Positions 1-64,000 of a stretch of 64,000 nucleotides of DNA are shown piece after piece. A model generated the notes under the pieces. That model saw only the letters and a list, made by a program, of their open reading frames with translations, was not told where the DNA came from and did not search any database. Position 1 is the stretch's first letter; the number at the start of each line of letters is the position of its first letter. The translations under genes were made by a program, and so were the position numbers. The DNA lies in contig NZ_RKIJ01000001.1 in assembly GCF_003752595.1 (NCBI RefSeq), positions 1 to 64,000 on the forward strand, written 5' to 3'. This DNA is from Cellulomonas sp. PhB143 (GTDB lineage: Bacteria; Actinomycetota; Actinomycetes; Actinomycetales; Cellulomonadaceae).

Positions 1-95
<95 letters not shown>

Positions 96-316
96 TCGTC
101 GGGCGGTGCCGGCCCTCGTGAAATGGGCCTTTCGGGGGGACCGCGGGTGCCCTATGCTCTGCCCGAGCGCACGGCGACCACGGGGTCGGCGGAGGCTCAC
201 GGGCCGGCATCCCGCGGGTCCCGGCTGGGGTGCGTCGCCCGACGGCGTCCCCGGATCGTCACCGCGAGACCTCGCCCCGGGCGCGGTGTGCGCGACCGCC
301 TCCGAAGGAAAGAACG

Positions 317-1261
317 ATGCGAACACGCGCTCTCGCGGCCGTCGCTGCCGGCCTGATCGTGCTCGGTGGCCCGGTATCCGCGGCGGTAGCCGACGACGCC
401 GTCCCGCAGGTCGCCGACACGGGTGCGGCCGACGCAGGTGCGGCCGCCGCGACGTCCGGCGACACGACGCAGCCGACCCCCGGCGGCGTGGCGACGGAGA
501 ACGCCGCGGGTGCCGCGACCGGCGACCCGACGGACGCCGGGGACGACGCGGGCGACGAGCCGACGCCGGGCTCCGACGAGCCGACGGCCGCCGCGGGGAC
601 CCCGGCGCCCGGTGAAGAAGGCGACCCGGCGGCCGACCCCGAGGAGGATGGCCAGACACCCGTTGCCGTCCCGACGACGGAGTCCGACGACCCCGTCGGC
701 GACGCCGACCAGGGCCGCGCGGACGCCGACCCGCCGGCGCCCGACGCCGCGACGGCCGACGTGCCGTGGGTCTGGGCGGAGGACGCCTGCGGCACGGACG
801 ACGACGCCTGGTACGTCGGGTCGGAGAACGAGGAGCCGGTCGGCTTCTCCGTGGGCGGCGTCTGGGTCGACACGACGGGCGGCTCGGCGCTGCTGACGCT
901 GACGGACGAGGGCTACGTGTTCGACGTCGACGCGATCTACGACGAGTACGACGGAGACCCGACCCTCTTCTTCGCGGACGAGACCGGCGCCGTGTTCCAG
1001 TACCAGTTCACCGACGAGACGTGCGAGGCGACCGACGACAGCGCCGGGGCCGCTCCCGGAGGCGCCTCGGTGGTGCACGACGTCGTGACGGTGCCGGCCG
1101 AGCTCCCGGTGGACGCGGCCGGTGCAGCCGCGGTCGCGGCTGCCGCGGCAGGGCCCGAGCTCGCGGCGACGGGGTTCTCGGCGACGCAGGCCGGGGTCCT
1201 TGCTGCGGTGCTGCTCGGTGTCGGCGGCGGGCTGGTGCTCCTGCGGCGACGCGCGGGCTGA
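317..1261 (+). CDS. secreted LAxTG-type wall-sorted Ala/Asp/Thr-rich protein
   Basis: About 314 aa. It starts with a signal peptide (MRTRALAAVAAGLIVLGG). A long Ala/Pro/Asp/Thr-rich acidic linker follows, to about residue 150. Next comes a small folded part with two cysteines. The C-terminus has a sorting signal: LAATGF, a hydrophobic segment and a basic tail (RRRAG). LAxTG is the form used by actinobacterial class E sortases, so covalent wall anchoring is likely. The ATG at 317 is chosen because it has a purine-rich ribosome site (GAAGGAA) and opens the signal peptide; the in-frame upstream extension has no such features. No catalytic motif is visible and the role at the surface is unknown. 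Confidence 0.8.
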   Translation: MRTRALAAVAAGLIVLGGPVSAAVADDAVPQVADTGAADAGAAAATSGDTTQPTPGGVATENAAGAATGDPTDAGDDAGDEPTPGSDEPTAAAGTPAPGEEGDPAADPEEDGQTPVAVPTTESDDPVGDADQGRADADPPAPDAATADVPWVWAEDACGTDDDAWYVGSENEEPVGFSVGGVWVDTTGGSALLTLTDEGYVFDVDAIYDEYDGDPTLFFADETGAVFQYQFTDETCEATDDSAGAAPGGASVVHDVVTVPAELPVDAAGAAAVAAAAAGPELAATGFSATQAGVLAAVLLGVGGGLVLLRRRAG

Positions 1262-1302
1262 CGCGTCGTCGGTGGCTCGGCCCGGCCCCGACCGACCAGC
1301 GG

Positions 1303-1695
1303 TCAGGGTCGCGGCGGGGCTAGCAGCTCGACGCGGTTGCCGTGGCCGTCGGTGCAGTGCAGGCGCTCGTATCCCGGGAAGGTGTGCCGCTCGGTCCTGT
1401 CCACGACGAACCCGCCATCCGTGAGGCGCGTCGCGGTGCGTTCGAGCTCTGCGACGCTGTCGAGGAGCAGGGCCGGGTGCGCTTTGCGGGCGGGGCTGAA
1501 CGGATCCTCGACGCCGACGTGGATCTCGGCGGTGATCGCACCGTCGGGCCCGTGGGACCGGAACCACGCTCCGCCCTTCGCGGCCAGCACGGCGGGCTTG
1601 TCGACCTCGGTCATCCCGAGGGCTCCGGCCCAGAACCGGCGGGCGACGGTCTCGCCTCCGACCGGACAGGCGACCTGGACGTGGTGCAGACGCAT
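1303..1695 (-). CDS. VOC superfamily (glyoxalase/bleomycin-resistance fold) protein
   Basis: 130 aa, the usual size of a one-domain VOC protein. The N-terminus MRLHHVQVACPVGGE is the typical first beta strand. FWAGALGM, an AEIHVGVEDP segment and a closing DGHGNRVELL strand follow; the last carries the C-terminal metal-ligand Glu seen in the family. A GAGAGGA-like ribosome site lies just upstream of the ATG. VOC proteins are metal-dependent lyases, isomerases, dioxygenases or binding proteins, and the substrate cannot be told from sequence. It is convergent with the upstream surface-protein gene and stands alone on its strand. Confidence 0.85.
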   Translation of the reverse strand: MRLHHVQVACPVGGETVARRFWAGALGMTEVDKPAVLAAKGGAWFRSHGPDGAITAEIHVGVEDPFSPARKAHPALLLDSVAELERTATRLTDGGFVVDRTERHTFPGYERLHCTDGHGNRVELLAPPRP

Positions 1696-1742
1696 CGGCG
1701 AGTCCTCTCGAGATGTCTCGACGTCAAGATAACCCCTGCACC

Positions 1743-2606
1743 TCAGTCGAGCGTCGAGTCCACGAGCCGTGAGTGGGCCTCGAGGACGTCGATGGCCGGG
1801 GACGTCGTCGTGGTGGCCGCGGTGCCGGTGACGTCGGTCCACGGCGCGGTCCCGGCGATGCGGAACTGACCGGTCCAGGTCGTGGTGAGAGCGATCGTCC
1901 GGGTGCCCGTGTCGGTGTACTCGTGGCTGATCGTCTGGTCGGGCCACGGGGCGCCGGGGTCCTCGCTGCTGACCGGGGCGCTGCCGTCGCCGAAGTCGAA
2001 CGAGTAGTCCGTGGCGTGGGCTCGGACCTCGACGGCGACGCCGAGCAGGGCGATGTCGAAGTCCTGATCGGTGGTCTCGGCCGTGTCCGCGTAGGTGATG
2101 GTCTCGAAGTTCACGAGGGTCCAGCCGTTCGGAGGCTCCACCGCGAGGTCCGGGGGAGCGATCGGCAGTCGCTGGAACGCACGCTGGACCGCGGGAGCGA
2201 GGTCGGCGGGCGCCAGGCAGCTGCCGGGGTTCGCGAGCTCCCACGCCGTCCACGGATCGTCGGCCGTGGCGCGGGTGCGCGTGTACAGGGGGTCGAGAGG
2301 CGTCTCGTCGTCGGCGCACTCGAGGGCGGGCGCGTCCAGCGCGAGGGCGCCGGAGCAGTCGTCGCCGAGCGCCTCGGTCTCTGCGGTGGGGAAGCAGACG
2401 CCCGTGGGAAGGCGGCGATAGTCGGTGAGTGCCGCATGGTCGGAGCTGCCTCCGCCTCCGAGGGCATTGCCTGAACGGTCCGCGGTGCTGGCTGAAATTG
2501 CGACGTAGTCGTCTCGTGCGTCCGAGCCAAGGCTCGGAGCGTCGAAGGAAACCGCGCCGACAAGTAGCAGATGTATCGCAACTATTGCGTTCGCAACGGT
2601 TGGCAT
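1743..2606 (-). CDS. secreted protein with PKD-like domain
   Basis: 287 aa with a hydrophobic N-terminal export signal (AIVAIHLLLVGAVS). The central part holds several cysteines. The C-terminal half has a PKD-like core: YSFDFGDGS, then ISHEYTDTGTRTIALTTTW. PKD folds are extracellular beta-sandwich modules. It starts three bases after the stop of the upstream DUF6318 lipoprotein gene, so the two are almost certainly co-transcribed. That pairing of a DUF6318 lipoprotein with a PKD protein recurs in actinobacteria (established knowledge); its role is unknown. The 5' end of the gene is visibly less GC-rich than the rest. Confidence 0.75.
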   Translation of the reverse strand: MPTVANAIVAIHLLLVGAVSFDAPSLGSDARDDYVAISASTADRSGNALGGGGSSDHAALTDYRRLPTGVCFPTAETEALGDDCSGALALDAPALECADDETPLDPLYTRTRATADDPWTAWELANPGSCLAPADLAPAVQRAFQRLPIAPPDLAVEPPNGWTLVNFETITYADTAETTDQDFDIALLGVAVEVRAHATDYSFDFGDGSAPVSSEDPGAPWPDQTISHEYTDTGTRTIALTTTWTGQFRIAGTAPWTDVTGTAATTTTSPAIDVLEAHSRLVDSTLD

Positions 2607-2609
2607 CGC

Positions 2610-3314
2610 TCAGCCGTCGCGATCCGCCGTGCTGACCGCGAGTACACGCCACATGGTCGTGGCGTAAGCTACATCGACGCCAATATGGCCCTTTGTGGCA
2701 TTGGAACCGTCGACCCTTACTCCATGGCTGTCGGTGATCCGCGCAGCGCTTTGAGCGTAGTTTAGATCAACCGGATAACCTTTAACTAACGTGTCCTTGT
2801 CCAGAACGTCAACGGTCTGAATGTCTACGTCGCCGCCAATGTAGTGCTGATTGCGATCTTTAAGCTTTATTGCCTTCTTTGACGCGTCCACGCAGAAGTC
2901 GCACGTGTCGTCGTAGCTCATCGCGTCCCACTCCTTGGTGTCCCCGGTCGCCATGACGTACGGGTACAGCTCGAGGAAGTAGGTGGCGGCCGCGGCGGCC
3001 CCGCGCTCGTCGGTGCGCTTCATGTCGGCGGGACGGTCGGGCTTCGGCGGGGCGTCGGCCGCGTCGACGTCTTCGGCTTCCTTGTCGGATCCGTCGGGCG
3101 TCGCGGAGCCGGTGGGCGTCGGCTCGCCGGCGGGCGCGCTCGCGCTCTTCTCCGGCGCGGGCGCCGACGACGTCGCGTCCCCGCCCGGCGAGGGCTCCGC
3201 CCCGGAACATCCGGCGAGCCCTGCCGTCGCGAGCGTGGCGGCGACGAGAAGACCCACGCCCCGTCGTCGGGCATGAGCGAGCGGCGATGCGCCGCGGTGC
3301 GCTGTCCTGGTCAC
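2610..3314 (-). CDS. DUF6318-family lipoprotein
   Basis: About 234 aa from a GTG start preceded by AGGGGGAC. The N-terminus carries Arg residues, a hydrophobic stretch and a lipobox ending at Cys36 (GLAGC), so it is probably a membrane-anchored lipoprotein. An Ala/Ser/Pro/Glu linker follows, then a conserved domain with DERGAAAAATYFLELYPY and a CDFC pair, matching DUF6318. It is upstream of the PKD protein and separated from it by three bases. The last third of the gene (about 2640-2880) is strikingly AT-rich compared with its own 5' half, suggesting a mosaic or recombined 3' end. A longer start at 3413 lacks signal-peptide character. Confidence 0.78.
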   Translation of the reverse strand: MTRTAHRGASPLAHARRRGVGLLVAATLATAGLAGCSGAEPSPGGDATSSAPAPEKSASAPAGEPTPTGSATPDGSDKEAEDVDAADAPPKPDRPADMKRTDERGAAAAATYFLELYPYVMATGDTKEWDAMSYDDTCDFCVDASKKAIKLKDRNQHYIGGDVDIQTVDVLDKDTLVKGYPVDLNYAQSAARITDSHGVRVDGSNATKGHIGVDVAYATTMWRVLAVSTADRDG

Positions 3315-3472
3315 GAGTCCCCCTGCCGTCGACCGCCCCGACCATAGCCGCGCCCGGCGCCGCGCGACAGGCCGGGCGCCCAGTCCTGTGGACGCGCGCC
3401 GACCGCAGTGCACCTCGCGCGGCCCGGGCGTAGCGTCGTTCAGGCACCCGACGACGGCGACGGAGGCCGACC

Positions 3473-3712
3473 GTGACCCTCAACGACTCGGAGCGCGAGC
3501 AGACCAGCCGCGAGCTGCGCGCCAACCTTGCCCTGTCCGGTCTGAGCGCCGACGACCTCGCGGGAGACCTGGGCCTGGCGGTGTCGGAGGTCGAGGAGAC
3601 CCTGGACGTCGGGCCCGCTTCCGAACGCGAGCGGGTCTGGCTGCTGCGCGAGTACCTCGACCAGAAGGTCTGCGCGCAGGGCCGCGACCCGCTGCCGTAC
3701 ACGGTGCTCTGA
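3473..3712 (+). CDS. DUF2316 family protein
   Basis: 79 aa, a small soluble all-helical protein. The GTG start has GGAGG nine bases upstream. The order MTLNDSEREQTSRELRANLALSGLS, LGLAVSEVEETL, then WLLREYLDQKV matches the DUF2316 family and resembles a helix-turn-helix layout. The ending LPYTVL is also typical. Function is not established; the helix pattern suggests DNA or protein binding. It is divergent from the DUF6318 gene and runs head-on into the NUDIX gene. Confidence 0.8.
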   Translation: MTLNDSEREQTSRELRANLALSGLSADDLAGDLGLAVSEVEETLDVGPASERERVWLLREYLDQKVCAQGRDPLPYTVL

Positions 3713-3716
3713 GCCC

Positions 3717-4301
3717 TCAGCCCCGCGCCGCGACCTCCGCGAGGACCAGGGCGAGGCGCTCGCCGAAGTCGTGCGGGACGTCGTCGGGCAGTGCGTCCAC
3801 GCCGAACCACGCGACGTCCTCGCTCTCGTCGCTGACGACCGGGACGGCATCGTGCGGGGCGACGACGACGTAGCCCACGTCCCAGTGCACGCGGCAGCGG
3901 CCGAACGCGCCGGGGAGCGCGTGCCGGTTCAGGTCGGCGGGGTCGCGGCTCCAGGGCACGAGGCCGTCGATGCCGCTCTCCTCCCAGGCCTCGCGGAAGG
4001 CGCCGTCGGCCACGGACGCGTCGTCGCGCTCGACGTGCCCGCCGAGCTGCACCCAGAACTGGCCCTTGCGGTGGAAGCAGAGCAGGACGCGGGAGCGGTC
4101 GGGGCTGAGGACGAAGCAGGATCCGGTGACGTGCTCGGGGCCGCCGTCGCGGCGCAGCGCGGTGTCCTGACCGGGAGCGTCGGCCTCCGACGCGCGGAGC
4201 ATCGCGACGTACTCGTCGCACAGCTCCGCCTGGTCCGGGTCGAGCGGCGACCACTTCTCGAGGGTCGCGGCGAGGTCGGCGGTGCGGGCGGAGAGAGGCA
4301 C
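3717..4301 (-). CDS. NUDIX hydrolase
   Basis: 194 aa. It has a recognisable Nudix box at residues 88-111: GHVERDDASV, then AFREAWEESGI, with the REAWEESG core for divalent metal binding. The box carries a few extra residues between its first Gly and the REXXEE core. The family hydrolyses nucleoside diphosphates linked to another moiety, such as ADP-ribose or dinucleotide polyphosphates; the substrate is not readable here. The start is a GTG without a strong ribosome site. Its neighbour 35 bases away on the other strand is a macrodomain protein, which makes ADP-ribose-type substrates plausible. Confidence 0.88.
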   Translation of the reverse strand: MPLSARTADLAATLEKWSPLDPDQAELCDEYVAMLRASEADAPGQDTALRRDGGPEHVTGSCFVLSPDRSRVLLCFHRKGQFWVQLGGHVERDDASVADGAFREAWEESGIDGLVPWSRDPADLNRHALPGAFGRCRVHWDVGYVVVAPHDAVPVVSDESEDVAWFGVDALPDDVPHDFGERLALVLAEVAARG

Positions 4302-4336
4302 GGGCGTGAGCCTAGCGACGGTCGTACGGTCGGGAG

Positions 4337-4876
4337 ATGACCCCCACGGACGAGACCCGCATCCGCGCCGAGCGCGGCGACCTCACCACGGTCGCGGTGG
4401 ACGCGGTAGTCAACGCCGCGAACTCGAGCCTGCTCGGCGGCGGCGGCGTGGACGGCGCCATCCACGCCGCTGCCGGCCCGCACCTGCTGGAGGCGTGCCG
4501 CGAGCTGCGCCGCACCTCGCTCCCCGACGGGCTCGCGGTGGGCGACGCCGTCGCGACGCCCGGGTTCGAGCTCCCGGCCCGGTGGGTGGTGCACACCGTC
4601 GGGCCGAACCGGCACCGCGGCGAGACCGACCCCGCTCTGCTCGCGTCCTGCTTCACTCGCTCCCTCGACGTCGCCGCCGAGGTCGGGGCGCTGATCGTCG
4701 CCTTCCCGGCCGTCAGCGCCGGCGTCTACGGGTGGGCGCCCGAGTCCGTCGCCCGGGTCGCCGTCGACGCCGTCCGCCGGTGGGTCGGCGCCCACCCGGA
4801 CGCGGTCGACGAGGTGCGCTTCGTACTGTTCTCCGACGCGCTCCAGGAGGCGTTCGCGGAGGCGCTCGCGGGCTGA
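4337..4876 (+). CDS. macrodomain protein, likely O-acetyl-ADP-ribose deacetylase
   Basis: 179 aa. Strong macrodomain signature: GDLT with the adenine-contacting Asp15, VNAANSSLLGGGGVDGAIH with Asn26/Asn29 and Asp39, then PAVSAGVYGW for the phosphate-binding loop. These match the MacroD/YmdB branch, which removes the acetyl group from O-acetyl-ADP-ribose and can reverse mono-ADP-ribosylation. It is cytosolic with no extra domains. It is divergent from a NUDIX hydrolase, so both may act on ADP-ribose products; the link is inference from position. Confidence 0.9.
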   Translation: MTPTDETRIRAERGDLTTVAVDAVVNAANSSLLGGGGVDGAIHAAAGPHLLEACRELRRTSLPDGLAVGDAVATPGFELPARWVVHTVGPNRHRGETDPALLASCFTRSLDVAAEVGALIVAFPAVSAGVYGWAPESVARVAVDAVRRWVGAHPDAVDEVRFVLFSDALQEAFAEALAG

Positions 4877-4978
4877 GGGCGGTGGCGGGGGGAGCGATGC
4901 ATCAAAACGGCACCCGCGGCGCTCCCTCCGGGTGACGCTGCCGGCCGGCGGCGCCCCGCGCGTCGCCCAGGAGCTGTC

Positions 4979-6643
4979 ATGACACACCACGGTTGGGTCC
5001 CGGTCGTCGGGGCCGACGCCTTCACCCCTCAGGCGCTCGTCTCGCCGTTCGGCCGGCTGTTCTCGCCCCACGCCCACGAGTACACGAGCTACTGTCTCTC
5101 CCTCCTCGCCGGGGCGCTGGGCCCCATGCAGGAGGCCGAGCCCGCGCCGGCGCAGCCGGAGGCGCAGACGAACCCCGCCGGGTTCACCTTCCTCGGGCAG
5201 TTCATCGACCACGACCTCACGGAGTTCCGGGTCGTCGGGCAGGACTACGCCGTCATGCAGCAGAACCCGACGATCTCCCAGCGCCAGCGCGTCCTGGAGG
5301 ACACGCCGCTCGCCCCCGAAGGGCTGCGCTCGATGACGACGACGAACGGCCGCACCGGGCGCCTCGACCTCGACTCCGTCTACGGGCTGCTCGGCACCCC
5401 GCAGGCCGACCTCTTCGACGAGCACGGGATGTTCCGCATCGTCGACACCCCGAACGGCCCGGACCTGCACCGCGGGCCCCAGCACGCCAACGGCCGCCTT
5501 GTCGCCGACCCGCGCAACGACGAGAACAAGCTCGTCGTGCAGATCCACCTGCTCTTCGAGCACCTGCACAACCAGCTGCACGCCGCCCACGCGGGGGCGT
5601 CTCCCGAGCAGGCCGGGCCCACCGGTCCGCTGTTCCGCCAGACGCGGGACGCCGTCGTCGGCGCCTACCAGCGCATCGTGCTGCACGACTACCTGCCGCG
5701 GATCGTCCAGGGCGGGCACATCGACGCTGTCCTCGCGGCGCTCGCGGACCGCACCACCTGCTACCAGCGGATGAACTCCCGCTGCCGGGCGGCGCTGACG
5801 GGTCTCGGGATGCCCGACGACGTCGTGGCCGCCACGGTCGCGATGCCCGTCGAGTTCTCGCACGCGGTCTTCCGCCTCGGTCACTCGCAGCTGCGCGACG
5901 GCTACCTGCTGCGCACGGGGGCCGGCGCGCGGCTGTTCGCGACGGAGACGGAGCCGCACGACCTGCGCGGGAACTCTCCGGGGAGCGACGGGTTCGACTT
6001 CCACGTGGACTGGAAGCACTTCTTCCGCCGCACGAGCACGCCGCCGCAGCACGGGCGGCGCATCGACGGGCTGCTCCCGCGGTCCGTCTTCCGCCTCCCG
6101 CCGCCCTCGATCGGCGAGCCGCCCGTGTCCCTCGCCGAGCGCAACCTGCGCCGCGGCGTCGACTTCGGGCTGCCCACGGGTCAGGAGGCCGCGGCCGAGC
6201 TCGCCGCCGTCTACGGGTACGTGCCCCAGGTCGGCAGCGACGTGCTCTTCCCCGCCCCCGTCTTCGGCTCGCGGCCGGAGGTGCTGGACCTCGCGGCGAA
6301 CCTGCAGTGGCAGACGCCGCTCTGGTACTACGTGCTCAAGGAGTCGGAGGCGTTCGGCGGCGGGCCGCAGCTCGGGGCGGTCGGCGGCCTGGTGGTCGCC
6401 GAGACGATCATCGGCTCGATCGTCGAGAGCCGGCTGCAGGCCGCCGCCGCGGCGCCCGGGCCGGGCGGGTTCGACCGGGAGGCCGAGACGGTGGCGATCG
6501 TCGCGGAGATCCAGGCGGAGCGGGCCGCGCTGTCGCCGGACGGCAAGGACCGGGCGAGCGGACCGCTGCGGTACACGGCCCCCGCGCCGGCGTCGGTCGA
6601 GGAGGTGCGGACCATGAGCCAGCTGGTGCGGTTCGTGGTGTGA
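4979..6643 (+). CDS. animal-type haem peroxidase (cytosolic)
   Basis: 554 aa with no signal peptide. It carries the catalytic signature of the peroxidase-cyclooxygenase superfamily. QFIDHDLT holds the distal His78 with Gln74 and Asp77. DPRNDE holds the distal Arg179 and Glu182, the latter equivalent to the haem-linked Glu. VFRLGHS holds the proximal His302 preceded by Arg299. These line up in order with mammalian myeloperoxidase. The family uses hydrogen peroxide to oxidise halides or organic substrates; bacterial members are known but uncommon. A GGAG site precedes the ATG. It appears to be a single-gene unit. The natural substrate is unknown. Confidence 0.9.
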   Translation: MTHHGWVPVVGADAFTPQALVSPFGRLFSPHAHEYTSYCLSLLAGALGPMQEAEPAPAQPEAQTNPAGFTFLGQFIDHDLTEFRVVGQDYAVMQQNPTISQRQRVLEDTPLAPEGLRSMTTTNGRTGRLDLDSVYGLLGTPQADLFDEHGMFRIVDTPNGPDLHRGPQHANGRLVADPRNDENKLVVQIHLLFEHLHNQLHAAHAGASPEQAGPTGPLFRQTRDAVVGAYQRIVLHDYLPRIVQGGHIDAVLAALADRTTCYQRMNSRCRAALTGLGMPDDVVAATVAMPVEFSHAVFRLGHSQLRDGYLLRTGAGARLFATETEPHDLRGNSPGSDGFDFHVDWKHFFRRTSTPPQHGRRIDGLLPRSVFRLPPPSIGEPPVSLAERNLRRGVDFGLPTGQEAAAELAAVYGYVPQVGSDVLFPAPVFGSRPEVLDLAANLQWQTPLWYYVLKESEAFGGGPQLGAVGGLVVAETIIGSIVESRLQAAAAAPGPGGFDREAETVAIVAEIQAERAALSPDGKDRASGPLRYTAPAPASVEEVRTMSQLVRFVV

Positions 6644-6687
6644 CGGCCCGCGCGCCGAGGGGCCTCTGCGGCGTGGGACCCTGAGGT

Positions 6688-7260
6688 ATGGCAGAACAGC
6701 GCGGTTATTGGAACGAGTCCGACGGTTCCGCGGTCGACGCCGCGACGGCGCACGACCGCTGGGCGCAGGACGCGTACGGCGTCCTGACGGAGATCGCCAC
6801 GGAGTACGGCGGCCTGATCACCTACGGCGAGCTCGCGGAGCTCGTCCAGGAGGACAGCGGGATCCGCACCTCCGTCCAGCAGCACCACTGGATCGGCAAG
6901 GTCCTCAGCCGGGTCGTCGCCGAGGCGCACGCGGAGGGCGTCCCGCCGCTGACGGCGCTCGTCGTCCGCAAGGACACGGGCCTGGTCGGCGAGGCGTACG
7001 CGGAGGTCCTGGCGACCGAGGGCGCGCCGGTGCTGGACGACGTCCTCGCGAGCGAGCGGCACGCCGCCGGGGCGCGGCTGCGCTGCTACGAGTACTTCGG
7101 CGCGGACCTGCCGCCCGGCGGCGGGGTGCCCACCCTCGCGCCCGAGTTCGCGGCGAAGGTCGCGCGGCTGCAGCGCACCCGCGAGGTGCCCGTCGGGACC
7201 CCGTGCCCGAACTGCTTCGTGATCATGCCCGCCAGCGGGGTGTGCGACACCTGCGGGTGA
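6688..7260 (+). CDS. unknown protein with C-terminal cysteine-rich tail
   Basis: 190 aa, not recognised. The first half contains a compact helical unit with YGGLITYGELAEL and HHWIGKVLSRVV, resembling a winged-helix DNA-binding core. A PPLTALVVRKDTGLVGEAY segment follows. The last 18 residues are CPNCFVIMPASGVCDTCG, four cysteines that probably bind zinc. Almost the same tail ends the protein two genes downstream (9020-9568), on the other side of the NERD-helicase gene. The start has TGAGGT upstream. Position suggests it works with the nuclease-helicase; the function itself is unknown. Confidence 0.7.
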   Translation: MAEQRGYWNESDGSAVDAATAHDRWAQDAYGVLTEIATEYGGLITYGELAELVQEDSGIRTSVQQHHWIGKVLSRVVAEAHAEGVPPLTALVVRKDTGLVGEAYAEVLATEGAPVLDDVLASERHAAGARLRCYEYFGADLPPGGGVPTLAPEFAAKVARLQRTREVPVGTPCPNCFVIMPASGVCDTCG

Positions 7261-7322
7261 ACTGTCGTCCTTTTCGCGCGGTTCCGGGTCGCGCCGTGGG
7301 TGCCGTCCGGTAGACCGGACCC

Positions 7323-8972
7323 ATGCCTCGTCTCTTCCCGCGTGCGCCGCACTTCCCGGACGACGGCGGGGCCGAGCACTCGGTGTGGCGGGCGCTGCGC
7401 GACCATCTGCCCGACGACGTCGTCGTGCTCAGCGGGGTGGACCTCCAGGACGGCGACGTCGAGCGGGAGATCGACCTGCTCGTCGCGTGGCCGGGGGTCG
7501 GGATCGCCGCGATCGAGGTCAAGGGCGGGTACATCCGCCGCGTCGACGGCGAGTGGCGCCAGGGCAGCGGCGAGCGTGAGCACCGCATCGACCCGGTCGA
7601 CCAGGTCCAGGACGCGCGGCACCGCCTGCAGGGCTACCTGCGCGCCCACGGGTACGGGGCGGGCGCGGCCCGGACCGTGCACCTCGTCGCGTTCCCGCAC
7701 GTCGCCGTCCCGGACACGTGGGGGACCATCGACCTGCCGCGCGCGATGCTCATCGACCGCGCGGACGTGGAGAGCGGCGCGGGCGTCGTCTCGCGGGTGC
7801 GGCACGCCGTCACGCAGCACGGCCAGGGACGTCGCCCTCTCCTGCCCGACGACGTGGAGGAACTGGTCGAGGCGCTCGCCGGGGGCTTCCCCAGCCAGGT
7901 GGACAACCTCGTCGCCGCCTCCATGCACGAGTCGCACTCGGACCAGCTCACGGAGGCGCAGGCGCGGATCCTCGAGGTCCTGGGGCAGCAGCAGCGGATG
8001 CGGGTGATCGGCGGTGCCGGCTCCGGCAAGACGTGGCTCGCGCTGGAGCAGGCGCGCCGGCGTGCGAAGGCGGGGGAGCGCGTCGCGCTGCTGTGCTACT
8101 CGCGCGGCCTCGGCCGCTACCTCCAGCGCGTGGTCGACACCTGGCCGCGGCGCGAGCGGCCCGTGTTCGTCGGGCTCTTCCACGACCTGCCCGTCGAGTG
8201 GGGCGCGGCGCGCGGGGCCGACGACGACCCGGACCACTGGGAGCGCCGGCTGCCGCTGGCGCTCGCGGAGCTCGCCGCGGCGCGCCCGGCCGCCGAGCTG
8301 TTCGACTCCGTGGTGGTCGACGAGGCGCAGGACTTCGGCGACCTCTGGTGGCCGTCCCTGCTGCGCTGCCTGCGCGACCCCGACGAGGGCGGCCTGTTCG
8401 TCTTCATGGACGATGCCCAGCGCGTGTTCCCGCGCGACGGCCGCGCGCCCATCGAGCTGCCGCCGTTCGTGCTCGACGAGAACCTGCGCTCGACGAAGCA
8501 GATCGCCCAGACGTTCTCCTCGATGGCCGACGCCCGGGTGCGGCCGCGCGGGCTGGACGGACCGCCGGTGCGGATGGTCGACGTGCCGCAGGACGCGGCG
8601 ATCGCCACCGCCGACGACTGCGTGGAGATCCTCGTGGACGAGGGCTGGCCGCCGGGCAGCATCGCGCTGCTCGCCACCGGACGGCGCCACCCGGCGCAGG
8701 TCAACGAGGTCGAGCTCGGCGGGTACCAGGCGTACTGGGACGACTTCCTCACGGGCGACGACGTGTTCTACGGGCACGTGCTCGGGTTCAAGGGGCTCGA
8801 GCGGACCGTCGTCGTGCTGGCGGTCAACGGGTTCCACGACGTCGAGCGGGCCCGCAAGATCCTCTACACCGGGATGTCGCGGGCCCGGTCGCTGCTCGTG
8901 GTGGTCGGGCCGCGGGCGCTGGTCGAGGAGGTCGGCGGCGAGGGCATGCGGCGGAGGTTGGCGGGTGCGTAG
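7323..8972 (+). CDS. NERD nuclease-related domain fused to UvrD-like SF1 helicase
   Basis: 549 aa. Residues 1-150 form a NERD domain with restriction-like nuclease residues: Glu49-Ile-Asp51, then Glu65-Val-Lys67 (AAIEVKGG). From residue 205 there is a superfamily 1 helicase/ATPase: Walker A GGAGSGKT at 230-237, Walker B VVVDEAQD at 330-337, a DENLRSTKQI motif and a C-terminal YTGMSRARSLL motif VI. It should be an ATP-driven nucleic-acid motor coupled to a nuclease. Such proteins occur as general repair-like factors and in phage-defence islands. It sits between two small proteins that share a zinc-type tail, all on one strand with short gaps. Confidence 0.88.
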   Translation: MPRLFPRAPHFPDDGGAEHSVWRALRDHLPDDVVVLSGVDLQDGDVEREIDLLVAWPGVGIAAIEVKGGYIRRVDGEWRQGSGEREHRIDPVDQVQDARHRLQGYLRAHGYGAGAARTVHLVAFPHVAVPDTWGTIDLPRAMLIDRADVESGAGVVSRVRHAVTQHGQGRRPLLPDDVEELVEALAGGFPSQVDNLVAASMHESHSDQLTEAQARILEVLGQQQRMRVIGGAGSGKTWLALEQARRRAKAGERVALLCYSRGLGRYLQRVVDTWPRRERPVFVGLFHDLPVEWGAARGADDDPDHWERRLPLALAELAAARPAAELFDSVVVDEAQDFGDLWWPSLLRCLRDPDEGGLFVFMDDAQRVFPRDGRAPIELPPFVLDENLRSTKQIAQTFSSMADARVRPRGLDGPPVRMVDVPQDAAIATADDCVEILVDEGWPPGSIALLATGRRHPAQVNEVELGGYQAYWDDFLTGDDVFYGHVLGFKGLERTVVVLAVNGFHDVERARKILYTGMSRARSLLVVVGPRALVEEVGGEGMRRRLAGA

Positions 8973-9019
8973 GGCGTTGTCCTTGGCACATCGAAGCGTG
9001 GATCCGGCCGGAGGACCAA

Positions 9020-9568
9020 GTGGAATCTGAGGACGAGGTCGTCGTCGGGACGACGCTGTACCGGGTGAGCCCGTCGGGACGCCTACATATCCCCGGGTGT
9101 AGTCACCTGCAGGTGACGGACCGGGACAAGCTGGTCGAGGCGTCGCCGGAGGATCGCGCCCGCCTCGAGCTGTGCAGCGAGTGTGGCGACGAGATCCGCG
9201 GGGTCGGGCGTCGAACCTTTGCGAGTCTCGACGCGGCGCTCGAAGCGCTGCCTCTGGCGGTGGAGAACCGACCGCGGGTGCGCGAGATCGTGCGGGACGT
9301 CGAGCACTCTCGGGTGTGGATCCCGAATGGCGGCTCGTACGTCGCACTCGGGTACACGGACGGGCGTCCAGCTGCCGCGTACGTCAACCGGGGTTTCGTC
9401 GACGTGCGCGACGAGAGTCTCTCGCCGCCGTACGAGCGACATGAGCTACCGAATTTCGCTGGGCGTGGAATCGGCGGGGCGGCTGGCCGGGCCGAGAGGC
9501 CGACGGCGACCTGTCCCCAGTGCCACATGTCGCTGCCGGCGAGTGGCGTGTGCGAGTGCTCGGAGTGA
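9020..9568 (+). CDS. unknown protein with two cysteine-rich metal-binding-like motifs
   Basis: About 182 aa from a GTG with GGAGG five bases before it. The N-terminal part has HIPGCSHL followed by LCSECGDE, a likely His/Cys zinc site. The middle is a small alpha/beta region of no recognised family. The tail is CPQCHMSLPASGVCECSE, nearly matching CPNCFVIMPASGVCDTCG of the protein at 6688-7260. It follows the NERD-helicase gene by 47 bases on the same strand. Base composition is lower in GC than the helicase gene. Function unknown; the shared tail suggests a common partner. Confidence 0.68.
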   Translation: MESEDEVVVGTTLYRVSPSGRLHIPGCSHLQVTDRDKLVEASPEDRARLELCSECGDEIRGVGRRTFASLDAALEALPLAVENRPRVREIVRDVEHSRVWIPNGGSYVALGYTDGRPAAAYVNRGFVDVRDESLSPPYERHELPNFAGRGIGGAAGRAERPTATCPQCHMSLPASGVCECSE

Positions 9569-9598
9569 GGGCGGGCGCGCTGTTCGCTTTGCTACAAG

Positions 9599-9617
9599 TA
9601 CAGTTATATTAACTGTA
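9599..9617. repeat. AT-rich palindrome between convergent genes
   Basis: TACAGTTA, a TAT spacer, then TAACTGTA: a perfect 8-bp inverted repeat. It is very AT-rich in a GC-rich setting and lies between the stops at 9568 and 9624. It could be a weak bidirectional terminator, a regulator site, or a scar of insertion. The low GC argues against a strong intrinsic terminator. Confidence 0.6.
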
Positions 9618-9623
9618 TCTATA

Positions 9624-10517
9624 CTAGTGAGTCCGGGCGACGAATCGTTCGTATCGCCAGGACAGCAGTTCGCGGTCGGGCCGGTCTGAGCGTTTACGCG
9701 GCAGTTTCAGGAACCGCCCATGCATCTCCTGGAGCCCGTGCTTGAGCATGGGCCCGTCGATCTCCGCGAGCAGGTCGAGCGCGATATCCACCCGGTGGTC
9801 GGCGGTGATGCCGAGCATGTTCTGGTCGTACGCGCTGTGGTGGATCTTGCAGAGCGCCAGCCCATTGGTCGTCGTCGGGACCCCAGCCTCCTCGGAATCC
9901 GGGACGATGTGCGCCGCGTCGAGGAGTGCGCCGTGCTTCAGTTCGCAGATGGCGCACCGCGTCTCGTACGCGACGAGGACCCGTGTGCGGAACGCCGGCT
10001 GGTGGAGGCGCTGCTTCGCGAGCCTGAGCGCATACTCGCGCTGCGGCTGGGTGAGATGCCGGACGTCGGGCACGAACGTGAACGACTCGTCGAGGGCGAT
10101 GAGAAACATGCTGTTCTCCGGCTCGTCGTCGACGACATATACCGGCGCGACCGGTGTGTAGATGTTCGCGACCTCTTTGCGGAAGAGGATCAGCGGTTGA
10201 CCGGTCGTCATCGCATGACGCAGCTTGCGGTTGTCGCCGGACCACGGGTCTCCGCTGCGGTATGCGTAGTGCAGGAGGCCGTCGTCCGCCTCGGTGTCGT
10301 CGTACGGTCCGTTCGCTGTGCTGACGATCGAGAGGGTGGAAGCAAAGGCGCTGGGGTTGCGGATTCCCCGCGAGTAGTCGATGACGGGAATCTTCTGCCC
10401 GTCGATGTGGAAGTCGAGCAGCTCGTCGCGCCGCAGGAATCCGCCGTTGGCCTCGGCGCGCTGATGGACCCAGTCGATGATGCGAAGGCGAAGCGCTGCT
10501 TCGAGTGCGGAGTCCAC
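9624..10517 (-). CDS. HNH endonuclease with SRA-like N-terminal region
   Basis: About 297 aa from the GTG at 10517. The C-terminal third is an HNH nuclease: CAIC at 188-191, DAAHIVP with His203, NGLAL with Asn218, and CKIHHSAYD with His226/227. The N-terminal half has SRA/YDG-like landmarks in order: GIRNP, TLSIVS, GPYDD, LLHYAYR, DNRKLRHA, PLILF. That layout suggests a McrA-like, modification-dependent restriction enzyme; this is inference from pattern, not alignment. A longer reading from an ATG at 10631 adds 38 residues of no protein-like character, so I prefer the shorter start, though neither has a good ribosome site. GC is lower than in surrounding genes. Confidence 0.78.
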   Translation of the reverse strand: MDSALEAALRLRIIDWVHQRAEANGGFLRRDELLDFHIDGQKIPVIDYSRGIRNPSAFASTLSIVSTANGPYDDTEADDGLLHYAYRSGDPWSGDNRKLRHAMTTGQPLILFRKEVANIYTPVAPVYVVDDEPENSMFLIALDESFTFVPDVRHLTQPQREYALRLAKQRLHQPAFRTRVLVAYETRCAICELKHGALLDAAHIVPDSEEAGVPTTTNGLALCKIHHSAYDQNMLGITADHRVDIALDLLAEIDGPMLKHGLQEMHGRFLKLPRKRSDRPDRELLSWRYERFVARTH

Positions 10518-10653
10518 GGTCGAAGCTGACCAGACGAGTGCCAGGGGTGCAACGCAGGGGAGAGGTGAAAAGGCGTCCGTGCTGGCTTGCGCCCTACTGA
10601 CGACCCAGTAAGTTCGGCGTGTCCGGTTCATCCCTCAACGGTGAGGAAGTTCC

Positions 10654-11964
10654 ATGCGGAAGCTCAGGATGACGGCCGCGCTCTGCGGTGCCGTCGCGCT
10701 AGCCGTTGCCGGTGCCATCCCTAGCAGCGCTCACGGCCACGATCCCGCGCCGGTCACCACCGGGACGGTCGCGTTCACGCTCGACGGCACCGTGCTCGAC
10801 GCCGGCGAGCAGGTCACGTCGGTGACGCTCGACCTGCGACGCGTGCCGGGAATCTCGGCGGCGCGGATCACGCCGTCGACCTTCACGGTCCGCGCGGAAG
10901 GTCGCGTGCCTGACGGCGCCTCGTCCGGCTCCGCGTCCGACGTCGCCTTCGACGTCGAACGCGCGGTGACGAAGGTGCGGACGCTCCCGGGCGGGAAGGT
11001 CGAGCTCGACCTGGCGTCGGGCAACGGCGCGGAGGGGGCCTCGACCCTCACCTATCTGGGGGACCAGGGGCGCAACGTCCTGCTCGACCTGGACTACACG
11101 ATCCAGCAGAACGCTCCGATCACGCTGCGGAACGGGCGTGATGTGACGGTGGGCTCGTTCGAGCAGCGCGGCCTCGTCGACCCCGAGGTCGACGCCTTCA
11201 GCAGCACGACTTCCGGCGACGGTCTCAAGTACCGCCTCTATGCGCCGGCTCGGGCCAAGGGCGACAGACCGCTCGTCGTCTGGTTGCACGGAAACGGCGA
11301 GGGGGGACTTCCGGGCTACTACGGCAACGAGGTCCAGCTCCGCGCCAACCGCGGCGCGCTCGGCTTTGCCACGTCGAAGGCGCAGCGGATCTTCGGCGGC
11401 GCGTACGTCGTCGCGCCGGAGGTCCCCGACACCTGGTACAATGCCGATGAATCGGGATATCGCGGGAAGCTCCGCGCGCTGATCACCGAGCTGTCTCACC
11501 GCTATCGGATCGATCAGAGCCGGATCCACGTCGCGGGCGCATCCGCCGGTGGGCTCATGGCGGTCGAGCTCGGAGCCGCTTACCCGGAGACCTTCGCCTC
11601 GGTCGTCACCGCGGCGCCGGCACTGAACCTCTTCCGGACGGGCGACTACCTCATCGGGGCGGACGAGGTCGTGCGCCTCGCGGACACCCCGACCTGGTTC
11701 ATCCAGTCCCGTGACGACGCGACGGTGCCGTTCGAGAAGGCCAGCGTCTGGGCGCACGACCTGCTCCCGGGCTCGGAGCTCACGCTCTACGACACGGTGA
11801 CGTGGGCCGGCGAGACCTATCCGGGTCACTGGTCGTGGATCTACCTCGCGCACGACGACCCCGCGACCGCCCGCGGCACCCACGTCTGGGAATGGATGAG
11901 TCGGCAGGATCGTGCACCCGCGGACGGTGGGACCCGCGGCCACGGCGGTGGTCACCGCTCGTAG
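10654..11964 (+). CDS. secreted alpha/beta-hydrolase esterase
   Basis: 436 aa. A signal peptide runs to about residue 26 (ALAVAGAIPSSAHG). An N-terminal beta-sandwich-like domain spans about 35-175. A catalytic alpha/beta-hydrolase domain then starts with LVVWLHGNGEGG. The nucleophile is Ser297 in GASAGG, the acid is probably Asp354 or Asp355 (SRDDATVPF), and the base is probably His392 (YPGHWSW). This layout matches secreted PHB-depolymerase/feruloyl-esterase-like hydrolases acting on polymer-linked esters. A His/Gly-rich tail ends the protein. The gene is convergent with RNase Z and shares a strong hairpin terminator with it. Confidence 0.85.
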   Translation: MRKLRMTAALCGAVALAVAGAIPSSAHGHDPAPVTTGTVAFTLDGTVLDAGEQVTSVTLDLRRVPGISAARITPSTFTVRAEGRVPDGASSGSASDVAFDVERAVTKVRTLPGGKVELDLASGNGAEGASTLTYLGDQGRNVLLDLDYTIQQNAPITLRNGRDVTVGSFEQRGLVDPEVDAFSSTTSGDGLKYRLYAPARAKGDRPLVVWLHGNGEGGLPGYYGNEVQLRANRGALGFATSKAQRIFGGAYVVAPEVPDTWYNADESGYRGKLRALITELSHRYRIDQSRIHVAGASAGGLMAVELGAAYPETFASVVTAAPALNLFRTGDYLIGADEVVRLADTPTWFIQSRDDATVPFEKASVWAHDLLPGSELTLYDTVTWAGETYPGHWSWIYLAHDDPATARGTHVWEWMSRQDRAPADGGTRGHGGGHRS

Positions 11965-11982
11965 GCCGGCCGGCCGCCCGCC

Positions 11983-12013
11983 GTGCCGGGGCGGCTCAGC
12001 GCCGCCCCGGCAC
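11983..12013. terminator. bidirectional hairpin terminator
   Basis: GTGCCGGGGCGGC, a TCAGC loop, then GCCGCCCCGGCAC form a perfect 13-bp stem. It lies between the esterase stop (11964) and the RNase Z stop (11996-11998 on the other strand). One arm is inside the last codons of RNase Z. No T-run follows, as is common in actinobacteria. Confidence 0.75.
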
Positions 12014-12931
12014 CCGCACCCGGTCCAGGTCCCGCGCCACGCACAGCTCCCCGTCGAACACCTCGCGCGCCTCGCGCTCGAACTCGCCCGCGTCGTCGTA
12101 CCGCTGCGAGAAGTGCGTGAGCACGAGCGAGCGCACCCCCGCCTCCGCCGCGACGGTCGCGGCCTGCCGCGCCGTCAGGTGCCCGAACCGCTGCGCGAGC
12201 TCCGCGTCCCGGTCCAGGAACGTCGACTCGATGACCAGCAGGTCGACGCCGTCGGCGAGCGTGGACACCCCGTCGCACAGCCGCGTGTCCATGACGAGCG
12301 CGAACGACTGCCCCGGCCTCGGCTCGCTCACCTCGTCGACGTGCACGGTCCGCCCGTCCGGCGCGGTGACGCTCCCGGAGCGCTGCAGCTCTCCCACGAC
12401 CGGCCCCGCGAGCCCGACGGCGGCGAGCCGCTCCGGCACGAGGCGTCGCCCGTCCGGCTCCTCGAGCCGGTAGCCGAACGCCTCGACCCCGTGGTCGAGC
12501 CGCGCCGCCCGCAGGGTGAACCCGCTCCGGGAACCCGCGCCTGCGACGTCGGGCACCACACCGTCCTCCGTGAGGGGCTGCAGCGCCAGGTCGGCCTGGT
12601 GGTAGTAGGACGTCGCGTCGATCAGGTTCTCGATCCAGCGCTGCCCCGAGGCGGGAAAGCTGATCGGGACGGTGTGCGGCACGTGGTCGAGGCTGATGCG
12701 CTGCACGACGCCGGCGAGCCCGAGGCTGTGGTCGCCGTGCAGGTGGGTGATCGCGATGCGCGTGAGGTCGGTCGCCGAGACGCCGGCGTGGACCATCTGC
12801 CGCTGGGTGCCCTCGCCGGGGTCGAAGAGGATGGCGTCGTCGTCCCAGATCAGCACGTAGCCGTTGTGGTTGCGCTCGCGCGTCGGCACCTGGCTGGCGG
12901 TGCCGAGGACGACGAGCTCGCGGCGGAACAC
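11996..12931 (-). CDS. rnz: ribonuclease Z (tRNA 3' processing)
   Basis: 311 aa from the GTG at 12931. It has the family's opening [20 protein letters not shown] and the metallo-beta-lactamase zinc motif HLHGDH (His63, His65, Asp67, His68). [12 protein letters not shown] and LTHFSQRY are further RNase Z hallmarks. The enzyme trims the 3' trailer of tRNA precursors, using two zinc ions, in the cytoplasm. An in-frame ATG at 12967 would add 12 residues ([12 protein letters not shown]); family members usually begin near RRELVVLG, so the GTG is preferred with modest certainty. It follows the LysR gene on the same strand. Confidence 0.92.
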
Positions 12932-13003
12932 CGCGCCAGGGTGACACCGCGGGAAGGACCAGGCCATCGGACGGACGCACCGGCGGTCGGACGCGGTGCG
13001 GTC

Positions 13004-13978
13004 CTACGCCGAGCGCTGCTCGACGAGCGCAGGGTCGTCCGACGGGAGCCACATCGGGGCCCGGCCGACGGCGTCCGGCTGGAGCCACCCACGGGTCGCG
13101 GAGGTCTGCACGGCCGTCTCGACGAAGTCCGTCGTCGCCCGGGAGGGGTTCTCTGCGCGCCAGGCGACCCACCACGGATAGACGGGCTGGAGCTCGGCCG
13201 GCCGGTGCACGGGGATCCCGGCCTCGGCGTACCGGTGCGCGTAGCTCTCGAACTCGAGCGTGAACGCCGGCTCGCGGCCGCGGCTGACACCGGCGAGACA
13301 GTGCTGGAAGGTGCCCGGGTTGCCGAGCCAGCGCAACGGCACGAGGGTCTGCCGCTCGAAGGCGGCGAGGTACTCCCCGTGCACGTTGAACATGCGCGAG
13401 CCCGCCGCGTCGGCGAAGACCTCGACGGGGCGCTCGTGCAGGGACGCCGAGTCGCGGGGCAGGTCCCCGGCCCTGCCGACGAGGAGCATCGGCTCGAGGC
13501 GGAGCAGCTGCCGCCGCCACCCGGTCGGGTGCTCCGCCAGCATCTGCGGTGTGAGGCGCAGGATCGCCACGTCGAGCTGCTCGGCGAGGAGTGCGTCGAG
13601 CTGACGGGCGCTGTCCATGGAGTGCTCGACCAGCCGCACGTCCTCGAAGTCACCGGCGAACGCGTCCGCCACCAGCCGGCAGGTCTCGAGCTCGAAGATG
13701 TGCGCGATGCGGACGGACCGGGGATCGGGGGTGCGCCGCATCCGCTCGGCGATGGCGAGGAGCCGGCGCGCGTCGCCGAGGAACCGCTCGCCGCGCGGGG
13801 TGAGGGCGACGTGCCGACTGTCCCGCACCAGGAGCAGGCCACCGACGTCGTTCTCGAGCTTGCGGATCTGCTTGGACAGCGCCGGCTGGCTGACGTACAG
13901 CCTCGATGCGGCTCGGCCGAAGTGCAGCTCGTCGGCGAGCGTGACGAAATACCTCACGAGCCGTAGGTCCAGGTCCAA
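13004..13978 (-). CDS. LysR-family transcriptional regulator
   Basis: 324 aa. A classic N-terminal LysR helix-turn-helix: LRLVRYFVTLADELHFGRAA, then RLYVSQPALSKQIRKLE. An effector-binding domain follows in the remaining 230 residues. I start it at a TTG (13978) preceded by GAGAGGCGGG, because LDLDLRLVRYF matches the usual beginning; the upstream in-frame extension looks non-coding. It is divergent from an alpha/beta-hydrolase and SDR pair, so by the usual LysR arrangement it probably controls that operon from the shared 148-bp region. Confidence 0.88.
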   Translation of the reverse strand: MDLDLRLVRYFVTLADELHFGRAASRLYVSQPALSKQIRKLENDVGGLLLVRDSRHVALTPRGERFLGDARRLLAIAERMRRTPDPRSVRIAHIFELETCRLVADAFAGDFEDVRLVEHSMDSARQLDALLAEQLDVAILRLTPQMLAEHPTGWRRQLLRLEPMLLVGRAGDLPRDSASLHERPVEVFADAAGSRMFNVHGEYLAAFERQTLVPLRWLGNPGTFQHCLAGVSRGREPAFTLEFESYAHRYAEAGIPVHRPAELQPVYPWWVAWRAENPSRATTDFVETAVQTSATRGWLQPDAVGRAPMWLPSDDPALVEQRSA

Positions 13979-14126
13979 TCGCCCGCCTCTCCGAGCGCCA
14001 CCGTAGCGGCACCCGCCCGCGTGGACCACCGCGGTTATCGATCGCGACCGGCTGGGTCTTGGACACGGTCGGGAGCGGCGGTGTGTGGTTGTCCCGACGG
14101 CACGCCCGCACCCCGAAGGAGACCTC

Positions 14127-14927
14127 ATGACCGGAGCAGCAACCCCGATCGTCTTCGTCCACGGCCTGTGGCTGCACGCCACGAGCTGGGGCCCCTGGCT
14201 CGACCTGTTCCGCGACGCGGGGTACGCGCCGGTCGCTCCGGGATGGCCGAACGAGCCGGCCACGGTCAGCGAGGCGCGCGCGGAGCCCGAGCTCGTCGCG
14301 GACACGTCCATCGACGAGGCGGTCGCGCACTACGCCGCGCTGATCGACGACCTCGACGCCGCCCCCGTGATCATCGGGCACTCCTTCGGCGGTCTGATCA
14401 CCGAGAAGCTGCTCGGTCGGGGCGTCGGCGCGGCCGGCGTGGCGATCGACCCGGCACAGATCAAGGGGGTCCTTCCCCTGCCCCTCGCGCAGCTCCGCGC
14501 GGGGCTCCCGGCGCTCGGCAACCCCGCGAACCTGCACAAGGCGGTCTCGTTGACGCGCAAGGAGTTCCGGTACGGGTTCGGCAACGCCGTCGCGGAGGAG
14601 GAGTCCGACGCGCTCTTCGAGAGATGGGCGATCCCCTCACCGGCGCGTCCGCTGTTCCAGGCGGCCGCCGCGAACTTCGTCATGCACTCGCAGGCCGCGG
14701 TCGACACCGACAACAGCGACCGTGGCCCGCTCCTGCTGATCTCCGGGACCGCGGACCACACGGTGCCCGACAGCGTGACCAGGTCCACGCTCAAGCAGTA
14801 CCGCGACTCCACGGCCGTGACCGAGCTGCGGCAGTTCGAGGGCCGGGGGCACTCGCTCACCGTGGACAGCGGCTGGCGGGACGTCGCGGGTGCCGTCCTC
14901 GACTGGCTGAAGAGCCAGGGACTCTGA
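14127..14927 (+). CDS. alpha/beta hydrolase
   Basis: 266 aa. IVFVHGLWLHA carries the oxyanion-hole HG. GHSFGG holds the nucleophile Ser86, GTADHTVP holds Asp210, and GRGHSLT holds His242, giving a complete triad. No signal peptide, so it is cytosolic. GAAGGAGA lies five bases before the ATG; an earlier in-frame GTG at 14085 has no such site. It is transcribed away from the LysR gene and followed after 10 bases by an SDR. The family covers esterases, haloperoxidase-like and lactone hydrolases; the substrate is unknown. Confidence 0.87.
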   Translation: MTGAATPIVFVHGLWLHATSWGPWLDLFRDAGYAPVAPGWPNEPATVSEARAEPELVADTSIDEAVAHYAALIDDLDAAPVIIGHSFGGLITEKLLGRGVGAAGVAIDPAQIKGVLPLPLAQLRAGLPALGNPANLHKAVSLTRKEFRYGFGNAVAEEESDALFERWAIPSPARPLFQAAAANFVMHSQAAVDTDNSDRGPLLLISGTADHTVPDSVTRSTLKQYRDSTAVTELRQFEGRGHSLTVDSGWRDVAGAVLDWLKSQGL

Positions 14928-14937
14928 GGGCCGCGCC

Positions 14938-15726
14938 GTGGACCTGGGGCTGGAAGGAACCACCGCGGTCGTCACGGGCGCGAGCAAGGGCATCGGGCTG
15001 GCAGTCACCCGTGCTCTCGCCGCGGAGGGCGTCCACGTCTTCGCGGGCGCGCGCGGCTCGAGCCCCGAGCTGGACGAGCTCGCCGCCGCCGGCAGCGTCC
15101 GTCTCGTGGCCGTGGACCTGTCGACCGCGGCGGGATCGAACGAGCTCGTCGCAGCCGCCCTCGACCGCGGGGGGCTGGACATCCTGGTCAACAACGTCGG
15201 CCAGGTCTCGCCCCGGCTCAACGGGTTCCTGATGGTGTCCGACGACGAGTGGCTGCGATCGCTCAACCTCAACCTCATGGCGGCGGTGCGGACGACCCGG
15301 GCGGCGCTCCCGGCCATGCTGGCGGAGGGCCACGGGTCGATCGTGACGATCAGCTCCGTCAACGCCTTTCTGCCGGACCCCCCGGTGCTCGACTACGGCG
15401 CGGCCAAGGCGGCCCTGACCAACTTCTCGAAGGGGCTCTCCAAGGAGGTCGGCGCCCACGGCGTGCGCCTGAACACCATCAGCCCCGGGCCGGTCGCGAC
15501 CGACCTCTGGCTCGGCGACGTCGGCGTCGCCGCCGCGGTCGGGCAGGCGACGGGGCGCGACCCCGGATCGGTCGCGCAGGACGCGGCCGCGCAGTCGGTC
15601 ACCGGTCGGTTCACTCGTCCGGACGAGATCGCGACCCTGGCGGTCCTGCTCGCCAGCGACCGCGCCAGCGGCAACGTCACGGGCTCCGACTTCGTGATCG
15701 ACGGGGGTCTGACGACGCAGACGTGA
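14938..15726 (+). CDS. SDR-family oxidoreductase
   Basis: 262 aa. Classical short-chain dehydrogenase: TGASKGIG at residues 13-20 binds the dinucleotide, NNVG sits at 85-88, and the catalytic residues are Asn110, Ser140, Tyr153 and Lys157 (YGAAK). The C-terminal TGSDFVIDGG is standard for the family. It should oxidise or reduce an alcohol/carbonyl with NAD(P). It lies 10 bases after the hydrolase gene, so they form one operon, probably under the divergent LysR regulator. The start is GTG. Confidence 0.9.
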   Translation: MDLGLEGTTAVVTGASKGIGLAVTRALAAEGVHVFAGARGSSPELDELAAAGSVRLVAVDLSTAAGSNELVAAALDRGGLDILVNNVGQVSPRLNGFLMVSDDEWLRSLNLNLMAAVRTTRAALPAMLAEGHGSIVTISSVNAFLPDPPVLDYGAAKAALTNFSKGLSKEVGAHGVRLNTISPGPVATDLWLGDVGVAAAVGQATGRDPGSVAQDAAAQSVTGRFTRPDEIATLAVLLASDRASGNVTGSDFVIDGGLTTQT

Positions 15727-15792
15727 GCGCCTGCGAGGATGTCGCTCCGGCACCTATGCCCCGGACATCCACCACCATGGGAGAACCTCAGC

Positions 15793-16752
15793 ATGCCCAC
15801 AGCGACGCCGCGCCCACCCGCCGACCCGAAGGCCACCACTGAGGCCCGGTCTCTCCTCGCATCGATCTACGCGACGAGCCGCGCCGGCGAGATCCTCTCG
15901 GGCCAGCACAACACCCCGCGTGAGCTCTCGTCCTACTCGGACCAGGCGCGCGACATCACGGGGCGCTACCCCACCGTGTGGGGTCAGGACTTCGGCTTCG
16001 CGGCCGACGGCGACCAGGACGGCATCTCCTACCGCGCGGCGGTCGTGGACGAGGCGCTGGAGCAGCACGCCGCGGGCTCGGTCATCACGCTGATGTGGCA
16101 TGCCGTGAGGCCTACCGAGGAAGAGCCGGTCACCTTCGACGGCAGCATCTGCCGGGGCAGGCTCGACGCGGACGACTGGGAGGCGCTGCTGACGCCGGGC
16201 ACCGAGGTCCATCAGCGCTGGACCCGCCAGGTCGACGTGGTCGCTGCGTATCTCGCTCGCCTGCGTGACGCGGGCATCCCCGTGCTGTGGCGCCCGTACC
16301 ACGAGATGAACGGCGACTGGTTCTGGTGGGGTGGCCGCGGCGGCCGCCGCGGATACGCGGCTCTGTACCGGCAGCTCCACACCCGACTCGTGGACGTGCA
16401 CGGCCTGCACAACCTGGTCTGGGTGTGGAACGCGAACGCGCCTCGGGAGGATCCGGACGACTTCGCCGCGGGATACGCGGATTTCTACCCAGGACACGAC
16501 ATCGTCGACGTGCTCGCGGCGGACGTCTATCACGACGACTATCGCCAGTCCCACCACGACCAGCTGCGCGAGCTGGCAGAGGGCCGGCCGATCGCTCTGG
16601 GCGAGGTCGGGACGCTGCCGACGTCGCAGGTCCTGGACCGCCAGCCCGGATGGGCGTGGTTCATGACCTGGACCAACTTCCTCACCGAGGGCAACGAGGC
16701 GTCCGCGGTCCGCGCGCTGTTCGACGACCCGCGGGTGCGGCACCGGGCCTGA
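15793..16752 (+). CDS. GH26 family glycoside hydrolase (beta-mannanase-like)
   Basis: 319 aa. Early residues include EILSGQHNTP. The acid/base Glu171 sits in WRPYHEMNGDWFWWG, the diagnostic GH26 segment, and the nucleophile Glu271 is in ALGEVGT. GH26 enzymes are mostly beta-1,4-mannanases or exo-mannobiohydrolases. No signal peptide is visible, which is unusual for a mannanase and suggests it trims imported oligosaccharides in the cytoplasm. The chosen ATG follows a GGAGAA site; the longer reading from 15739 is unlikely. It sits just upstream of the importer operon of glycan locus 1. Confidence 0.88.
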   Translation: MPTATPRPPADPKATTEARSLLASIYATSRAGEILSGQHNTPRELSSYSDQARDITGRYPTVWGQDFGFAADGDQDGISYRAAVVDEALEQHAAGSVITLMWHAVRPTEEEPVTFDGSICRGRLDADDWEALLTPGTEVHQRWTRQVDVVAAYLARLRDAGIPVLWRPYHEMNGDWFWWGGRGGRRGYAALYRQLHTRLVDVHGLHNLVWVWNANAPREDPDDFAAGYADFYPGHDIVDVLAADVYHDDYRQSHHDQLRELAEGRPIALGEVGTLPTSQVLDRQPGWAWFMTWTNFLTEGNEASAVRALFDDPRVRHRA

Positions 16753-16816
16753 CGCCGGCGGGCCGTCGTCTCTGCACGGGCGTGGCGGCCGGTGCGAACC
16801 ACTGTGTCGCGGGGTG

Positions 16817-16846
16817 TTGACACTCGCTACTAGAGCGGTTTAGGTT
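16817..16846 (+). promoter_or_regulatory. sigma-70-type promoter of glycan locus 1
   Basis: A perfect TTGACA at 16817-16822 is followed after 18 bases by TAGGTT at 16841-16846. It lies just upstream of the solute-binding-protein gene. The first LacI operator overlaps the -10 region, which would fit repression by blocking polymerase. Confidence 0.55.
16830..16843. promoter_or_regulatory. LacI-type operator 1, glycan locus 1
   Basis: CTAGAGCGGTTTAG is a pseudo-palindrome centred on CG, matching its own reverse complement at 10 of 14 positions. It resembles LacI-family sites. It overlaps the -10 box of the promoter upstream of the binding-protein gene. The likely regulator is the LacI protein encoded inside the same operon (24058-25095). 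Confidence 0.6.
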
Positions 16847-16854
16847 CGGGAGCA

Positions 16855-16868
16855 CTGAACCGCTTTAG
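16855..16868. promoter_or_regulatory. LacI-type operator 2, glycan locus 1
   Basis: CTGAACCGCTTTAG shares the CTNAANCGNTTTAG pattern with the site at 16830, read on the opposite strand. The two centres are 25 bases apart. It lies between the promoter and the ribosome site of the binding-protein gene. The pair could bind two repressor dimers. Confidence 0.6.
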
Positions 16869-16884
16869 TTGCGAGGAGGCAACC

Positions 16885-18171
16885 GTGCGCAAGACACGAA
16901 GCATGATCGGCGCAGCACTCGTCACAGGACTCGTCGTCCCGCTCGCCGCATGCGGCAGCGGCGGTGGTGGCTCCGACGACAACACCCTCACGGTCCAGTC
17001 GGTCTGGACCAAGGGGACGGCCGAGGGAGACGCGCTCTCCAAGGTCATCGACCAGTTCACCGACGAGACCGGTGCCAAGGTCGAGTGGCTCGACACCGGG
17101 GAGTCGCTCTCCGACGTGTACGAGACCTCGGTCGCCGGCGGCAGCGAGGCGGACCTCGTCCTCAGCAACTACGCCGAGAAGACCGTCGACTGGGTCAAGA
17201 ACGGCGCGGTCGTGCCGATGGACTCCTATCTCAAGGACTGGGGCCTGAGCGACTCGATCAAGGGGTCGGCCGTCGACGAGTGGAAGGACTCCGACGGCAA
17301 GCTCGTCGGGCTGCCGTTCTCCGGCTTCCTCTGGCCGGTCTGGTACAACACCGACCTGCTCAAGAAGGCCGGCGTCGACGGGATCCCGGCGACGACCGAC
17401 GACCTCATCGCCGCTGCAGGAAAGCTGCGCGCCGCTGGGATCGAGCCGATGGCTGTCGGCGGGAACGACTGGTCCGGGCAGAAGGTGTTCCTCCAGATCG
17501 CCCAGTCCTACGCGGACGCCGACACCGCCCGCGAGACCTTCACCAAGGGTGGCTTCTGCGCGCAGCCGGACATCATGAAGGGCATCAAGCTCTTCACGAA
17601 GCTCCGTGACGGTGGCGTCTTCGTCGACGACGCCCAGGGATACAGCGCCGACGCGACGAACGCCGAGTACTTCAACGGCAAGGCGGCGATCGTGTCCGCG
17701 GGATCCTGGGCCTTCGGCTCGGACGACCTCACCCCGGAGCTCGCCGCGTCGACGACGCTCTCCGGGTTCCCGGACCCGTCGGACGGCGGAGCCTACGACA
17801 AGCCGACCGCGTACAACGGGTACACCGGCGTCGGGGTCATGCTCAGCCCGAACGGCGAGAAGAAGGCCGATCTCGCGGAGAAGTTCGTCAAGCTCCTGTA
17901 CTCGAGCGAGACGGTCGGGGATTTCGTGTCCACCGCGAACCTCGTCCCTGCGGCGACGACCGGCGATGACGCCAAGATCAACAACCCGTTGCTCGAGCAG
18001 GGTGTCAACGACCTCGACTCGCGCGTCGACTACGCCGTCATGCCGGACGCCTCGGTGCCCGGTGCCGTCGCCGACCCGATGATCCGTGCCACCTCGCTGG
18101 CCTACTCGCCGGGGCACGACGCGGCGTCCATCTGCAAGTCCATCGACGACGCCTACGCGTCGGTCGGCTAG
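16885..18171 (+). CDS. ABC sugar importer, solute-binding lipoprotein
   Basis: 428 aa. A basic N-terminus, hydrophobic core and lipobox (PLAAC, Cys23) show a lipid-anchored protein outside the membrane. The mature part is a family 1 extracellular binding protein, with TVQSVWTKGTAEGD near the start and PFSGFLWPVWYNTDLLKKAG in the middle. GTG start with GGAGG upstream. It is the first gene of the LacI-controlled operon and is followed by two permeases. The ligand is probably an oligosaccharide with beta-mannose, judged only from the downstream GH2/GH26 enzymes. Confidence 0.9.
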   Translation: MRKTRSMIGAALVTGLVVPLAACGSGGGGSDDNTLTVQSVWTKGTAEGDALSKVIDQFTDETGAKVEWLDTGESLSDVYETSVAGGSEADLVLSNYAEKTVDWVKNGAVVPMDSYLKDWGLSDSIKGSAVDEWKDSDGKLVGLPFSGFLWPVWYNTDLLKKAGVDGIPATTDDLIAAAGKLRAAGIEPMAVGGNDWSGQKVFLQIAQSYADADTARETFTKGGFCAQPDIMKGIKLFTKLRDGGVFVDDAQGYSADATNAEYFNGKAAIVSAGSWAFGSDDLTPELAASTTLSGFPDPSDGGAYDKPTAYNGYTGVGVMLSPNGEKKADLAEKFVKLLYSSETVGDFVSTANLVPAATTGDDAKINNPLLEQGVNDLDSRVDYAVMPDASVPGAVADPMIRATSLAYSPGHDAASICKSIDDAYASVG

Positions 18172-18180
18172 TGGAGCGGT

Positions 18181-18203
18181 GCGGGCCGCCCCTGGCGGCC
18201 CGC
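18181..18203 (+). terminator. intra-operon hairpin between binding protein and permease genes
   Basis: GCGGGCCGCC, a CCT loop, then GGCGGCCCGC: a perfect 10-bp stem. It sits 10 bases after the binding-protein stop and 21 bases before the permease ATG. A hairpin here often gives partial termination or mRNA protection, making more binding protein than permease. That role is inference. Confidence 0.6.
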
Positions 18204-18224
18204 ACCACGACCGAGGAGTCAACG

Positions 18225-19169
18225 ATGACAGCACCACTCATCGAGAGTGACCTGGCGCCCGGCACCGGCGTGCCGGACCCGCGACCGGGTCGCTCTCGGC
18301 GGCAGCGCGCGGACAACATCACGGTCGCGGCGTTCAGCGCGCCATCCGTGATCTGGTACGTGGTCTTCACGATCGGGCCGATGATCGCGATCTTCGTGAT
18401 CAGCCTGCTCAGCTGGAGCGGATTTCTTGCCACGCCGAGCTGGGCGGGATTCGACAACTACCGGAGGGTCTTCACCGATCCGGTGTTCTGGACGGCGGCA
18501 CGCAACACCGTGGTCCAGATCGCTATCTCGCTGCCGGTGATGATTCCCCTGGCGTTCATGCTCGGGTACTACGTCACCCTCAAGCCGCGCTTCCACCGGC
18601 TCCTGCGGGTCGTGCTCTTCACACCGGCGCTGCTGTCGCTCTCGGCGATGGGCACGGTCTTCTACGCGATCTTCCAGCCCACCGGCATGGTCAACTCCGC
18701 GCTCGAGACCCTCGGGCTCGACTCCTGGGCCACCCCCTGGCTGGCGAACCCGAGCACCGCGCTCTTCACGGTGATCGTCGTCGGACTCTGGTCGGGCATC
18801 GGCTACACCGCGATCCTCTTCTCCGCGCGGATGGCCTCGGTCTCGACAGACATCTACGAGGCGGCGGAGCTCGACGGCTGCGGTCACTGGAAGCGCATGT
18901 GGAGCATCGGCTACCCCGTCATCAAGGACTACTTCGGTGTTCTGACCATGCTCCAGTTCCTGTGGACGGTCTTCGCATCCGCGGGCATGGTGCTCCTCCT
19001 GACGAACGGCGGGCCGGGCAACTCCTCGACCACGCTCTCCTTCCTGGTCTACGAGAAGGCGTTCGTCCAGTCGCAGGTCGGCTACAGCCAGGCGGTCGGG
19101 GTCATCCTCTTCGCCGTCGGCGTCGTCGGGCTGCTCACCATCCGCCGGGCCTTCCGGCCGAGCTACTGA
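18225..19169 (+). CDS. ABC sugar importer permease (MalF/UgpA-type)
   Basis: 314 aa with six predicted membrane spans. It has the EAA loop that docks to the ATPase: EAAELDGCGHWKRMWSIGYP. FDNYRRVFTDPVFW near residue 75 and LLTNGGPGNSS near the end are typical of the first permease of family 1 importers. The ATG at 18225 has GAGGAG upstream; an in-frame extension from 18171 is unlikely. It is the second gene of the operon. No ATPase gene is found nearby, so a shared MsiK-like ATPase elsewhere is expected. Confidence 0.92.
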   Translation: MTAPLIESDLAPGTGVPDPRPGRSRRQRADNITVAAFSAPSVIWYVVFTIGPMIAIFVISLLSWSGFLATPSWAGFDNYRRVFTDPVFWTAARNTVVQIAISLPVMIPLAFMLGYYVTLKPRFHRLLRVVLFTPALLSLSAMGTVFYAIFQPTGMVNSALETLGLDSWATPWLANPSTALFTVIVVGLWSGIGYTAILFSARMASVSTDIYEAAELDGCGHWKRMWSIGYPVIKDYFGVLTMLQFLWTVFASAGMVLLLTNGGPGNSSTTLSFLVYEKAFVQSQVGYSQAVGVILFAVGVVGLLTIRRAFRPSY

Positions 19170-19180
19170 GGAGGACTGCC

Positions 19181-20080
19181 ATGACCACCACGACAGAAGC
19201 ACGCCGGCCGGCGGCTCCCCCCGCCGCGCGGACCAACAAGACCCAGCGTCACTCCGGACGAGGTCGAGCACTGGTCCCCGCTCACGTCCTCGCGTGGCTC
19301 TACGCGCTGCTGCTCGTCATCCCGCTCTACTACGTGGTCGTCTCCGCGTTCAAGACGAACGGCGACATCTTTGCCCATCCTTTCGCCCTCCCGACGAGCA
19401 TCAGCTTCGACAACTTCTCCACGGCGTGGTCCAGGGCGAACCTGGGCACCGCGCTGGCCAACTCGGTGCTCATCACCGGGACGTCCGCGGTCCTCACGCT
19501 CGCGCTGGCCGTCCCGGCGGCCTACGGGCTCGCCCGGGCTCGGGGCAGGCTCGGGACGGCCGTCGAGCGACTCTTCTCGCTCGGCTTCCTGATTCCCGGC
19601 TTCGCAGCGCTGGTGCCGACCGTGCTGCTCGCCATCGCGGTCGGATTGTTCCAGACGCGGATCTTCGTCATCCTCTTCATGCCCGCGACGGCGCTCCCGC
19701 TGTCCGTGATCCTGCTGACGCAGTTCATGCGGACCGTCCCTCCCGAGCTCGAGGAGTCCGCCACGCTCGACGGCGCCAGCCGCTGGGTGGTGCTGCGCCA
19801 CATCTACCTCCCCATCGCGATGCCCGGCATCGCGACGGTGACGATCCTCAACCTCCTCAACTTCTGGAACGAGTACCTCTTCACCTTGATCCTCGGTGGA
19901 CCGAGCCCGAGCGTGCGGACGGTGCAGGTGGCGCTGCCGACCTTGGTGTCGCAGACCAGCACCGACTACGGCGTCCTCGCCGCAGGCACGCTCGTCACGC
20001 TCGTGCCCGTGTACGTCGCTTACATCCTGCTCTCCCGCCAGATGGAGGACGCGCTCCTCCAGGGCGCCGTGAAGAGCTGA
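19181..20080 (+). CDS. ABC sugar importer permease (MalG/UgpE-type)
   Basis: 299 aa with six predicted membrane spans after a hydrophilic, Arg/Thr-rich N-terminus of about 35 residues. The EAA-type loop is ELEESATLDGASRWVVLRHI. The ending LSRQMEDALLQGAVKS is the usual C-terminus of MalG-like permeases (QxxxxxGxxxGAVKG pattern). GAGGAGG precedes the ATG. It lies 11 bases after the first permease and completes the importer core together with the upstream binding protein. Confidence 0.92.
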   Translation: MTTTTEARRPAAPPAARTNKTQRHSGRGRALVPAHVLAWLYALLLVIPLYYVVVSAFKTNGDIFAHPFALPTSISFDNFSTAWSRANLGTALANSVLITGTSAVLTLALAVPAAYGLARARGRLGTAVERLFSLGFLIPGFAALVPTVLLAIAVGLFQTRIFVILFMPATALPLSVILLTQFMRTVPPELEESATLDGASRWVVLRHIYLPIAMPGIATVTILNLLNFWNEYLFTLILGGPSPSVRTVQVALPTLVSQTSTDYGVLAAGTLVTLVPVYVAYILLSRQMEDALLQGAVKS

Positions 20081-20148
20081 ACCCCTCTCTCGACCACCCG
20101 AACGCTCCCCAGCCACGCGCGCCGCGCGCGCGACGAAAGGAACCAGAC

Positions 20149-21492
20149 ATGACCACGATCAACATCCGCGAGCACGGTGCCGTCGGCGACGGCACGACCA
20201 ACGACGCCCCGGCGATCCAGTCGGCGATCGACGCCTGCCACGCCGCCGGCGGCGGCACCGTCGTCGTCCCCTCGGGCGCGACGTTCATGACCGGTTCGAT
20301 CGAGCTGCGCTCGTACGTCGAGCTGCACGTCGAGCGCGGGGCGACCCTGGCGGGGAGCGGGGAAGACGCCGACTACACGACGGAGATCGAGGTCAGCGCG
20401 CTGTCGTCCGGTGTCCTCAACCCCGCGAACGACCACGCGCTGGCGCTGGTCTGGGCCCGTGATGCGCAGAACGTCGCCATCACCGGAGCCGGGACGATCG
20501 ACGGTGCGGGCCGGCACTTCATCGAGGAGGACAACGGCTACATCTACCGGTGCCCGAACCGGCGTCCCTTCACGGTCTTCCTGACCGGCTGCACGCAGGT
20601 GACGATGCGCGACATCCGTCTCGTCGACGCCGCGCTCTGGTGCGTCCGGCTCACCGGCTGCGTGAACGTGCTCATCCACTCGATCACCATCGACGCCGAC
20701 CTGAAGTACCCGAACGCGGACGGCATCGACCTCGACCGCTGCCGCCAGGTGCGCATCAGCGACTGCGAGATCTCCTGCGGCGACGACGCCATCTCGCTCA
20801 AGACGTGCGAAGAGTTCCCGCAGTACGGCATCACCGAAGACATCGTCATCACGAACTGCACGCTGCAGTCGACGTCGTCGGCCGTCGTGGTGGGCGTCGA
20901 CGCGGTCGAGGACATCCGCAACGTCGTCGTCTCCAACTGCGTGATCCGGGGCTCGCACCGCGGTCTCGCGGTCAACCTCGGCCAGGAGGGGAACTTCGAG
21001 AACATCTTGTTCTCCGACTGCATCGTCGAGACCCGGCACTTCTCCGACGACTGGTGGGGCCACGGCGAGCCCATCTACGTCACCGCCTTCCCGTGGCACG
21101 ACAAGGTCGGCAAGATGTCGAACGTCCGCTTCCGCAACATCCTCGCGCGCTCGGAGAACGGCGCCTACATCGCTGGGTTCGAGGAGGGACTGGTCTCGGG
21201 CGTCGTGCTCGAGAACGTCCGCATCGAGCTCGACCGCTGGACGAGCTGGCCCGGGGGCGAGTACGACCGTCGCCCGTTCGAGCAGGGCGAGAAGCTCTAC
21301 CAGCACCCCACCTCCGGGTTCCACATCGACACCGCGTCCGACGTCACGCTCCGCAACTGCGAGGTCGTGTGGGGCTCCCGCCAGGAGAACTTCTCCCACG
21401 CGGTCGAGGTCATCGACGTCGACGGGCTCGTGATCGAGGGCCTGCGCGGCGAGGCGGCGCACGCCGGCCTCGACGCCGTCCACCAGCACTGA
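20149..21492 (+). CDS. GH28-like right-handed beta-helix protein
   Basis: 447 aa. It opens with INIREHGAVGDGTTNDAPAI, the standard start of GH28/pectate-lyase-like beta-helix proteins. Two GH28 acid motifs are present: PNADGID (Asp191) and GDDAIS (Asp212, Asp213). The family's later His (GHG) and Arg-Ile-Lys motifs are not visible; the matching region reads SSAVVVGVDA, then RGLAVNLG. It is therefore probably a divergent GH28 with a different substrate, possibly a uronic-acid-containing chain. No signal peptide, so cytosolic. It lies between the importer and the first GH2 gene, with GAAAGGA before the ATG. Confidence 0.82.
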   Translation: MTTINIREHGAVGDGTTNDAPAIQSAIDACHAAGGGTVVVPSGATFMTGSIELRSYVELHVERGATLAGSGEDADYTTEIEVSALSSGVLNPANDHALALVWARDAQNVAITGAGTIDGAGRHFIEEDNGYIYRCPNRRPFTVFLTGCTQVTMRDIRLVDAALWCVRLTGCVNVLIHSITIDADLKYPNADGIDLDRCRQVRISDCEISCGDDAISLKTCEEFPQYGITEDIVITNCTLQSTSSAVVVGVDAVEDIRNVVVSNCVIRGSHRGLAVNLGQEGNFENILFSDCIVETRHFSDDWWGHGEPIYVTAFPWHDKVGKMSNVRFRNILARSENGAYIAGFEEGLVSGVVLENVRIELDRWTSWPGGEYDRRPFEQGEKLYQHPTSGFHIDTASDVTLRNCEVVWGSRQENFSHAVEVIDVDGLVIEGLRGEAAHAGLDAVHQH

Positions 21493-21532
21493 CGCCGGTT
21501 CCCGACCGGACCGACGAGAAGAGAGAACCCTC

Positions 21533-24007
21533 ATGCGCGACATCACCGAGATCACGACCGGCTGGACCCTCGAGCCGACGCGGCTCGCCGCCGACGCCCC
21601 GGCGGGCTTCCCGACCAGCCCGGTCACCGCCACCGTGCCCGGCTGCGTCCACACGGACCTGCTCGACCACGCACTGATCCCCGACCCGTACTTCCACAAG
21701 AACGAGGACGGACAGCACTGGATCGGGCGGTCCGCCTGGACCTACCGCACGTCGATCGACGCGGTGGCCGAGGCCGGGCGGACCTACGAGCTCGTGTTCG
21801 ACGGTCTCGACACCGTCGCGCACGTCGAGCTCAACGGAGAGACGCTCGGTGACACCGCGAACATGCACCGGACGTACCGGTTCGACGTGACCCACCTGCT
21901 GCGCGACGGTGGCAACGATCTCGTGGTCGGCTTCGCGCCGGTGCGCGAGTACACGGACGCCGTCGTCGCCGAGGCGGGGGAGCGCCCGAACGTCTACCCG
22001 GAGCCGTCGCAGTACGTGCGCAAGATGGCCTGCAACTTCGGGTGGGACTGGGGGCCGACGCTCGTCACCGCGGGCATGTGGAAGAGCGTGCGCCTGGAGT
22101 CGTGGCAGACGGCGCGGCTCGCGGCGGTCCGGCCGGTCGCGCGCGTCGACGGGAGCGACGGCGTGCTCGAGGTCGAGATCGACGTTCGGGCGGACGGCGG
22201 CGACGAGCGCTCCCTCGAGGTCACCGTCGAGGTCGCCGGCGTCGTCGGCACCGCCTCGGTACCGGCCGGCGGCGGCACGGTCCGCACGCAGGTCACCGTG
22301 CCGGGAGTCGACGTGTGGTGGCCGCGCGGGTACGGCGAGCAGCCGCTGTACGACGTCGAGGTGAGCCTGAGCGCCGACGGTGCAGGCCTGGACACGTGGA
22401 CGAGGCGCACCGGCTTCCGCAACGTCTCTCTCGTGACCGAGCCCGACGACGCGGGGATGTCGTTCGTCGTGACGGTCAACGACACGCCGGTGTTCGTGCG
22501 GGGTGTCAACTGGATCCCGGACGACTGCTTCGTCTCGCGGGTCGGCATCGACGATTACCGCGAGCGGATCTCGCGGGCTGCCGAGGCCAACGTCAACATG
22601 CTGCGAATCTGGGGCGGCGGGATCTACGAGAAGGACGAGCTGTTCGATGTCTGCGACGAGCTGGGCGTCCTTGTGTGGCAGGACTTCCTGTTTGCCTGCT
22701 CCGCCTACCCCGAGACCGAGGAGCTCGTCGCAGAGGTCGACGCGGAGGCCAGGGAGAACGTCGCGCGCCTGATGCCGCACCCGAGCCTCGCCCTCTGGAA
22801 CGGCAACAACGAGAACATCTGGGGATTCTTCGACTGGGGCTGGAAGGAGCCGCTCGACGGCAAGGACTGGGGCCTCGGATACTACCTCGACGTGCTGCCC
22901 CGGGCCGTCGCCGAGACCGACCCCTCCCGCCCGTACTGGGCCGGGTCGCCCTACTCCGGCACGATGGACCGCCACCCCAACGACCCCGCCTACGGCAACC
23001 ACCATTCGTGGGAGGTCTGGAACCGGGAGGACTACACCGCGTACGCCGACGAGCGGCCGCGCTTCGTCTCGGAGTTCGGGTATCAGGCACCGCCCGCATG
23101 GTCGACGCTCGCGGCGTCGGTGGACGACGACCCCGTGCTCTTCGACTCGCCGGGTGTGCTGCACCACCAGAAGGCCGTCGACGGCAACGGGAAGCTCGCG
23201 AGCGGTATGGCGGCCCACCTGCCGGAGCCGGTCGACACCGACGACTGGCACTACCTCACTCAGCTCAACCAGGCGAAGGCGATCACGTTCGGCGTCGAGC
23301 ACTACCGGGCTTTGTGGCCGCACTGCGCGGGGGCCATCCTCTGGCAGCTCAACGACTGCTGGCCCGTGACCTCGTGGGCGGCGATCGACGGCGCCGGGCG
23401 GCTCAAGCCCCTCTGGTACGCGATGCGTCGCCTGTACGCGGACCGGATCCTCATCCAGCGGACCGACGACTCCGGGCAGCGCCAGGTGGTCGTCGTCAAC
23501 GACGGGCCCACGCCCTGGCAGGGCGAGCTCTCGGTCGTCCGCCACGATGTCGCGGGCGAGCGGCTGGCCGAGGCGACGATCCCGGTCTCCGTCGGCGCGC
23601 GGGACAGCGTCAGCGTTCCGGTGCCGGCGGTCGTCGCGACCGCTGGCGACCCCACGCGTGAGCTCGTCGTGGCAGGTCTCGACGGGCACCGTTCGGTCGC
23701 GCTCTTCGTCGAGGACCGTGATGCGGCGCTCGAGCCGGCGCGATTCGACGTCGACGTCGAGGCGGTGGACGGCGGGGTCGCCGTCACCGTCACCGCGCGG
23801 ACGCTCCTGCGCGAGCTCGTGCTCAACAGCGATCGCATCGACCCAGGCTCGGAGGTGGACGACCAGCTCGTCACGCTGCTCCCCGGCGAGAAGCACGTCT
23901 TCCGCGTCTCGACCACGGCCGCGGCGTCGGACCCTCGCTGGTCCACGGCGCCCGTGCTGCGCTGCCTCAACGACACGGTACGGGCGGCTGTTCCGGTGGC
24001 CGTGTGA
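21533..24007 (+). CDS. GH2 beta-mannosidase-like enzyme (copy 1)
   Basis: 824 aa, the normal length for GH2 beta-mannosidases. The N-terminal sugar-binding domain includes VPGCVHTDLL and NMHRTYRFDV. A GWDWGP segment is typical of beta-mannosidases. The TIM barrel carries the acid/base Glu427 (WNGNNEN) and the nucleophile Glu514 (FVSEFGYQ). [14 protein letters not shown] is another family hallmark. It should release beta-mannose from short oligosaccharides. No signal peptide, so cytoplasmic. It follows the GH28-like gene and is near-contiguous with LacI. A second, clearly related copy lies at 25092-27605. Confidence 0.92.
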   Translation: MRDITEITTGWTLEPTRLAADAPAGFPTSPVTATVPGCVHTDLLDHALIPDPYFHKNEDGQHWIGRSAWTYRTSIDAVAEAGRTYELVFDGLDTVAHVELNGETLGDTANMHRTYRFDVTHLLRDGGNDLVVGFAPVREYTDAVVAEAGERPNVYPEPSQYVRKMACNFGWDWGPTLVTAGMWKSVRLESWQTARLAAVRPVARVDGSDGVLEVEIDVRADGGDERSLEVTVEVAGVVGTASVPAGGGTVRTQVTVPGVDVWWPRGYGEQPLYDVEVSLSADGAGLDTWTRRTGFRNVSLVTEPDDAGMSFVVTVNDTPVFVRGVNWIPDDCFVSRVGIDDYRERISRAAEANVNMLRIWGGGIYEKDELFDVCDELGVLVWQDFLFACSAYPETEELVAEVDAEARENVARLMPHPSLALWNGNNENIWGFFDWGWKEPLDGKDWGLGYYLDVLPRAVAETDPSRPYWAGSPYSGTMDRHPNDPAYGNHHSWEVWNREDYTAYADERPRFVSEFGYQAPPAWSTLAASVDDDPVLFDSPGVLHHQKAVDGNGKLASGMAAHLPEPVDTDDWHYLTQLNQAKAITFGVEHYRALWPHCAGAILWQLNDCWPVTSWAAIDGAGRLKPLWYAMRRLYADRILIQRTDDSGQRQVVVVNDGPTPWQGELSVVRHDVAGERLAEATIPVSVGARDSVSVPVPAVVATAGDPTRELVVAGLDGHRSVALFVEDRDAALEPARFDVDVEAVDGGVAVTVTARTLLRELVLNSDRIDPGSEVDDQLVTLLPGEKHVFRVSTTAAASDPRWSTAPVLRCLNDTVRAAVPVAV

Positions 24008-24057
24008 TGATGCGCGTCGACGGGCAGCCAGCGCCCGAGAAGGTTCGGGGTGGAACC

Positions 24058-25095
24058 ATGGCTCGACCGACGATCGTCGACATCGCGCAGGCGGCAGGCG
24101 TGTCGAAGGGGGCGGTGTCCTTCGCCCTCAACAACCGGCCGGGCGTCTCCGACGCCACCCGCAGCCGGATCCTCGCGGTGGCGACGGAGCTGGGCTGGGT
24201 GCCGAACGCGGCGGCGCGCTCCCTCGCCGGCACGAAAGCCGGTGCGATCGGCATGGTCTTCGCCCGGCCCGCCAAGACCCTCGCCGTCGAGCCGTTCTTC
24301 ATGCAGCTCATCGCGGGGATCGAGTCGGAGCTGGCCAGGGAGTCTCTGGCGCTCGTGTTCCAGGTCGTCGAGGACCACGAGGCGGAGATAGCGACCTACC
24401 GCCGTTGGGCGGCGGAACGTCGGGTCGACGGCGTCCTCGTCGTCGACCCGTACGCCGACGACGACCGGCTCGCCCCGTTGCGCGAGCTCGACCTCCACGC
24501 GGTGTTCATCGGGATCCCCCCGACGAGCGAGGGCTTCGCGGGGGTGTGGAGCGACATGTCGAGATCGATGGACGCGGCACTCACGCACCTGTTGGGTCTC
24601 GGCCACACACGGATCGCCCGGGTGGCGGGTGACGAGAGGCACGACCACGTCGTCCTCCGGGATGCGGACTTCACCCGGTGGACGACCGAGCGCGGACTCG
24701 ATGAGTGCACGATCAAGAAGACCGACTACTCGGTCGACTCCGGATCGCGCGCGACGTTCGAGCTCCTGAGCTCGGACCGGCCTCCCACCGCGATCATCTA
24801 CGACAACGACGTGATGGCGCTGGCAGCCGTCGGGGTGGCGCACGAGCTCGGCGTCGACATCCCCGGCAGGGTCTCCCTCCTGGCGTGGGACGACTCGATC
24901 CTCTGCTCGCTCAGCCACCCGGCGATCACGGCGCTGCACCGTGACCTCACGGAGTTCGGCGCGGCGGCGGCGAGCCTCCTGCTCGAGCTCGTCGCCGGTG
25001 CTCCCCGGCGCCGGGTCGAGACGCCCTCCGGGACGCTCGTCGTCCGGGGTAGCACCGGGCCCGCACCGTCATACGAGGAGAAGCGAGAAGCATGA
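24058..25095 (+). CDS. LacI-family regulator of glycan locus 1
   Basis: 345 aa. N-terminal LacI helix-turn-helix: TIVDIAQAAGVSKGAVSFAL, followed by the hinge region (AARSLAGTKAGAIGMVF). A periplasmic-binding-protein-like effector domain fills the rest. The ATG at 24058 is preferred; an upstream ATG overlapping the GH2 stop at 24004 would add 18 residues. It lies inside the operon between two GH2 genes, and its stop overlaps the next start (ATGA). It is the obvious candidate to bind the two CTA/TAG-type operators at 16830-16868, with a manno-oligosaccharide or product as inducer; that is inference. Confidence 0.9.
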   Translation: MARPTIVDIAQAAGVSKGAVSFALNNRPGVSDATRSRILAVATELGWVPNAAARSLAGTKAGAIGMVFARPAKTLAVEPFFMQLIAGIESELARESLALVFQVVEDHEAEIATYRRWAAERRVDGVLVVDPYADDDRLAPLRELDLHAVFIGIPPTSEGFAGVWSDMSRSMDAALTHLLGLGHTRIARVAGDERHDHVVLRDADFTRWTTERGLDECTIKKTDYSVDSGSRATFELLSSDRPPTAIIYDNDVMALAAVGVAHELGVDIPGRVSLLAWDDSILCSLSHPAITALHRDLTEFGAAAASLLLELVAGAPRRRVETPSGTLVVRGSTGPAPSYEEKREA

Positions 25096-27605
25096 GCATC
25101 CGTCACGAGCTGCCCACCCGCTGGGAGCTGCGCGCCGTCCCGGGCCAGATCCCCGGCGACGCGCCCGCTTGGGTCGCCGACGCCGTGGTCCCCGGGGAGG
25201 TGCCGGGGGTCGTGCACACCGATCTGCTCGCGGCCGGACTCATCCCGGACCCGTACCTGGACGAGAACGAGAGCGACGTCCAGTGGATCGCACGGACGGC
25301 CTGGGAGTACCGGACGGAGCTGGAGTGGACGGACGACGGCGCGGACCGCGTCGACCTGGTCTGCGACGGCCTCGACACGGTGGCGACGGTCGAGCTCAAC
25401 GGCGCCCGGGTCGCGTCCACCCAGAACATGCACCGGTCGTACCGGTTCGACGTCGCGGACGTCCTCCGGGAGGGCACGAACACCGTCGTCGTCCGCTTCG
25501 CCTCGGCCCTCGAGCACGCTGAGCGTGAGCGGGACCGGCTCGGTGCGCTGCCGATCCCCAACACGGCCTCGGTCCACCCCATCAACTTCGTCCGCAAGAT
25601 GGCCAGCAGCTTCGGTTGGGACTGGGGCCCGGTGCTGACGACCGCGGGCATCTGGCGTCCCATTGCCCTCGAGTCGTGGTCGGTGGCCCGCCTCGACCAG
25701 GTGCGCCCGGCCGTCACCGTCGACGGCGACGTCGGTCGGGTGCGGGTCGCGCTCGACCTCGAGCGCGGTCGCACGCCGGAGGAGCTCACGGTACGGGTGG
25801 GCATCGGCGCGCTCTCGCAGGAGGTCCTCGTCCCCGCGGACGCCGGCGCAGCGGTCGCGGAGCTGGTCGTGCCCGATCCCGATCTGTGGTGGCCGCGAGG
25901 CCAGGGAGCTCAGCCGCTCTACGACCTCACGGTCACGCTCACCGCGGGGGGCGGGTCCGGCGTCGAGCGTGAGCTCGGCTCCTGGCAGCGCCGCATCGGG
26001 TTTCGCACCGTCGAGCTCCGTACCGAGCCCGACGACGTCGGGACCTCCTTCGCCCTCGCCGTCAACGGCCGGGAGATCTTCGTCCGCGGCGCGAACTGGA
26101 TCCCGGACGACTGCTTCCCCTCCCGTGTGAGCCGCGCACGATACCGGCGCCGGGTGGAGCAGGCGGTCGACGCGAACATCGACCTGCTGCGGGTCTGGGG
26201 CGGTGGGATCTACGAGTCCGACGCCTTCTACGACGCGTGCGACGAGCTCGGCGTGCTCGTCTGGCAGGATTTCCTCTTCGCGTGCGCGGCCTACCCGGAG
26301 GCCGAGCCGATCCGGTCCGAGGTGGTCGCCGAGGCGACCGAGAACGTGGCTCGACTGATGCCGCACGCCAGCCTCGCGCTCTGGAACGGCAACAACGAGA
26401 ACTTCATGGGGTGGCACGAGTGGGGCTGGCCCGAACGGATCGGCGGCCGGGAGTGGGGGCTGGGGTACTACCTCGACCTGCTCCCGACGATCGTGGCCGA
26501 CGTCGACGGCACGCGGCCGTACTGGCCGGGCAGCCCGTACTCGGGATCCATGGACCGGCACACCGCCGACGACGACCACGGGTGCTCGCACGTGTGGGAC
26601 GTGTGGAACACGACCGGCTACGACGACTACCGGGCGCGGGTGCCCCGGTTCGCCTCGGAGTTCGGGTGGCAGGGTCCGCCGGCCTGGTCGACCCTCACGC
26701 GCGCCGTGCACGACGACCCGCTGCTTCCTGACTCGCCGGGGGCGCTCGCCCACCAGAAGGCGACGGACGGGAACGGCAAGCTCGCCCGTGGCCTCGCCCC
26801 GCACTTTCCCGAGCCGGTGACGATGGAGGACTGGCACTTTGCGAACCAGCTCAACCAGTCACGGGCGATCGCCGTCGAGATCGAGCACCTGCGCTCGCAC
26901 CGTGGACGGTGCATGGGCTCGATCGTCTGGCAGCTCAACGACTGCTGGCCGGTGACGTCCTGGGCGGCGATCGACGGCGACGGACGGCCGAAGCCGCTCT
27001 GGTACACGCTGCGGCGCGTCTATGCCGACCACCTGGTCACGGTCCAGCCGCGTGGCGAGTCTCTCGAGGTGTTCCTGGTCAACGACGCGACCGAGCCATG
27101 GCCCACCGAGGTCCTCGTCCAGCGTCTGGACCTCTCGGGGACGGTGCGTGCGCACTGGACAGTCGACCTGACGGTGCCGGCCGGCGACAAGGCCGGTCTG
27201 GTCGTCCCCCCGGACGTCGCGACACCCGAGGACCCCGCTGCCGAGCTCCTGGTCGTCTCCGCCGGGGACCGGCGTGCCACGTGGTTCTTCGTCCCGGACA
27301 AGGACTTCGCGTATCCGGTCGCGGAGCTCGACATCGAGGTCCTCCCTCAGGCCGGCGCCGACGTGGTCGTCCGGGTGTCTGCCCGGACGTTCGTGCGCGA
27401 CCTGGTGATCTTCGCCGACAGGCTCGCGGTGGGGGCGACGGTCGACGAGATGCTGGTGACCCTCTTCCCGGGGGAGTCGACGGAGCTCCGCCTGTCCGGC
27501 GTCTCGCAGGTGACGACCTCGGACCTCGTCGGACCCGTGGTCAGGACGGCGAACGATCTCGTTGTCCGGGCCGCCGCCCCCCGTCCGCACGCGAACGTCC
27601 GCTGA
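25092..27605 (+). CDS. GH2 beta-mannosidase-like enzyme (copy 2)
   Basis: 837 aa. Same architecture as the protein at 21533: [36 protein letters not shown], acid/base Glu436 ([11 protein letters not shown]) and nucleophile Glu523 ([10 protein letters not shown]), plus [14 protein letters not shown]. It differs enough from copy 1 to be a diverged paralogue, perhaps acting on different linkages or decorations. The first ATG overlaps the LacI stop by four bases, so translation is probably coupled. No signal peptide, so cytoplasmic. Two intracellular beta-mannosidases in one operon suggest a branched or substituted mannoside. Confidence 0.92.
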
Positions 27606-27621
27606 GAGGCCGCGCACCGCC

Positions 27622-28860
27622 ATGATCATCGAGAAGGCCGAGGTCGTCGTCACGAGCCCCGACCGCAACTTCGTCACCCTGCGACTGACGACCGACGAGG
27701 GCCACGTGGGCCTGGGCGACGCAACCCTGAACGGGCGCGAGCTCGCCGTCGTGGCGTATCTGCGCGAGCACGTCGTGCCGCTGCTCGTCGGACGAGATGC
27801 GGGACGTATCGAGGACACCTGGCAGTTCCTGTACCGCAGCGCGTACTGGCGCCGCGGGCCGGTCACCATGGCGGCGAGCGCCGCCGTCGACATGGCCCTG
27901 TGGGACATCAAGGGCAAGGCGGCCGGCATGCCGGTCTACCAGCTGCTCGGTGGCGCGAGCCGTACCGGGCTCATGGCGTACGGCCACGCGTCGGGGAAGA
28001 CGACCGACGAGCTCTTCGACTCGATCCGCGCGCACCTCGATCAGGGCTACCGGTCCATCCGTGTGCAGACCGGAGTGCCCGGCCTGCGCGCCATCTACGG
28101 GATCGCGTCCCAGGCCGCCGACGCCGGTGGTGGCGCCGCGCGGTACGACCACGAGCCCGCGCGGCGCGGCGGACTTCCGGTAGAAGAGGACTGGGACACA
28201 CGGGCGTATCTGCGGCACCTGCCTGGCGTGTTCGAGGCCGTGCGCAACGAGTTCGGCCCCGAACTCCCGCTGCTGCACGACGGTCACCACCGGATGACCC
28301 CGATCCAGGCCGCGAAGCTCGGCAAGAGCCTGGAGCCCTACGACCTGTTCTGGCTCGAGGACTGCACGCCGGCGGAGAACCAGGAGGCCCTGCGACTGGT
28401 GCGTCGGCACACCACGACGCCGCTCGCCATCGGCGAGGTCTTCAACACCGTGTGGGACTTCAAGGACCTGATCCGCGAGCAGCTGATCGACTACGTCCGC
28501 GGTGCCGTGACCCACATGGGCGGCATCACGCCCCTGAAGAAGACCCTCGACTATGCCGCTCAGTATCAGATCAAGTCCGGCATGCACGGGCCCACCGACA
28601 TCTCACCGGTCGGGATGGCGGCCGCTCTGCATCTCGGTCTGGCGATCCACAACTTCGGCATCCAGGAGTACATGCTGCACGGCACCCGGACGGACCAGGT
28701 GTTCCAGCAGTCGTTCACCTGGAAGGACGGTTACCTCCATCCGGGCGACCAGCCGGGCCTGGGCGTGAGCCTGGACGTGGACGAGGCGGGCAGGTACCCC
28801 TACGAGCGGGCATACCTGCCGTACAACCGGCTCGCCGACGGCACCGTGCACGACTGGTGA
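27622..28860 (+). CDS. manD: enolase-superfamily sugar acid dehydratase, mannonate-dehydratase (ManD/RspA) type
   Basis: 412 aa. Residues match the ManD group: Arg147 (YRSIRVQTG), Tyr159 (AIYG), metal ligands Asp220 ([11 protein letters not shown]), Glu246 (WLEDCTP) and Glu272 (IGEVFN), plus His222 and His322 (MHGPTD). ManD converts D-mannonate to 2-keto-3-deoxygluconate; some members prefer D-gluconate or have low activity. D-mannonate comes from glucuronate catabolism, so the gene hints that the imported glycan carries uronic acid. It starts 16 bases after the second GH2 stop and ends the operon before a strong terminator. The start at 27622 fits the family; the longer reading from 27562 does not. 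Confidence 0.87.
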
Positions 28861-28914
28861 TCCTGCTCGCCTGACGAGCGGCCCGTCGTCCGGCCCCGCC
28901 GCCGCGCCACGACA

Positions 28915-28955
28915 GAGCCCGCCGGGTCCCACCCCTGCGGGGACCCGACGGGCTC
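28915..28955. terminator. bidirectional hairpin terminator
   Basis: GAGCCCGCCGGGTCCC, a nine-base loop, then GGGACCCGACGGGCTC: a 16-bp stem with one mismatch. It lies between the end of the glycan-locus-1 operon (28860) and the end of the S53 peptidase gene (29003, opposite strand). It probably ends transcription from both sides. Confidence 0.8.
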
Positions 28956-29002
28956 CGTCGTCGCCTCGGCCGCGCGTCAGCGCGTCACGAGGCCCACGGC
29001 CG

Positions 29003-32000
29003 TCACTTCGCCGCCAGCGCCGCGTCGATCCCCGCGACCGGGCTGCCGAGCCCCGTCACGGTGTCGAACCCGGGCCCGGCGGTGCACTCGGTCCCGCAGA
29101 GGCCGTTGGCCCCCTCGGTGACGTCGAACAGCGCGTCGCCGAGGCCGTAGACCGCGGCGTGCGCCGTGTCCCCGCCCCGCCCGTCGACCGCGAGAGGCGC
29201 GCTGCCGGCGTCGGCCCGCAGCTGGTCCGTCGCGGCGAGGATGCCCGACCAGACGGGGGCCGAGAGGCTCGTGCCCCCGACCTCCATCCAGTACGCCCGG
29301 CCCTGGACCGTCACGTACACCGCCACCCCGGTACGGGGGTCGGCGACGAAGCTGACGTCCGGCGTCGCGCGCAGCCTCGAGGGCTGGACGCCCTTCTGGT
29401 ACGCGGGACGCTTCTCGAAGTAGCTCAGCCCGCCGCCCGTCGAGGCCCACGCGGACTCCGCGAGGGTCGCACCGGCGTCGTCCAGCTCGAGGTGCGTGCC
29501 GCCGATGGCGAGCGACCACGGGTTGGTCGACGAGTACCCGGCCGGGTAGCCGGCGTCGCCGGTGGACTGGACGCACACGGACGAGACCTCGCAGTGCCCG
29601 TCGTAGTACGCCTCCTCCGAGAACTCCCGCATGCCCCAGCTGTTGTTGATCGCGGCGGGCTCGTAGGTGGCGGCCACGTCGACGGCCCGGTAGAGCGCGG
29701 ACGACGAGGCGTCGGCCGCCTCGACCAGCACGATCTTCGCGTGCGGCGCCACGGAGTGCACCCACTCGATGTCGAGCGCGGCCTCCTGGTTCCAGCTCGC
29801 GTCGACCGCGGGCTGCTCGGCGTCGGCCGACACCTGCTCGAAGTCGAAGCAGTCGGTCCCCTCGGCGACCGTGTCGCAGGTCTGCGGAAGGTCGAAGTGC
29901 TTCGCGAAGTGGTTCAGGTCGTCGCGCGCCGTCGCGTAGTGGTACGCGATGCTCACGGCGACCGTCTGGCCGGTGCCGTCGCCGGTCAGGCCCAGGCGCG
30001 CCTGGATCTGCTGCGGCGTGTAGCCCGTGGTGACCTCCTGGTCGTCGGCCGCGGCGGGGGAGACCGGCGTGGAGCGCTGGATCTCGTGCGGTGCGGACGC
30101 CAGCCCGGTGGGCAGGCCCGTGTCCTCGACCGGCGAGGCCGACGACGCCGTGCCCGCCGTCCCGGGAGCGACCTCGCCCGACGGCGTGGCCGCCTGGTCG
30201 ACGTGCTGCACGGTCACGCCGTGCGGCCAGTTGTCGATCGCGGAGGAGTTCGCGGCGTACCCGCCGACCTGCTGGTCGAGGTTGAACGCCGTGTTGTCGA
30301 ACGCCACGCCCACGAGGTCCGTGGCGCCCTGGCGCCCGAGGTCGACGGGGTGCACCGCCCCCGCGAACAGCGAGAAGAGCTGGCTGTCCGCGGACTGGTG
30401 GTTGGTGATCTCGTCCGGGAACGGCTGGTCGTACTGGACCATGCCGCCCGCGGCGCCGACGAACGTCTCGTCACCGCCGGTGGTCCGGGCGAACGACGCG
30501 CTCTCGACCTCGGAGATCGTGGGCACGCGGTAGGAGGGCGCGCCGTCCGCCGGGTACACCGTGAGCTGCGCGGTGTGCACCTCCACGAGCCCGTGGGTGG
30601 GGGAGGACGTGTAGCCGTAGAAGGTCGCGGAGCCCGGGGACCGGTCCGTGCGCAGGACCTCGCCGGACCCGCCGTCGACGACCTGGACCAGGTGCAGCCG
30701 CGTCGCGGGCTTGTCGCCGCCCCAGGCGAACACGACGCCTCGCCCGTCGGCGCCGGGGACGTCGGGGCTCGCGTAGACGCCCTTGCGCTGGATCCACGCC
30801 GCCGTCGGGTCGGCGGGCCGCTGCGACCACAGCTCGGCGCCGGTGAGCGCGTTCAGCGAGACCGCGGCGGGGGCCGGATCGCTGGTCCCCGCCGAGATCA
30901 CCGGGCGCATGCCGCCGACCTCGGCGAAGACGTGCCCCTTCCCGTCGGTCGCGGCGACGGAGAACGCGAGGTCCTTGCCCTGCGACTTCGCCGGCCGGTA
31001 GCTCCAGCGGGTGCGGCCCTCGGCGGTGAACGACGTGAGCGCGGCGTCCGTGGACGCGACGACCGACCCGTCCGTGACGAGCACGCCGGGCTGGAAGGCG
31101 CCCGTGTCGACGTCGGACACGATCGTCCCGCGCCGCGGGTCGAGGACGGCGAAGCCGTGCGACGTCGCGACGACGACACGGGTGGTGGCGTGGCCCTTGC
31201 GGTCCTCGACCGGCGCGACCTGCACCTCGTGCACGGGCGCGCTGACCGCGGTGCGCCAGAGCACGTCGGGGACGGTCTTGCCCAGCGAGCGCCCGTCGAG
31301 GGCGAAGACTCCCTGGCTCTGGCCGCCGACGACGAGGTCCGCCACGCCGTCGCCGTTCACGTCCGTGGCCGCCGCGCCGTACGCGTCGCCGAGGAGCGGG
31401 AGGGCTGTCGAGCGGCCCGTGGAGATGTCCGTGCGCCACGCGGTGAGGCCGTAGCCGACGGTGAGGAGCTGGCCCTGGTAGCTCGTGAGCGAGGCGCCGA
31501 CGACGGAGCCCTCGTTCGACCAGGCCGGCGAGCCGCCCGGCGCGTCGAACGCGAGGATCCGGCTGTGCGTGGGGCCCTCGGGGCGCGCGTTCGTGGAGGC
31601 GACCGGGTCGGCGACCGCGGCGACGACGGTGCCGCGGCCCGTGGTGTCGATCGCGACGTCGAGCACGGGGCTCTCGTCCGCGCCGACGCTGCTGGTCGCG
31701 GCGTGGCTCCACAGCGTGCGCCCGGAGGCGTCCCACGCGGAGACGGTGCTGGCGCCGTCCGTCAGGTCGGCGTTGATGCCGATCTCACCGACCGCGTAGC
31801 GCGGCTGGTTGCCGTGCGCGTCGGTGTTCACGGCCAGCGCGACCGGGATGGTGCTGTCCCGGGTGGTGATCACGTTGCGCTCGCCGCTGCGCGCGTCGAC
31901 CGCGGTCAGGTCCCAGCGGACGGCCGCGGTCGGGTCGTTCTGCTCGGCGACGAGCACGCGGTGCGCGACCGGGTCGGCCTGCACGATCCGCGGGTAGCCC

Positions 32001-33145
32001 GGGACCTTGGTGTCGACGGCGACGTCGCCGTCGCGCGCGTCGAGGACGACGACGTGGCCCGCCGCCGGGCGGTCGTCGCCCAGCCCGATCGGGGTGTCCG
32101 TCCAGCCGACGACGACCTGGTGGTCGCCCGCGCTCTCGACGTCGGAGAACCTCGCGAACGGCGCGTTGGTGCTGTAGCGCCACGCCTCGTGACCCTTGAC
32201 GGCCTGCGCTGCGCCGTGCTTGGCCTTCCCCGTGGTCGTGAAGCGGTAGGCGACGAGCGAGCTGCGGCTGTCGCCCTGCTCGGCGACCGGGTTGACGTTC
32301 CAGCTCGGTCCCGTGCTGTCCGCGACGACGAGGGTGCCGTCCTGCGCGTGCATCGAGCCGACGGTCCCCGGCAGCAGCGTGTGCCACAGCGTCGACCCGC
32401 TGGCGCCGTCGACCACGGTGACGAACGTGCCGGACTGCAGGTCGCTGCCGGGCGTGGTGAACGGCCGCGGCGGGCTGTTCCCGAAGTCGTAGGCGACGGC
32501 GAGGTCGTTCACGCCGTCGCCGTTGAAGTCGTCCTGCGCGAACGGGTGGCGCCCGACGCTGGACGGCTGGTACGGGTTGTAGCCCTGGTACATGACCGGG
32601 AGCCACGCCTCGCCCTGGTAGGCGTTCGTGGGCGTGGCGTCCCAGTCCGTGACGAGCGAGCGGCTGGTGCGCTGCCAGACGGGGTCGCCGTCCTTGTCGT
32701 AGCGGGCGACCGTGCCGCCGGAGGAGATGCCGACCCAGTCCCGGGTGCCGTCGAGCGCGAGCGGGGTGACGGTGCCGCGGACGGTCTCCCAGGCCGACGT
32801 GCCGACGAGGCCGGAGCCCTGGCCGTCGGTGGCGCCGGCGCTCGCGCCGAGCGTGCCGGAACGCGTCTCGGGGGTGCCGTCCGCGCTGCCGGTGCCGTTG
32901 GACCCGGAGCCCGCACCGGCGGCGTCGGCCACCAGGCCGGGCGTGCCGTCGGTGCGGGGGAGGAACTTCTCGCCGAGCGCGTCGAGCTGCTCGTGGGTCA
33001 GGCTCACCGCGTCAGGGCTGTCACCGTCGGGGTCGCCGTCGCCGCCGGGGGCCGCGGTGGCGACCGGGGCGGACAGCAGCGCCGCCAGGGTCGCCGCGGT
33101 GGCGACGACGCCGGCGGAGCGCAGGCTCCGGGGTCTGGGTCTCAT
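29003..33145 (-). CDS. secreted beta-propeller/S53 (sedolisin) peptidase
   Basis: 1380 aa. Signal peptide to about residue 31 (APVATAAPG). A very long region to about residue 1040 holds beta-propeller repeats with calcium-loop motifs such as DDFNGDGVNDLAV and DVNGDGVADLVVGG (VCBS/FG-GAP type). The last 300 residues form an S53 sedolisin peptidase: Glu1121 and Asp1125 (QEAALDIEW), oxyanion Asp1197 (STGDAGYP), Ser1293 (GGTSLSAP), then a C-terminal calcium site (DVTEGANG, GLGSP). There is no separate inhibitory prodomain of usual S53 form; the propeller occupies that place. An AAGGA site precedes the ATG. It is divergent from a regulator gene. Confidence 0.88.
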   Translation of the reverse strand: MRPRPRSLRSAGVVATAATLAALLSAPVATAAPGGDGDPDGDSPDAVSLTHEQLDALGEKFLPRTDGTPGLVADAAGAGSGSNGTGSADGTPETRSGTLGASAGATDGQGSGLVGTSAWETVRGTVTPLALDGTRDWVGISSGGTVARYDKDGDPVWQRTSRSLVTDWDATPTNAYQGEAWLPVMYQGYNPYQPSSVGRHPFAQDDFNGDGVNDLAVAYDFGNSPPRPFTTPGSDLQSGTFVTVVDGASGSTLWHTLLPGTVGSMHAQDGTLVVADSTGPSWNVNPVAEQGDSRSSLVAYRFTTTGKAKHGAAQAVKGHEAWRYSTNAPFARFSDVESAGDHQVVVGWTDTPIGLGDDRPAAGHVVVLDARDGDVAVDTKVPGYPRIVQADPVAHRVLVAEQNDPTAAVRWDLTAVDARSGERNVITTRDSTIPVALAVNTDAHGNQPRYAVGEIGINADLTDGASTVSAWDASGRTLWSHAATSSVGADESPVLDVAIDTTGRGTVVAAVADPVASTNARPEGPTHSRILAFDAPGGSPAWSNEGSVVGASLTSYQGQLLTVGYGLTAWRTDISTGRSTALPLLGDAYGAAATDVNGDGVADLVVGGQSQGVFALDGRSLGKTVPDVLWRTAVSAPVHEVQVAPVEDRKGHATTRVVVATSHGFAVLDPRRGTIVSDVDTGAFQPGVLVTDGSVVASTDAALTSFTAEGRTRWSYRPAKSQGKDLAFSVAATDGKGHVFAEVGGMRPVISAGTSDPAPAAVSLNALTGAELWSQRPADPTAAWIQRKGVYASPDVPGADGRGVVFAWGGDKPATRLHLVQVVDGGSGEVLRTDRSPGSATFYGYTSSPTHGLVEVHTAQLTVYPADGAPSYRVPTISEVESASFARTTGGDETFVGAAGGMVQYDQPFPDEITNHQSADSQLFSLFAGAVHPVDLGRQGATDLVGVAFDNTAFNLDQQVGGYAANSSAIDNWPHGVTVQHVDQAATPSGEVAPGTAGTASSASPVEDTGLPTGLASAPHEIQRSTPVSPAAADDQEVTTGYTPQQIQARLGLTGDGTGQTVAVSIAYHYATARDDLNHFAKHFDLPQTCDTVAEGTDCFDFEQVSADAEQPAVDASWNQEAALDIEWVHSVAPHAKIVLVEAADASSSALYRAVDVAATYEPAAINNSWGMREFSEEAYYDGHCEVSSVCVQSTGDAGYPAGYSSTNPWSLAIGGTHLELDDAGATLAESAWASTGGGLSYFEKRPAYQKGVQPSRLRATPDVSFVADPRTGVAVYVTVQGRAYWMEVGGTSLSAPVWSGILAATDQLRADAGSAPLAVDGRGGDTAHAAVYGLGDALFDVTEGANGLCGTECTAGPGFDTVTGLGSPVAGIDAALAAK

Positions 33146-33235
33146 GGAGGGGGTCCTTGTCCAGTGCTGGAACGGGTGAAACAGGTGGACGTCACCCTCT
33201 CAGCCGGCGGTCAGGTTTGACAGCGCTATCACTGG

Positions 33236-33264
33236 CCGGAACCGGACACCTTCCGGAAACGGAC
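33236..33264. promoter_or_regulatory. direct-repeat candidate regulator site
   Basis: CCGGAACCGGAC (33236-33247) and CCGGAAACGGAC (33253-33264) are direct repeats with 11 of 12 identities and starts 17 bases apart. They lie in the 151-bp region between the divergent S53 peptidase and regulator genes. They may be a tandem binding site for the regulator. No test from sequence alone. Confidence 0.45.
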
Positions 33265-33296
33265 GCGGGCTACGCTCCGGGCGAGGGGGTGAGCGC

Positions 33297-34271
33297 GTGC
33301 TGGGCGGCATCGGGATCGAGCGGGTGGAGGAGGAGGCCTACCGGCTCCTGCTCAACCGGGGGGAGCTGACCGTCGCGGCGCTCGCGGGCGCGTCCGGCAT
33401 CGGGGAGCGGGCCGCGCGCTCGCGTCTCGACCGGCTGGTCGCCGACGGCCTCGCGACCGCCCGCGGCCGCCCCCGCACGTACCGCCCGCTCGACCCGCAC
33501 GCCGCGCTTCCGGCGCTGGTCCGGGCGCGACAGGCGGCGCTCGAGCGCGTCGGCTCGGTGGTGGAGGTCTACGCCGCGGAGTACCGCGAGCGCCTCCTCG
33601 TCTCCGACCCCGGGCGGTTGGTCGAGGTCATCGAGGGGCCGGCCGCCATCAACGAGGTCGTCGAGACGCTGATGGCGGCAGCCGAGAGCGAGGTCCTCGC
33701 CTTCGACACGCCCCCGTACGTCACGCCTGACCCCGACGACGCCGCCGCGGAAGAGGCGCTGCTGGACCGTGGCGTCGCGGTGCGCGCGGCATACGCGGCC
33801 GAGGTGGTCGGCTCTCCGGAGCGCGTGGCCGTGACCGCCGCGCTCGTCCGGCGCGGCGAGCGTGCCCGGGTGGTGCCCGAGGTCCCGCTGAAGATGATCG
33901 TCGTCGACCGCCGGGTCGCCGTCGTGCCCCTGACCGCTGGCCCCGAGGGGGCGCGGTCCACGGCGATCGTGGTGCGCCAGTCGCGGCTGTGCGACGCGCT
34001 CGTCGAGCTGTTCGAGGCTGTCTGGGCGCGGGGCACGCCGCTGTTCGCGGCGCCGGCGTCCGCCGGGCCGGAGGGGCTCGACGAGTCCCTGCGCGGCCTG
34101 CTCCCGCTGCTCGCGGCGGGGCTCAAGGACGAGGCGATCGCGCGCCAGCTCGGGCTGAGCGAGCGGACCGTCCGGCGCCGCGTGGCCGACCTCGTCGCGC
34201 GGCTGGGCGCGACGAGCCGGTTCCAGGCGGGGGTGCAGGCGGTCCGCCGGGGGTGGCTGCCGGAGGAGTAG
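33297..34271 (+). CDS. TrmB/LuxR-like transcriptional regulator
   Basis: 324 aa. The N-terminus is a winged helix (AYRLLLNRGELTVAALAGAS, then RSRLDRLVADGLATARG) like TrmB-type regulators. A middle sensing domain spans about 90-245. The C-terminus is a LuxR-type helix-turn-helix (LLPLLAAGLKDEAIARQLGLSE, RTVRRRVADLVARLGATSR). Two DNA-binding domains in one chain is the known pattern of this actinobacterial class. GTG start. It is divergent from the giant S53 peptidase and probably controls it. Its 3' end runs into MazF. Confidence 0.85.
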   Translation: MLGGIGIERVEEEAYRLLLNRGELTVAALAGASGIGERAARSRLDRLVADGLATARGRPRTYRPLDPHAALPALVRARQAALERVGSVVEVYAAEYRERLLVSDPGRLVEVIEGPAAINEVVETLMAAAESEVLAFDTPPYVTPDPDDAAAEEALLDRGVAVRAAYAAEVVGSPERVAVTAALVRRGERARVVPEVPLKMIVVDRRVAVVPLTAGPEGARSTAIVVRQSRLCDALVELFEAVWARGTPLFAAPASAGPEGLDESLRGLLPLLAAGLKDEAIARQLGLSERTVRRRVADLVARLGATSRFQAGVQAVRRGWLPEE

Positions 34272-34284
34272 CGCTGGTCTGCCG

Positions 34285-34659
34285 TCAGGCGAGGGCCAGG
34301 AAGTCCCGGAGCCGGCGGTCGACGGCGTGCAGCGTCGCGGCGTCGACCAGGCCGGCGGCCCCGACGAGGCGGGCGCGCGAGAGGGTGCGCGGCTGCTCGG
34401 TCATCGCCCAGCTCGGGCGGCCGAGGCCGTGCGGGCCGTGCAGGCGCACGTGGTTGGACCAGCCGCGCTCGACACCGGTGACCGGGACGACGATCACCAG
34501 GGTGGTCACGGTCTCGAGGTACTGCCGGCCGGCGACGACGAGCACGGGCCGGCGCCCGGACTGCTCACGGCCGCGCGTCGGGTCGAGCTCGGCCCAGCAG
34601 ACGGTGCCACGCACGAGGCCCGGCGGTTTCGCGGCCCCGGCGGGCGGGACGTCCGTCAC
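34285..34659 (-). CDS. mazF: MazF/PemK-type mRNA interferase toxin
   Basis: 124 aa. The PemK fold is shown by RGTVCWAELDPTRGREQSGRRPVLVVAG and the later VIVVPVTG and LSRARLVGAAGLVD strands. Family members cut RNA at short sequences and are held inactive by a partner antitoxin. The start codon overlaps the antitoxin stop by four bases (GTGA), so they are translationally coupled. The N-terminus has about 15 extra residues before the usual RGTV start. It is convergent with the regulator at 33297. Confidence 0.87.
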   Translation of the reverse strand: MTDVPPAGAAKPPGLVRGTVCWAELDPTRGREQSGRRPVLVVAGRQYLETVTTLVIVVPVTGVERGWSNHVRLHGPHGLGRPSWAMTEQPRTLSRARLVGAAGLVDAATLHAVDRRLRDFLALA

Positions 34660-34916
34660 GAGCGGGCGTCGTCACCGGTGTCCCCGAGGCCGTCGGCCGC
34701 GGTGGCGTCCCACGCCGCGTCCTCGGCCGCGTGCGCCGCACGCTCGGTCGGGTCGGTGCGCGCCATCTCGTCCCGCAGCCGGGCGAAGCGCTGCTCGCGC
34801 AGCCACGCCTCCAGGAGCTCCTCGACGAACGACCCGACGGGCACGCCTCGCTCGCGGGACTCGGCGTTGAGCCGGTCGCGCAGCGCGCTGTCGAGCTTGA
34901 TCGTCGTCGCCGTCAC
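34656..34916 (-). CDS. ribbon-helix-helix antitoxin of the MazF pair
   Basis: 86 aa from the GTG at 34916. The N-terminus TATTIKLDSALRDRLNAES is a ribbon-helix-helix DNA-binding domain. The C-terminal half is charged and Ala/Asp-rich, as expected for a toxin-neutralising tail. The start is preceded by a clear TATACT -10 box at six bases and no ribosome site, so the mRNA is probably leaderless. A GTATAC-N5-GTATAC palindrome overlaps that -10 box and is the likely autoregulatory operator. In-frame upstream sequence (to 35387) does not look coding. Confidence 0.82.
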   Translation of the reverse strand: MTATTIKLDSALRDRLNAESRERGVPVGSFVEELLEAWLREQRFARLRDEMARTDPTERAAHAAEDAAWDATAADGLGDTGDDARS

Positions 34917-34923
34917 GGATCGA

Positions 34924-34940
34924 GTATACCGGGCGTATAC
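34924..34940. promoter_or_regulatory. toxin-antitoxin promoter/operator palindrome
   Basis: GTATAC, five bases, GTATAC: a perfect inverted repeat. On the minus strand it includes TATACT (34923-34928), six bases before the antitoxin GTG, which is an ideal -10 position for a leaderless transcript. The ribbon-helix-helix antitoxin probably binds here and shuts off its own promoter. Confidence 0.7.
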
Positions 34941-35032
34941 GTGGCCGTCGGCTCGTATGCCTAGGGGCGGGGGTCTGTGGGTCCGTCGCGTCGTCCACAG
35001 GGCAGCGCCCGCCCCCGTGGCATGATTCGCCG

Positions 35033-36319
35033 GTGCCGAGCCGACGCCCCCTGACCCGCCGCCCCGGACTGTGGATCGGGCTCGGCGGCCTCGTGCTCGC
35101 GATCCTCCTCGGGGCGACCGGCGGAAAGACCGGGGTGATCCTCTTCGCAGGCCTCTACCTCGCGGTCTCCGCGGCGGTCGCGATCCTGTTCGCCCGCACC
35201 TGGTGGGGGCCGATGCGCCGCGGCGTCGCCGGGATCGTCGCGGGCGCGCTCCTCGTCGGCACGGCCGTGGGCGTGGGCGCCTCCGCGGACCCCTCCGCCA
35301 CGGTGCCCGACGCCGCGGCGTCGGCCGGAACGACGTCGTCGCCCACACCGAGCCCGTCCCGGGCGACGAGGACGCCCGAGCCTGCACCGTCGTCGGCCGC
35401 CCCCACGCCGAAGCCGAAGCCGAAGCCGGCCACGAAGGCGAAGCCGACGACGTCGTCGGGCACCACGGCGAAGGGCGCCGCGTCGGGGACGGCGCTCGCG
35501 GCGGTCGCCACGCTCGCCGTCAAGGGGCGCGCGCCGAAGACGGGGTACGACCGCGAGGAGTTCGGCCCGGCGTGGTCGGACATTGACCACAACGGCTGCG
35601 ACACCCGCAACGACATCCTCGGGCGCGACCTCGGCGACGTGACCCACAAGGACGGCACGCACGACTGCGTCGTCCTCACCGGCGTGCTCGTGGACCCCTA
35701 CGGCGGCAGCACCATCGGGTTCCGGCGCGGGGTCTCGACGTCGAGCGCCGTCCAGATCGACCACCTCGTGGCGCTGTCGGACGCCTGGCAGACGGGCGCG
35801 CAGCAGATCGGCGAGGGCGCGCGCAAGGAGCTGGCCAACGACCCGCTGAACCTGCTCGCCGTCGACGGCCCGCTGAACATGTCCAAGAGCGACGGCGACA
35901 CCGCGACGTGGCTGCCGCCGAACAAGGCGTTCCGGTGCGCGTACGTCGCGCGACAGGTCGCCGTGAAGCAGGCCTACCACCTGTGGGTGACGCCGGCGGA
36001 GGGCGAGGCGATGCGTCGCGTGCTCGGGACGTGCCCGGACGAGCCGCTGCCCACCGAGGCGGGTGCGGCCCGGCACGCCGACCCGCACGCGAAGCAGGAC
36101 CCGTCGGTGGAGGCGGGGGAGCCGGCGGGCGGAGCGGCGGACGAGTCGGAGCCTGCGCCCGCGGGGGATGGGTCCGGCGGCTCGGGCGACTCCGACGGCT
36201 CGGTGACCTACCAGAACTGCGACGCCGCGCGCGCGGCCGGCGCCGCCCCCGTCCACCGGGGCGACCCGGGGTACTCGAGCAAGCTCGACCGCGACGGGGG
36301 CGGCGTCGGCTGCGAGTAG
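35033..36319 (+). CDS. membrane-anchored HNH-type nuclease with Excalibur domain
   Basis: 428 aa. Three hydrophobic segments lie in residues 10-85. A Thr/Pro/Lys-rich linker follows, with a KPKPKPATK stretch. A DUF1524/GmrSD-like HNH domain then has QIDHLVALSDAW (Asp243-His244) and NDPLN (Asn269, Asn273). The last 37 residues are an Excalibur calcium-binding domain (NCDAARAAG, LDRDGGGVGCE). This order is common in actinobacterial extracellular nucleases. The membrane segments place the catalytic part outside the cell. GTG start. It is divergent from the MazEF-type module. Confidence 0.88.
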   Translation: MPSRRPLTRRPGLWIGLGGLVLAILLGATGGKTGVILFAGLYLAVSAAVAILFARTWWGPMRRGVAGIVAGALLVGTAVGVGASADPSATVPDAAASAGTTSSPTPSPSRATRTPEPAPSSAAPTPKPKPKPATKAKPTTSSGTTAKGAASGTALAAVATLAVKGRAPKTGYDREEFGPAWSDIDHNGCDTRNDILGRDLGDVTHKDGTHDCVVLTGVLVDPYGGSTIGFRRGVSTSSAVQIDHLVALSDAWQTGAQQIGEGARKELANDPLNLLAVDGPLNMSKSDGDTATWLPPNKAFRCAYVARQVAVKQAYHLWVTPAEGEAMRRVLGTCPDEPLPTEAGAARHADPHAKQDPSVEAGEPAGGAADESEPAPAGDGSGGSGDSDGSVTYQNCDAARAAGAAPVHRGDPGYSSKLDRDGGGVGCE

Positions 36320-36499
36320 TGCGGTAGCGGAGCGGGTGAAATCTGGGCGGTCTGCGGGACCCGAAGAGGCTGATCGTTGAAATTGCAACGATGAGCGCAA
36401 TGGACCGCACTTCCTTCGTGTCGGACGTTCGACCTACTCTGGCGCAGCCCCGACGGTTCACAAAAACCCCGCGCCACCTGCGGAGACAAGGCCATCACG
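36320..36499 (+). other. AT-richer leader region upstream of the repeat surface protein
   Basis: About 180 bases without a gene. It is less GC-rich than its surroundings and contains a short inverted repeat GTTGAAATTGCAAC near 36376. No clear promoter pair or terminator was found. It probably holds the promoter of the surface-protein gene at 36500. Confidence 0.4.
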
Positions 36500-39076
36500 A
36501 TGAAGAGAAGGTCCATCAGCGCGCCGCTGGCCGCCACCATGGTTGCCTCGCTGGCGCTCGTCGGAACGATCGCGGCCACGCCCGCGTTCGCCGACGACAC
36601 ACCCACGAGCAGCGGGACGGTCGCGGACACCACGAACCCGACCGTGACCGTCAAGCCGGCCTCCGGCGGCACCATCGGCGTCGACGGCCGCTACCGTGCC
36701 GTGTCGTTCCAGCTGCACGACGCGGGGAAGGTCGACCGGCTCGAGCTCAACGGGGTCGCCAAGGACCTGGCCGACAACCAGTGGTCGGATCTCAACGGCG
36801 TCAAGCCCGGCGCGTTCGGCGCGGTCGAGGGCACGAACACGCTGAAGGTCTACGACGTCGCGGGCAACGTCACGTCGCTCGACTTCGTCCTGGACACCAC
36901 GGGGCCCGAGGTCACGGTCAAGGACGAGTCGAAGGGCGTGGACCCGGTCTTCCGCACGGTGAGCTTCAGGCTGCACGACGGCGCGAAGGTTGACCGGATC
37001 GTGCTCAACGATGTGGCCAAGGACCTGAACGACAACCAGTGGTCGGACCTCAACGGGGTGAAGCCCGGCGCGTTCGGCGCGGTCGAGGGCAAGAACACCC
37101 TGGTCGCCTACGACGCTCTGGGCAACAAGACCACCCTCGTCTTCACCCTCGACACCACGGGCCCCGAGGTCACCGTCAAGCCGGAGCGCGACGGCACGGT
37201 CGGCGCCGACGGGCGCTACCGCTCCGTGTCCTTCAAGCTCGCCGACACGGGCAAGGTCGACCGGCTCGAGCTCAACGGCGTCGACAAGGACCTGACCGAC
37301 AACCAGTGGTCGGACCTCAACGGCGTCAAGCCCGGCGCCTTTGGCGCGGTCGAGGGCGCGAACACGCTGGACGTCTACGACGTCGCGGGCAACGTGACGT
37401 CGCTCGACTTCGTCCTGGACACCACGGGGCCCGAGGTCACCGTCAAGGACGACTCGACCGGCGCGGACCCCGACTTCCGCACGGTCAGCTTCAAGCTGCA
37501 CGACGGCGCGAAGGTCGACAAGGTCGAGATCAACGGGGTACTCAAGGACCTGACCGACGACGAGTGGTCCGACGTCAACGGCGTCACGCCGGGGACGTTC
37601 GGCGGGGTCGAGGGCAAGAACACCCTGGTCGCCTACGACGCCCTGGGGAACGAGACCGTGGTCGACTTCTCGCTCGACACCGCCCGGCCGGTCGTCGCGA
37701 TCGACGCGCCCACCGCTGACCGGATCACCACGAGCGCGAAGGCCGGCAAGCTCACGCTCACCGCGACGGACGAGCAGGGGCTGCGCCGGACGGCCGCGAA
37801 CCTCTACCTGAACGGTGAGTTCCTGCGGGCCGTCGGCTCGACGTCGGCCACGACGGCGATCGGCGGGACGACATGGGCGGGCGGCTGGGACATCCCGGCC
37901 GACCTGGCCGACGGCGACTATGTGATCCGCACGGGCGCGACCGACCTGGCCGGCAACTGGGGCGGGGCCGACGTCGCGCTGACGATCGACGGCACCACGC
38001 CGGTGATCGTCATGCCCGACGGCGACCAGATCGCCGGCGCAGGCGAGACGACGTTCGATCTCTCGCAGGTGGAGGAGCACCCGGGCTGGTCGTACGTCGA
38101 GATCGATCAGATCGGCGCGAACGACAAGTGGCAGAAGATCACGGGGCAGCGCTTCGAGGACGTGAACGAGTACGCCTTCACGGTCGACAGCTCGACGCTC
38201 ACCGAGGGCGCGCGCACCCAGGTCAAGATCACGTCGGTCGACGCCGCGGGCAACCGCACCTCGGCGGTGTTCCCCGTCGTGGTGGACGTCTCCTCCGCGA
38301 CGCCGGTCGGCCCGGCCGACCCTGGGGACGCGACGGAGCCTGAGGACGCGACGGAGCCCGAGGGATCCGAGGGTTCGGACGCCGGCGACACGGACGACAG
38401 CACGGTCCTGACTCTCGACGGCTCCACGGTCCGGACCGAGACGGTCGACGGCCTGCCCTGGATCGACGTCGACGTGACGCTGACGGACCCGGGCGCACGC
38501 GCCACCGCGCACACCGTCCACCTCGAGCTGACCGACGGCACGCACACGGAAGACATCACGCTCGGCGACCTCGTCGACGGGCACCTCGAGGGCCGGATCC
38601 TGTGGCCCGGTGCGGCAGAGGCCGCCGAGGGCACCCCGGCGGCGTGGCCCGGCTGGACGCAGGACTCCCACGGCGCCTGGGTCCGGACCGACGAGGGCTT
38701 CGCCTGGACGCTCGGTGACATCACCGCGAAGCTCGTCGTCAACCCCGAGCTGGCCGTCGACCTCACGTACCCCGCCGGCGCCGGACCGCAGGTATCGGAC
38801 GACGCGGGCGAGACGTCGTCCGACGCCACGGACGGGGGCGACGTCGTGGTGACCGGGGCGCAGGCCGCGTCGAACGTGGTCGCCGGGGCCCCTGCCGGTG
38901 CGGGTACCGATGCGGCGGACGCAGACGCCGCGGAGGTCGCGGCCGGGACGGCCGACGCCGGTGCGACGGGAGCCCTGGCGAGTACCGGGTTCGACGTCGC
39001 GCTGATCGGGTCCGCCGCGCTGCTTCTGGTGGCGCTCGGCGCCGGGCTCGTGATCGCGCGGCGCCGCCGCGCCTGA
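36500..39076 (+). CDS. wall-sorted surface protein with four tandem Ig-like repeats (LAxTG)
   Basis: 858 aa. Signal peptide to about residue 31. Four repeats follow: A1 46-134, B1 135-220, A2 221-309, B2 310-395. Each ends with a DxxGN-type strand and contains a QWSDLNGVKPG or EWSDVNGVTPG loop. A1 and A2 are closer to each other than to B1 and B2, so the array arose by duplication of an AB pair. More Ig-like modules run to about 630 and a Trp-rich domain to about 755. The tail is LASTGF, a membrane segment and RRRRA, a class-E-type sorting signal. Likely adhesive or structural; no catalytic motif. Confidence 0.85.
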   Translation: MKRRSISAPLAATMVASLALVGTIAATPAFADDTPTSSGTVADTTNPTVTVKPASGGTIGVDGRYRAVSFQLHDAGKVDRLELNGVAKDLADNQWSDLNGVKPGAFGAVEGTNTLKVYDVAGNVTSLDFVLDTTGPEVTVKDESKGVDPVFRTVSFRLHDGAKVDRIVLNDVAKDLNDNQWSDLNGVKPGAFGAVEGKNTLVAYDALGNKTTLVFTLDTTGPEVTVKPERDGTVGADGRYRSVSFKLADTGKVDRLELNGVDKDLTDNQWSDLNGVKPGAFGAVEGANTLDVYDVAGNVTSLDFVLDTTGPEVTVKDDSTGADPDFRTVSFKLHDGAKVDKVEINGVLKDLTDDEWSDVNGVTPGTFGGVEGKNTLVAYDALGNETVVDFSLDTARPVVAIDAPTADRITTSAKAGKLTLTATDEQGLRRTAANLYLNGEFLRAVGSTSATTAIGGTTWAGGWDIPADLADGDYVIRTGATDLAGNWGGADVALTIDGTTPVIVMPDGDQIAGAGETTFDLSQVEEHPGWSYVEIDQIGANDKWQKITGQRFEDVNEYAFTVDSSTLTEGARTQVKITSVDAAGNRTSAVFPVVVDVSSATPVGPADPGDATEPEDATEPEGSEGSDAGDTDDSTVLTLDGSTVRTETVDGLPWIDVDVTLTDPGARATAHTVHLELTDGTHTEDITLGDLVDGHLEGRILWPGAAEAAEGTPAAWPGWTQDSHGAWVRTDEGFAWTLGDITAKLVVNPELAVDLTYPAGAGPQVSDDAGETSSDATDGGDVVVTGAQAASNVVAGAPAGAGTDAADADAAEVAAGTADAGATGALASTGFDVALIGSAALLLVALGAGLVIARRRRA
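36635..37684 (+). repeat. (AB)x2 tandem repeat in surface-protein gene
   Basis: Two copies of a 525-bp unit (36635-37159 and 37160-37684), each encoding an 89-aa A module and an 86-aa B module. Both type A and type B share the SDLNGVKPGAFGAVEG core, changed to SDVNGVTPGTFGGVEG in the last. The pattern shows duplication of the pair, and recombination could change the copy number. Confidence 0.85.
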
Positions 39077-39092
39077 TCCCCTGGCCGAGCCC

Positions 39093-39126
39093 GCGGCCCC
39101 GCGCCCCTTCCCGGGTGCGGGGCCGC
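39093..39126 (+). terminator. hairpin terminator of surface-protein gene
   Basis: GCGGCCCCGC, a 14-base loop, then GCGGGGCCGC: a perfect 10-bp GC stem that begins 17 bases after the stop at 39076. Confidence 0.75.
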
Positions 39127-39204
39127 AGTCGTCGGCCGTCGCATCGTGCGGGGCCGTCCACAGCGCGGACCGGACGAATCGTCATCCACAGCGCGATAGC
39201 CGCC

Positions 39205-39233
39205 ATTAGGTTATATCGGACAGGTGCCCTAAT
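39205..39233. promoter_or_regulatory. candidate regulatory inverted repeat upstream of LPQTG gene
   Basis: ATTAGG (39205-39210) and CCTAAT (39228-39233) are inverted and 17 bases apart, flanking an AT-rich TTATAT element. They lie 44 bases before the GTG at 39277 and may mark the promoter region. No known regulator is implied. Confidence 0.35.
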
Positions 39234-39276
39234 CTCAGTCGCGCCCGACGCCGTGCTCCGAGACCAGGGACCTCCC

Positions 39277-40125
39277 GTGAAAACTGCACACCGCCCGCGC
39301 GCGATGGCCGCGCTCCTCTCCTCCGCCCTCGCCGCGGGCGTCGTCGCCCTCGGGGCGCCCGCCTTCGCGACCGACGTCGTCGCGCCGGACGGGGCGCACG
39401 CCGACTACCCGTACACGGTCCAGGTCGACTGGCTCCTGCCCGACGCGTTCGACGACGCCGACCAGAGCCCTCCGGCCGGCGCGAAGGAGATCTTCCCCCA
39501 GGACCGCGTCGTGGATTCCCCGGCGAAGTGCGGCCACTGGATCCAGCGGGACACCTATCGGATCGACGACGCGACGGACCAGGCGATACTCGACGGGTTC
39601 GGCAACGTCCTGACGTGGAACGAGGCCGAGAACCGCAGCGCCGACACCTCGATCTACGTGGGCCACACGTTCGAGTTCACGGGGGCATGCACGCCTGAGA
39701 CCGCGCCGACCGCGCCGACCGCGCCGACCGCGCCGACCGCACCGACCGCGACCCCGGGCGCGGCGCCCATGCCGACCGTGCCCGCCGAGTCCCCGAACGC
39801 CGCGTCCACGCCGACGCTTCCCGCCGAGGCTGCGGCATCCGGGGCACCGGTGGCGGAGGTCGTGGTGACGCCGGAGGCGGACGACGCCACGCCGTCGGAC
39901 GCGGCCTCCGACAGCTCGACGGACACGGAGATCGCGGCGCCCGTCGCCGCGGAGGTCACCGGTGCGCCGTCGGACGCCCCGAGAGTCGAGGCGGCTGCCG
40001 AGGTCTCGGGCGACCAGCTCCCGCAGACCGGGTTCGACAGCGCCTGGTTCGCGGTCGCCGCGATCGTGCTGGTCGGTGGCGGCGTGACCACGCTGCTCGC
40101 CGTCCGACGCCGCGCGAACGGCTGA
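39277..40125 (+). CDS. LPQTG wall-anchored secreted protein
   Basis: 282 aa from a GTG start. Signal peptide to about residue 31 (VALGAPAFAT). A folded domain follows with YPYTVQVDWLLPD, AGAKEIFPQD, CGHWIQRDTYRID and a second cysteine; this domain is common in wall proteins of related actinobacteria. Next are five TAP repeats and an Ala/Asp/Pro linker. The C-terminus is LPQTGFDSAW, a membrane segment and RRRANG, a canonical LPxTG signal, unlike the LAxTG tails of the two other wall proteins in this window. The upstream in-frame part from 39115 is not protein-like. Confidence 0.85.
   Translation: MKTAHRPRAMAALLSSALAAGVVALGAPAFATDVVAPDGAHADYPYTVQVDWLLPDAFDDADQSPPAGAKEIFPQDRVVDSPAKCGHWIQRDTYRIDDATDQAILDGFGNVLTWNEAENRSADTSIYVGHTFEFTGACTPETAPTAPTAPTAPTAPTATPGAAPMPTVPAESPNAASTPTLPAEAAASGAPVAEVVVTPEADDATPSDAASDSSTDTEIAAPVAAEVTGAPSDAPRVEAAAEVSGDQLPQTGFDSAWFAVAAIVLVGGGVTTLLAVRRRANG
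39700..39744 (+). repeat. 9-bp tandem repeat in LPQTG gene
   Basis: Five copies of ACCGCGCCG, the last with one change (ACCGCACCG), encode a Thr-Ala-Pro series. This is a short in-frame repeat prone to slippage and forms part of the wall-spanning linker. Confidence 0.8.
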
Positions 40126-40141
40126 CACGGCCGGCCTCACC

Positions 40142-40205
40142 CGCCGAGAAGTCGAACTCGGCCCCTGACTCTTCCGATCGAGGGGCGGAGCTCGACTTCT
40201 CAGCG
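40142..40205. repeat. 64-bp palindromic element, copy A
   Basis: Begins CGCCGAGAAGTCGA and ends TCGACTTCTCAGCG, with the centre CCCCTGACTC, then GATCGAGGGG. It is the most degenerate copy, with several arm mismatches. It lies 16 bases after the LPQTG gene stop and before a methyltransferase gene on the same strand. Confidence 0.85.
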
Positions 40206-40312
40206 TGTGGCGCGACATGGGGAGAGTTCATCCGCTCCGGCACTGGAACGGGGCTCGGGCACACGCGGATACTGGGATGACGGCAGGGGGCGCCCCGACG
40301 AAGGAGTGCGCC

Positions 40313-41152
40313 ATGAGTCCCGACGTGTCAGCACAGGTGCCGGCCGGCGTGCTGGAGGCCGTCCGCGCCAAGCACCGCGCGATGTGGTCCTCCGGCGACT
40401 ACCCGGCCGTCGCGGACCAGACCATCTCGACCCTCGGCGCCGTCCTCGTCGAGGCGTGCGGCATCGGTCCGGGCGACCGGGTACTCGACGTCGCGGCCGG
40501 TGCGGGCAACGCCGCGATCCCCGCTGCGCTCGCCGGGGCGGACGTCGTCGCCTCCGACCTGGCACCCGACCTGCTGGACGCGGGCCGGCGTCGCGCAGCG
40601 GAGCGCGGCGCGACGCTGCACTGGGCGGAGGCTGACGCCCACGCCCTGCCGTTCGAGGACGGCGAGTTCGACGTGGTGATGTCGTGCGTCGGCGTGATGT
40701 TCGCACCGTTCCACCGGCTGGCGGCACACGAGCTGCTCCGCGTCACGCGCCCCGGGGGGACGATCGGCACCATCGCGTGGACGCCGGACAGCCTGGTCGG
40801 TGAGATGTTTGCGACCATCGGGCCGTACGCGCCCCCGCCGCCGCCGGGGGCGCAGCCACCGTCGGCGTGGGGGAGCGAAGCGCATGTGCACGAGCTGTTC
40901 GGGGACGCGGTGACGGACCTCCGGGCCGAGACCCGCACTCTCGTCGTCGACCGGTTCGGCTCCGGCGTGGAGCTCCGTGACTTCCTCAAGGAGCTCCTGG
41001 GACCAGTGATCGCGGCCTACCGGTTCGTCGCCGATGACCCCGAGCGTGTCGCGGCGCTCGACGAGGCCCTGGTCGCGCTGGGCGACCGGCATCTGCAGGA
41101 CGACGGCACGATGGCCTGGGACTACCTGCTGGTGCGCGCGACGCGGGCGTGA
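40313..41152 (+). CDS. class I SAM-dependent methyltransferase
   Basis: 279 aa. Motif I is VLDVAAGAGNAAI, motif II ends VVASDLAPD, and VLMLR-type motifs are replaced by AHELLRVTRPGGTIG. These give a standard Rossmann methyltransferase of the UbiE/type 11 class. A Pro-rich patch (PPPPPGAQPP) lies near residue 180. AAGGAG precedes the ATG at 40313; the longer reading from 40205 would begin inside palindromic copy A and is unlikely. The acceptor is unknown. It lies between two palindromic elements. Confidence 0.88.
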   Translation: MSPDVSAQVPAGVLEAVRAKHRAMWSSGDYPAVADQTISTLGAVLVEACGIGPGDRVLDVAAGAGNAAIPAALAGADVVASDLAPDLLDAGRRRAAERGATLHWAEADAHALPFEDGEFDVVMSCVGVMFAPFHRLAAHELLRVTRPGGTIGTIAWTPDSLVGEMFATIGPYAPPPPPGAQPPSAWGSEAHVHELFGDAVTDLRAETRTLVVDRFGSGVELRDFLKELLGPVIAAYRFVADDPERVAALDEALVALGDRHLQDDGTMAWDYLLVRATRA

Positions 41153-41190
41153 CTGGCCCGGTCGGCGGACCCTGCGCCCTCGGCCCCGAA

Positions 41191-41254
41191 CGCCGAGAAG
41201 TCGAATTCCGCCCCTGATCTGGCCAGATCAGGGGCGGAATTCGACTTCTCGGCG
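41191..41254. repeat. 64-bp palindromic element, copy B (perfect)
   Basis: A perfect 64-bp palindrome: positions 41191-41222 are the exact reverse complement of 41223-41254. It starts CGCCGAGAAGTCGAATTC, meets at CTGG/CCAG, and ends GAATTCGACTTCTCGGCG. It lies between the convergent methyltransferase (stop 41152) and permease (stop 41294) genes. A strong bidirectional terminator is the simplest role. Confidence 0.92.
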
Positions 41255-41293
41255 GGGTGGTGCCGGGCGGGTCGGGGGTGGTGCGGGAGAGGG

Positions 41294-42205
41294 CTACTGG
41301 CCGCCCATGCCCGTCGTCGCGACGCCCTGGACGATGCGGCGCTGGAAGAGCATGAACACCACGAGCAGCGGCAGCGCCGCGATGATCGCCGACGCCATGT
41401 TCTGCGCATACTGCACGCCGTAGGCGTTCTTCACGGTCGAGAGCCCGACGGGCAGCGTCATGAACGTCGGGTCGGTCGTGACGATGAACGGCCACAGGAA
41501 GTTGTTCCACGCCCCGATGAACACGAAGATCGCCACCGCCACGAGGATCGACCGGGACAGCGGCACGACGATCGTCCAGAAGAGCCGCCACGACCCGGCG
41601 CCGTCGATGCGTGCGGCGTCCAGCAGCTCGCCGGGGATCGCGTCGAAGAACCGCTTGAGGATGAACACCATGACCGGTGCGACGATCTGCGGCAGGATGA
41701 TGCCGGCGTAGGAGTCCACGAGACCCATGGCCTGCATCTGGCGGAACAGCGGCACGATGAGGATCTGACCGGGCAGCATGATCGACGCGATGGTCAGCGC
41801 CTGCAGGAGCCCGCGACCCTTGAACAGCGTCTGCGAGAAGGCGAACGCGGCCATCGCGGAGATCATCACGGTGAGGATCGTGACGAGCGTCGCGACGATC
41901 AGGCTGTTGCCCATCCACTTGAGCAGGTCGCTGTTCGCGAGCACCGAACGGTAGGCGTCGAGCGTCCAGCCCATCGACGGCCACCACGACGCGGGGAGCG
42001 CCGCCTCGGCCTCGTGCTTGAAGCTGGTGACGGCACCCCAGACGACGGGGAGCAGCCAGAGCGCCGCGAGCACCACGAGGGCGATCAGCGTGCCGGCCCG
42101 GACCCAGGGGGAGGGGCCGATGGTCAGGTTGGTGAGAGCTCGGTTCTCGGCCCGGGTCCGCTGCGCCTCCGCGCGGCGGTCGGCCACCAGTGTGGCGATG
42201 GACAC
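41294..42205 (-). CDS. ABC sugar importer permease (MalG-type), glycan locus 2
   Basis: 303 aa with six predicted membrane spans. It has the MalG-type EAA loop (LLDAARIDGAGSWRLFWTIV) and LSTVKNAYGVQYAQNMASAI near the end. GTG start with AAGGAG upstream. Only one base separates it from the stop of the other permease, so they are in one operon. It should form the membrane channel with the protein at 42207. The closest feature past its stop is palindromic copy B. Confidence 0.92.
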   Translation of the reverse strand: MSIATLVADRRAEAQRTRAENRALTNLTIGPSPWVRAGTLIALVVLAALWLLPVVWGAVTSFKHEAEAALPASWWPSMGWTLDAYRSVLANSDLLKWMGNSLIVATLVTILTVMISAMAAFAFSQTLFKGRGLLQALTIASIMLPGQILIVPLFRQMQAMGLVDSYAGIILPQIVAPVMVFILKRFFDAIPGELLDAARIDGAGSWRLFWTIVVPLSRSILVAVAIFVFIGAWNNFLWPFIVTTDPTFMTLPVGLSTVKNAYGVQYAQNMASAIIAALPLLVVFMLFQRRIVQGVATTGMGGQ

Positions 42206-42206
42206 G

Positions 42207-43178
42207 TCAGGACTCCTTACGGGTCGGCACCAGCCGGATCAGGGTGAACACGAGGATCAGCGCGAAGAACACGTACGAGATCGCCGACGCGTACCCGAGG
42301 CGGTAGTTGGTGAAGCCCGCGTCGTAGATGTATTCGAGGATCGGCCGTGTGCTGCCGTTCGGTCCGCCGCCCGTGAGCAGATAGATCTGGTCGAAGACCT
42401 TGAGCGACCCGAGGATCTGCAGCACGACGATCACGGCGGTGATGTTGCGCAGCTGGGGGATGGTGATCGAGAACAGCCGGCGCCAGCCGCCCGCGCCGTC
42501 GATCGTCGCCGCCTCGTAGAGGGTGTGCGGGATCCCCTGCAGGGCCGCGAGGAACAGCAGGAAGTTGAACCCGACCGTCCACCAGACGGTGACGAGCACG
42601 ATGGAGTACATGGCGACGTTCTCGTCGCTGAGCCAGCCGACCGGGCCGAGGTTCACCTTCGACAGCCAGACGTCGAACAGCCCGATCTCCGGCTGGAACA
42701 GCCAGCTGCTCAGCGAGGCGACGACGGCGCTCGTGAGGAGGAACGGCGCGAAGAACGACATGCGCCAGACCCACTGGCCGGGGAGCCCGGTGTGCACGAG
42801 CAGGGCCATCCCGAGGCTGACGATCACCAGCGGGATCACGCTCAGCAGCGTGAAGACGACGGTGTGCCAGAGCGTCTGCCAGACCTGGGGGTCGCCCAGA
42901 GCCTCGATGTAGTTGTCGAGACCGATGAAGCTGCTCTTGGTGCCGGTCAGGCTCTGGTTGGTGAAGCTCATCCACAGGCCGTAGATGGTCGGCCACAGCA
43001 GGAAGAGCCCGGTGGCGATCGCGAACGGTGCCACGAAGACGTAGCCGGACCGGTCGCGCTCGCGCATGGTCTTGCGACGGGCGGTCCGTGCCGCTCCCGC
43101 GGTGCGGGAGCCCGGGGCGCGGCGGGAGGCGTTCGCCCGCGCGGACGCGGGGGCTGTTGAGGTGCTCGAGACGGTCAT
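42207..43178 (-). CDS. ABC sugar importer permease (MalF-type), glycan locus 2
   Basis: 323 aa with six predicted membrane spans after a 35-residue basic N-terminus. The EAA loop is LYEAATIDGAGGWRRLFSITI, and LTGGGPNGSTR is typical of MalF/UgpA permeases. I start it at ATG 43178 (AGGA six bases upstream) rather than the GTG at 43190, which lacks a ribosome site. It lies 16 bases after the binding-protein gene and one base before the partner permease. Confidence 0.92.
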   Translation of the reverse strand: MTVSSTSTAPASARANASRRAPGSRTAGAARTARRKTMRERDRSGYVFVAPFAIATGLFLLWPTIYGLWMSFTNQSLTGTKSSFIGLDNYIEALGDPQVWQTLWHTVVFTLLSVIPLVIVSLGMALLVHTGLPGQWVWRMSFFAPFLLTSAVVASLSSWLFQPEIGLFDVWLSKVNLGPVGWLSDENVAMYSIVLVTVWWTVGFNFLLFLAALQGIPHTLYEAATIDGAGGWRRLFSITIPQLRNITAVIVVLQILGSLKVFDQIYLLTGGGPNGSTRPILEYIYDAGFTNYRLGYASAISYVFFALILVFTLIRLVPTRKES

Positions 43179-43194
43179 CGTCGTCCTCACTCGA

Positions 43195-44613
43195 TCAGGC
43201 GGGGTTCGGCTGGGAGAGGAAACGGTTCATCTCGCTCAGCATGCGATCGACGGCCGTCTTGGGGGTCGCCTTTCCGGACAGGGTCTCTGCCATCGAGTCG
43301 CCGATCCGGTTCTGGAAGTCGCTGCCGGCCCCGGTGAACCAGACGTTCGGGTCGAAGACGGCGGTCTCGGCGGCAGGCGCGTAGATCTTCTGCGGCGTCA
43401 GGTCCTGGTAGGCGTCGGAGCTGACGATCGGCTGGTACGCGGGGATGTGGCCGGCGTGGGCCCACGTCAGCCCCTGCTTGATCAGCCCGGCGAGGACGCG
43501 GTAGGTGGCGGCCCGCTTCTCCGGGTCGGGGCTCGACTGCTTCGGGAGGACGAACGAGTGCGAGTCCGCGTACGTCGCGGGCGTGCCGAAGATCGTCGGC
43601 ATGGGCATCGCGCTGACGTCGGGGAGCGCGCTCTGCAACGTCGGCAGCTCCCACTCGCCCGAGAAGAACATCCCCGTGCGCTTGGTCATGAACCGGCCCT
43701 CGGCGGCGCCGCCGTCCTGGTCCCTGGCGGCGATCTTGCCGTCGAGCATCTCCTGGAGGAACTCGAAGACGCCGGTGGCGGCCTTCTCGTCGAGCTGTGC
43801 CGACCGTCCGGGAGTGAGCTCGTAGCCGCCGCCCGTCTGGTTGTACAGGCCCCAGAACATGCGCCAGCAGGAGGCCGCGTCCCGCAGGTAGCCGAAGGAC
43901 ACCCCGGTGTCGCCGGTGGCCTTCGCCATCGCCCGGCCCGCGTCGAGGAAGTCGTCGGCGCCCGAGATCGCGAGCTTGCCGTCGGTGACGGTGAGCCCGG
44001 CGGCCTCGGCGACCGCGGGGTTGAAGAACGAGATGTACGGGTGCGTGTCGAGCGGCAGCGCGTAGAGCTGACCGTCGAACTGCGCCTTCTGCCAGACGGC
44101 GGGGGTGAAGTCCTCCTTGCGCACCCCGAGCGCGGCGAGCGCATCGAGGTCGAAGGGCTCCAGCAGGCCGCCCGGTGCGTACCCCGCGAGCCGCGACATG
44201 TGCATGATCGCGGCCTCCGGCGGCTTGCCGCCGCCCGACGACGCCATGGCCAGCTTCGTGTAGTACGGCGCACCCCAGGCGAGGGTCACCGAGTCCACGT
44301 AGAGGTCGGTGTTCGCCTTCGAGACCGCCGAGACCATCTTCTGCATGTTCGCGCCGTCGGAGCCGGTGAAGAGGTCCCAGACCGTGACGGACGTCTTGCC
44401 CTTCCCGGCCGCGGGCTCCGTCGCGCACCCCGCCAGCGACCCGCCGAGCGCGATGCCCCCCGCGCCGACCAGCGCCGCCTGCAGAAGCCGCCGTCGGCTG
44501 AGACCTGGGCTGCCCGGACCTGATGCGGTGCCCCCGGCAGGGTCACGGCGTGCGGCGGGCATCCGGCCCGCTCGGCGTCGTCCTGTCGGCACACCCTTGT
44601 CGTGCTCGGTCAT
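43195..44613 (-). CDS. ABC sugar importer, twin-arginine solute-binding lipoprotein, glycan locus 2
   Basis: 472 aa. The leader holds a twin-arginine motif (LSRRRLLQAA, about residues 38-47), a hydrophobic core and a lipobox (SLAGC, Cys63). It is thus probably a Tat-exported lipoprotein, unlike the Sec-type partner of locus 1. The mature domain is a family 1 binding protein (TVWDLFTGSDGANM). The strong AAGGAGGG favours ATG 44613, though ATG 44616 is adjacent. It is divergent from a LacI gene, with two CAACGTTG operators just upstream. The ligand is probably a manno-oligosaccharide, by its GH92 and GH2 neighbours. Confidence 0.9.
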   Translation of the reverse strand: MTEHDKGVPTGRRRAGRMPAARRDPAGGTASGPGSPGLSRRRLLQAALVGAGGIALGGSLAGCATEPAAGKGKTSVTVWDLFTGSDGANMQKMVSAVSKANTDLYVDSVTLAWGAPYYTKLAMASSGGGKPPEAAIMHMSRLAGYAPGGLLEPFDLDALAALGVRKEDFTPAVWQKAQFDGQLYALPLDTHPYISFFNPAVAEAAGLTVTDGKLAISGADDFLDAGRAMAKATGDTGVSFGYLRDAASCWRMFWGLYNQTGGGYELTPGRSAQLDEKAATGVFEFLQEMLDGKIAARDQDGGAAEGRFMTKRTGMFFSGEWELPTLQSALPDVSAMPMPTIFGTPATYADSHSFVLPKQSSPDPEKRAATYRVLAGLIKQGLTWAHAGHIPAYQPIVSSDAYQDLTPQKIYAPAAETAVFDPNVWFTGAGSDFQNRIGDSMAETLSGKATPKTAVDRMLSEMNRFLSQPNPA

Positions 44614-44630
44614 CATCGACCCTCCTTGGT

Positions 44631-44640
44631 GCAACGTTGC
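44631..44640. promoter_or_regulatory. LacI operator, glycan locus 2, site 1
   Basis: GCAACGTTGC is a perfect palindrome centred on CG. It lies 18 bases upstream of the binding-protein start, in the region shared with the divergent LacI gene. Its core CAACGTTG recurs at 44645 and 45867. Confidence 0.72.
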
Positions 44641-44643
44641 GCT

Positions 44644-44653
44644 GCAACGTTGG
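44644..44653. promoter_or_regulatory. LacI operator, glycan locus 2, site 2
   Basis: GCAACGTTGG, with the palindromic core CAACGTTG at 44645-44652. It is 13 bases from site 1, so two dimers could bind side by side and control the importer and the lacI gene. Confidence 0.7.
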
Positions 44654-44742
44654 ATCACGATGGACTAGACCTCGCGCTGCGTCAAGTGAGACGCAGGCAA
44701 CAATTTCTCCGGAGCGGTTCCGGAGGTGGAGAGGCGGCGACG

Positions 44743-45864
44743 GTGGCGCAGGACGACGGGGACCAGGTCGGGTCCGGGACGGGAGCCGGCGGCAGGCGTC
44801 CGGGACGGGTGAGCCTCAAGGAGGTCGCCGCGGCCGCCGGGGTCTCGTGGAAGACGGTCTCCAACGTGGTCAACGGCACCGGGCGGGTCGGCGACGCGAC
44901 CCGGGCGCGGGTCGAGCAGAAGATCGCCGAGCTCGGCTACCGGCCGAACCTGGCCGGCCGGCAGCTGCGCCAGGGCCGGACGAGCACGCTGGCCCTCGCG
45001 GTGCCCTGGGTGCACTCCCCCTACTTCGCCCTGCTCGCCCACAGCGTCATCGACGCCGCCGGTGCCCGCGGCTACCAGGTGCTGATCGAGGAGACGCGGG
45101 CCGACCGCGCCACCGAGCTGCAGGTCGCGCGGGGCTTCGAGGTCCACGCGATCGACGGCACCATCTTCTCGTCGCTGGCCATCGGGCCGACGGAGGTCGA
45201 CGAGGTGCGGGGCGCGACACCGCTGGTGCTGCTCGGGGAGCGCGACTTTCCGGGGCGCCCGGGCGCTCGCCGGACGGACCACGTGAGCATCGACAACGTC
45301 CTGGCCGCGCGCGAGGTGACCGAGCACCTCCTGGCGACGGGTCGGTCCCGCCTGGCGTTCCTCGGGGCCGACGCCGGCGTCCTGCCGGGCCCAGAACGTC
45401 TCGAGAACCTCCGCGTCCGGGGGTTCGTCGATGCCCTCGGGGCGCGCGGGCTCGAGCCGGACCCGAGGTGGCTCGTCCCGGTGCAGGAGTACTCGCGCCC
45501 GTCGGGTGCGCGCGCGGTCGAGGAGCTCCTGCCGCGCATCGGGCGGATCGACGGGCTGGTGTGCGCCAACGACGAGCTGGCGCTCGGGGCGCTGTACGCG
45601 CTCCGCCGGAACGGTGTCCGGGTCCCGGAGGACGTCGCGGTCACCGGGTGGGACAACATCGAGGACGGACGGTACTCCGACCCGACGCTGACCACCGTCG
45701 CACCCGACCTCGAGGCGATCGCGGAGACGTCCGTGGACCGCGTGGTCGGGCAGATCGAGGGTGCCGCCGAGGGTGCCTCGCCGGCGCAGGACGTCGTCGT
45801 CCCGCACCGCGTCCTGGTGCGCGAGAGCAGCGGCGGCTCCGCGGGAGCGGGCGCAGAAGTCTGA
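44743..45864 (+). CDS. LacI-family regulator of glycan locus 2
   Basis: 373 aa from a GTG (44743) preceded by GGAG-rich sequence. After 23 residues of Gly/Asp-rich leader, the helix-turn-helix is VSLKEVAAAAGVSWKTVSNV (24-43), followed by the hinge and a sugar-binding effector domain (VPEDVAVTGWDNI near the end). A start further up at 44602 would run through the operators and is not credible. It is divergent from the importer and upstream of GH2. The three CAACGTTG sites around it (44631, 44644, 45867) suggest it controls importer, itself and the GH2/GH92 genes. Confidence 0.9.
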   Translation: MAQDDGDQVGSGTGAGGRRPGRVSLKEVAAAAGVSWKTVSNVVNGTGRVGDATRARVEQKIAELGYRPNLAGRQLRQGRTSTLALAVPWVHSPYFALLAHSVIDAAGARGYQVLIEETRADRATELQVARGFEVHAIDGTIFSSLAIGPTEVDEVRGATPLVLLGERDFPGRPGARRTDHVSIDNVLAAREVTEHLLATGRSRLAFLGADAGVLPGPERLENLRVRGFVDALGARGLEPDPRWLVPVQEYSRPSGARAVEELLPRIGRIDGLVCANDELALGALYALRRNGVRVPEDVAVTGWDNIEDGRYSDPTLTTVAPDLEAIAETSVDRVVGQIEGAAEGASPAQDVVVPHRVLVRESSGGSAGAGAEV

Positions 45865-45866
45865 TT

Positions 45867-45874
45867 CAACGTTG
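45867..45874. promoter_or_regulatory. LacI operator, glycan locus 2, site 3
   Basis: CAACGTTG core within TTCAACGTTGCATT. It lies just after the lacI stop and 63 bases before the GH2 start. It would allow independent control of the GH2/GH92 genes by the same regulator. Confidence 0.65.
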
Positions 45875-45936
45875 CATTTTTCGGAGCGCGAGTGTTGAAT
45901 CATCGCGGCCTTGTCATCCACGCAACGGAGCACACG

Positions 45937-47820
45937 ATGTCTGTCCTCGACCGCCTCGCCCCGCCGTCCGCCCCGGCGGGCGTCGACGTCCCCCGCCCGG
46001 AGTACCCGCGTCCGCAGGTCGTGCGCGACCGCTGGCTCAACCTCAACGGCTCGTGGGAGTTCGAGATCGACGCCGGCGACTCCGGCCTCGAGCGCGGGCT
46101 GCGCGAGCGGAGCCTGAACGGCACCATCACGGTGCCGTTCGCCCCGGAGACCGAGCTCTCCGGGGTCGAGGACACGGACTTCCTCGAGGTGGTCTGGTAC
46201 CGCCGGGAGGTCGTCGTCCCCGCCGACTGGGCCGAGGTCGGGGACGACGTCCACGTGCTGCTGCACTTCGGTGCCGTCGACCACGACACGACGGTCTGGG
46301 TGGACGGCACCGAGGTCGTGCGCCACCGCGGCGGGTTCACGCCCTTCACCGCCGACCTGGCCGGTGTCGCCGCGCCGGGCGACACCGTCACCGTCGTGGT
46401 GCGCGCGCGCGACACCCGCGACGCGCCGCAGGCCCGCGGCAAGCAGGCCACGGTCTACGGCAACACGGACTGCCACTACACCCGCACCACGGGCATCTGG
46501 CAGACCGTGTGGATGGAGCCCGTCCCGGCCGCGCACCTGCGCCGCCCCCGCATCACGCCCGAGGTCGCGAGCAGCGCGTTCGACGTCGTGGTCCCGCTCT
46601 CGGCGAACCGCCTCGGACACACCGTGACCGTGACCGTGACCGACGACGACGGCGAGGTCGCCTCCGCGACGGCGCGCGCCGACCTCGACCTCGCGCCGTC
46701 GCTGCGCGTCGTGGTCCCGGCCGACCGCGTGCGCCTGTGGGGCCCGGGCGAGCCGAACCTCTACGGGGTCGACGTCGTGCTCCGCGACGCCGCGGGCGGC
46801 GTCGTCGACCTGGTGCGCTCCTACGCGGGACTGCGGTCGGTCGCCATCGAGGGCAAGGCCATCCGGATCAACGGCGTGCCCGTCTTCCAGCGCCTCGTGC
46901 TCGACCAGGGCTACTGGCCCGAGTCGCTGATGACCGCGCCGTCCGACGCCGCGCTGGTGCGCGACATCGACCTCTCGCTCGCCGCCGGCTTCAACGGCGC
47001 CCGGCTGCACCAGAAGGTCTTCGAGGAGCGCTTCCTCTTCCACGCCGACCGGCTGGGCTACCTCGTCTGGGGCGAGTTCGGCGACTGGGGCTCGGGCGGG
47101 TTCGGCACCTCGCGCGACCACCAGCGGCCGACGACGTCGTTCGTCACCGAGTGGCTCGAGGCGCTCGAGCGCGACCACAGCCACCCGTCGATCATCGGCT
47201 GGTGCCCGCTGAACGAGACGCACCAGGACCTGCACGACCGGATCGCGGTGCTCGACGACGTCACCCGCGGGATGTTCCTCGCGACCAAGCTTGCCGACCC
47301 CTCGCGCCCGGTCCTCGACGCGAGCGGGTACTCCCACCGCGTGCTCGAGAGCGACGTGTGGGACTCGCACCACTACGAGCAGGACCCGGAGGCGTTCGCG
47401 CGGGACATGTCCGGGCTGACGAAGGACGAGCCGTTCGCGAACGACAACGAGCGCGGTCCCATCTCCGTGCCGTACCGCGGGCAGCCCTACTTCTGCAGCG
47501 AGTACGGCGGCATCTGGTGGAACCCGGAGGCGGCCGCTGCCGCGTCGTCGGGGGAGAACACCGCCGAGTCCTGGGGCTACGGGCAGCGCGTCGCGGACGA
47601 GGAGGAGTTCCACGCGCGCTTCGCGGGGCTGACGAACGCCCTCCTCGAGGACCCGCTGATGTTCGGCTACTGCTACACGCAGCTCACGGACGTGTTCCAG
47701 GAGGAGAACGGCGTCTACCGCTTCGACCGGAGCGAGAAGCTCGACGTCGACCGGGTGCGGGCCGTCCAGGCGCGCCCGGCGGCGTTCGAGAAGGGCGAGT
47801 CCGCCCCGCTGAACGGCTGA
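45937..47820 (+). CDS. GH2 glycoside hydrolase, glycan locus 2
   Basis: 627 aa. Sugar-binding beta-sandwich (LNLNGSWEFEID, GFTPF), an Ig-like domain, and a TIM barrel with the acid/base Glu427 (WCPLNETH) and nucleophile Glu522 (FCSEYGGIWW). It is closer to beta-galactosidase/beta-glucuronidase-like GH2 enzymes than to the two mannosidases of locus 1; the true specificity is not readable. No signal peptide, so cytoplasmic. A GGAG site precedes the ATG. It sits between LacI and the GH92 gene on one strand. Confidence 0.9.
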   Translation: MSVLDRLAPPSAPAGVDVPRPEYPRPQVVRDRWLNLNGSWEFEIDAGDSGLERGLRERSLNGTITVPFAPETELSGVEDTDFLEVVWYRREVVVPADWAEVGDDVHVLLHFGAVDHDTTVWVDGTEVVRHRGGFTPFTADLAGVAAPGDTVTVVVRARDTRDAPQARGKQATVYGNTDCHYTRTTGIWQTVWMEPVPAAHLRRPRITPEVASSAFDVVVPLSANRLGHTVTVTVTDDDGEVASATARADLDLAPSLRVVVPADRVRLWGPGEPNLYGVDVVLRDAAGGVVDLVRSYAGLRSVAIEGKAIRINGVPVFQRLVLDQGYWPESLMTAPSDAALVRDIDLSLAAGFNGARLHQKVFEERFLFHADRLGYLVWGEFGDWGSGGFGTSRDHQRPTTSFVTEWLEALERDHSHPSIIGWCPLNETHQDLHDRIAVLDDVTRGMFLATKLADPSRPVLDASGYSHRVLESDVWDSHHYEQDPEAFARDMSGLTKDEPFANDNERGPISVPYRGQPYFCSEYGGIWWNPEAAAAASSGENTAESWGYGQRVADEEEFHARFAGLTNALLEDPLMFGYCYTQLTDVFQEENGVYRFDRSEKLDVDRVRAVQARPAAFEKGESAPLNG

Positions 47821-47860
47821 GCACCTGAACGGCTGAGCACCCCGGAGCCCGACCCCCGGC

Positions 47861-47924
47861 CGCCGAGACGTCGAATTCGGCCCCTGATTCTTCGAATCGA
47901 GGGGCGGAATTCGACGTCTCGGCG
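47861..47924. repeat. 64-bp palindromic element, copy C
   Basis: Starts CGCCGAGACGTCGAATTC and ends GAATTCGACGTCTCGGCG; only the centre has mismatches. The base after CGCCGAGA is C here, paired with a matching G in the right arm, whereas copies A, B and F have A/T. It lies 40 bases after the GH2 stop and before GH92, so it is inside the transcription unit. Confidence 0.9.
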
Positions 47925-47957
47925 GACGCACGCGCGAGACAGAGAGGTCCGACGACC

Positions 47958-50900
47958 ATGGCACCGACCGCCAGAGCCTTGCCGACCGCCACGAGCTTCC
48001 GTAGCTCGTTCGAGCCGGTCGACCCCGCACCGCGGGAGTCGACCCCCGCGCTGCTCGACGGCGCGCCCCGGCAGGAGAACGTCACCGGCGGCGGACCGGA
48101 CGCCGGCCCGGAGCCCATGGTCACCGCCGTCGGGCCCGGGCCGGTGACCGACCTGGCCAGCAAGCCGGGCGTCGGGTTCTCGGGCCTGCACGCGCTGCGC
48201 TACGCCGGCGCGCACGTCGGCGACGGACCCGCGCGCGCCATGAACGTGCTCTACGACGGCCTCGACGTCGAGGTCGGGCCACGCACCCGTCTGAGCTACG
48301 TGGTCCACCCCGAGCTCCTCGGCGACCTGGCCTACCCCTCGACGTACGTCGCGGTCGACCTCGCGTTCAGCGACGGCACCCGCCTGTCCGGGCTGCCCGC
48401 GACGGACGCGCACGGCACCGGCTGCTCGGCCCGCGCCCAGGGCGAGGGCAAGATCCTGTACGCCGACCACTGGAACTCGGTGCGGGTCGACGTGGGCGCG
48501 GTCGCCGCGGGCCGCACGGTGGTCGCGGTGCTGCTCGCCTACGACAACCCCCACGGCGCGGCCGGGACGCGGTTCGCGGGGTGGGTCGACGACGTCGCGA
48601 TCGTCGCGGGGCCCGCGACCATCGACAGCCCGCGCCCGGTGGACCACGTGGACACCCGCCGCGGCACGATGTCCACGGGCCGGTACTCACGGGGCAACAA
48701 CGTCCCGGCGACCGCGATGCCGAACGGCTTCAACTTCTGGACGCCGATGACCGACGGCGGCTCCCAGCGCTGGCACTACGAGTACCACCGCGGCAACGGC
48801 GCGGCGAACCTGCCCGTCCTGGAGGGGTTCGGCATCTCGCACGAGCCCAGCCCGTGGATGGGCGACCGCAACCAGCTGGTCTTCCACCTCGCCACCGGGC
48901 CCGCCGCGGGCGCGCCGTCGGCCACGCTGGCCGACCGTGGCCTCGCCTTCGACCACGCCGACGAGACGGCGCGCCCCGACCTCTACGCCGTCACGCTCGC
49001 GGGCGGCGCCACCCTCGCGGCGACGCCCACGGACCACGGTGCGGTGCTGCGGTTCGGCTACCCCGACGACGTCGGGCACGTCCTGATCGACACCGTCGCC
49101 GGGCCGGGGGAGTTGCGGGTCGACCCGGGGACCGGCGAGGTCACCGGCTGGGTCGAGGGAGGGAGCCCGCTGTCCGTCGGGAGCACGCGGATGTTCGTCG
49201 CGGGAGTCTTCGACCGCGCCCCGGTCCGCGCCGGGACCGCCGCGGGCGACCGCAACGCCGCCCGGTACGCGACGTTCGCCGTGCCAGGCGGCGGTGCCGT
49301 CGAGCTGCGCGTCGCGACGTCGTTCCTCGGCCTGGACCAGGCGCGGGCGAACCTCGACCTCGAGCTGACGGGGCGCTCCTTCGAGGACGTCCAGGGCGCG
49401 GCGCGCGAGGCGTGGGACGCGCGCCTCGGCGTCGTCGAGGTCGAGGGCGCCACGGAGGACCAGCTCGTCACGCTGTACTCGAACCTCTACCGGCTCAACC
49501 TCTACCCGAACTCCCAGCACGAGAACACCGGCACCGTCGACGAGCCGCGCTGGCGCCACGCGAGCCCGGTCGCCGCGCCCGAGGGCGAGGCGTCGGACGC
49601 GACGGGTGTACAAGTCGTGGACGGGTGCATGTACGTCAACCACGGGTTCTGGGACACCTACCGCACCGCCTGGCCGGCGTACTCCCTGCTGTACCCGGAG
49701 CTCGCGGCCGAGCTGGCGGACGGGTTCGTCCAGCAGTACCGCGAGGGTGGCTGGGTCTCGCGCTGGTCCTCGCCGGGCTACGCCGACCTCATGACGGGCA
49801 CCAGCTCAGACGTCGCCTTCGCCGACGCGTACGTCAAGGGCGCGCTGCCCACCGGCGTCGCCCTCGATGCCTACGACGCCGCGCTGAAGAACGCGACGGT
49901 CGTCCCGCCGCACGACGCCGTCGGCCGCAAGGGCCTCGACCCGTCGATCTTCCTGGGATACACGCCGTCCTCCACGGAGGAGTCGGTGTCCTGGGGGCTG
50001 GAGGGGTACGTCAACGACTTCGGGATCGGGACCATGGCGGCGGCGCTCGCCGAGGACCCGGCCACGCCGGACGCGCGCCGCGCCGCGCTGCGCGACGAGG
50101 CGGCGTACCTCCTCGACCGCGCGACCCGCTATGGCGCGCTCTTCGACCCCGCCGTCGGGTTCTTCCGGCCGCGGCGCGCGGACGGGATGTTCGACGGCGC
50201 CCCCGAGGACTTCGACCCGGACGTCTGGGGCGGCGGGTTCACCGAGACGAACGGGTGGAACTTCGCGTTCCACGTGCCGCACGACCCGCAGGGCCTGGCG
50301 AACCTCTACGGGGGCCGGGCGGGGCTCGAGGCCAAGCTCGACGAGTTCTTCTCCCGCCCCGAGACCGGCACCCTGCCGGGCACGTACGGCGACGTGATCC
50401 ACGAGATGACCGAGGCGCGCGACGTCCGCATGGGCATGTGGGGCGTCAGCAACCAGCCGTCGCACCACATCCCGTGGCTGTACGACGCCGTGGGCGCCCC
50501 GGCGAAGACGCAGGCGGCGGTCCGCGAGGTGACGCGCCGGCTGTTCGTGGGCAGCGAGATCGGCCAGGGCTACCCGGGCGACGAGGACAACGGCGAGATG
50601 TCGGCGTGGTGGCTGTTCGCCGCGCTCGGCCTCTACCCGCTGCAGGTCGGAGCCGACCGCTACGCGGTGGGCTCGCCGCTGTTCGCCCGGGCCACCGTGC
50701 ACCTGCCCGCCGGCGACCTCGTGATCCGCGCCCGCGACAGCTCCGTGGAGAACGTCTACGTGCAGTCGCTCGCCGTGGACGGGCAGGCCTGGAGCTCGAC
50801 GTCGCTCTCCCACGCGCAGCTCACGGGCGGTGCCACGCTCGAGCTCGTCATGGGCCCGACGCCGTCGTCCTGGGGGACGGGGGCCGGCGACGCCCTGCCC

Positions 50901-51401
50901 TCCCTGACCTCGGGCGACGAGCCGCCGGCGCCCGCGACCGACGTCACCCGGCGCGGGACGGTCGTCGTGGACGACGGCGGTGGCCGCCCGGACGCGGGGT
51001 GCCTGGTCGACGACACGTCGTCGACCGCCGTGGTGCTCGCGTCCCGCACGCCGACGATCACCTGGGTGGGGGACGGGCTCCGGCCGGTCGTCGTGATGTA
51101 CACGCTGACGTCGGCGAGCGGGCTCGCGGCGCCCGCGTCGTGGCGGCTCGAGGGGTCCGACGACGGGTCGGCGTGGACGACGCTCGACGTCCGCTCCGGC
51201 GAGCAGTTCCGCTGGGCGCGGCAGACCCGGCCGTTCGCAGTGGCCGGGCCGCAGGCGTTCGCGCGCTATCGGCTGGTCGTCACGGAGGCGGCCGCGGGCG
51301 CAACGGGGGGCGGCGCAACGGGGGACGGCGCAACGGGGGACGGCGCTGCGCGGGACGGTGCGCTGGGTCTCGCCCAGCTGGAGCTGCTCGCCCGGGGCTG
51401 A
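47958..51401 (+). CDS. GH92 alpha-mannosidase
   Basis: 1147 aa. An N-terminal beta-sandwich (about 45-220) precedes the GH92 region. Diagnostic motifs: GNNVPATAMPNGFNFWTP near 250, NHGFWDTYRTAWPAYSLLYP, NQPSHHIPWLYD near 831, and GYPGDEDNGEMSAWWLFAAL near 870, which carries acidic catalytic residues. The C-terminal 170 residues look like an F5/8-type C carbohydrate-binding domain. GH92 enzymes are calcium-dependent exo-alpha-mannosidases acting on N-glycans or yeast mannan. No signal peptide is visible, unlike many secreted members. It is the last gene of locus 2 and is bracketed by palindromic copies C and D. Confidence 0.92.
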   Translation: MAPTARALPTATSFRSSFEPVDPAPRESTPALLDGAPRQENVTGGGPDAGPEPMVTAVGPGPVTDLASKPGVGFSGLHALRYAGAHVGDGPARAMNVLYDGLDVEVGPRTRLSYVVHPELLGDLAYPSTYVAVDLAFSDGTRLSGLPATDAHGTGCSARAQGEGKILYADHWNSVRVDVGAVAAGRTVVAVLLAYDNPHGAAGTRFAGWVDDVAIVAGPATIDSPRPVDHVDTRRGTMSTGRYSRGNNVPATAMPNGFNFWTPMTDGGSQRWHYEYHRGNGAANLPVLEGFGISHEPSPWMGDRNQLVFHLATGPAAGAPSATLADRGLAFDHADETARPDLYAVTLAGGATLAATPTDHGAVLRFGYPDDVGHVLIDTVAGPGELRVDPGTGEVTGWVEGGSPLSVGSTRMFVAGVFDRAPVRAGTAAGDRNAARYATFAVPGGGAVELRVATSFLGLDQARANLDLELTGRSFEDVQGAAREAWDARLGVVEVEGATEDQLVTLYSNLYRLNLYPNSQHENTGTVDEPRWRHASPVAAPEGEASDATGVQVVDGCMYVNHGFWDTYRTAWPAYSLLYPELAAELADGFVQQYREGGWVSRWSSPGYADLMTGTSSDVAFADAYVKGALPTGVALDAYDAALKNATVVPPHDAVGRKGLDPSIFLGYTPSSTEESVSWGLEGYVNDFGIGTMAAALAEDPATPDARRAALRDEAAYLLDRATRYGALFDPAVGFFRPRRADGMFDGAPEDFDPDVWGGGFTETNGWNFAFHVPHDPQGLANLYGGRAGLEAKLDEFFSRPETGTLPGTYGDVIHEMTEARDVRMGMWGVSNQPSHHIPWLYDAVGAPAKTQAAVREVTRRLFVGSEIGQGYPGDEDNGEMSAWWLFAALGLYPLQVGADRYAVGSPLFARATVHLPAGDLVIRARDSSVENVYVQSLAVDGQAWSSTSLSHAQLTGGATLELVMGPTPSSWGTGAGDALPSLTSGDEPPAPATDVTRRGTVVVDDGGGRPDAGCLVDDTSSTAVVLASRTPTITWVGDGLRPVVVMYTLTSASGLAAPASWRLEGSDDGSAWTTLDVRSGEQFRWARQTRPFAVAGPQAFARYRLVVTEAAAGATGGGATGDGATGDGAARDGALGLAQLELLARG

Positions 51402-51411
51402 CCCGCCCTCC

Positions 51412-51475
51412 CGCCGAGATGTCGAATTCCGCCCCTGATTTGTCGAATCGAGGGGCGGAATTCGACATCTCGGCG
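51412..51475. repeat. 64-bp palindromic element, copy D
   Basis: Starts CGCCGAGATGTCGAATTC and ends GAATTCGACATCTCGGCG: here the variable pair is T/A, a third compensated combination. It lies between the GH92 stop (51401) and the convergent oxidoreductase stop (51513). Confidence 0.9.
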
Positions 51476-51512
51476 GACAGATGCGGCGGCGGGGCGAGCC
51501 GCCGCGGTCACG

Positions 51513-52208
51513 TTACTGCGGGCGCATCCCCGCGTCCTCGCCCTCCGCCTCGTGGACGGCCTCCTCGACGACCGTGCGCCCGTCCGTGAACCGCAGGAAG
51601 TGCCCCGCGGTGCGCGGGCGGCCGACGACCTCCGCGATCACGCGCGCCACGTTCTCCCGTGACGTCGCGGACTCCTCCGGCACGGGGGCGTCGTCGCGCA
51701 GGATCGTTATCCCGCCGCCGGACGGCTCGTCGGTCAGCGTGCCCGGGCCGAGGATCGTCCACGCGAGGTCGCTGGCGCGCAGGTGGTCGTCGGCCGTGAC
51801 CTTCGCGTCGGCGTAGGCGAAGAACGAGCTGTCCTCCGGCACACCGTGGTCGTGGACGGCGCTGATGAACGAGACCATCACGTACCGGTGCGCGCCCGCG
51901 CGCCGCGCGGCGTCGATCGAGCGGATCGCGGCGTCGCGGTCGACGGCGTAGGTCGCCTCCGCGCCGCCCTTCCCGCCGGCCCCCGCCGACCAGACGACGA
52001 CGTCGTGCCCTGCGAACGCCTCGGCGAGCTCGTCCTCGCTCGCCGTCGCGACGTCCAGCAGCACGGGCGTGGCGCCCGCGTCCGTCAGGTCCTGGAACTG
52101 GTCCTGCGAGCGGACGACGCCGCTCACCTCGTGCCCGCGCGCCGTCAGCACGGGAACCACGAGGCTCCCGACCTTGCCGTGCGCTCCGATGATCGCGATC
52201 TTCGCCAT
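51513..52208 (-). CDS. NAD(P)-binding oxidoreductase (NmrA/atypical SDR-like)
   Basis: 231 aa. MAKIAIIGAHGKVGSLVVPVL is the dinucleotide-binding start (GxxGxxG). SAGAGGKGG and YVMVSFISA follow as in atypical SDR epimerase-like proteins that lack the classical catalytic Tyr-x-x-x-Lys; FAYADAKVTADDHLRAS contains a candidate Tyr/Lys pair. AAGGAG precedes the ATG at 52208, and the extra 53 residues of a longer reading are non-protein-like. Substrate unknown. It is divergent from an ABC exporter operon. Confidence 0.87.
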   Translation of the reverse strand: MAKIAIIGAHGKVGSLVVPVLTARGHEVSGVVRSQDQFQDLTDAGATPVLLDVATASEDELAEAFAGHDVVVWSAGAGGKGGAEATYAVDRDAAIRSIDAARRAGAHRYVMVSFISAVHDHGVPEDSSFFAYADAKVTADDHLRASDLAWTILGPGTLTDEPSGGGITILRDDAPVPEESATSRENVARVIAEVVGRPRTAGHFLRFTDGRTVVEEAVHEAEGEDAGMRPQ

Positions 52209-52432
52209 GCTGCGCTCCTTGCGTCGTGGGTGTGCCGGGCGTCCGGGCCTGCCGGGCGCCCCGCCTGCTCTCCACGCTGCCGCGCTGGAGGCCCCGACGC
52301 CAGCCGCAGGGCGCCCACGCCGTGCGCCCGGAGCGAAACCGGGGCGGTTGTCGGTGGCGCTCGTCACACTGGAACCCGGTGCACGGCGACGCGCCCGGTG
52401 GCGAGGCGGCCGGGCAGGGCGGAGGTGGGCAG

Positions 52433-53398
52433 GTGGCGACGGACGGACCGGCGATCCGGGCAGAGGGCATCACCAAGCGGTTCGGGGACAACCTCGCGCT
52501 CGACGACGTGGACCTCGAGGTGCGCGCGGGAGAGGTCTACGGGTTCCTGGGCCCGAACGGCGCGGGCAAGTCGACGCTGACGCGCGTGCTGTGCACGCTG
52601 CTCGCCCCGTCGTCGGGCCGGGCGACGGTCGCGGGGCACGACGTCGACTCGGATCCGACGGCGGTGCGGCTGCGGATCGGCGTCGCCCTCCAGGAGTCGG
52701 CGCTCGACGACAAGCAGACCGGCGTGGAGCTGCTGCGCCTCCAGGGCCGGTTCTACGGGCTCACGCGGCGCGAGACGGACCGGCGGCTGGCCGACCTGCG
52801 TCGGTTGATCGACATCGGCCCGGCGCTGGACCGCCGGGTGGGCACCTACTCGGGCGGCATGCGGCGGCGGCTCGACCTCGCGATGGCGCTCGTGCACAAC
52901 CCCGAGGTGCTCTTCCTCGACGAGCCGACGACCGGCCTCGACCCGATGAGCCGCGCGGACGTGTGGGCGGAGGTCCGGCGCCTGAACACCGAGCTCGGCA
53001 TGACGGTGTTCCTGACGACGCAGTACCTCGAGGAGGCGGACGAGCTTGCCGACCGGGTGGGCATCATCGCCGACGGCGCGATCGTGGCCGAGGGGCCGCC
53101 GGCGGAGCTCAAGCGCTCGATCGGGACCGACCTGGTGGTCGTCGAGGTGCGCGACGGCGACGTGGAGCGGGCGCGCCCGACCCTCGCGGGGGTCGACGGC
53201 GCGGGCGACGTCGCCGTCGAGGGCTCTCGCCTGTCGGTGTCGGTCCAGGACGGCGCGCGGTCGCTCAGCCCGATCGCCGTGGCCCTCGCGGGGGCCGGCG
53301 TCGAGGTCCAGGAGCTGTCGTTGCGGCGCCCCACCCTGGACGACGTGTTCTTCGACGTCACCGGGCGCCGGATCCAGGTCGAGGAGGAGGCGTCATGA
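52433..53398 (+). CDS. ABC exporter ATP-binding protein (drug/daunorubicin-type)
   Basis: 321 aa. Walker A GPNGAGKST (40-48), signature YSGGM (139-143), Walker B FLDEPT (161-166), then a DrrA-type C-terminal extension ending RRPTLDDVFFDVTGR. It energises an exporter. GTG start with GGAGG upstream; sequence further up in frame is Ala/Gly/Arg-rich and not convincing. Its stop overlaps the next start (ATGA), so it is coupled to the membrane partner. The substrate may be a drug, antibiotic or lipid. Confidence 0.9.
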   Translation: MATDGPAIRAEGITKRFGDNLALDDVDLEVRAGEVYGFLGPNGAGKSTLTRVLCTLLAPSSGRATVAGHDVDSDPTAVRLRIGVALQESALDDKQTGVELLRLQGRFYGLTRRETDRRLADLRRLIDIGPALDRRVGTYSGGMRRRLDLAMALVHNPEVLFLDEPTTGLDPMSRADVWAEVRRLNTELGMTVFLTTQYLEEADELADRVGIIADGAIVAEGPPAELKRSIGTDLVVVEVRDGDVERARPTLAGVDGAGDVAVEGSRLSVSVQDGARSLSPIAVALAGAGVEVQELSLRRPTLDDVFFDVTGRRIQVEEEAS

Positions 53399-54204
53399 GC
53401 ACACAGGCCGTGGGACGGCGGGGTGCGGGGATCGTCGGCCGGCCGGCCGGGTTCTGGCGCGACCTCGGCTCGGTGGCGCTGCGCGCGCTGCGGCAGATCC
53501 CGCGCGAGCCGGAGGCGATCGTCCCGGCGCTGGTGATCCCGGTCTTCTTCTTCGTCGTGAACGTCGGCGCGCTCGGCGACGTCGCCGGTGCGACGGGGGT
53601 CGAGGACTTCAAGGCGTTCCAGATCCCGGTCGCCATCGTCTTCGCGGTCACGGGGGTCTCGCGGGCGAGCGCGCTCGTCACGGACATCGCCGACGGCTAC
53701 TTCGACCGGCTGCTCGTCTCGCCCGTGCACCGGACGGCGCTCCTGCTGGGGCTCATGGTCGCGGACCTCGCGCTCGTGATCGCGCTGTCCGTGCCGGTGC
53801 TGGTCCTGGGGTTCCTGCTCGGGGTGACGTTCGAGACGGGGATCGCGGGCGTGCTGGTGTTCCTGCTGATGGCCGGTGCCTGGGGGCTCGCGTTCACCGG
53901 GTTCCCGTACGCGATCGCGCTGCGCACCGGTAACCCTGCGGCGGTGAACTCGAGCTTCCTGCTCTTCTTCCCGTTCGCGTTCCTCACGACGACGTTCCTG
54001 CCGCAGGAGGCCCTGACCGGGTGGTTGGCGACGATCGCCGACTACAACCCCGTGACGTACCTGCTGGCGGCCCTGCGCTCGCTCATCATGACCGGGTGGG
54101 ACGCCACCGCCCTGCTGCAGGGCACCGCCGCGATCGTGGGGCTCGGTGCGGTGAGCTTCTTCGTCGCCTTCCGGGCGCTGCGGGGCCGCACGCGTCGCGG
54201 CTGA
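53395..54204 (+). CDS. ABC-2 type exporter permease
   Basis: 269 aa, six hydrophobic segments, ABC-2 type. PREPEAIVPALVIPVFFFVV starts the first span, and LLFFPFAFLTTTFLPQEALTGWL is a typical late segment. It overlaps the ATPase gene by four bases and forms the exporter's membrane part. Just after its stop lies the homopolymer-filled palindromic copy E. Confidence 0.9.
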   Translation: MSTQAVGRRGAGIVGRPAGFWRDLGSVALRALRQIPREPEAIVPALVIPVFFFVVNVGALGDVAGATGVEDFKAFQIPVAIVFAVTGVSRASALVTDIADGYFDRLLVSPVHRTALLLGLMVADLALVIALSVPVLVLGFLLGVTFETGIAGVLVFLLMAGAWGLAFTGFPYAIALRTGNPAAVNSSFLLFFPFAFLTTTFLPQEALTGWLATIADYNPVTYLLAALRSLIMTGWDATALLQGTAAIVGLGAVSFFVAFRALRGRTRRG

Positions 54205-54222
54205 CGACCTGCCCCGCCCTTC

Positions 54223-54461
<239 letters not shown>

Positions 54462-54476
54462 GGAGGAGGTCCTGCG

Positions 54477-55010
54477 TCAGGCGGCCGTCGTGACCTCGAT
54501 GCGCTGCGGTGTCGTGCCCGCGTAGGCGCCCGCGACGGTCAGCGTCAGGACGCCGGCGTCGTAGGTCGCGCGGACGGCGTCGCCGTCGACCGGGCGCGGC
54601 AGGGTGACGACGCGCCGGAACGCGCCGTAGCGGACCTCGCGGACGCGGGCCTGCCGGCCGGAGCCCTTTGCGGACCGGTCCTCGGTCTGCTCGTCCTCCT
54701 GAGCGGCGTCCTCGTGCGGGGTGCCTTCCGGTGCGTCGCCCTCGGCGCCCGCGGCCTTCTCGGCGAGGAGGTCCCTGCGCTCGCCGCGGACGACGAGCCG
54801 GCGCCCCTCGACCTCGACGGTCACGTCCCGCGCCGGGTCGATCCCGGGCAGGTCCAGGCGGACGACGACGTCCTCGCCGTCGCGGTACAGGTCGGCGGCG
54901 GGGGAGGCGGGGCCGCGCGGGGCGGAGGTGGCGGCGCCGCGGGGCGTCCACAGGTCGCGGACGAGGCGGTCGATGTCGCCGAACGGGGTACGGACGAGTG
55001 TGGTGCTCAT
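54477..55010 (-). CDS. Hsp20/alpha-crystallin small heat-shock protein
   Basis: 177 aa. The alpha-crystallin domain has ADLYRDGEDVVVRLDLPGID, then VEGRRLVVRGERR, and the closing DAGVLTLTV motif (A-x-GVL). It is an ATP-independent chaperone that holds unfolded proteins. An acidic insertion of about 40 residues (AEGDAPEGTPHEDAAQ and on) splits the domain between beta strands, longer than usual. GGAGG precedes the ATG; a longer start at 55067 is unlikely. A HAIR-like HspR site lies 38 bases upstream. It follows the ndh gene on the same strand. Confidence 0.9.
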   Translation of the reverse strand: MSTTLVRTPFGDIDRLVRDLWTPRGAATSAPRGPASPAADLYRDGEDVVVRLDLPGIDPARDVTVEVEGRRLVVRGERRDLLAEKAAGAEGDAPEGTPHEDAAQEDEQTEDRSAKGSGRQARVREVRYGAFRRVVTLPRPVDGDAVRATYDAGVLTLTVAGAYAGTTPQRIEVTTAA

Positions 55011-55047
55011 GGTGTCCTCCATCGTGGTGTGCTGATGTCTGACACAA

Positions 55048-55068
55048 CATGAGCCGACCCGACTCAAT
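55048..55068. promoter_or_regulatory. HAIR-like HspR operator upstream of hsp20
   Basis: CATGAGC, seven bases, ACTCAAT. This matches the HAIR consensus (CTTGAGT-N7-ACTCAAG) at 11 of 14 arm positions with the correct 7-base spacer. It lies upstream of the hsp20 start on the minus strand. HspR represses chaperone genes in actinobacteria (established); its gene is not in this window. Confidence 0.55.
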
Positions 55069-55120
55069 TTCCGATCCGGCTTCGCCCTGGGAGAACGGCC
55101 CCACCCGCCCAGGAGGACCC

Positions 55121-55184
55121 CGCCGAGAAGTCGAATTCGGCCCCTGGATTCGAAGAATCAGGGGCCGAATTCGACTTCTCGGCG
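55121..55184. repeat. 64-bp palindromic element, copy F
   Basis: Starts CGCCGAGAAGTCGAATTC and ends GAATTCGACTTCTCGGCG, arms nearly perfect, with a centre that differs from the other copies. It begins 7 bases beyond the ndh stop (opposite strand) and lies between ndh and hsp20, which are transcribed in the same direction. Confidence 0.9.
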
Positions 55185-55191
55185 GGGAGGG

Positions 55192-56544
55192 TCAGTCCTT
55201 GCCGGGCTTCGGCGGGCGCACCGTCGGCACGTCGCCGACGATCGGCACCGGGCGCCGGTGGAACGGGAACCCGTACCGCGTGACGAGCCCCGCGAGCGTG
55301 GTCAGCCGGTTGCGCCCGCCCATGAGCCCCATGATGTGCACGAACAGCCACAGCAGCCAGGCGATGCCGCTGGTCACGGGCACCTTCCCGAAGAGCTGGG
55401 CGATCGCCGCGCGCCGCCCGATGATCGCCATCGTGCCCTTGTCGAGGTAGTGCAGCGGCGTCGTCCGCCCTCCGGCGACGAGCGCGGCGATGTTCTTGCC
55501 GACATGCCCGCCCGCCTGGATGGCCGGCTGGGCGAGCTGCGGGAGGTCGTCGGGCGAGATCGAGACGTCGCCCACCGCGTAGACGTCGGCCACCCCCTCG
55601 ACCCGATGCTCGCGGTCGACGCGGATGCGGCCGCCGTGGCCCAGCGGCAGGCCCCAGCGCTCGACCTCGGGGTGCGGGTGGACGCCCGTCGCCCACACGG
55701 TCAGGTCGGAGGGGATGCGCGTCCCGTCGGTGAGCTCGACGGCGTCGGGGTGCACGGCGGCGACGCCCGCGCCCAGGCGCAGGTCGACGTCCCGCCGGCG
55801 CAGCTGTGCGGCGCCGTAGCGGCGCAGGCGGGGCAGGAACGACTTGAGCACCTCGTCGCCGCGCTGGACGAGCGTCACCGAGAACGCGTCGCCGTCCACC
55901 TCCGGGTAGGCGGGGCGCAGGCCCTGGTCGCGCAGCTCCGCGAGCGCCCCCGCGACCTCGACCCCCGTCGGGCCGCCGCCGACGACGACCACCCGGAGCC
56001 CGTCGTCCGTCCGCGGCGTCGAGGCGGCCACCTCGAGGCGGACGAACAGGGTGTCGCGGATCTTCAGCGCCTGCGAGCGCGAGTACATCGCGAACGCGTG
56101 CTCCTTGGCCCCCGGCGTGTCGAAGTAGTTCGTGGTGACGCCGTTGGCGAGCACGAGGTGGTCGTAGTGCACCACCTCGTCGTTGAGCAGCGTGATGGTC
56201 CGCGCCTGCGCGTCCACGCCGACGAGGTGCTCGTGCACCACGCGGACGTTGGGCTGGCGGTGGTGCAGGCTGCGCAGGAAGTACGTGACGTCGCCCGGGT
56301 TCAGCCCGCCGGACGCGACCTGGTAGAGCAGCGGGTTGAAGGTGTTGTAGATCCGGCGGTCGACGAGCGTGACCCGCACGGGCGCGTCGGCCAGCGCGCG
56401 GACGCACGCCACCCCCGCGAACCCGCCGCCCACGACGACGACGTGCGGGACGCCGTCGGGCACCTCCGGGACGGAGCCGGACCGCGCTGCTGCATCCTCC
56501 TGCGCGAAGGGCTCCGAGAGCCCGGGTTCTGCCTGCTCGCTCAC
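55192..56544 (-). CDS. ndh: type II NADH dehydrogenase
   Basis: 450 aa. FAD site GGGFAG (39-44), NAD site GGGPTG (189-194), PLLYQVA at 71-77, and AQPAIQAGGHVGKNI near the C-terminus, all hallmarks of NDH-2. A hydrophobic C-terminal segment (WLLWLFVHIMGLMGG) helps attach it to the membrane. It passes electrons from NADH to quinone without pumping protons. The 32-residue N-terminal extension is longer than usual. GTG start with a very strong GAGGAGGAGG. The divergent region holds a Crp-like site. Confidence 0.92.
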   Translation of the reverse strand: MSEQAEPGLSEPFAQEDAAARSGSVPEVPDGVPHVVVVGGGFAGVACVRALADAPVRVTLVDRRIYNTFNPLLYQVASGGLNPGDVTYFLRSLHHRQPNVRVVHEHLVGVDAQARTITLLNDEVVHYDHLVLANGVTTNYFDTPGAKEHAFAMYSRSQALKIRDTLFVRLEVAASTPRTDDGLRVVVVGGGPTGVEVAGALAELRDQGLRPAYPEVDGDAFSVTLVQRGDEVLKSFLPRLRRYGAAQLRRRDVDLRLGAGVAAVHPDAVELTDGTRIPSDLTVWATGVHPHPEVERWGLPLGHGGRIRVDREHRVEGVADVYAVGDVSISPDDLPQLAQPAIQAGGHVGKNIAALVAGGRTTPLHYLDKGTMAIIGRRAAIAQLFGKVPVTSGIAWLLWLFVHIMGLMGGRNRLTTLAGLVTRYGFPFHRRPVPIVGDVPTVRPPKPGKD

Positions 56545-56661
56545 CGATACCTCCTCCTCGACGGGGCCGTGCGCCCCTGCTCACGCTAGGTGAGCGGTGC
56601 CGGCCTCGCGCCCGCGAGGGGCGTCCGGCGGGCTGTCCGGTGCGTCACGTCGGAGAAAAAC

Positions 56662-56677
56662 TGTGATCTGTGTCACG
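56662..56677. promoter_or_regulatory. Crp/GlxR-like site between ndh and ScyD-like gene
   Basis: TGTGA, six bases, TCACG. It matches the Crp-family consensus TGTGA-N6-TCACA in 9 of 10 arm positions. It sits in the 220-bp divergent region between ndh (start 56544) and the ScyD-like gene (start 56765) and could regulate either. Confidence 0.6.
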
Positions 56678-56764
56678 AACCTACCCCGTCGACCCTCCCT
56701 CGGTGTGCCGCCCCCACGGCGGCGGGCACCGTGCCCTCTCACGGGTCAGATCCCGAGGTGAACC

Positions 56765-58111
56765 ATGCACAGACGCCTGTCGCTCTCCGTGGTCGTCGCC
56801 GCCGCGTCGCTCGCCGTCGCCGCGCCTGCCACCGCAGCGCCTTCTGCCGCCGCGCCCCCGGCGGCACACTCTGCCGCCGCCCCCCAGCTGTCGCACACCC
56901 AGCGCGCGTCCGGCTGGGACGACGGACCCGGCAGCCCGGGCCGCTCCTCGTGGGCGCGGCACGCGCCGCGCACCTGGACCCACGGCTGGTCGTTCGGGCA
57001 CCCGTCGCGCACGCCGTCGGCCGGCACGCCGACGACGCTCGCGACCGGCCTGGTCGGACCCCTGAGCCTGGCGGTCGGGCTCGACGGCGTCTATGTCGCC
57101 GACAACTTCGCCGCGAGCCTGCTCAAGGTCCGCTCCGGGAAGGCGCCCACGACGCTCTACTCCTCGCCGCAGGTCGAGGGCATGAGCGGCGAGGTCGGCG
57201 CCGTGTCCGTCGGGCTCGGGAGGGTCGTGTTCGCGGAGTCCTACGCGGCCGCCGAGGGGGGCCCGCCGGCCGACGCCGAGGACGCCCAGGACCCGGGCAC
57301 CGACGAGGGCGCGGGCGACGACGCTCCGCCGTGGAGCGCCACGCTCCAGCAGGTGGACCTGCGGGGCAAGGTCAGCCAGGTCGCCGACCTGGGCGCCGCG
57401 GAGATCCGCACCAACCCGGACGGGAGCACCACCTACGGCTTCCTGGACGCCTCGCCGCAGTGCGCCGCGCAGTTCGAGGCCGCGGGCCTCGGGCCGCTCG
57501 TCGCGCCGGGGGAGGTGTACTCCCACCCGTTCGCGTCCCTCGTCCTGCCGGGACGCACCATCGTGGCCGACGCCGGCGCGAACGTCCTGTGGAACGTCGA
57601 CGGCCGGGGGAGGGTCACCCCGCTCGCGGTGCTGCCGCCGCAGCGCTACGCCCTCTCGTCCGCGACGGCGCAGACGTACGGCGTGCCCGCCTGTGCCGGC
57701 CAGACCTACACCGCCCAGCCCGTGCCGACCGACGTCGAGCTCGGCCCGGACGGCTGGCTGTACGTCTCGCTGCTGCCCGGGGGCCCCGAGGACACCGGCG
57801 CCCACGGCGCCGTCTACCGGGTGAGCCCGTCGACCGGGAGGGCGGTCAAGGTCGCCGGCGGGTTCACCGCGGCGACGGACCTCGCCGTCTCGCTGCGCGG
57901 CGACGTCTACGTGGCCGAGCTCTTCGGCGACCGCATCTCCGTGGTCCCGCGGGGGTCCTCGACCCCGCAGGAGCTGCTCGGCGTCAGCCAGCCGGGAGCC
58001 GTGGAGTGGACGCCGCTGGGCCTGTACGCGACGACGGACGCGCTCGGTGCGCTCTTCTCCCCGCCGGGGACGCCGCCGTCGGCGAAGGTGGTGAGGATCC
58101 CGCTGCGCTGA
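56765..58111 (+). CDS. ScyD/ScyE-family secreted beta-propeller-like protein
   Basis: 448 aa. Signal peptide to about residue 25. A low-complexity Ala/Ser/Trp linker runs to about 90. A repetitive beta-sheet region then carries GVYVADNFAASLLKV, VGLGRVVFAESY, and near the end LRGDVYVAELFGDRISVVP, as in ScyD/ScyE-like proteins. It has a disulphide pair (about residues 238 and 305) by position. The family name comes from cyanobacterial scytonemin clusters, but in actinobacteria the role is unknown. It is divergent from ndh and upstream of telA, whose start lies 86 bases beyond its stop. Confidence 0.8.
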   Translation: MHRRLSLSVVVAAASLAVAAPATAAPSAAAPPAAHSAAAPQLSHTQRASGWDDGPGSPGRSSWARHAPRTWTHGWSFGHPSRTPSAGTPTTLATGLVGPLSLAVGLDGVYVADNFAASLLKVRSGKAPTTLYSSPQVEGMSGEVGAVSVGLGRVVFAESYAAAEGGPPADAEDAQDPGTDEGAGDDAPPWSATLQQVDLRGKVSQVADLGAAEIRTNPDGSTTYGFLDASPQCAAQFEAAGLGPLVAPGEVYSHPFASLVLPGRTIVADAGANVLWNVDGRGRVTPLAVLPPQRYALSSATAQTYGVPACAGQTYTAQPVPTDVELGPDGWLYVSLLPGGPEDTGAHGAVYRVSPSTGRAVKVAGGFTAATDLAVSLRGDVYVAELFGDRISVVPRGSSTPQELLGVSQPGAVEWTPLGLYATTDALGALFSPPGTPPSAKVVRIPLR

Positions 58112-58197
58112 GCCCGGGGTGCGCAACTATGCTCGGGACGTCGCCGCGCGAGCCGGTTCGCGCGGCGCGTCCCGCCCCCGGACCGAGAGGCCCCCCG

Positions 58198-59403
58198 ATG
58201 TCGACGAGCAGCGGACCCGCCGCAGCCCAGCCCGCCCCCGCGGAGCCGCTGGTCCTCGAGGCCCCCGCCGCCGCGCCGCGCGTCTCGCGCGAGCAGGCGG
58301 CCGCGACCGTGGCGGCGCAGCAGCCGGACGGCGCCGCGGCGCAGCAGCACCGCGCCGCCGAGGCGAAGGCCCAGGTGCTCGTCGCCGAGCTCTCGGCGAT
58401 CGACCCGCGGTCGCCGGAGTTCGCGGAGAAGATCAAGACCGTCTCGGCGCTGGGCGACGAGGAGATCCGGGCGTCCGCGGAGGTCTCCAACCGCATGCTC
58501 GACCGCCCGGCCGCCCAGTCGCGCGAGTCGAGCGCGCAGTCCAAGGTCAGCGCGACGCTCGTCGAGCTGCGCCAGACCGTCACGGAGCTCGACCCGAACC
58601 GGGCCGACCTCACGGGCGTGAAGAAGCTGCTGAAGTTCCTGCCCGGCGGCGACGCCGTCGACCGGTACTTCGCGAAGTACCAGTCGGCGCAGTCCCAGCT
58701 CGACGCGATCATCCGCGCCCTCGCGTCGGGCCAGGGCGAGCTCCTCAAGGACAACGCCGCGATCGAGCTCGAGCGCAACCGGATGTGGGAGGCGATGAAC
58801 CGCCTCGGCGAGCTGAAGGTCGAGGTCGAGGCGCTGGACGTCGCGGTCTCCGCGAAGATCGCCGGGCTCCGCGCCGCCGGGGACGCCGAGTCCGCCCAGG
58901 CGCTCGAGGCCGACGTCCTCTTCGCCGTCCGCCAGCGTCACCAGGACCTCATGACGCAGCTGGCCGTGGCCGTCCAGGGCTACCTGGCGATGGACCTCGT
59001 GCGCAAGAACAACCTCGAGCTGGTCCGTGGCGTGGAGCGCGCGCAGACGACGACGGTCTCCGCGCTGCGGACCGCCGTGATCGTCTCGCAGGCCCTCGGC
59101 CAGCAGAAGCTCGTGCTCGACCAGGTCTCGGCCCTGAACTCCACGACGAGCAGCCTCATCGAGTCGACCTCCCAGCAGCTGCGCCAGCAGGGTGCCCAGA
59201 TCCAGGAGCAGGCGGCGAGCAGCACCGTCGAGGTCGGCCGGCTCCAGGCGGCGTTCGAGAACGTCTACGCCACGATGGACGCCATCGACACCTTCAAGGT
59301 CCAGGCCAACGACGCGATGGCCGTGACGATCGGCGAGCTCGAGCAGCAGCTCGCCCAGGCGAGGCCCTACGTGGATCGCGCTCGACGCTCCGTCGACGGC
59401 TGA
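58198..59403 (+). CDS. telA: TelA-family toxic-anion resistance protein
   Basis: 401 aa, soluble and mostly helical with heptad-rich coiled-coil regions. LKFLPGGDAVDRYFAKYQSAQSQLDAI is the TelA family core. ALRTAVIVSQALGQQKLVLDQV and a long C-terminal helix follow. TelA proteins are linked to tellurite and other toxic-anion or cell-envelope stress resistance, with unknown mechanism. A Pro/Ala-rich N-terminus of about 50 residues precedes. It is four bases from the DUF475/TerC-like gene, so they form a pair, consistent with Ter-type clusters. Confidence 0.9.
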   Translation: MSTSSGPAAAQPAPAEPLVLEAPAAAPRVSREQAAATVAAQQPDGAAAQQHRAAEAKAQVLVAELSAIDPRSPEFAEKIKTVSALGDEEIRASAEVSNRMLDRPAAQSRESSAQSKVSATLVELRQTVTELDPNRADLTGVKKLLKFLPGGDAVDRYFAKYQSAQSQLDAIIRALASGQGELLKDNAAIELERNRMWEAMNRLGELKVEVEALDVAVSAKIAGLRAAGDAESAQALEADVLFAVRQRHQDLMTQLAVAVQGYLAMDLVRKNNLELVRGVERAQTTTVSALRTAVIVSQALGQQKLVLDQVSALNSTTSSLIESTSQQLRQQGAQIQEQAASSTVEVGRLQAAFENVYATMDAIDTFKVQANDAMAVTIGELEQQLAQARPYVDRARRSVDG

Positions 59404-59407
59404 GACG

Positions 59408-60511
59408 GTGGGGACCTTCCGATTCTTCCGCTGGGACGCGCTCGTCCTGGTCCTCGCGCTCGTCGTCGCCTACCTCTACGAGGGGTGGACGGCGGTCACG
59501 CTCGCGATCATCCTCATCGTCGTCGAGGTGGTCTTCTCCTTCGACAACGCGGCGGTCAACGCCAAGTACCTGGCCCGCCTGAACCCGTTCTGGCAGCGGA
59601 TGTTCCTCACGGTGGGCATCCTCATCGCGGTCTTCGGGATGCGGCTGGTCTTCCCGTTCGTCATCGTCAGCGTCTCCGGGCACATCAGCCCGGGCGAGGC
59701 GTTCACGCTCGCGCTCGAGAAGGGCGACCCGACCGAGCCGGGAACGTACGGCTACATCCTCAACGAGGCGCACCCCACGATCGCCGCGTTCGGCGGGATC
59801 TTCCTGCTCATGCTCTTCCTCGACTTCGTGTTCGACGCCGAGCGCGAGGTCACCTGGCTGAGCTGGGTCGAGCGTCCGCTGCAGAAGGTCTCGCGCCTCG
59901 GCTCGCTCCCGGTGATCGTCGCGGGGATCGTGCTGCTCGTCTCGGCGCAGGTGCTGGCGGAGCCGCAGGACCGCGGCCGGGTGCTGTTCGCCGGGCTCGC
60001 GGGCCTCGTCGTCTACCTGGCGGTCAACGGGCTGGCGACCGTCATGGAGGCCAAGGAGGAGCAGCGCGCGGCCGAGGCGGACGAGGCCGCACGCAGCGCG
60101 GCGGGCTCCGGGACGGGCGTCGTCCAGCTCGCCGGGCGGGCAGCCTTCTCGATGTTCGTCTTCCTCGAGGTCCTCGACGCGACCTTCTCGTTCGACGGCG
60201 TCATCGGCGCCTTCGCGATCACGCCCGACCCGCTGATCATCGCGCTCGGCCTCGGGGTCGGCGCGCTCTTCGTGCGGTCGATGACCATCTACCTCGTGCG
60301 CCGCGGGACCCTGTCGGAGTACCGGTACCTGGAGCACGGCGCGCACTGGGCGATCGGCACCCTCGCGGTCCTGCTCCTGCTCACGCTGCGGCTCGACATC
60401 CCCGACGTCGTCATCGGCGTCGCGGGGCTCGCGTTCATCGTGACCGCGTGGCTCGGCTCCGCGCGCGCCAACCACCGCGATGCGCGTGCCGCGGACCGCG
60501 CCGGGGCGTAG
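59408..60511 (+). CDS. DUF475/TerC-like integral membrane protein
   Basis: 367 aa with about nine hydrophobic segments. The hallmark SFDNAAVNA (residues 39-47) and the later SFDGVIGAF are the paired Ser-Phe-Asp motifs of the TerC/DUF475 superfamily, thought to bind metal ions. A charged Glu/Ala-rich loop sits between the two halves. GTG start overlapping the spacer after telA. The telA/DUF475 pair suggests metal- or oxyanion-stress protection at the membrane. Confidence 0.9.
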   Translation: MGTFRFFRWDALVLVLALVVAYLYEGWTAVTLAIILIVVEVVFSFDNAAVNAKYLARLNPFWQRMFLTVGILIAVFGMRLVFPFVIVSVSGHISPGEAFTLALEKGDPTEPGTYGYILNEAHPTIAAFGGIFLLMLFLDFVFDAEREVTWLSWVERPLQKVSRLGSLPVIVAGIVLLVSAQVLAEPQDRGRVLFAGLAGLVVYLAVNGLATVMEAKEEQRAAEADEAARSAAGSGTGVVQLAGRAAFSMFVFLEVLDATFSFDGVIGAFAITPDPLIIALGLGVGALFVRSMTIYLVRRGTLSEYRYLEHGAHWAIGTLAVLLLLTLRLDIPDVVIGVAGLAFIVTAWLGSARANHRDARAADRAGA

Positions 60512-60548
60512 GTTCCGGCTCAGCACACCCATCTCAGGAGGAACGCCC

Positions 60549-61046
60549 GTGAGCACCCCCCAGTACCCGTCCCAGCCCGGCGAGCAGCCCCCGCGCCCGG
60601 CGCAGGTCCCGCCCGTGCAGGTCCCGCCCGTGCAGGTCCCGCCACAGCAGCTCGCCCCCCAGCAGTTCGCCCCGCAGCCGGTCCAGCAGGTCCCGGTCCA
60701 GCCGGCGCAGCCCGTCTACGCCGAGTCCGAGGTCGACCGGGCGCGTGCCGAGCAGCTGCGCCAGCAGACCGCGGACGAGGCCGAGCGGGCCCGCGCCGAG
60801 CGGCAGTCCGCGGGGGTGGCGCCGGCCGTCACGGGGTTCGTGCTGGCGGTGATCGCCCTCATCGTCCACCAGACGTCGGTGCCGGACGCGGTGACGATCG
60901 TCGTCGCGGCGATCGCGCTGATCGTCTCTCTCGTGGGACTGGCGAAGTCGATCTCGCTGTCGGTGATCGGCGTCGTCTTCGGGGTGCTCGGCACCGTCGG
61001 CGCCGTGTGGGTCGGCTGGGCGGCGACGCAGTCGCTGATCGGCTGA
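60549..61046 (+). CDS. small membrane protein with Pro/Gln-rich N-terminus
   Basis: 165 aa from a GTG with AGGAGG upstream. Residues 1-60 are Pro/Gln/Val-rich with VPPVQVPPVQVPP repeats, probably disordered and cytosolic. A charged helix (RARAEQLRQQTADEAERARAER) follows, then three hydrophobic segments. No recognised family. It lies 37 bases after the TerC-like gene on the same strand and may be co-transcribed. Confidence 0.75.
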   Translation: MSTPQYPSQPGEQPPRPAQVPPVQVPPVQVPPQQLAPQQFAPQPVQQVPVQPAQPVYAESEVDRARAEQLRQQTADEAERARAERQSAGVAPAVTGFVLAVIALIVHQTSVPDAVTIVVAAIALIVSLVGLAKSISLSVIGVVFGVLGTVGAVWVGWAATQSLIG

Positions 61047-61160
61047 CGCCGTCCGCGTGGGTGAAGTCCCGCGCGGGCGGTGTCGCGCCGCGCGCCGACG
61101 CCGTAGTTTCGGCGCGTGGACGCCGGCACCACCGCCGCCGGCGCTGACCGAGGAGTGCCC

Positions 61161-61943
61161 ATGAGAGCCCGTTCCGTCGTCCCCGCCGTCGCCGCCGCCT
61201 GCCTGGCGCTCGCCGGCTCCCTCGTCGCCGTCCCCGGCGCGGTCGCCGTCTCCCCGGCCGCCGTGAGCGCCGCCACCGTCGACACGGCCACCGCCGACGC
61301 GACCGCCGACACGACCGCCGACGCGAAGCCCGGCAAGCCCCCCAAGATCACGATCACGTCCCCGCGCACGACGACGACCGTCGTCGGCGCCGTCACCGTG
61401 ACCGGCCGGGCGAGCGACGACCACGGGCTGGACGGCGACCAGGTCTACGTCTACCTGCAGCCGCGCACCACCGCGGGCGGGTGCGGCCCGGCGGCCGCGT
61501 ACACGACCACCCCGGTCGTGGACGGGGAGTGGACGACGACGTTCGCGTCCGGGTCCGCGCCGGACGGCACCTACTGCGTCGCTGCGATCGCCATGGACAC
61601 GGCGGGCCAGCAGACCTACACCTCGCGCCAGTGGCTGATGCTCAGCGACGGCTCGCCGCGGCTGGTGAACCTCTCGGCCCGCTCGCAGTGCGACGCGAAC
61701 GGCGTCGCCTCCGTCGCGGTCTACGCGGTCAACGGTGAGCAGGTGCCGGTGGACGTGCGGATGACCACGCCGTACGGCGAGAAGAAGGTCACCTCGCTCG
61801 CGCCGGGCAAGGCCGCGTACGTCTTCACGCAGTCCGGGGAGCCGAAGGTCGCGAAGGGCACGGCGACCGTGTCCGCGTACTACTGGGACGGCGTCGGGCA
61901 CCACGAGACCTACACGCTGCCCTACGCCAAGGTGAGGTGCTGA
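61161..61943 (+). CDS. secreted Ig-like protein with TAD-repeat linker
   Basis: 260 aa. Signal peptide to about residue 29, then a short Thr/Ala/Asp repeat linker (TATADATADTTADAK). An Ig-like domain starts at PPKITITSPRTTTTVVGAVTVTG and contains four cysteines in the protein overall (GGCGP, GTYCVAAI, QCDANG, and the terminal RC). No wall-sorting motif, so it is probably secreted. AGGAG precedes the ATG. Function unknown. Confidence 0.78.
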   Translation: MRARSVVPAVAAACLALAGSLVAVPGAVAVSPAAVSAATVDTATADATADTTADAKPGKPPKITITSPRTTTTVVGAVTVTGRASDDHGLDGDQVYVYLQPRTTAGGCGPAAAYTTTPVVDGEWTTTFASGSAPDGTYCVAAIAMDTAGQQTYTSRQWLMLSDGSPRLVNLSARSQCDANGVASVAVYAVNGEQVPVDVRMTTPYGEKKVTSLAPGKAAYVFTQSGEPKVAKGTATVSAYYWDGVGHHETYTLPYAKVRC

Positions 61944-61946
61944 GCT

Positions 61947-61978
61947 GACGCCCGGTCTCCCGCGGGAGGCCGGGCGTC
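61947..61978. terminator. bidirectional hairpin terminator
   Basis: A 32-base palindrome (GACGCCCGG, T, CTCCCG and CGGGAG, G, CCGGGCGTC) with one T/G mismatch. It lies between the secreted Ig-like gene (stop 61943) and the convergent spermidine-synthase-like gene (stop 61998). Confidence 0.78.
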
Positions 61979-61997
61979 GGCGTGGGGCGGCGCCGGC

Positions 61998-62783
61998 TCA
62001 GGCCCGGACGCCGGCCCTGGTGCCCGCGCTGCCGAGATAGACCGTGTTGGTCGCGGGTCGGCCCTGCAGCGGGTTCTCGAAGGTCACCACCCGGGCGGCG
62101 CTGTCGGTGAAGACCCGAGCCATCGTGGCGAGGAACTCGTCGTCCGGCGGGTCGTTGGACCAGAGCGCGAAGACGCCGCCCGGCCGGAGCACGTCGCGGA
62201 CCTGCGCCAGGCCCTCGGCGGTGTAGAACGCCTCGTTCTGCGGTGCGAGGACGTGCCGCGGCGAGTGGTCGATGTCGACGAGCACGGCATCGCACCACCG
62301 GTCGTCCGTGTCCGGCCAGAAGCCCTCGCCCGCGGCGGCCAGCGCGAAGAAGTCGCCCTGCACGAGGCGGCAGCGGGGGTCGCGGGCGAGTCCCGCACCG
62401 AGCGGCACCAGGCCCCGGCGGTGCCAGTCGATCACCGGCTGCAGGGCGTCGACCACCGCGAGCGCGGCGACGTCGGGATGGTCGAGGACGGCGCGCGCGG
62501 TGTAGCCCAGGCCCAGACCGCCGACGACCACCTCGAGGCCACGTCGGCCCGCCAGGCGCTCGAGGGCGACGTCGGCCAGGGCGACCTCCGCCTCGACGAA
62601 CAGGCTGGACATGAGGAAGTCGTCGTCGATCTTGACCTCGTGGATCTCCTGCCCGGTCACGGGATCGATCCGACGCCGGAGGCTGATCGCGCCGATCGCC
62701 GTCTCCTGCCAGTCGAGCTCCTCGAACCGACGTCGTCCGGGCCGAGTGTGCCGGCGGGGGGCCGGGTCGGGAAAGTCGGTCAC
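61998..62783 (-). CDS. spermidine-synthase-like SAM-domain protein
   Basis: 261 aa from a GTG with AAGGAG upstream. The Rossmann core includes LEVVVGGLGLGYTARAVLD for SAM-type binding, VVDALQPVIDWHR, and CDAVLVDIDHSPRH. These match the spermine/spermidine synthase-like group. The polyamine-site DTDD-type loop of true spermidine synthases is not obvious, so it may be a methyltransferase or related enzyme. It begins 20 bases after the stop of the MFS exporter gene and is probably co-transcribed. Confidence 0.82.
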   Translation of the reverse strand: MTDFPDPAPRRHTRPGRRRFEELDWQETAIGAISLRRRIDPVTGQEIHEVKIDDDFLMSSLFVEAEVALADVALERLAGRRGLEVVVGGLGLGYTARAVLDHPDVAALAVVDALQPVIDWHRRGLVPLGAGLARDPRCRLVQGDFFALAAAGEGFWPDTDDRWCDAVLVDIDHSPRHVLAPQNEAFYTAEGLAQVRDVLRPGGVFALWSNDPPDDEFLATMARVFTDSAARVVTFENPLQGRPATNTVYLGSAGTRAGVRA

Positions 62784-62803
62784 GCCACGCTCCTTCGCCG
62801 GGC

Positions 62804-64000
62804 TCAGGCCGACGCGTACGCCGACCGCGGCGGGTCCTCCGCGTGCAGCCGGTCGGTGAGCTCGGAGACGATCTCGTCGATCTCCGGCTCCTTCTCGCCC
62901 GGCCAGCCCTCGATCAGCGCACGCAGCCGGACCCGCTCGTTCTCGCGCAGCGCCTCGGCGGCTGCGTGCCCCGCATCGGTCGCGGTGACCGTGTCGCCGT
63001 CGACGGTCACCAGGCCACGCTCCTCGAGCGCCGCGGCCACGCCGGTCACCACCCCGGTCGAGGCGCCCGAGCGCTCCGACATGGTCTCGACCGAGCGCGG
63101 ACCCTTGAGGGACGCGCGCGTGACCATCCAGCACTCCTCGGGCGTCAGCCCCGAGTCCGCGGCGAGGATGGCGTAGGTGCGCAGCGGGTCCTGGCGCCCG
63201 ACGCGCTGCCAGAGCAGCAGCCGCAGCTCCTCGGCCGACGTGCGCCCGGACGGCAGCGCGAACGTGTCGCCGGCAGCGACTCCCGCGGCCGTGGCGACCG
63301 ACTCGTGCTCGTCCGTGTCCTTCGCCGCCGTGCGCAGCGTGACCTCGGGGAGCAGCCAGCTGAGCAGGAACGCGATCGCCGCCACCGGCACCGCCCACAG
63401 GAAGACGATGTGCAGGGCGTCGGCGTACCCGTCGAGGAACCAGTCCTGCACGTCCGGCGGGCACTGGGCCAGGCCCGCGGTGGACTGGGCCAGCGCACCC
63501 GGCCCGCACGGACCGGCCGCGTCGCTCGGGATGCCGCTCGCCACGTTGGACGCGAGCTGGTTGGCGAACACCGTGCCGAACACCGCGACGCCCACGGACG
63601 AGCCGATGGTCCGGAAGAACGTGGTGCCCGAGGTGGCCGTGCCGAGGTCGCGGTACTCGACCGCGTTCTGTACCGCCAGGACCAGCACCTGGGTGACCAT
63701 CCCGAGGCCGGCACCGAGGACGAACATGCTCACGCCCGACTCGAACGTCGTCGTGTCCCGGTCCATCAGGGAGAGCAGGTAGAGCCCGACCGTGGTGATC
63801 GCCGTGCCGAGGATCGGGAAGATCTTGTACCTGCCCGTGCGGGAGATGATCTGCCCGGAGCCGATCGACGTGATCAGCAGCCCGAGCATCATCGGGGTCA
63901 TCTCGAGTCCGGACTCCGTCGGGCTGGAGCCCTTGACCTGCTGCAGGTACAGCGGCAGGTAGGTGATCGCCCCGAACATCGCGAAACCGACGACGAACCC
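62804..64000 (-). CDS. MFS exporter (DHA2-type) with C-terminal winged-helix domain, partial
   Basis: The gene runs past the right end of the window, so only about 398 C-terminal residues are seen. The membrane part has ITYLPLYLQQVKGSSPTESG, YRDLGTATSGTTFFRTIGSSVG and a last segment HIVFLWAVPVAAIAFLLSWLLP, typical of 14-span EmrB/QacA exporters. A cytoplasmic domain of about 170 residues follows. It contains a winged-helix/MarR-like unit: MSERSGASTGVVTGVAAALEE, RGLVTVDGDTVTATDAG. A fused DNA- or protein-binding domain on an MFS exporter is unusual. The start is not in the window. Confidence 0.85.
   Translation of the reverse strand, partial: GFVVGFAMFGAITYLPLYLQQVKGSSPTESGLEMTPMMLGLLITSIGSGQIISRTGRYKIFPILGTAITTVGLYLLSLMDRDTTTFESGVSMFVLGAGLGMVTQVLVLAVQNAVEYRDLGTATSGTTFFRTIGSSVGVAVFGTVFANQLASNVASGIPSDAAGPCGPGALAQSTAGLAQCPPDVQDWFLDGYADALHIVFLWAVPVAAIAFLLSWLLPEVTLRTAAKDTDEHESVATAAGVAAGDTFALPSGRTSAEELRLLLWQRVGRQDPLRTYAILAADSGLTPEECWMVTRASLKGPRSVETMSERSGASTGVVTGVAAALEERGLVTVDGDTVTATDAGHAAAEALRENERVRLRALIEGWPGEKEPEIDEIVSELTDRLHAEDPPRSAYASA

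What the first reader, a model, noticed from the sequence alone, without database searches (positions are those of the whole stretch)
6688..9568. NERD-helicase flanked by two proteins sharing a cysteine-rich tail
The proteins before (6688-7260) and after (9020-9568) the nuclease-helicase end in CPNCFVIMPASGVCDTCG and CPQCHMSLPASGVCECSE. The rest of the two proteins is unrelated. A common zinc-type tail on two flanking partners suggests a shared docking signal to the helicase or to one nucleic-acid structure. I do not know this three-gene arrangement as a named system.
Basis: partly seen in the sequence, partly recalled or inferred. Interest (0 to 1): 0.68.

Follow-up and report, generated by a model that had tools for sequence, protein, structure and literature searches.

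The report
Shared zinc-knuckle tail, not helicase system
Two unrelated small bacterial proteins beside a DNA helicase end in the same short, probably zinc-binding tail, but in related bacteria that tail is an exchangeable end-piece found on several kinds of small proteins, nearly always far from the helicase.

Summary
P1 (6688-7260) and P3 (9020-9568) flank a NERD/SF1 helicase (7323-8972). They share only a 26-column C-terminal tail (hhalign 96.9%, E 1.4e-10), and their bodies do not align. The tail is a four-ligand knuckle, CPxCFxxLPx[TS]GxCDxC. In 63 distinct detected copies the ligands are CCCC (59) or CHCC (4); in 72 of 72 proteins it ends within 5 residues of the C-terminus. These are the only two strong copies in this genome.

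The three-gene system fails. Of 198 genomes of the order, 47 carry the tail (E<=1e-6), 38 the helicase and 15 both. Only the query has a strong tail copy within 10 kb of the helicase. One other genome has a P3-like gene with a weak tail 4.5 kb away. A congener with a 73% helicase has no P1 or P3.

The tail also sits on ScoMcrA "head" domains and at least two other bodies. P1's body is modelled as a winged helix resembling alkylguanine transferases, without their catalytic cysteine. I read the tail as an uncatalogued, exchangeable C-terminal zinc knuckle on small, probably nucleic-acid-binding, stand-alone proteins.

The parts
6688..7260 (+). P1: 190-aa protein; body modelled as a winged helix (alkylguanine-transferase-like, no catalytic PCHR), linker, C-terminal zinc-knuckle tail
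7192..7257 (+). tail of P1 (CPNCFVIMPASGVCDTCG and the residues just before it)
   Evidence: tail profile match 7192-7254, E 4.6e-9
7323..8972 (+). NERD nuclease-SF1 (UvrD-type) helicase; stand-alone in relatives, not an established partner of P1 or P3
9020..9568 (+). P3: 182-aa protein (GTG start); Cys/His-rich N-terminus that many relatives lack, RTYF..EAAL..P body, linker, C-terminal tail; GC 0.69
9500..9565 (+). tail of P3 (CPQCHMSLPASGVCECSE and the residues just before it)
   Evidence: tail profile match 9500-9559, E 9.3e-9

Best explanation
The locus holds three independent genes that have come to lie side by side in this lineage. P1 and P3 each carry the same kind of C-terminal zinc knuckle (CPxCFxxLPx[TS]GxCDxC), joined by a linker, often Ala/Pro/Arg-rich, to unrelated bodies. 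Shown: the tail is a C-terminal, exchangeable module on at least five kinds of small protein in this order of actinobacteria (one kind seen in a single genome), and in the genomes sampled it is not linked to the helicase. Inferred: the four ligands bind one zinc ion; the body recognises nucleic acid (P1 through an alkyltransferase-like winged helix without the catalytic Cys); and the knuckle gives a second contact, either with DNA/RNA or with a common protein partner encoded elsewhere. The NERD helicase acts on its own as a nuclease-helicase, probably in DNA processing or defence.
For: Tail-only similarity of P1 and P3. Tail on P1-type, P3-type, ScoMcrA-head-type (one member tested: 5zmm, E 5.6e-12), L168-type and L159/L210-type bodies. 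63 distinct ends with four ligands; best match within 5 residues of the C-terminus in 72 of 72 proteins. The P1 body without the tail in a Gordonia phage protein. Helicase and strong tail adjacent in 1 of 15 genomes that hold both, the query; 0 of 71 other loci with both. No neighbour of P1 or of the helicase conserved beyond close relatives; the query's own neighbours and two from G116 are not conserved at 15 helicase loci. Congeners lack the arrangement. P1 and helicase GC 0.740/0.744 with GC3 0.97, against P3 0.690 with GC3 0.81. P1 model mean pLDDT 91.4; 11 of the 12 top VIA-align rows are alkylguanine transferases (Z 5.1-5.4, rmsd 2.9-4.0 over 80-90 residues).
Against: In this genome the only two strong tail copies do flank the helicase (about 0.0014 for proximity). 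Tail and helicase co-occur slightly more than chance (15 of 198, Fisher p 0.018, no correction for phylogeny). G051 has a P3-like gene with a weak tail 4.5 kb from a helicase. All three genes lie on one strand with 62 and 47 bp gaps, and a consensus scan found no terminator-like site (nor a promoter-like one) in 6600-9700, so they could be co-transcribed. For P1 the Z of 5.4 is in the range that the tool says may mean only a common arrangement, Foldseek gave nothing at E<=0.001, and hhalign against the alkyltransferase domain reached only 44.5% and 24.0% over 26 columns. The overall GC of P3 is only about one standard deviation below the window's called genes (0.722, sd 0.033). Zinc binding is not measured.
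Confidence: 0.62

Rival explanations
1. A three-gene nuclease-helicase system: P1 and P3 are accessory sensors that dock on the NERD helicase, or on the structure it acts on, through the common tail.
For: Same strand, short gaps, no terminator-like site found; the only two strong tails of the genome flank the helicase; weak co-occurrence; G051 has a P3-like gene 4.5 kb from a helicase.
Against: 11 genomes of the order hold a P1 body and a helicase, and only the query has them adjacent (coordinates). Congener G116 has the helicase at 73% but no P1 or P3 match in its genome. Most tail genomes (32 of 47) have no helicase at E<=1e-30. GC3 of P3 differs from the other two.
Confidence: 0.07
2. The tail is a general recruitment module: one common partner, encoded elsewhere, is brought to different nucleic-acid targets by different tail-bearing bodies.
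For: A C-terminal tail with a conserved LPx[TS]G loop between the ligand pairs (50 of 63 distinct ends) on at least five unrelated bodies, a stronger constraint than mere folding of a zinc site seems to need (inference); tail genes cluster within genomes (7 of 12 multi-copy genomes, query included, have a pair within 55 kb against 0.59 expected).
Against: No common partner has been identified. Four of the seven clustered genomes have same-family pairs that look like duplications (G103, G091, G161, G059). P1 loci have no neighbour conserved beyond close relatives.
Confidence: 0.2
3. The tail is only a structural C-terminal cap or a stability element, spread by duplication and fusion, with no partner.
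For: Small, at the extreme C-terminus, after low-complexity linkers; minimal zinc ribbons are common on bacterial proteins (general knowledge).
Against: The linker seems to separate the tail from the body, so it is unlikely to cap the fold (inference from sequence); the loop between the ligands is conserved in sequence.
Confidence: 0.2

Closest known systems
Minimal zinc ribbons of Pfam (for example DZR, DZR_2, UPF0547, Zn_ribbon_HMPTM)
   Same: CPxC ... CxxC ligand pairs in about 20 residues (ligand pattern of these models recalled, not looked up)
   Different: No Pfam model reaches its cut-off on P1, P3 or nine other tail proteins. 20 of 23 tails scanned alone gave 13 scattered families, best E 0.0013, the commonest in 5 tails at best E 0.075 (cut-offs not printed for most of these rows). 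The tail has a conserved LPx[TS]G loop and lies at the very C-terminus
ScoMcrA N-terminal head domain (5zmm; PADLOC mREase_IV)
   Same: A third group of tail carriers has this domain (one member, L131, tested: PDB E 5.6e-12; PADLOC E 2.1e-13; eight others grouped with it by reading)
   Different: Those proteins have head plus tail only (about 140-150 aa where the start is clear), without the sulfur-binding, SRA and HNH parts that a paper lists for ScoMcrA (PMC7461809, passages seen). P1 and P3 do not match it
O6-alkylguanine-DNA alkyltransferases and alkyltransferase-like proteins
   Same: The P1 model resembles their winged-helix domain
   Different: No P[C/W/A]HR motif in 23 of 23 P1 sequences; sequence link weak
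PADLOC RTasNERD-Hel (helicase filed under DRT) and C3a187 NERD+UvrD
   Same: The helicase matches RTasNERD-Hel along nearly its whole length (E 2e-34, residues 1-528)
   Different: No reverse transcriptase (PF00078) found in the own genome, so it is not that system here

Membership tests
Three-gene NERD-helicase system (the finding) | P1, helicase and P3 adjacent in other genomes | tested here: not met
   All three together in 1 of 198 genomes of the order, the query itself; P3-like plus helicase 4.5 kb apart in G051
Three-gene NERD-helicase system (the finding) | Tail specific to partners of the helicase | tested here: not met
   32 of 47 tail genomes have no helicase at E<=1e-30; of the 15 with both, strong tail copies are adjacent only in the query
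C-terminal four-ligand zinc knuckle | Four metal ligands conserved | tested here: met
   63 of 63 distinct ends detected by the tail profile, CCCC 59 and CHCC 4; L180 (CHIH...CDMC) and L155 were not detected and not counted
C-terminal four-ligand zinc knuckle | Binds zinc | not testable with these tools
   needs metal analysis of purified protein
Alkyltransferase / alkyltransferase-like | Winged-helix DNA-binding domain of that fold | tested here: inconclusive
   VIA Z 5.4, rmsd 3.2 over 86 residues; Foldseek no match at E<=0.001; hhalign 44.5% and 24.0%
Alkyltransferase | PCHR active site | tested here: not met
   0 of 23
DRT system with NERD helicase | Reverse transcriptase gene | tested here: not met
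   0 matches of PF00078 in the own genome; control search found it in 3 of 14 genomes
ScoMcrA head domain (for P1 or P3) | Sequence match to 5zmm head | tested here: not met
   profiles of P1 and P3 do not find 5zmm at E<=1; another tail group does

The most novel reading that the evidence does not exclude
The tail is a common plug: an uncatalogued actinobacterial C-terminal zinc knuckle that couples different DNA-recognition bodies (alkyltransferase-like winged helix, ScoMcrA head, others) to one shared effector, giving a modular sensing or defence network of small stand-alone genes.
Probability: 0.17. Interest if true: 0.68.

Novelty: new variant of a known kind. Interest (0 to 1): 0.36.

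Why it matters
It removes a tempting but unsupported helicase system and replaces it with a testable object: a short C-terminal zinc knuckle, with only weak matches to the Pfam and NCBIfam models scanned, that is shared by several unrelated families of small proteins in actinobacteria, one of which uses the head domain of a modification-dependent restriction enzyme. If the tail binds one common partner, a pull-down with any tail would reveal it.

Tried and rejected
Considered and rejected: a sortase signal (the loop reads LPxTG in 31 of 63 distinct ends, but I see no membrane segment or charged end behind it; this is from reading the sequence and general knowledge). A link to the biotin synthase auxiliary protein BsaP: one of 15 P1 homologues matched NF052237 at E 0.0022, but none of 20 tails matched any NCBIfam model at E<=1. 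Of the P1 homologues I rescanned five of 15 singly, and it did not recur in them; I did not find out which member matched. A TadA model (NF008113) matched three of 15 P1 homologues weakly (best E 0.0053); not pursued. DRT membership of the helicase. A conserved NUDIX/macro neighbour of the helicase: NUDIX in 1 of 15 and macro in 2 of 15 helicase loci.

Led nowhere: relatives of P1 or P3 in viral contigs; P3 in plasmids and phages; the tail as a DNA pattern in viral contigs (0 hits). The single-sequence model of P3 has mean pLDDT 50.8 and was not used for a fold search. Plasmids gave three P1 relatives, with no helicase among the genes listed around them (that gene table is incomplete). Literature: four literal tail strings gave 0 papers; searches on NERD helicases, zinc-ribbon tails, ScoMcrA, BsaP and alkyltransferase-like proteins listed nothing on this tail by title or start of abstract. 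I saw only those listings, and passages of PMC7461809. A weak AbiEi-like hit of one P3 relative (E 0.0096) was not pursued.
Full report
OBSERVATION. P1 (190 aa) ends CPNCFVIMPASGVCDTCG and P3 (182 aa, GTG start at 9020) ends CPQCHMSLPASGVCECSE. The middle gene is an intact-looking NERD nuclease-SF1 helicase. P1 has no Pfam match at E<=1 and P3 only one far below cut-off. Comparing the P1 and P3 family profiles aligns only 26 columns, the tail (Prob 96.9, E 1.4e-10), and the two bodies do not align. In the own genome (3.2 Mb, 17 contigs) a tail profile finds these two strongly; its other two matches at E<=1 are weak.

THE TAIL IS WIDER THAN THIS LOCUS. A profile of 23 tails was run on 198 genomes of the order. 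166 of 198 have a match at E<=1, mostly noise to judge by the short, low-scoring rows. At E<=1e-6 there are 62 places in 47 genomes (counted from the rows). In 198 genomes drawn from the phylum only 5, the query included, reach E<=1e-6, so among those sampled it is concentrated in this order. In the fetched loci 72 tail proteins were detected, and in all 72 the best match ends 0-5 residues from the C-terminus. They have 63 distinct ends: ligands CCCC in 59 and CHCC in 4, loop LPxTG or LPxSG in 50 of 63. These were found by the tail profile (E<=0.001, or 0.01 for one batch), so divergent tails such as those of L180 and L155 are not counted. The Cys to His swap at ligand 2 argues for a metal site.

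WHAT CARRIES IT. (1) P1-type: 24 of 198 genomes have the body (34 at E<=0.001, of which 9 match little more than the tail and linker and one, G111, is a weak partial hit). (2) P3-type: 16 of 198 (19, of which 3 are tail-only). Many P3 relatives lack the Cys/His-rich N-terminus. (3) A ScoMcrA head domain, in nine loci of the query's family, one of them in its genus; one member was tested (residues 5-100 match 5zmm, E 5.6e-12; PADLOC mREase_IV E 2.1e-13). (4) The L168 type, seen only in congener G116, with a weak PADLOC PD-T4-3 match (E 4.1e-4). (5) Small Cys-rich proteins of the L159/L210/L211 kind and the possibly related L212/L215 kind. L213 and L214 look like distant P3 bodies by eye only. 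A Gordonia phage protein (seven phage records match) has the P1 body without the tail.

LINK TO THE HELICASE. The helicase is in 38 of 198 genomes at E<=1e-30. 15 hold both a strong tail and the helicase (Fisher p 0.018, uncorrected for kinship). Among those 15 the tail is beside the helicase only in the query; the nearest other is 24 kb (G116), and the rest lie 0.36 Mb or more apart on one contig or on different contigs. Of the 11 genomes with a P1 body and a helicase, only the query has them adjacent. Of 3 with a P3 body and a helicase (G000, G051, G133), the query has them adjacent, G051 has them 4.5 kb apart with other called genes between and a weak tail (E 0.055), and G133 0.78 Mb apart. 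In 71 fetched loci of 11-20 kb (L116-L186, query not among them) 56 had a strong tail, 13 a helicase homologue and none both. Clustering of called neighbours found none that recurs beyond close relatives: at P1 loci the widest is a short-chain-dehydrogenase-like family (named by eye) in 5 of 21, at helicase loci an 80-aa protein in 4 of 13, three of those from one genus. P3 loci are different: in the genus g16, ABC-transporter-like genes lie beside P3 (families in 11, 8 and 7 of 16 loci); that reflects synteny inside that genus, and its relevance to the query is unknown. The query's own neighbours, and two from G116, do not recur at 15 helicase loci (at most 2 of 15).

HISTORY OF THE LOCUS. 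Congener G116 has the helicase at 73% identity but no P1 or P3 match in its genome. G392 keeps the neighbouring peroxidase at 88% and a helicase remnant, with no P1 or P3 in the 19 kb around it. G391 has neither helicase nor peroxidase; P1 and P3 were not searched there. P1 and helicase have GC 0.740 and 0.744 with GC3 0.97. P3 and the next gene, an HNH nuclease, have 0.690 and 0.651 with GC3 0.81 and 0.86, and the GC dip runs from about 8.9 to 11.5 kb. P3's GC3 would rank second lowest against the 51 called genes of the window (median 0.956), though its overall GC is only about one standard deviation below their mean. P3 may have come in separately; this is suggestive only.

MECHANISM. The P1 model (15 sequences, mean pLDDT 91.4) is mainly helical with a winged-helix-like match. 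Eleven of the twelve best VIA-align rows are alkylguanine transferases (several entries of the human protein and its SNAP-tag form, plus that of M. tuberculosis; Z 5.1-5.4), the other being topoisomerase VI A. The tool warns that such Z can mean only a common arrangement. Foldseek alone gave no match at E<=0.001, and hhalign to the transferase domain is weak (44.5% and 24.0% over 26 columns). None of 23 P1 sequences has the PCHR site. I infer a non-catalytic DNA-binding winged helix, tethered by a linker to a zinc knuckle. Whether the knuckle touches nucleic acid or a protein partner is open. Tail genes do cluster in genomes: 7 of 12 multi-copy genomes, query included, have a pair within 55 kb against 0.59 expected. 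Four of the seven have same-family pairs (G103, G091, G161, G059); the pairs of the query, G045 and G173 are of different families. The simulation treats positions as uniform and uses rounded genome sizes.

VERDICT. Real shared tail; no three-gene helicase system. It is best filed as a new variant of the minimal zinc ribbon, used as an exchangeable C-terminal end-piece. Where cut-offs were printed, no Pfam or NCBIfam model reached its cut-off on P1, P3 or other tail proteins; scans of alignments gave only weak hits (best E 0.0013 in Pfam, 0.0022 in NCBIfam). The papers searched list nothing on this tail by title or start of abstract.

Noticed in passing
window 4979-6643: Animal haem peroxidase family protein (PF03098, E 9.1e-13) upstream of P1; 88% identical copy in congener G392, no match in G116 and G391.
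   Followed up: partly
window 9624-10631 (-): HNH_2 nuclease gene (PF13391) in a low-GC stretch (0.65) that runs on from P3; may be recently acquired.
   Followed up: partly
L191 (G392:C1:1646000-1665000), about 8646-8861: Remnant of the NERD helicase (54% over residues 468-541) in a congener that keeps the peroxidase: the helicase seems to have been lost there.
   Followed up: yes
L128-L132, L169-L172: Small proteins made of a ScoMcrA head domain plus the zinc tail, without sulfur-binding, SRA or HNH parts; possible nuclease-free readers of DNA modification (one member tested).
   Followed up: partly
L196 2944-3393 (Gordonia phage ChisanaKitsune gp75): Phage protein with the P1 body but no tail (30% identity, E 3e-3).
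   Followed up: no
window 3717-4876: NUDIX-like and macro-domain-like genes (named from sequence by eye) close to the helicase; a relative of the first lies beside the helicase in G116, and macro-like genes lie near the P3-like gene in G051.
   Followed up: partly
G103, G091, G161, G045, G173, G059: Tail-bearing genes cluster within genomes more than uniform placement predicts (7 of 12 multi-copy genomes within 55 kb, query included; 0.59 expected).
   Followed up: partly
L157-L167 (genus g16): In one genus P3-type genes lie beside ABC-transporter-like genes (families in 11, 8 and 7 of 16 P3 loci), possibly one transcription unit.
   Followed up: no
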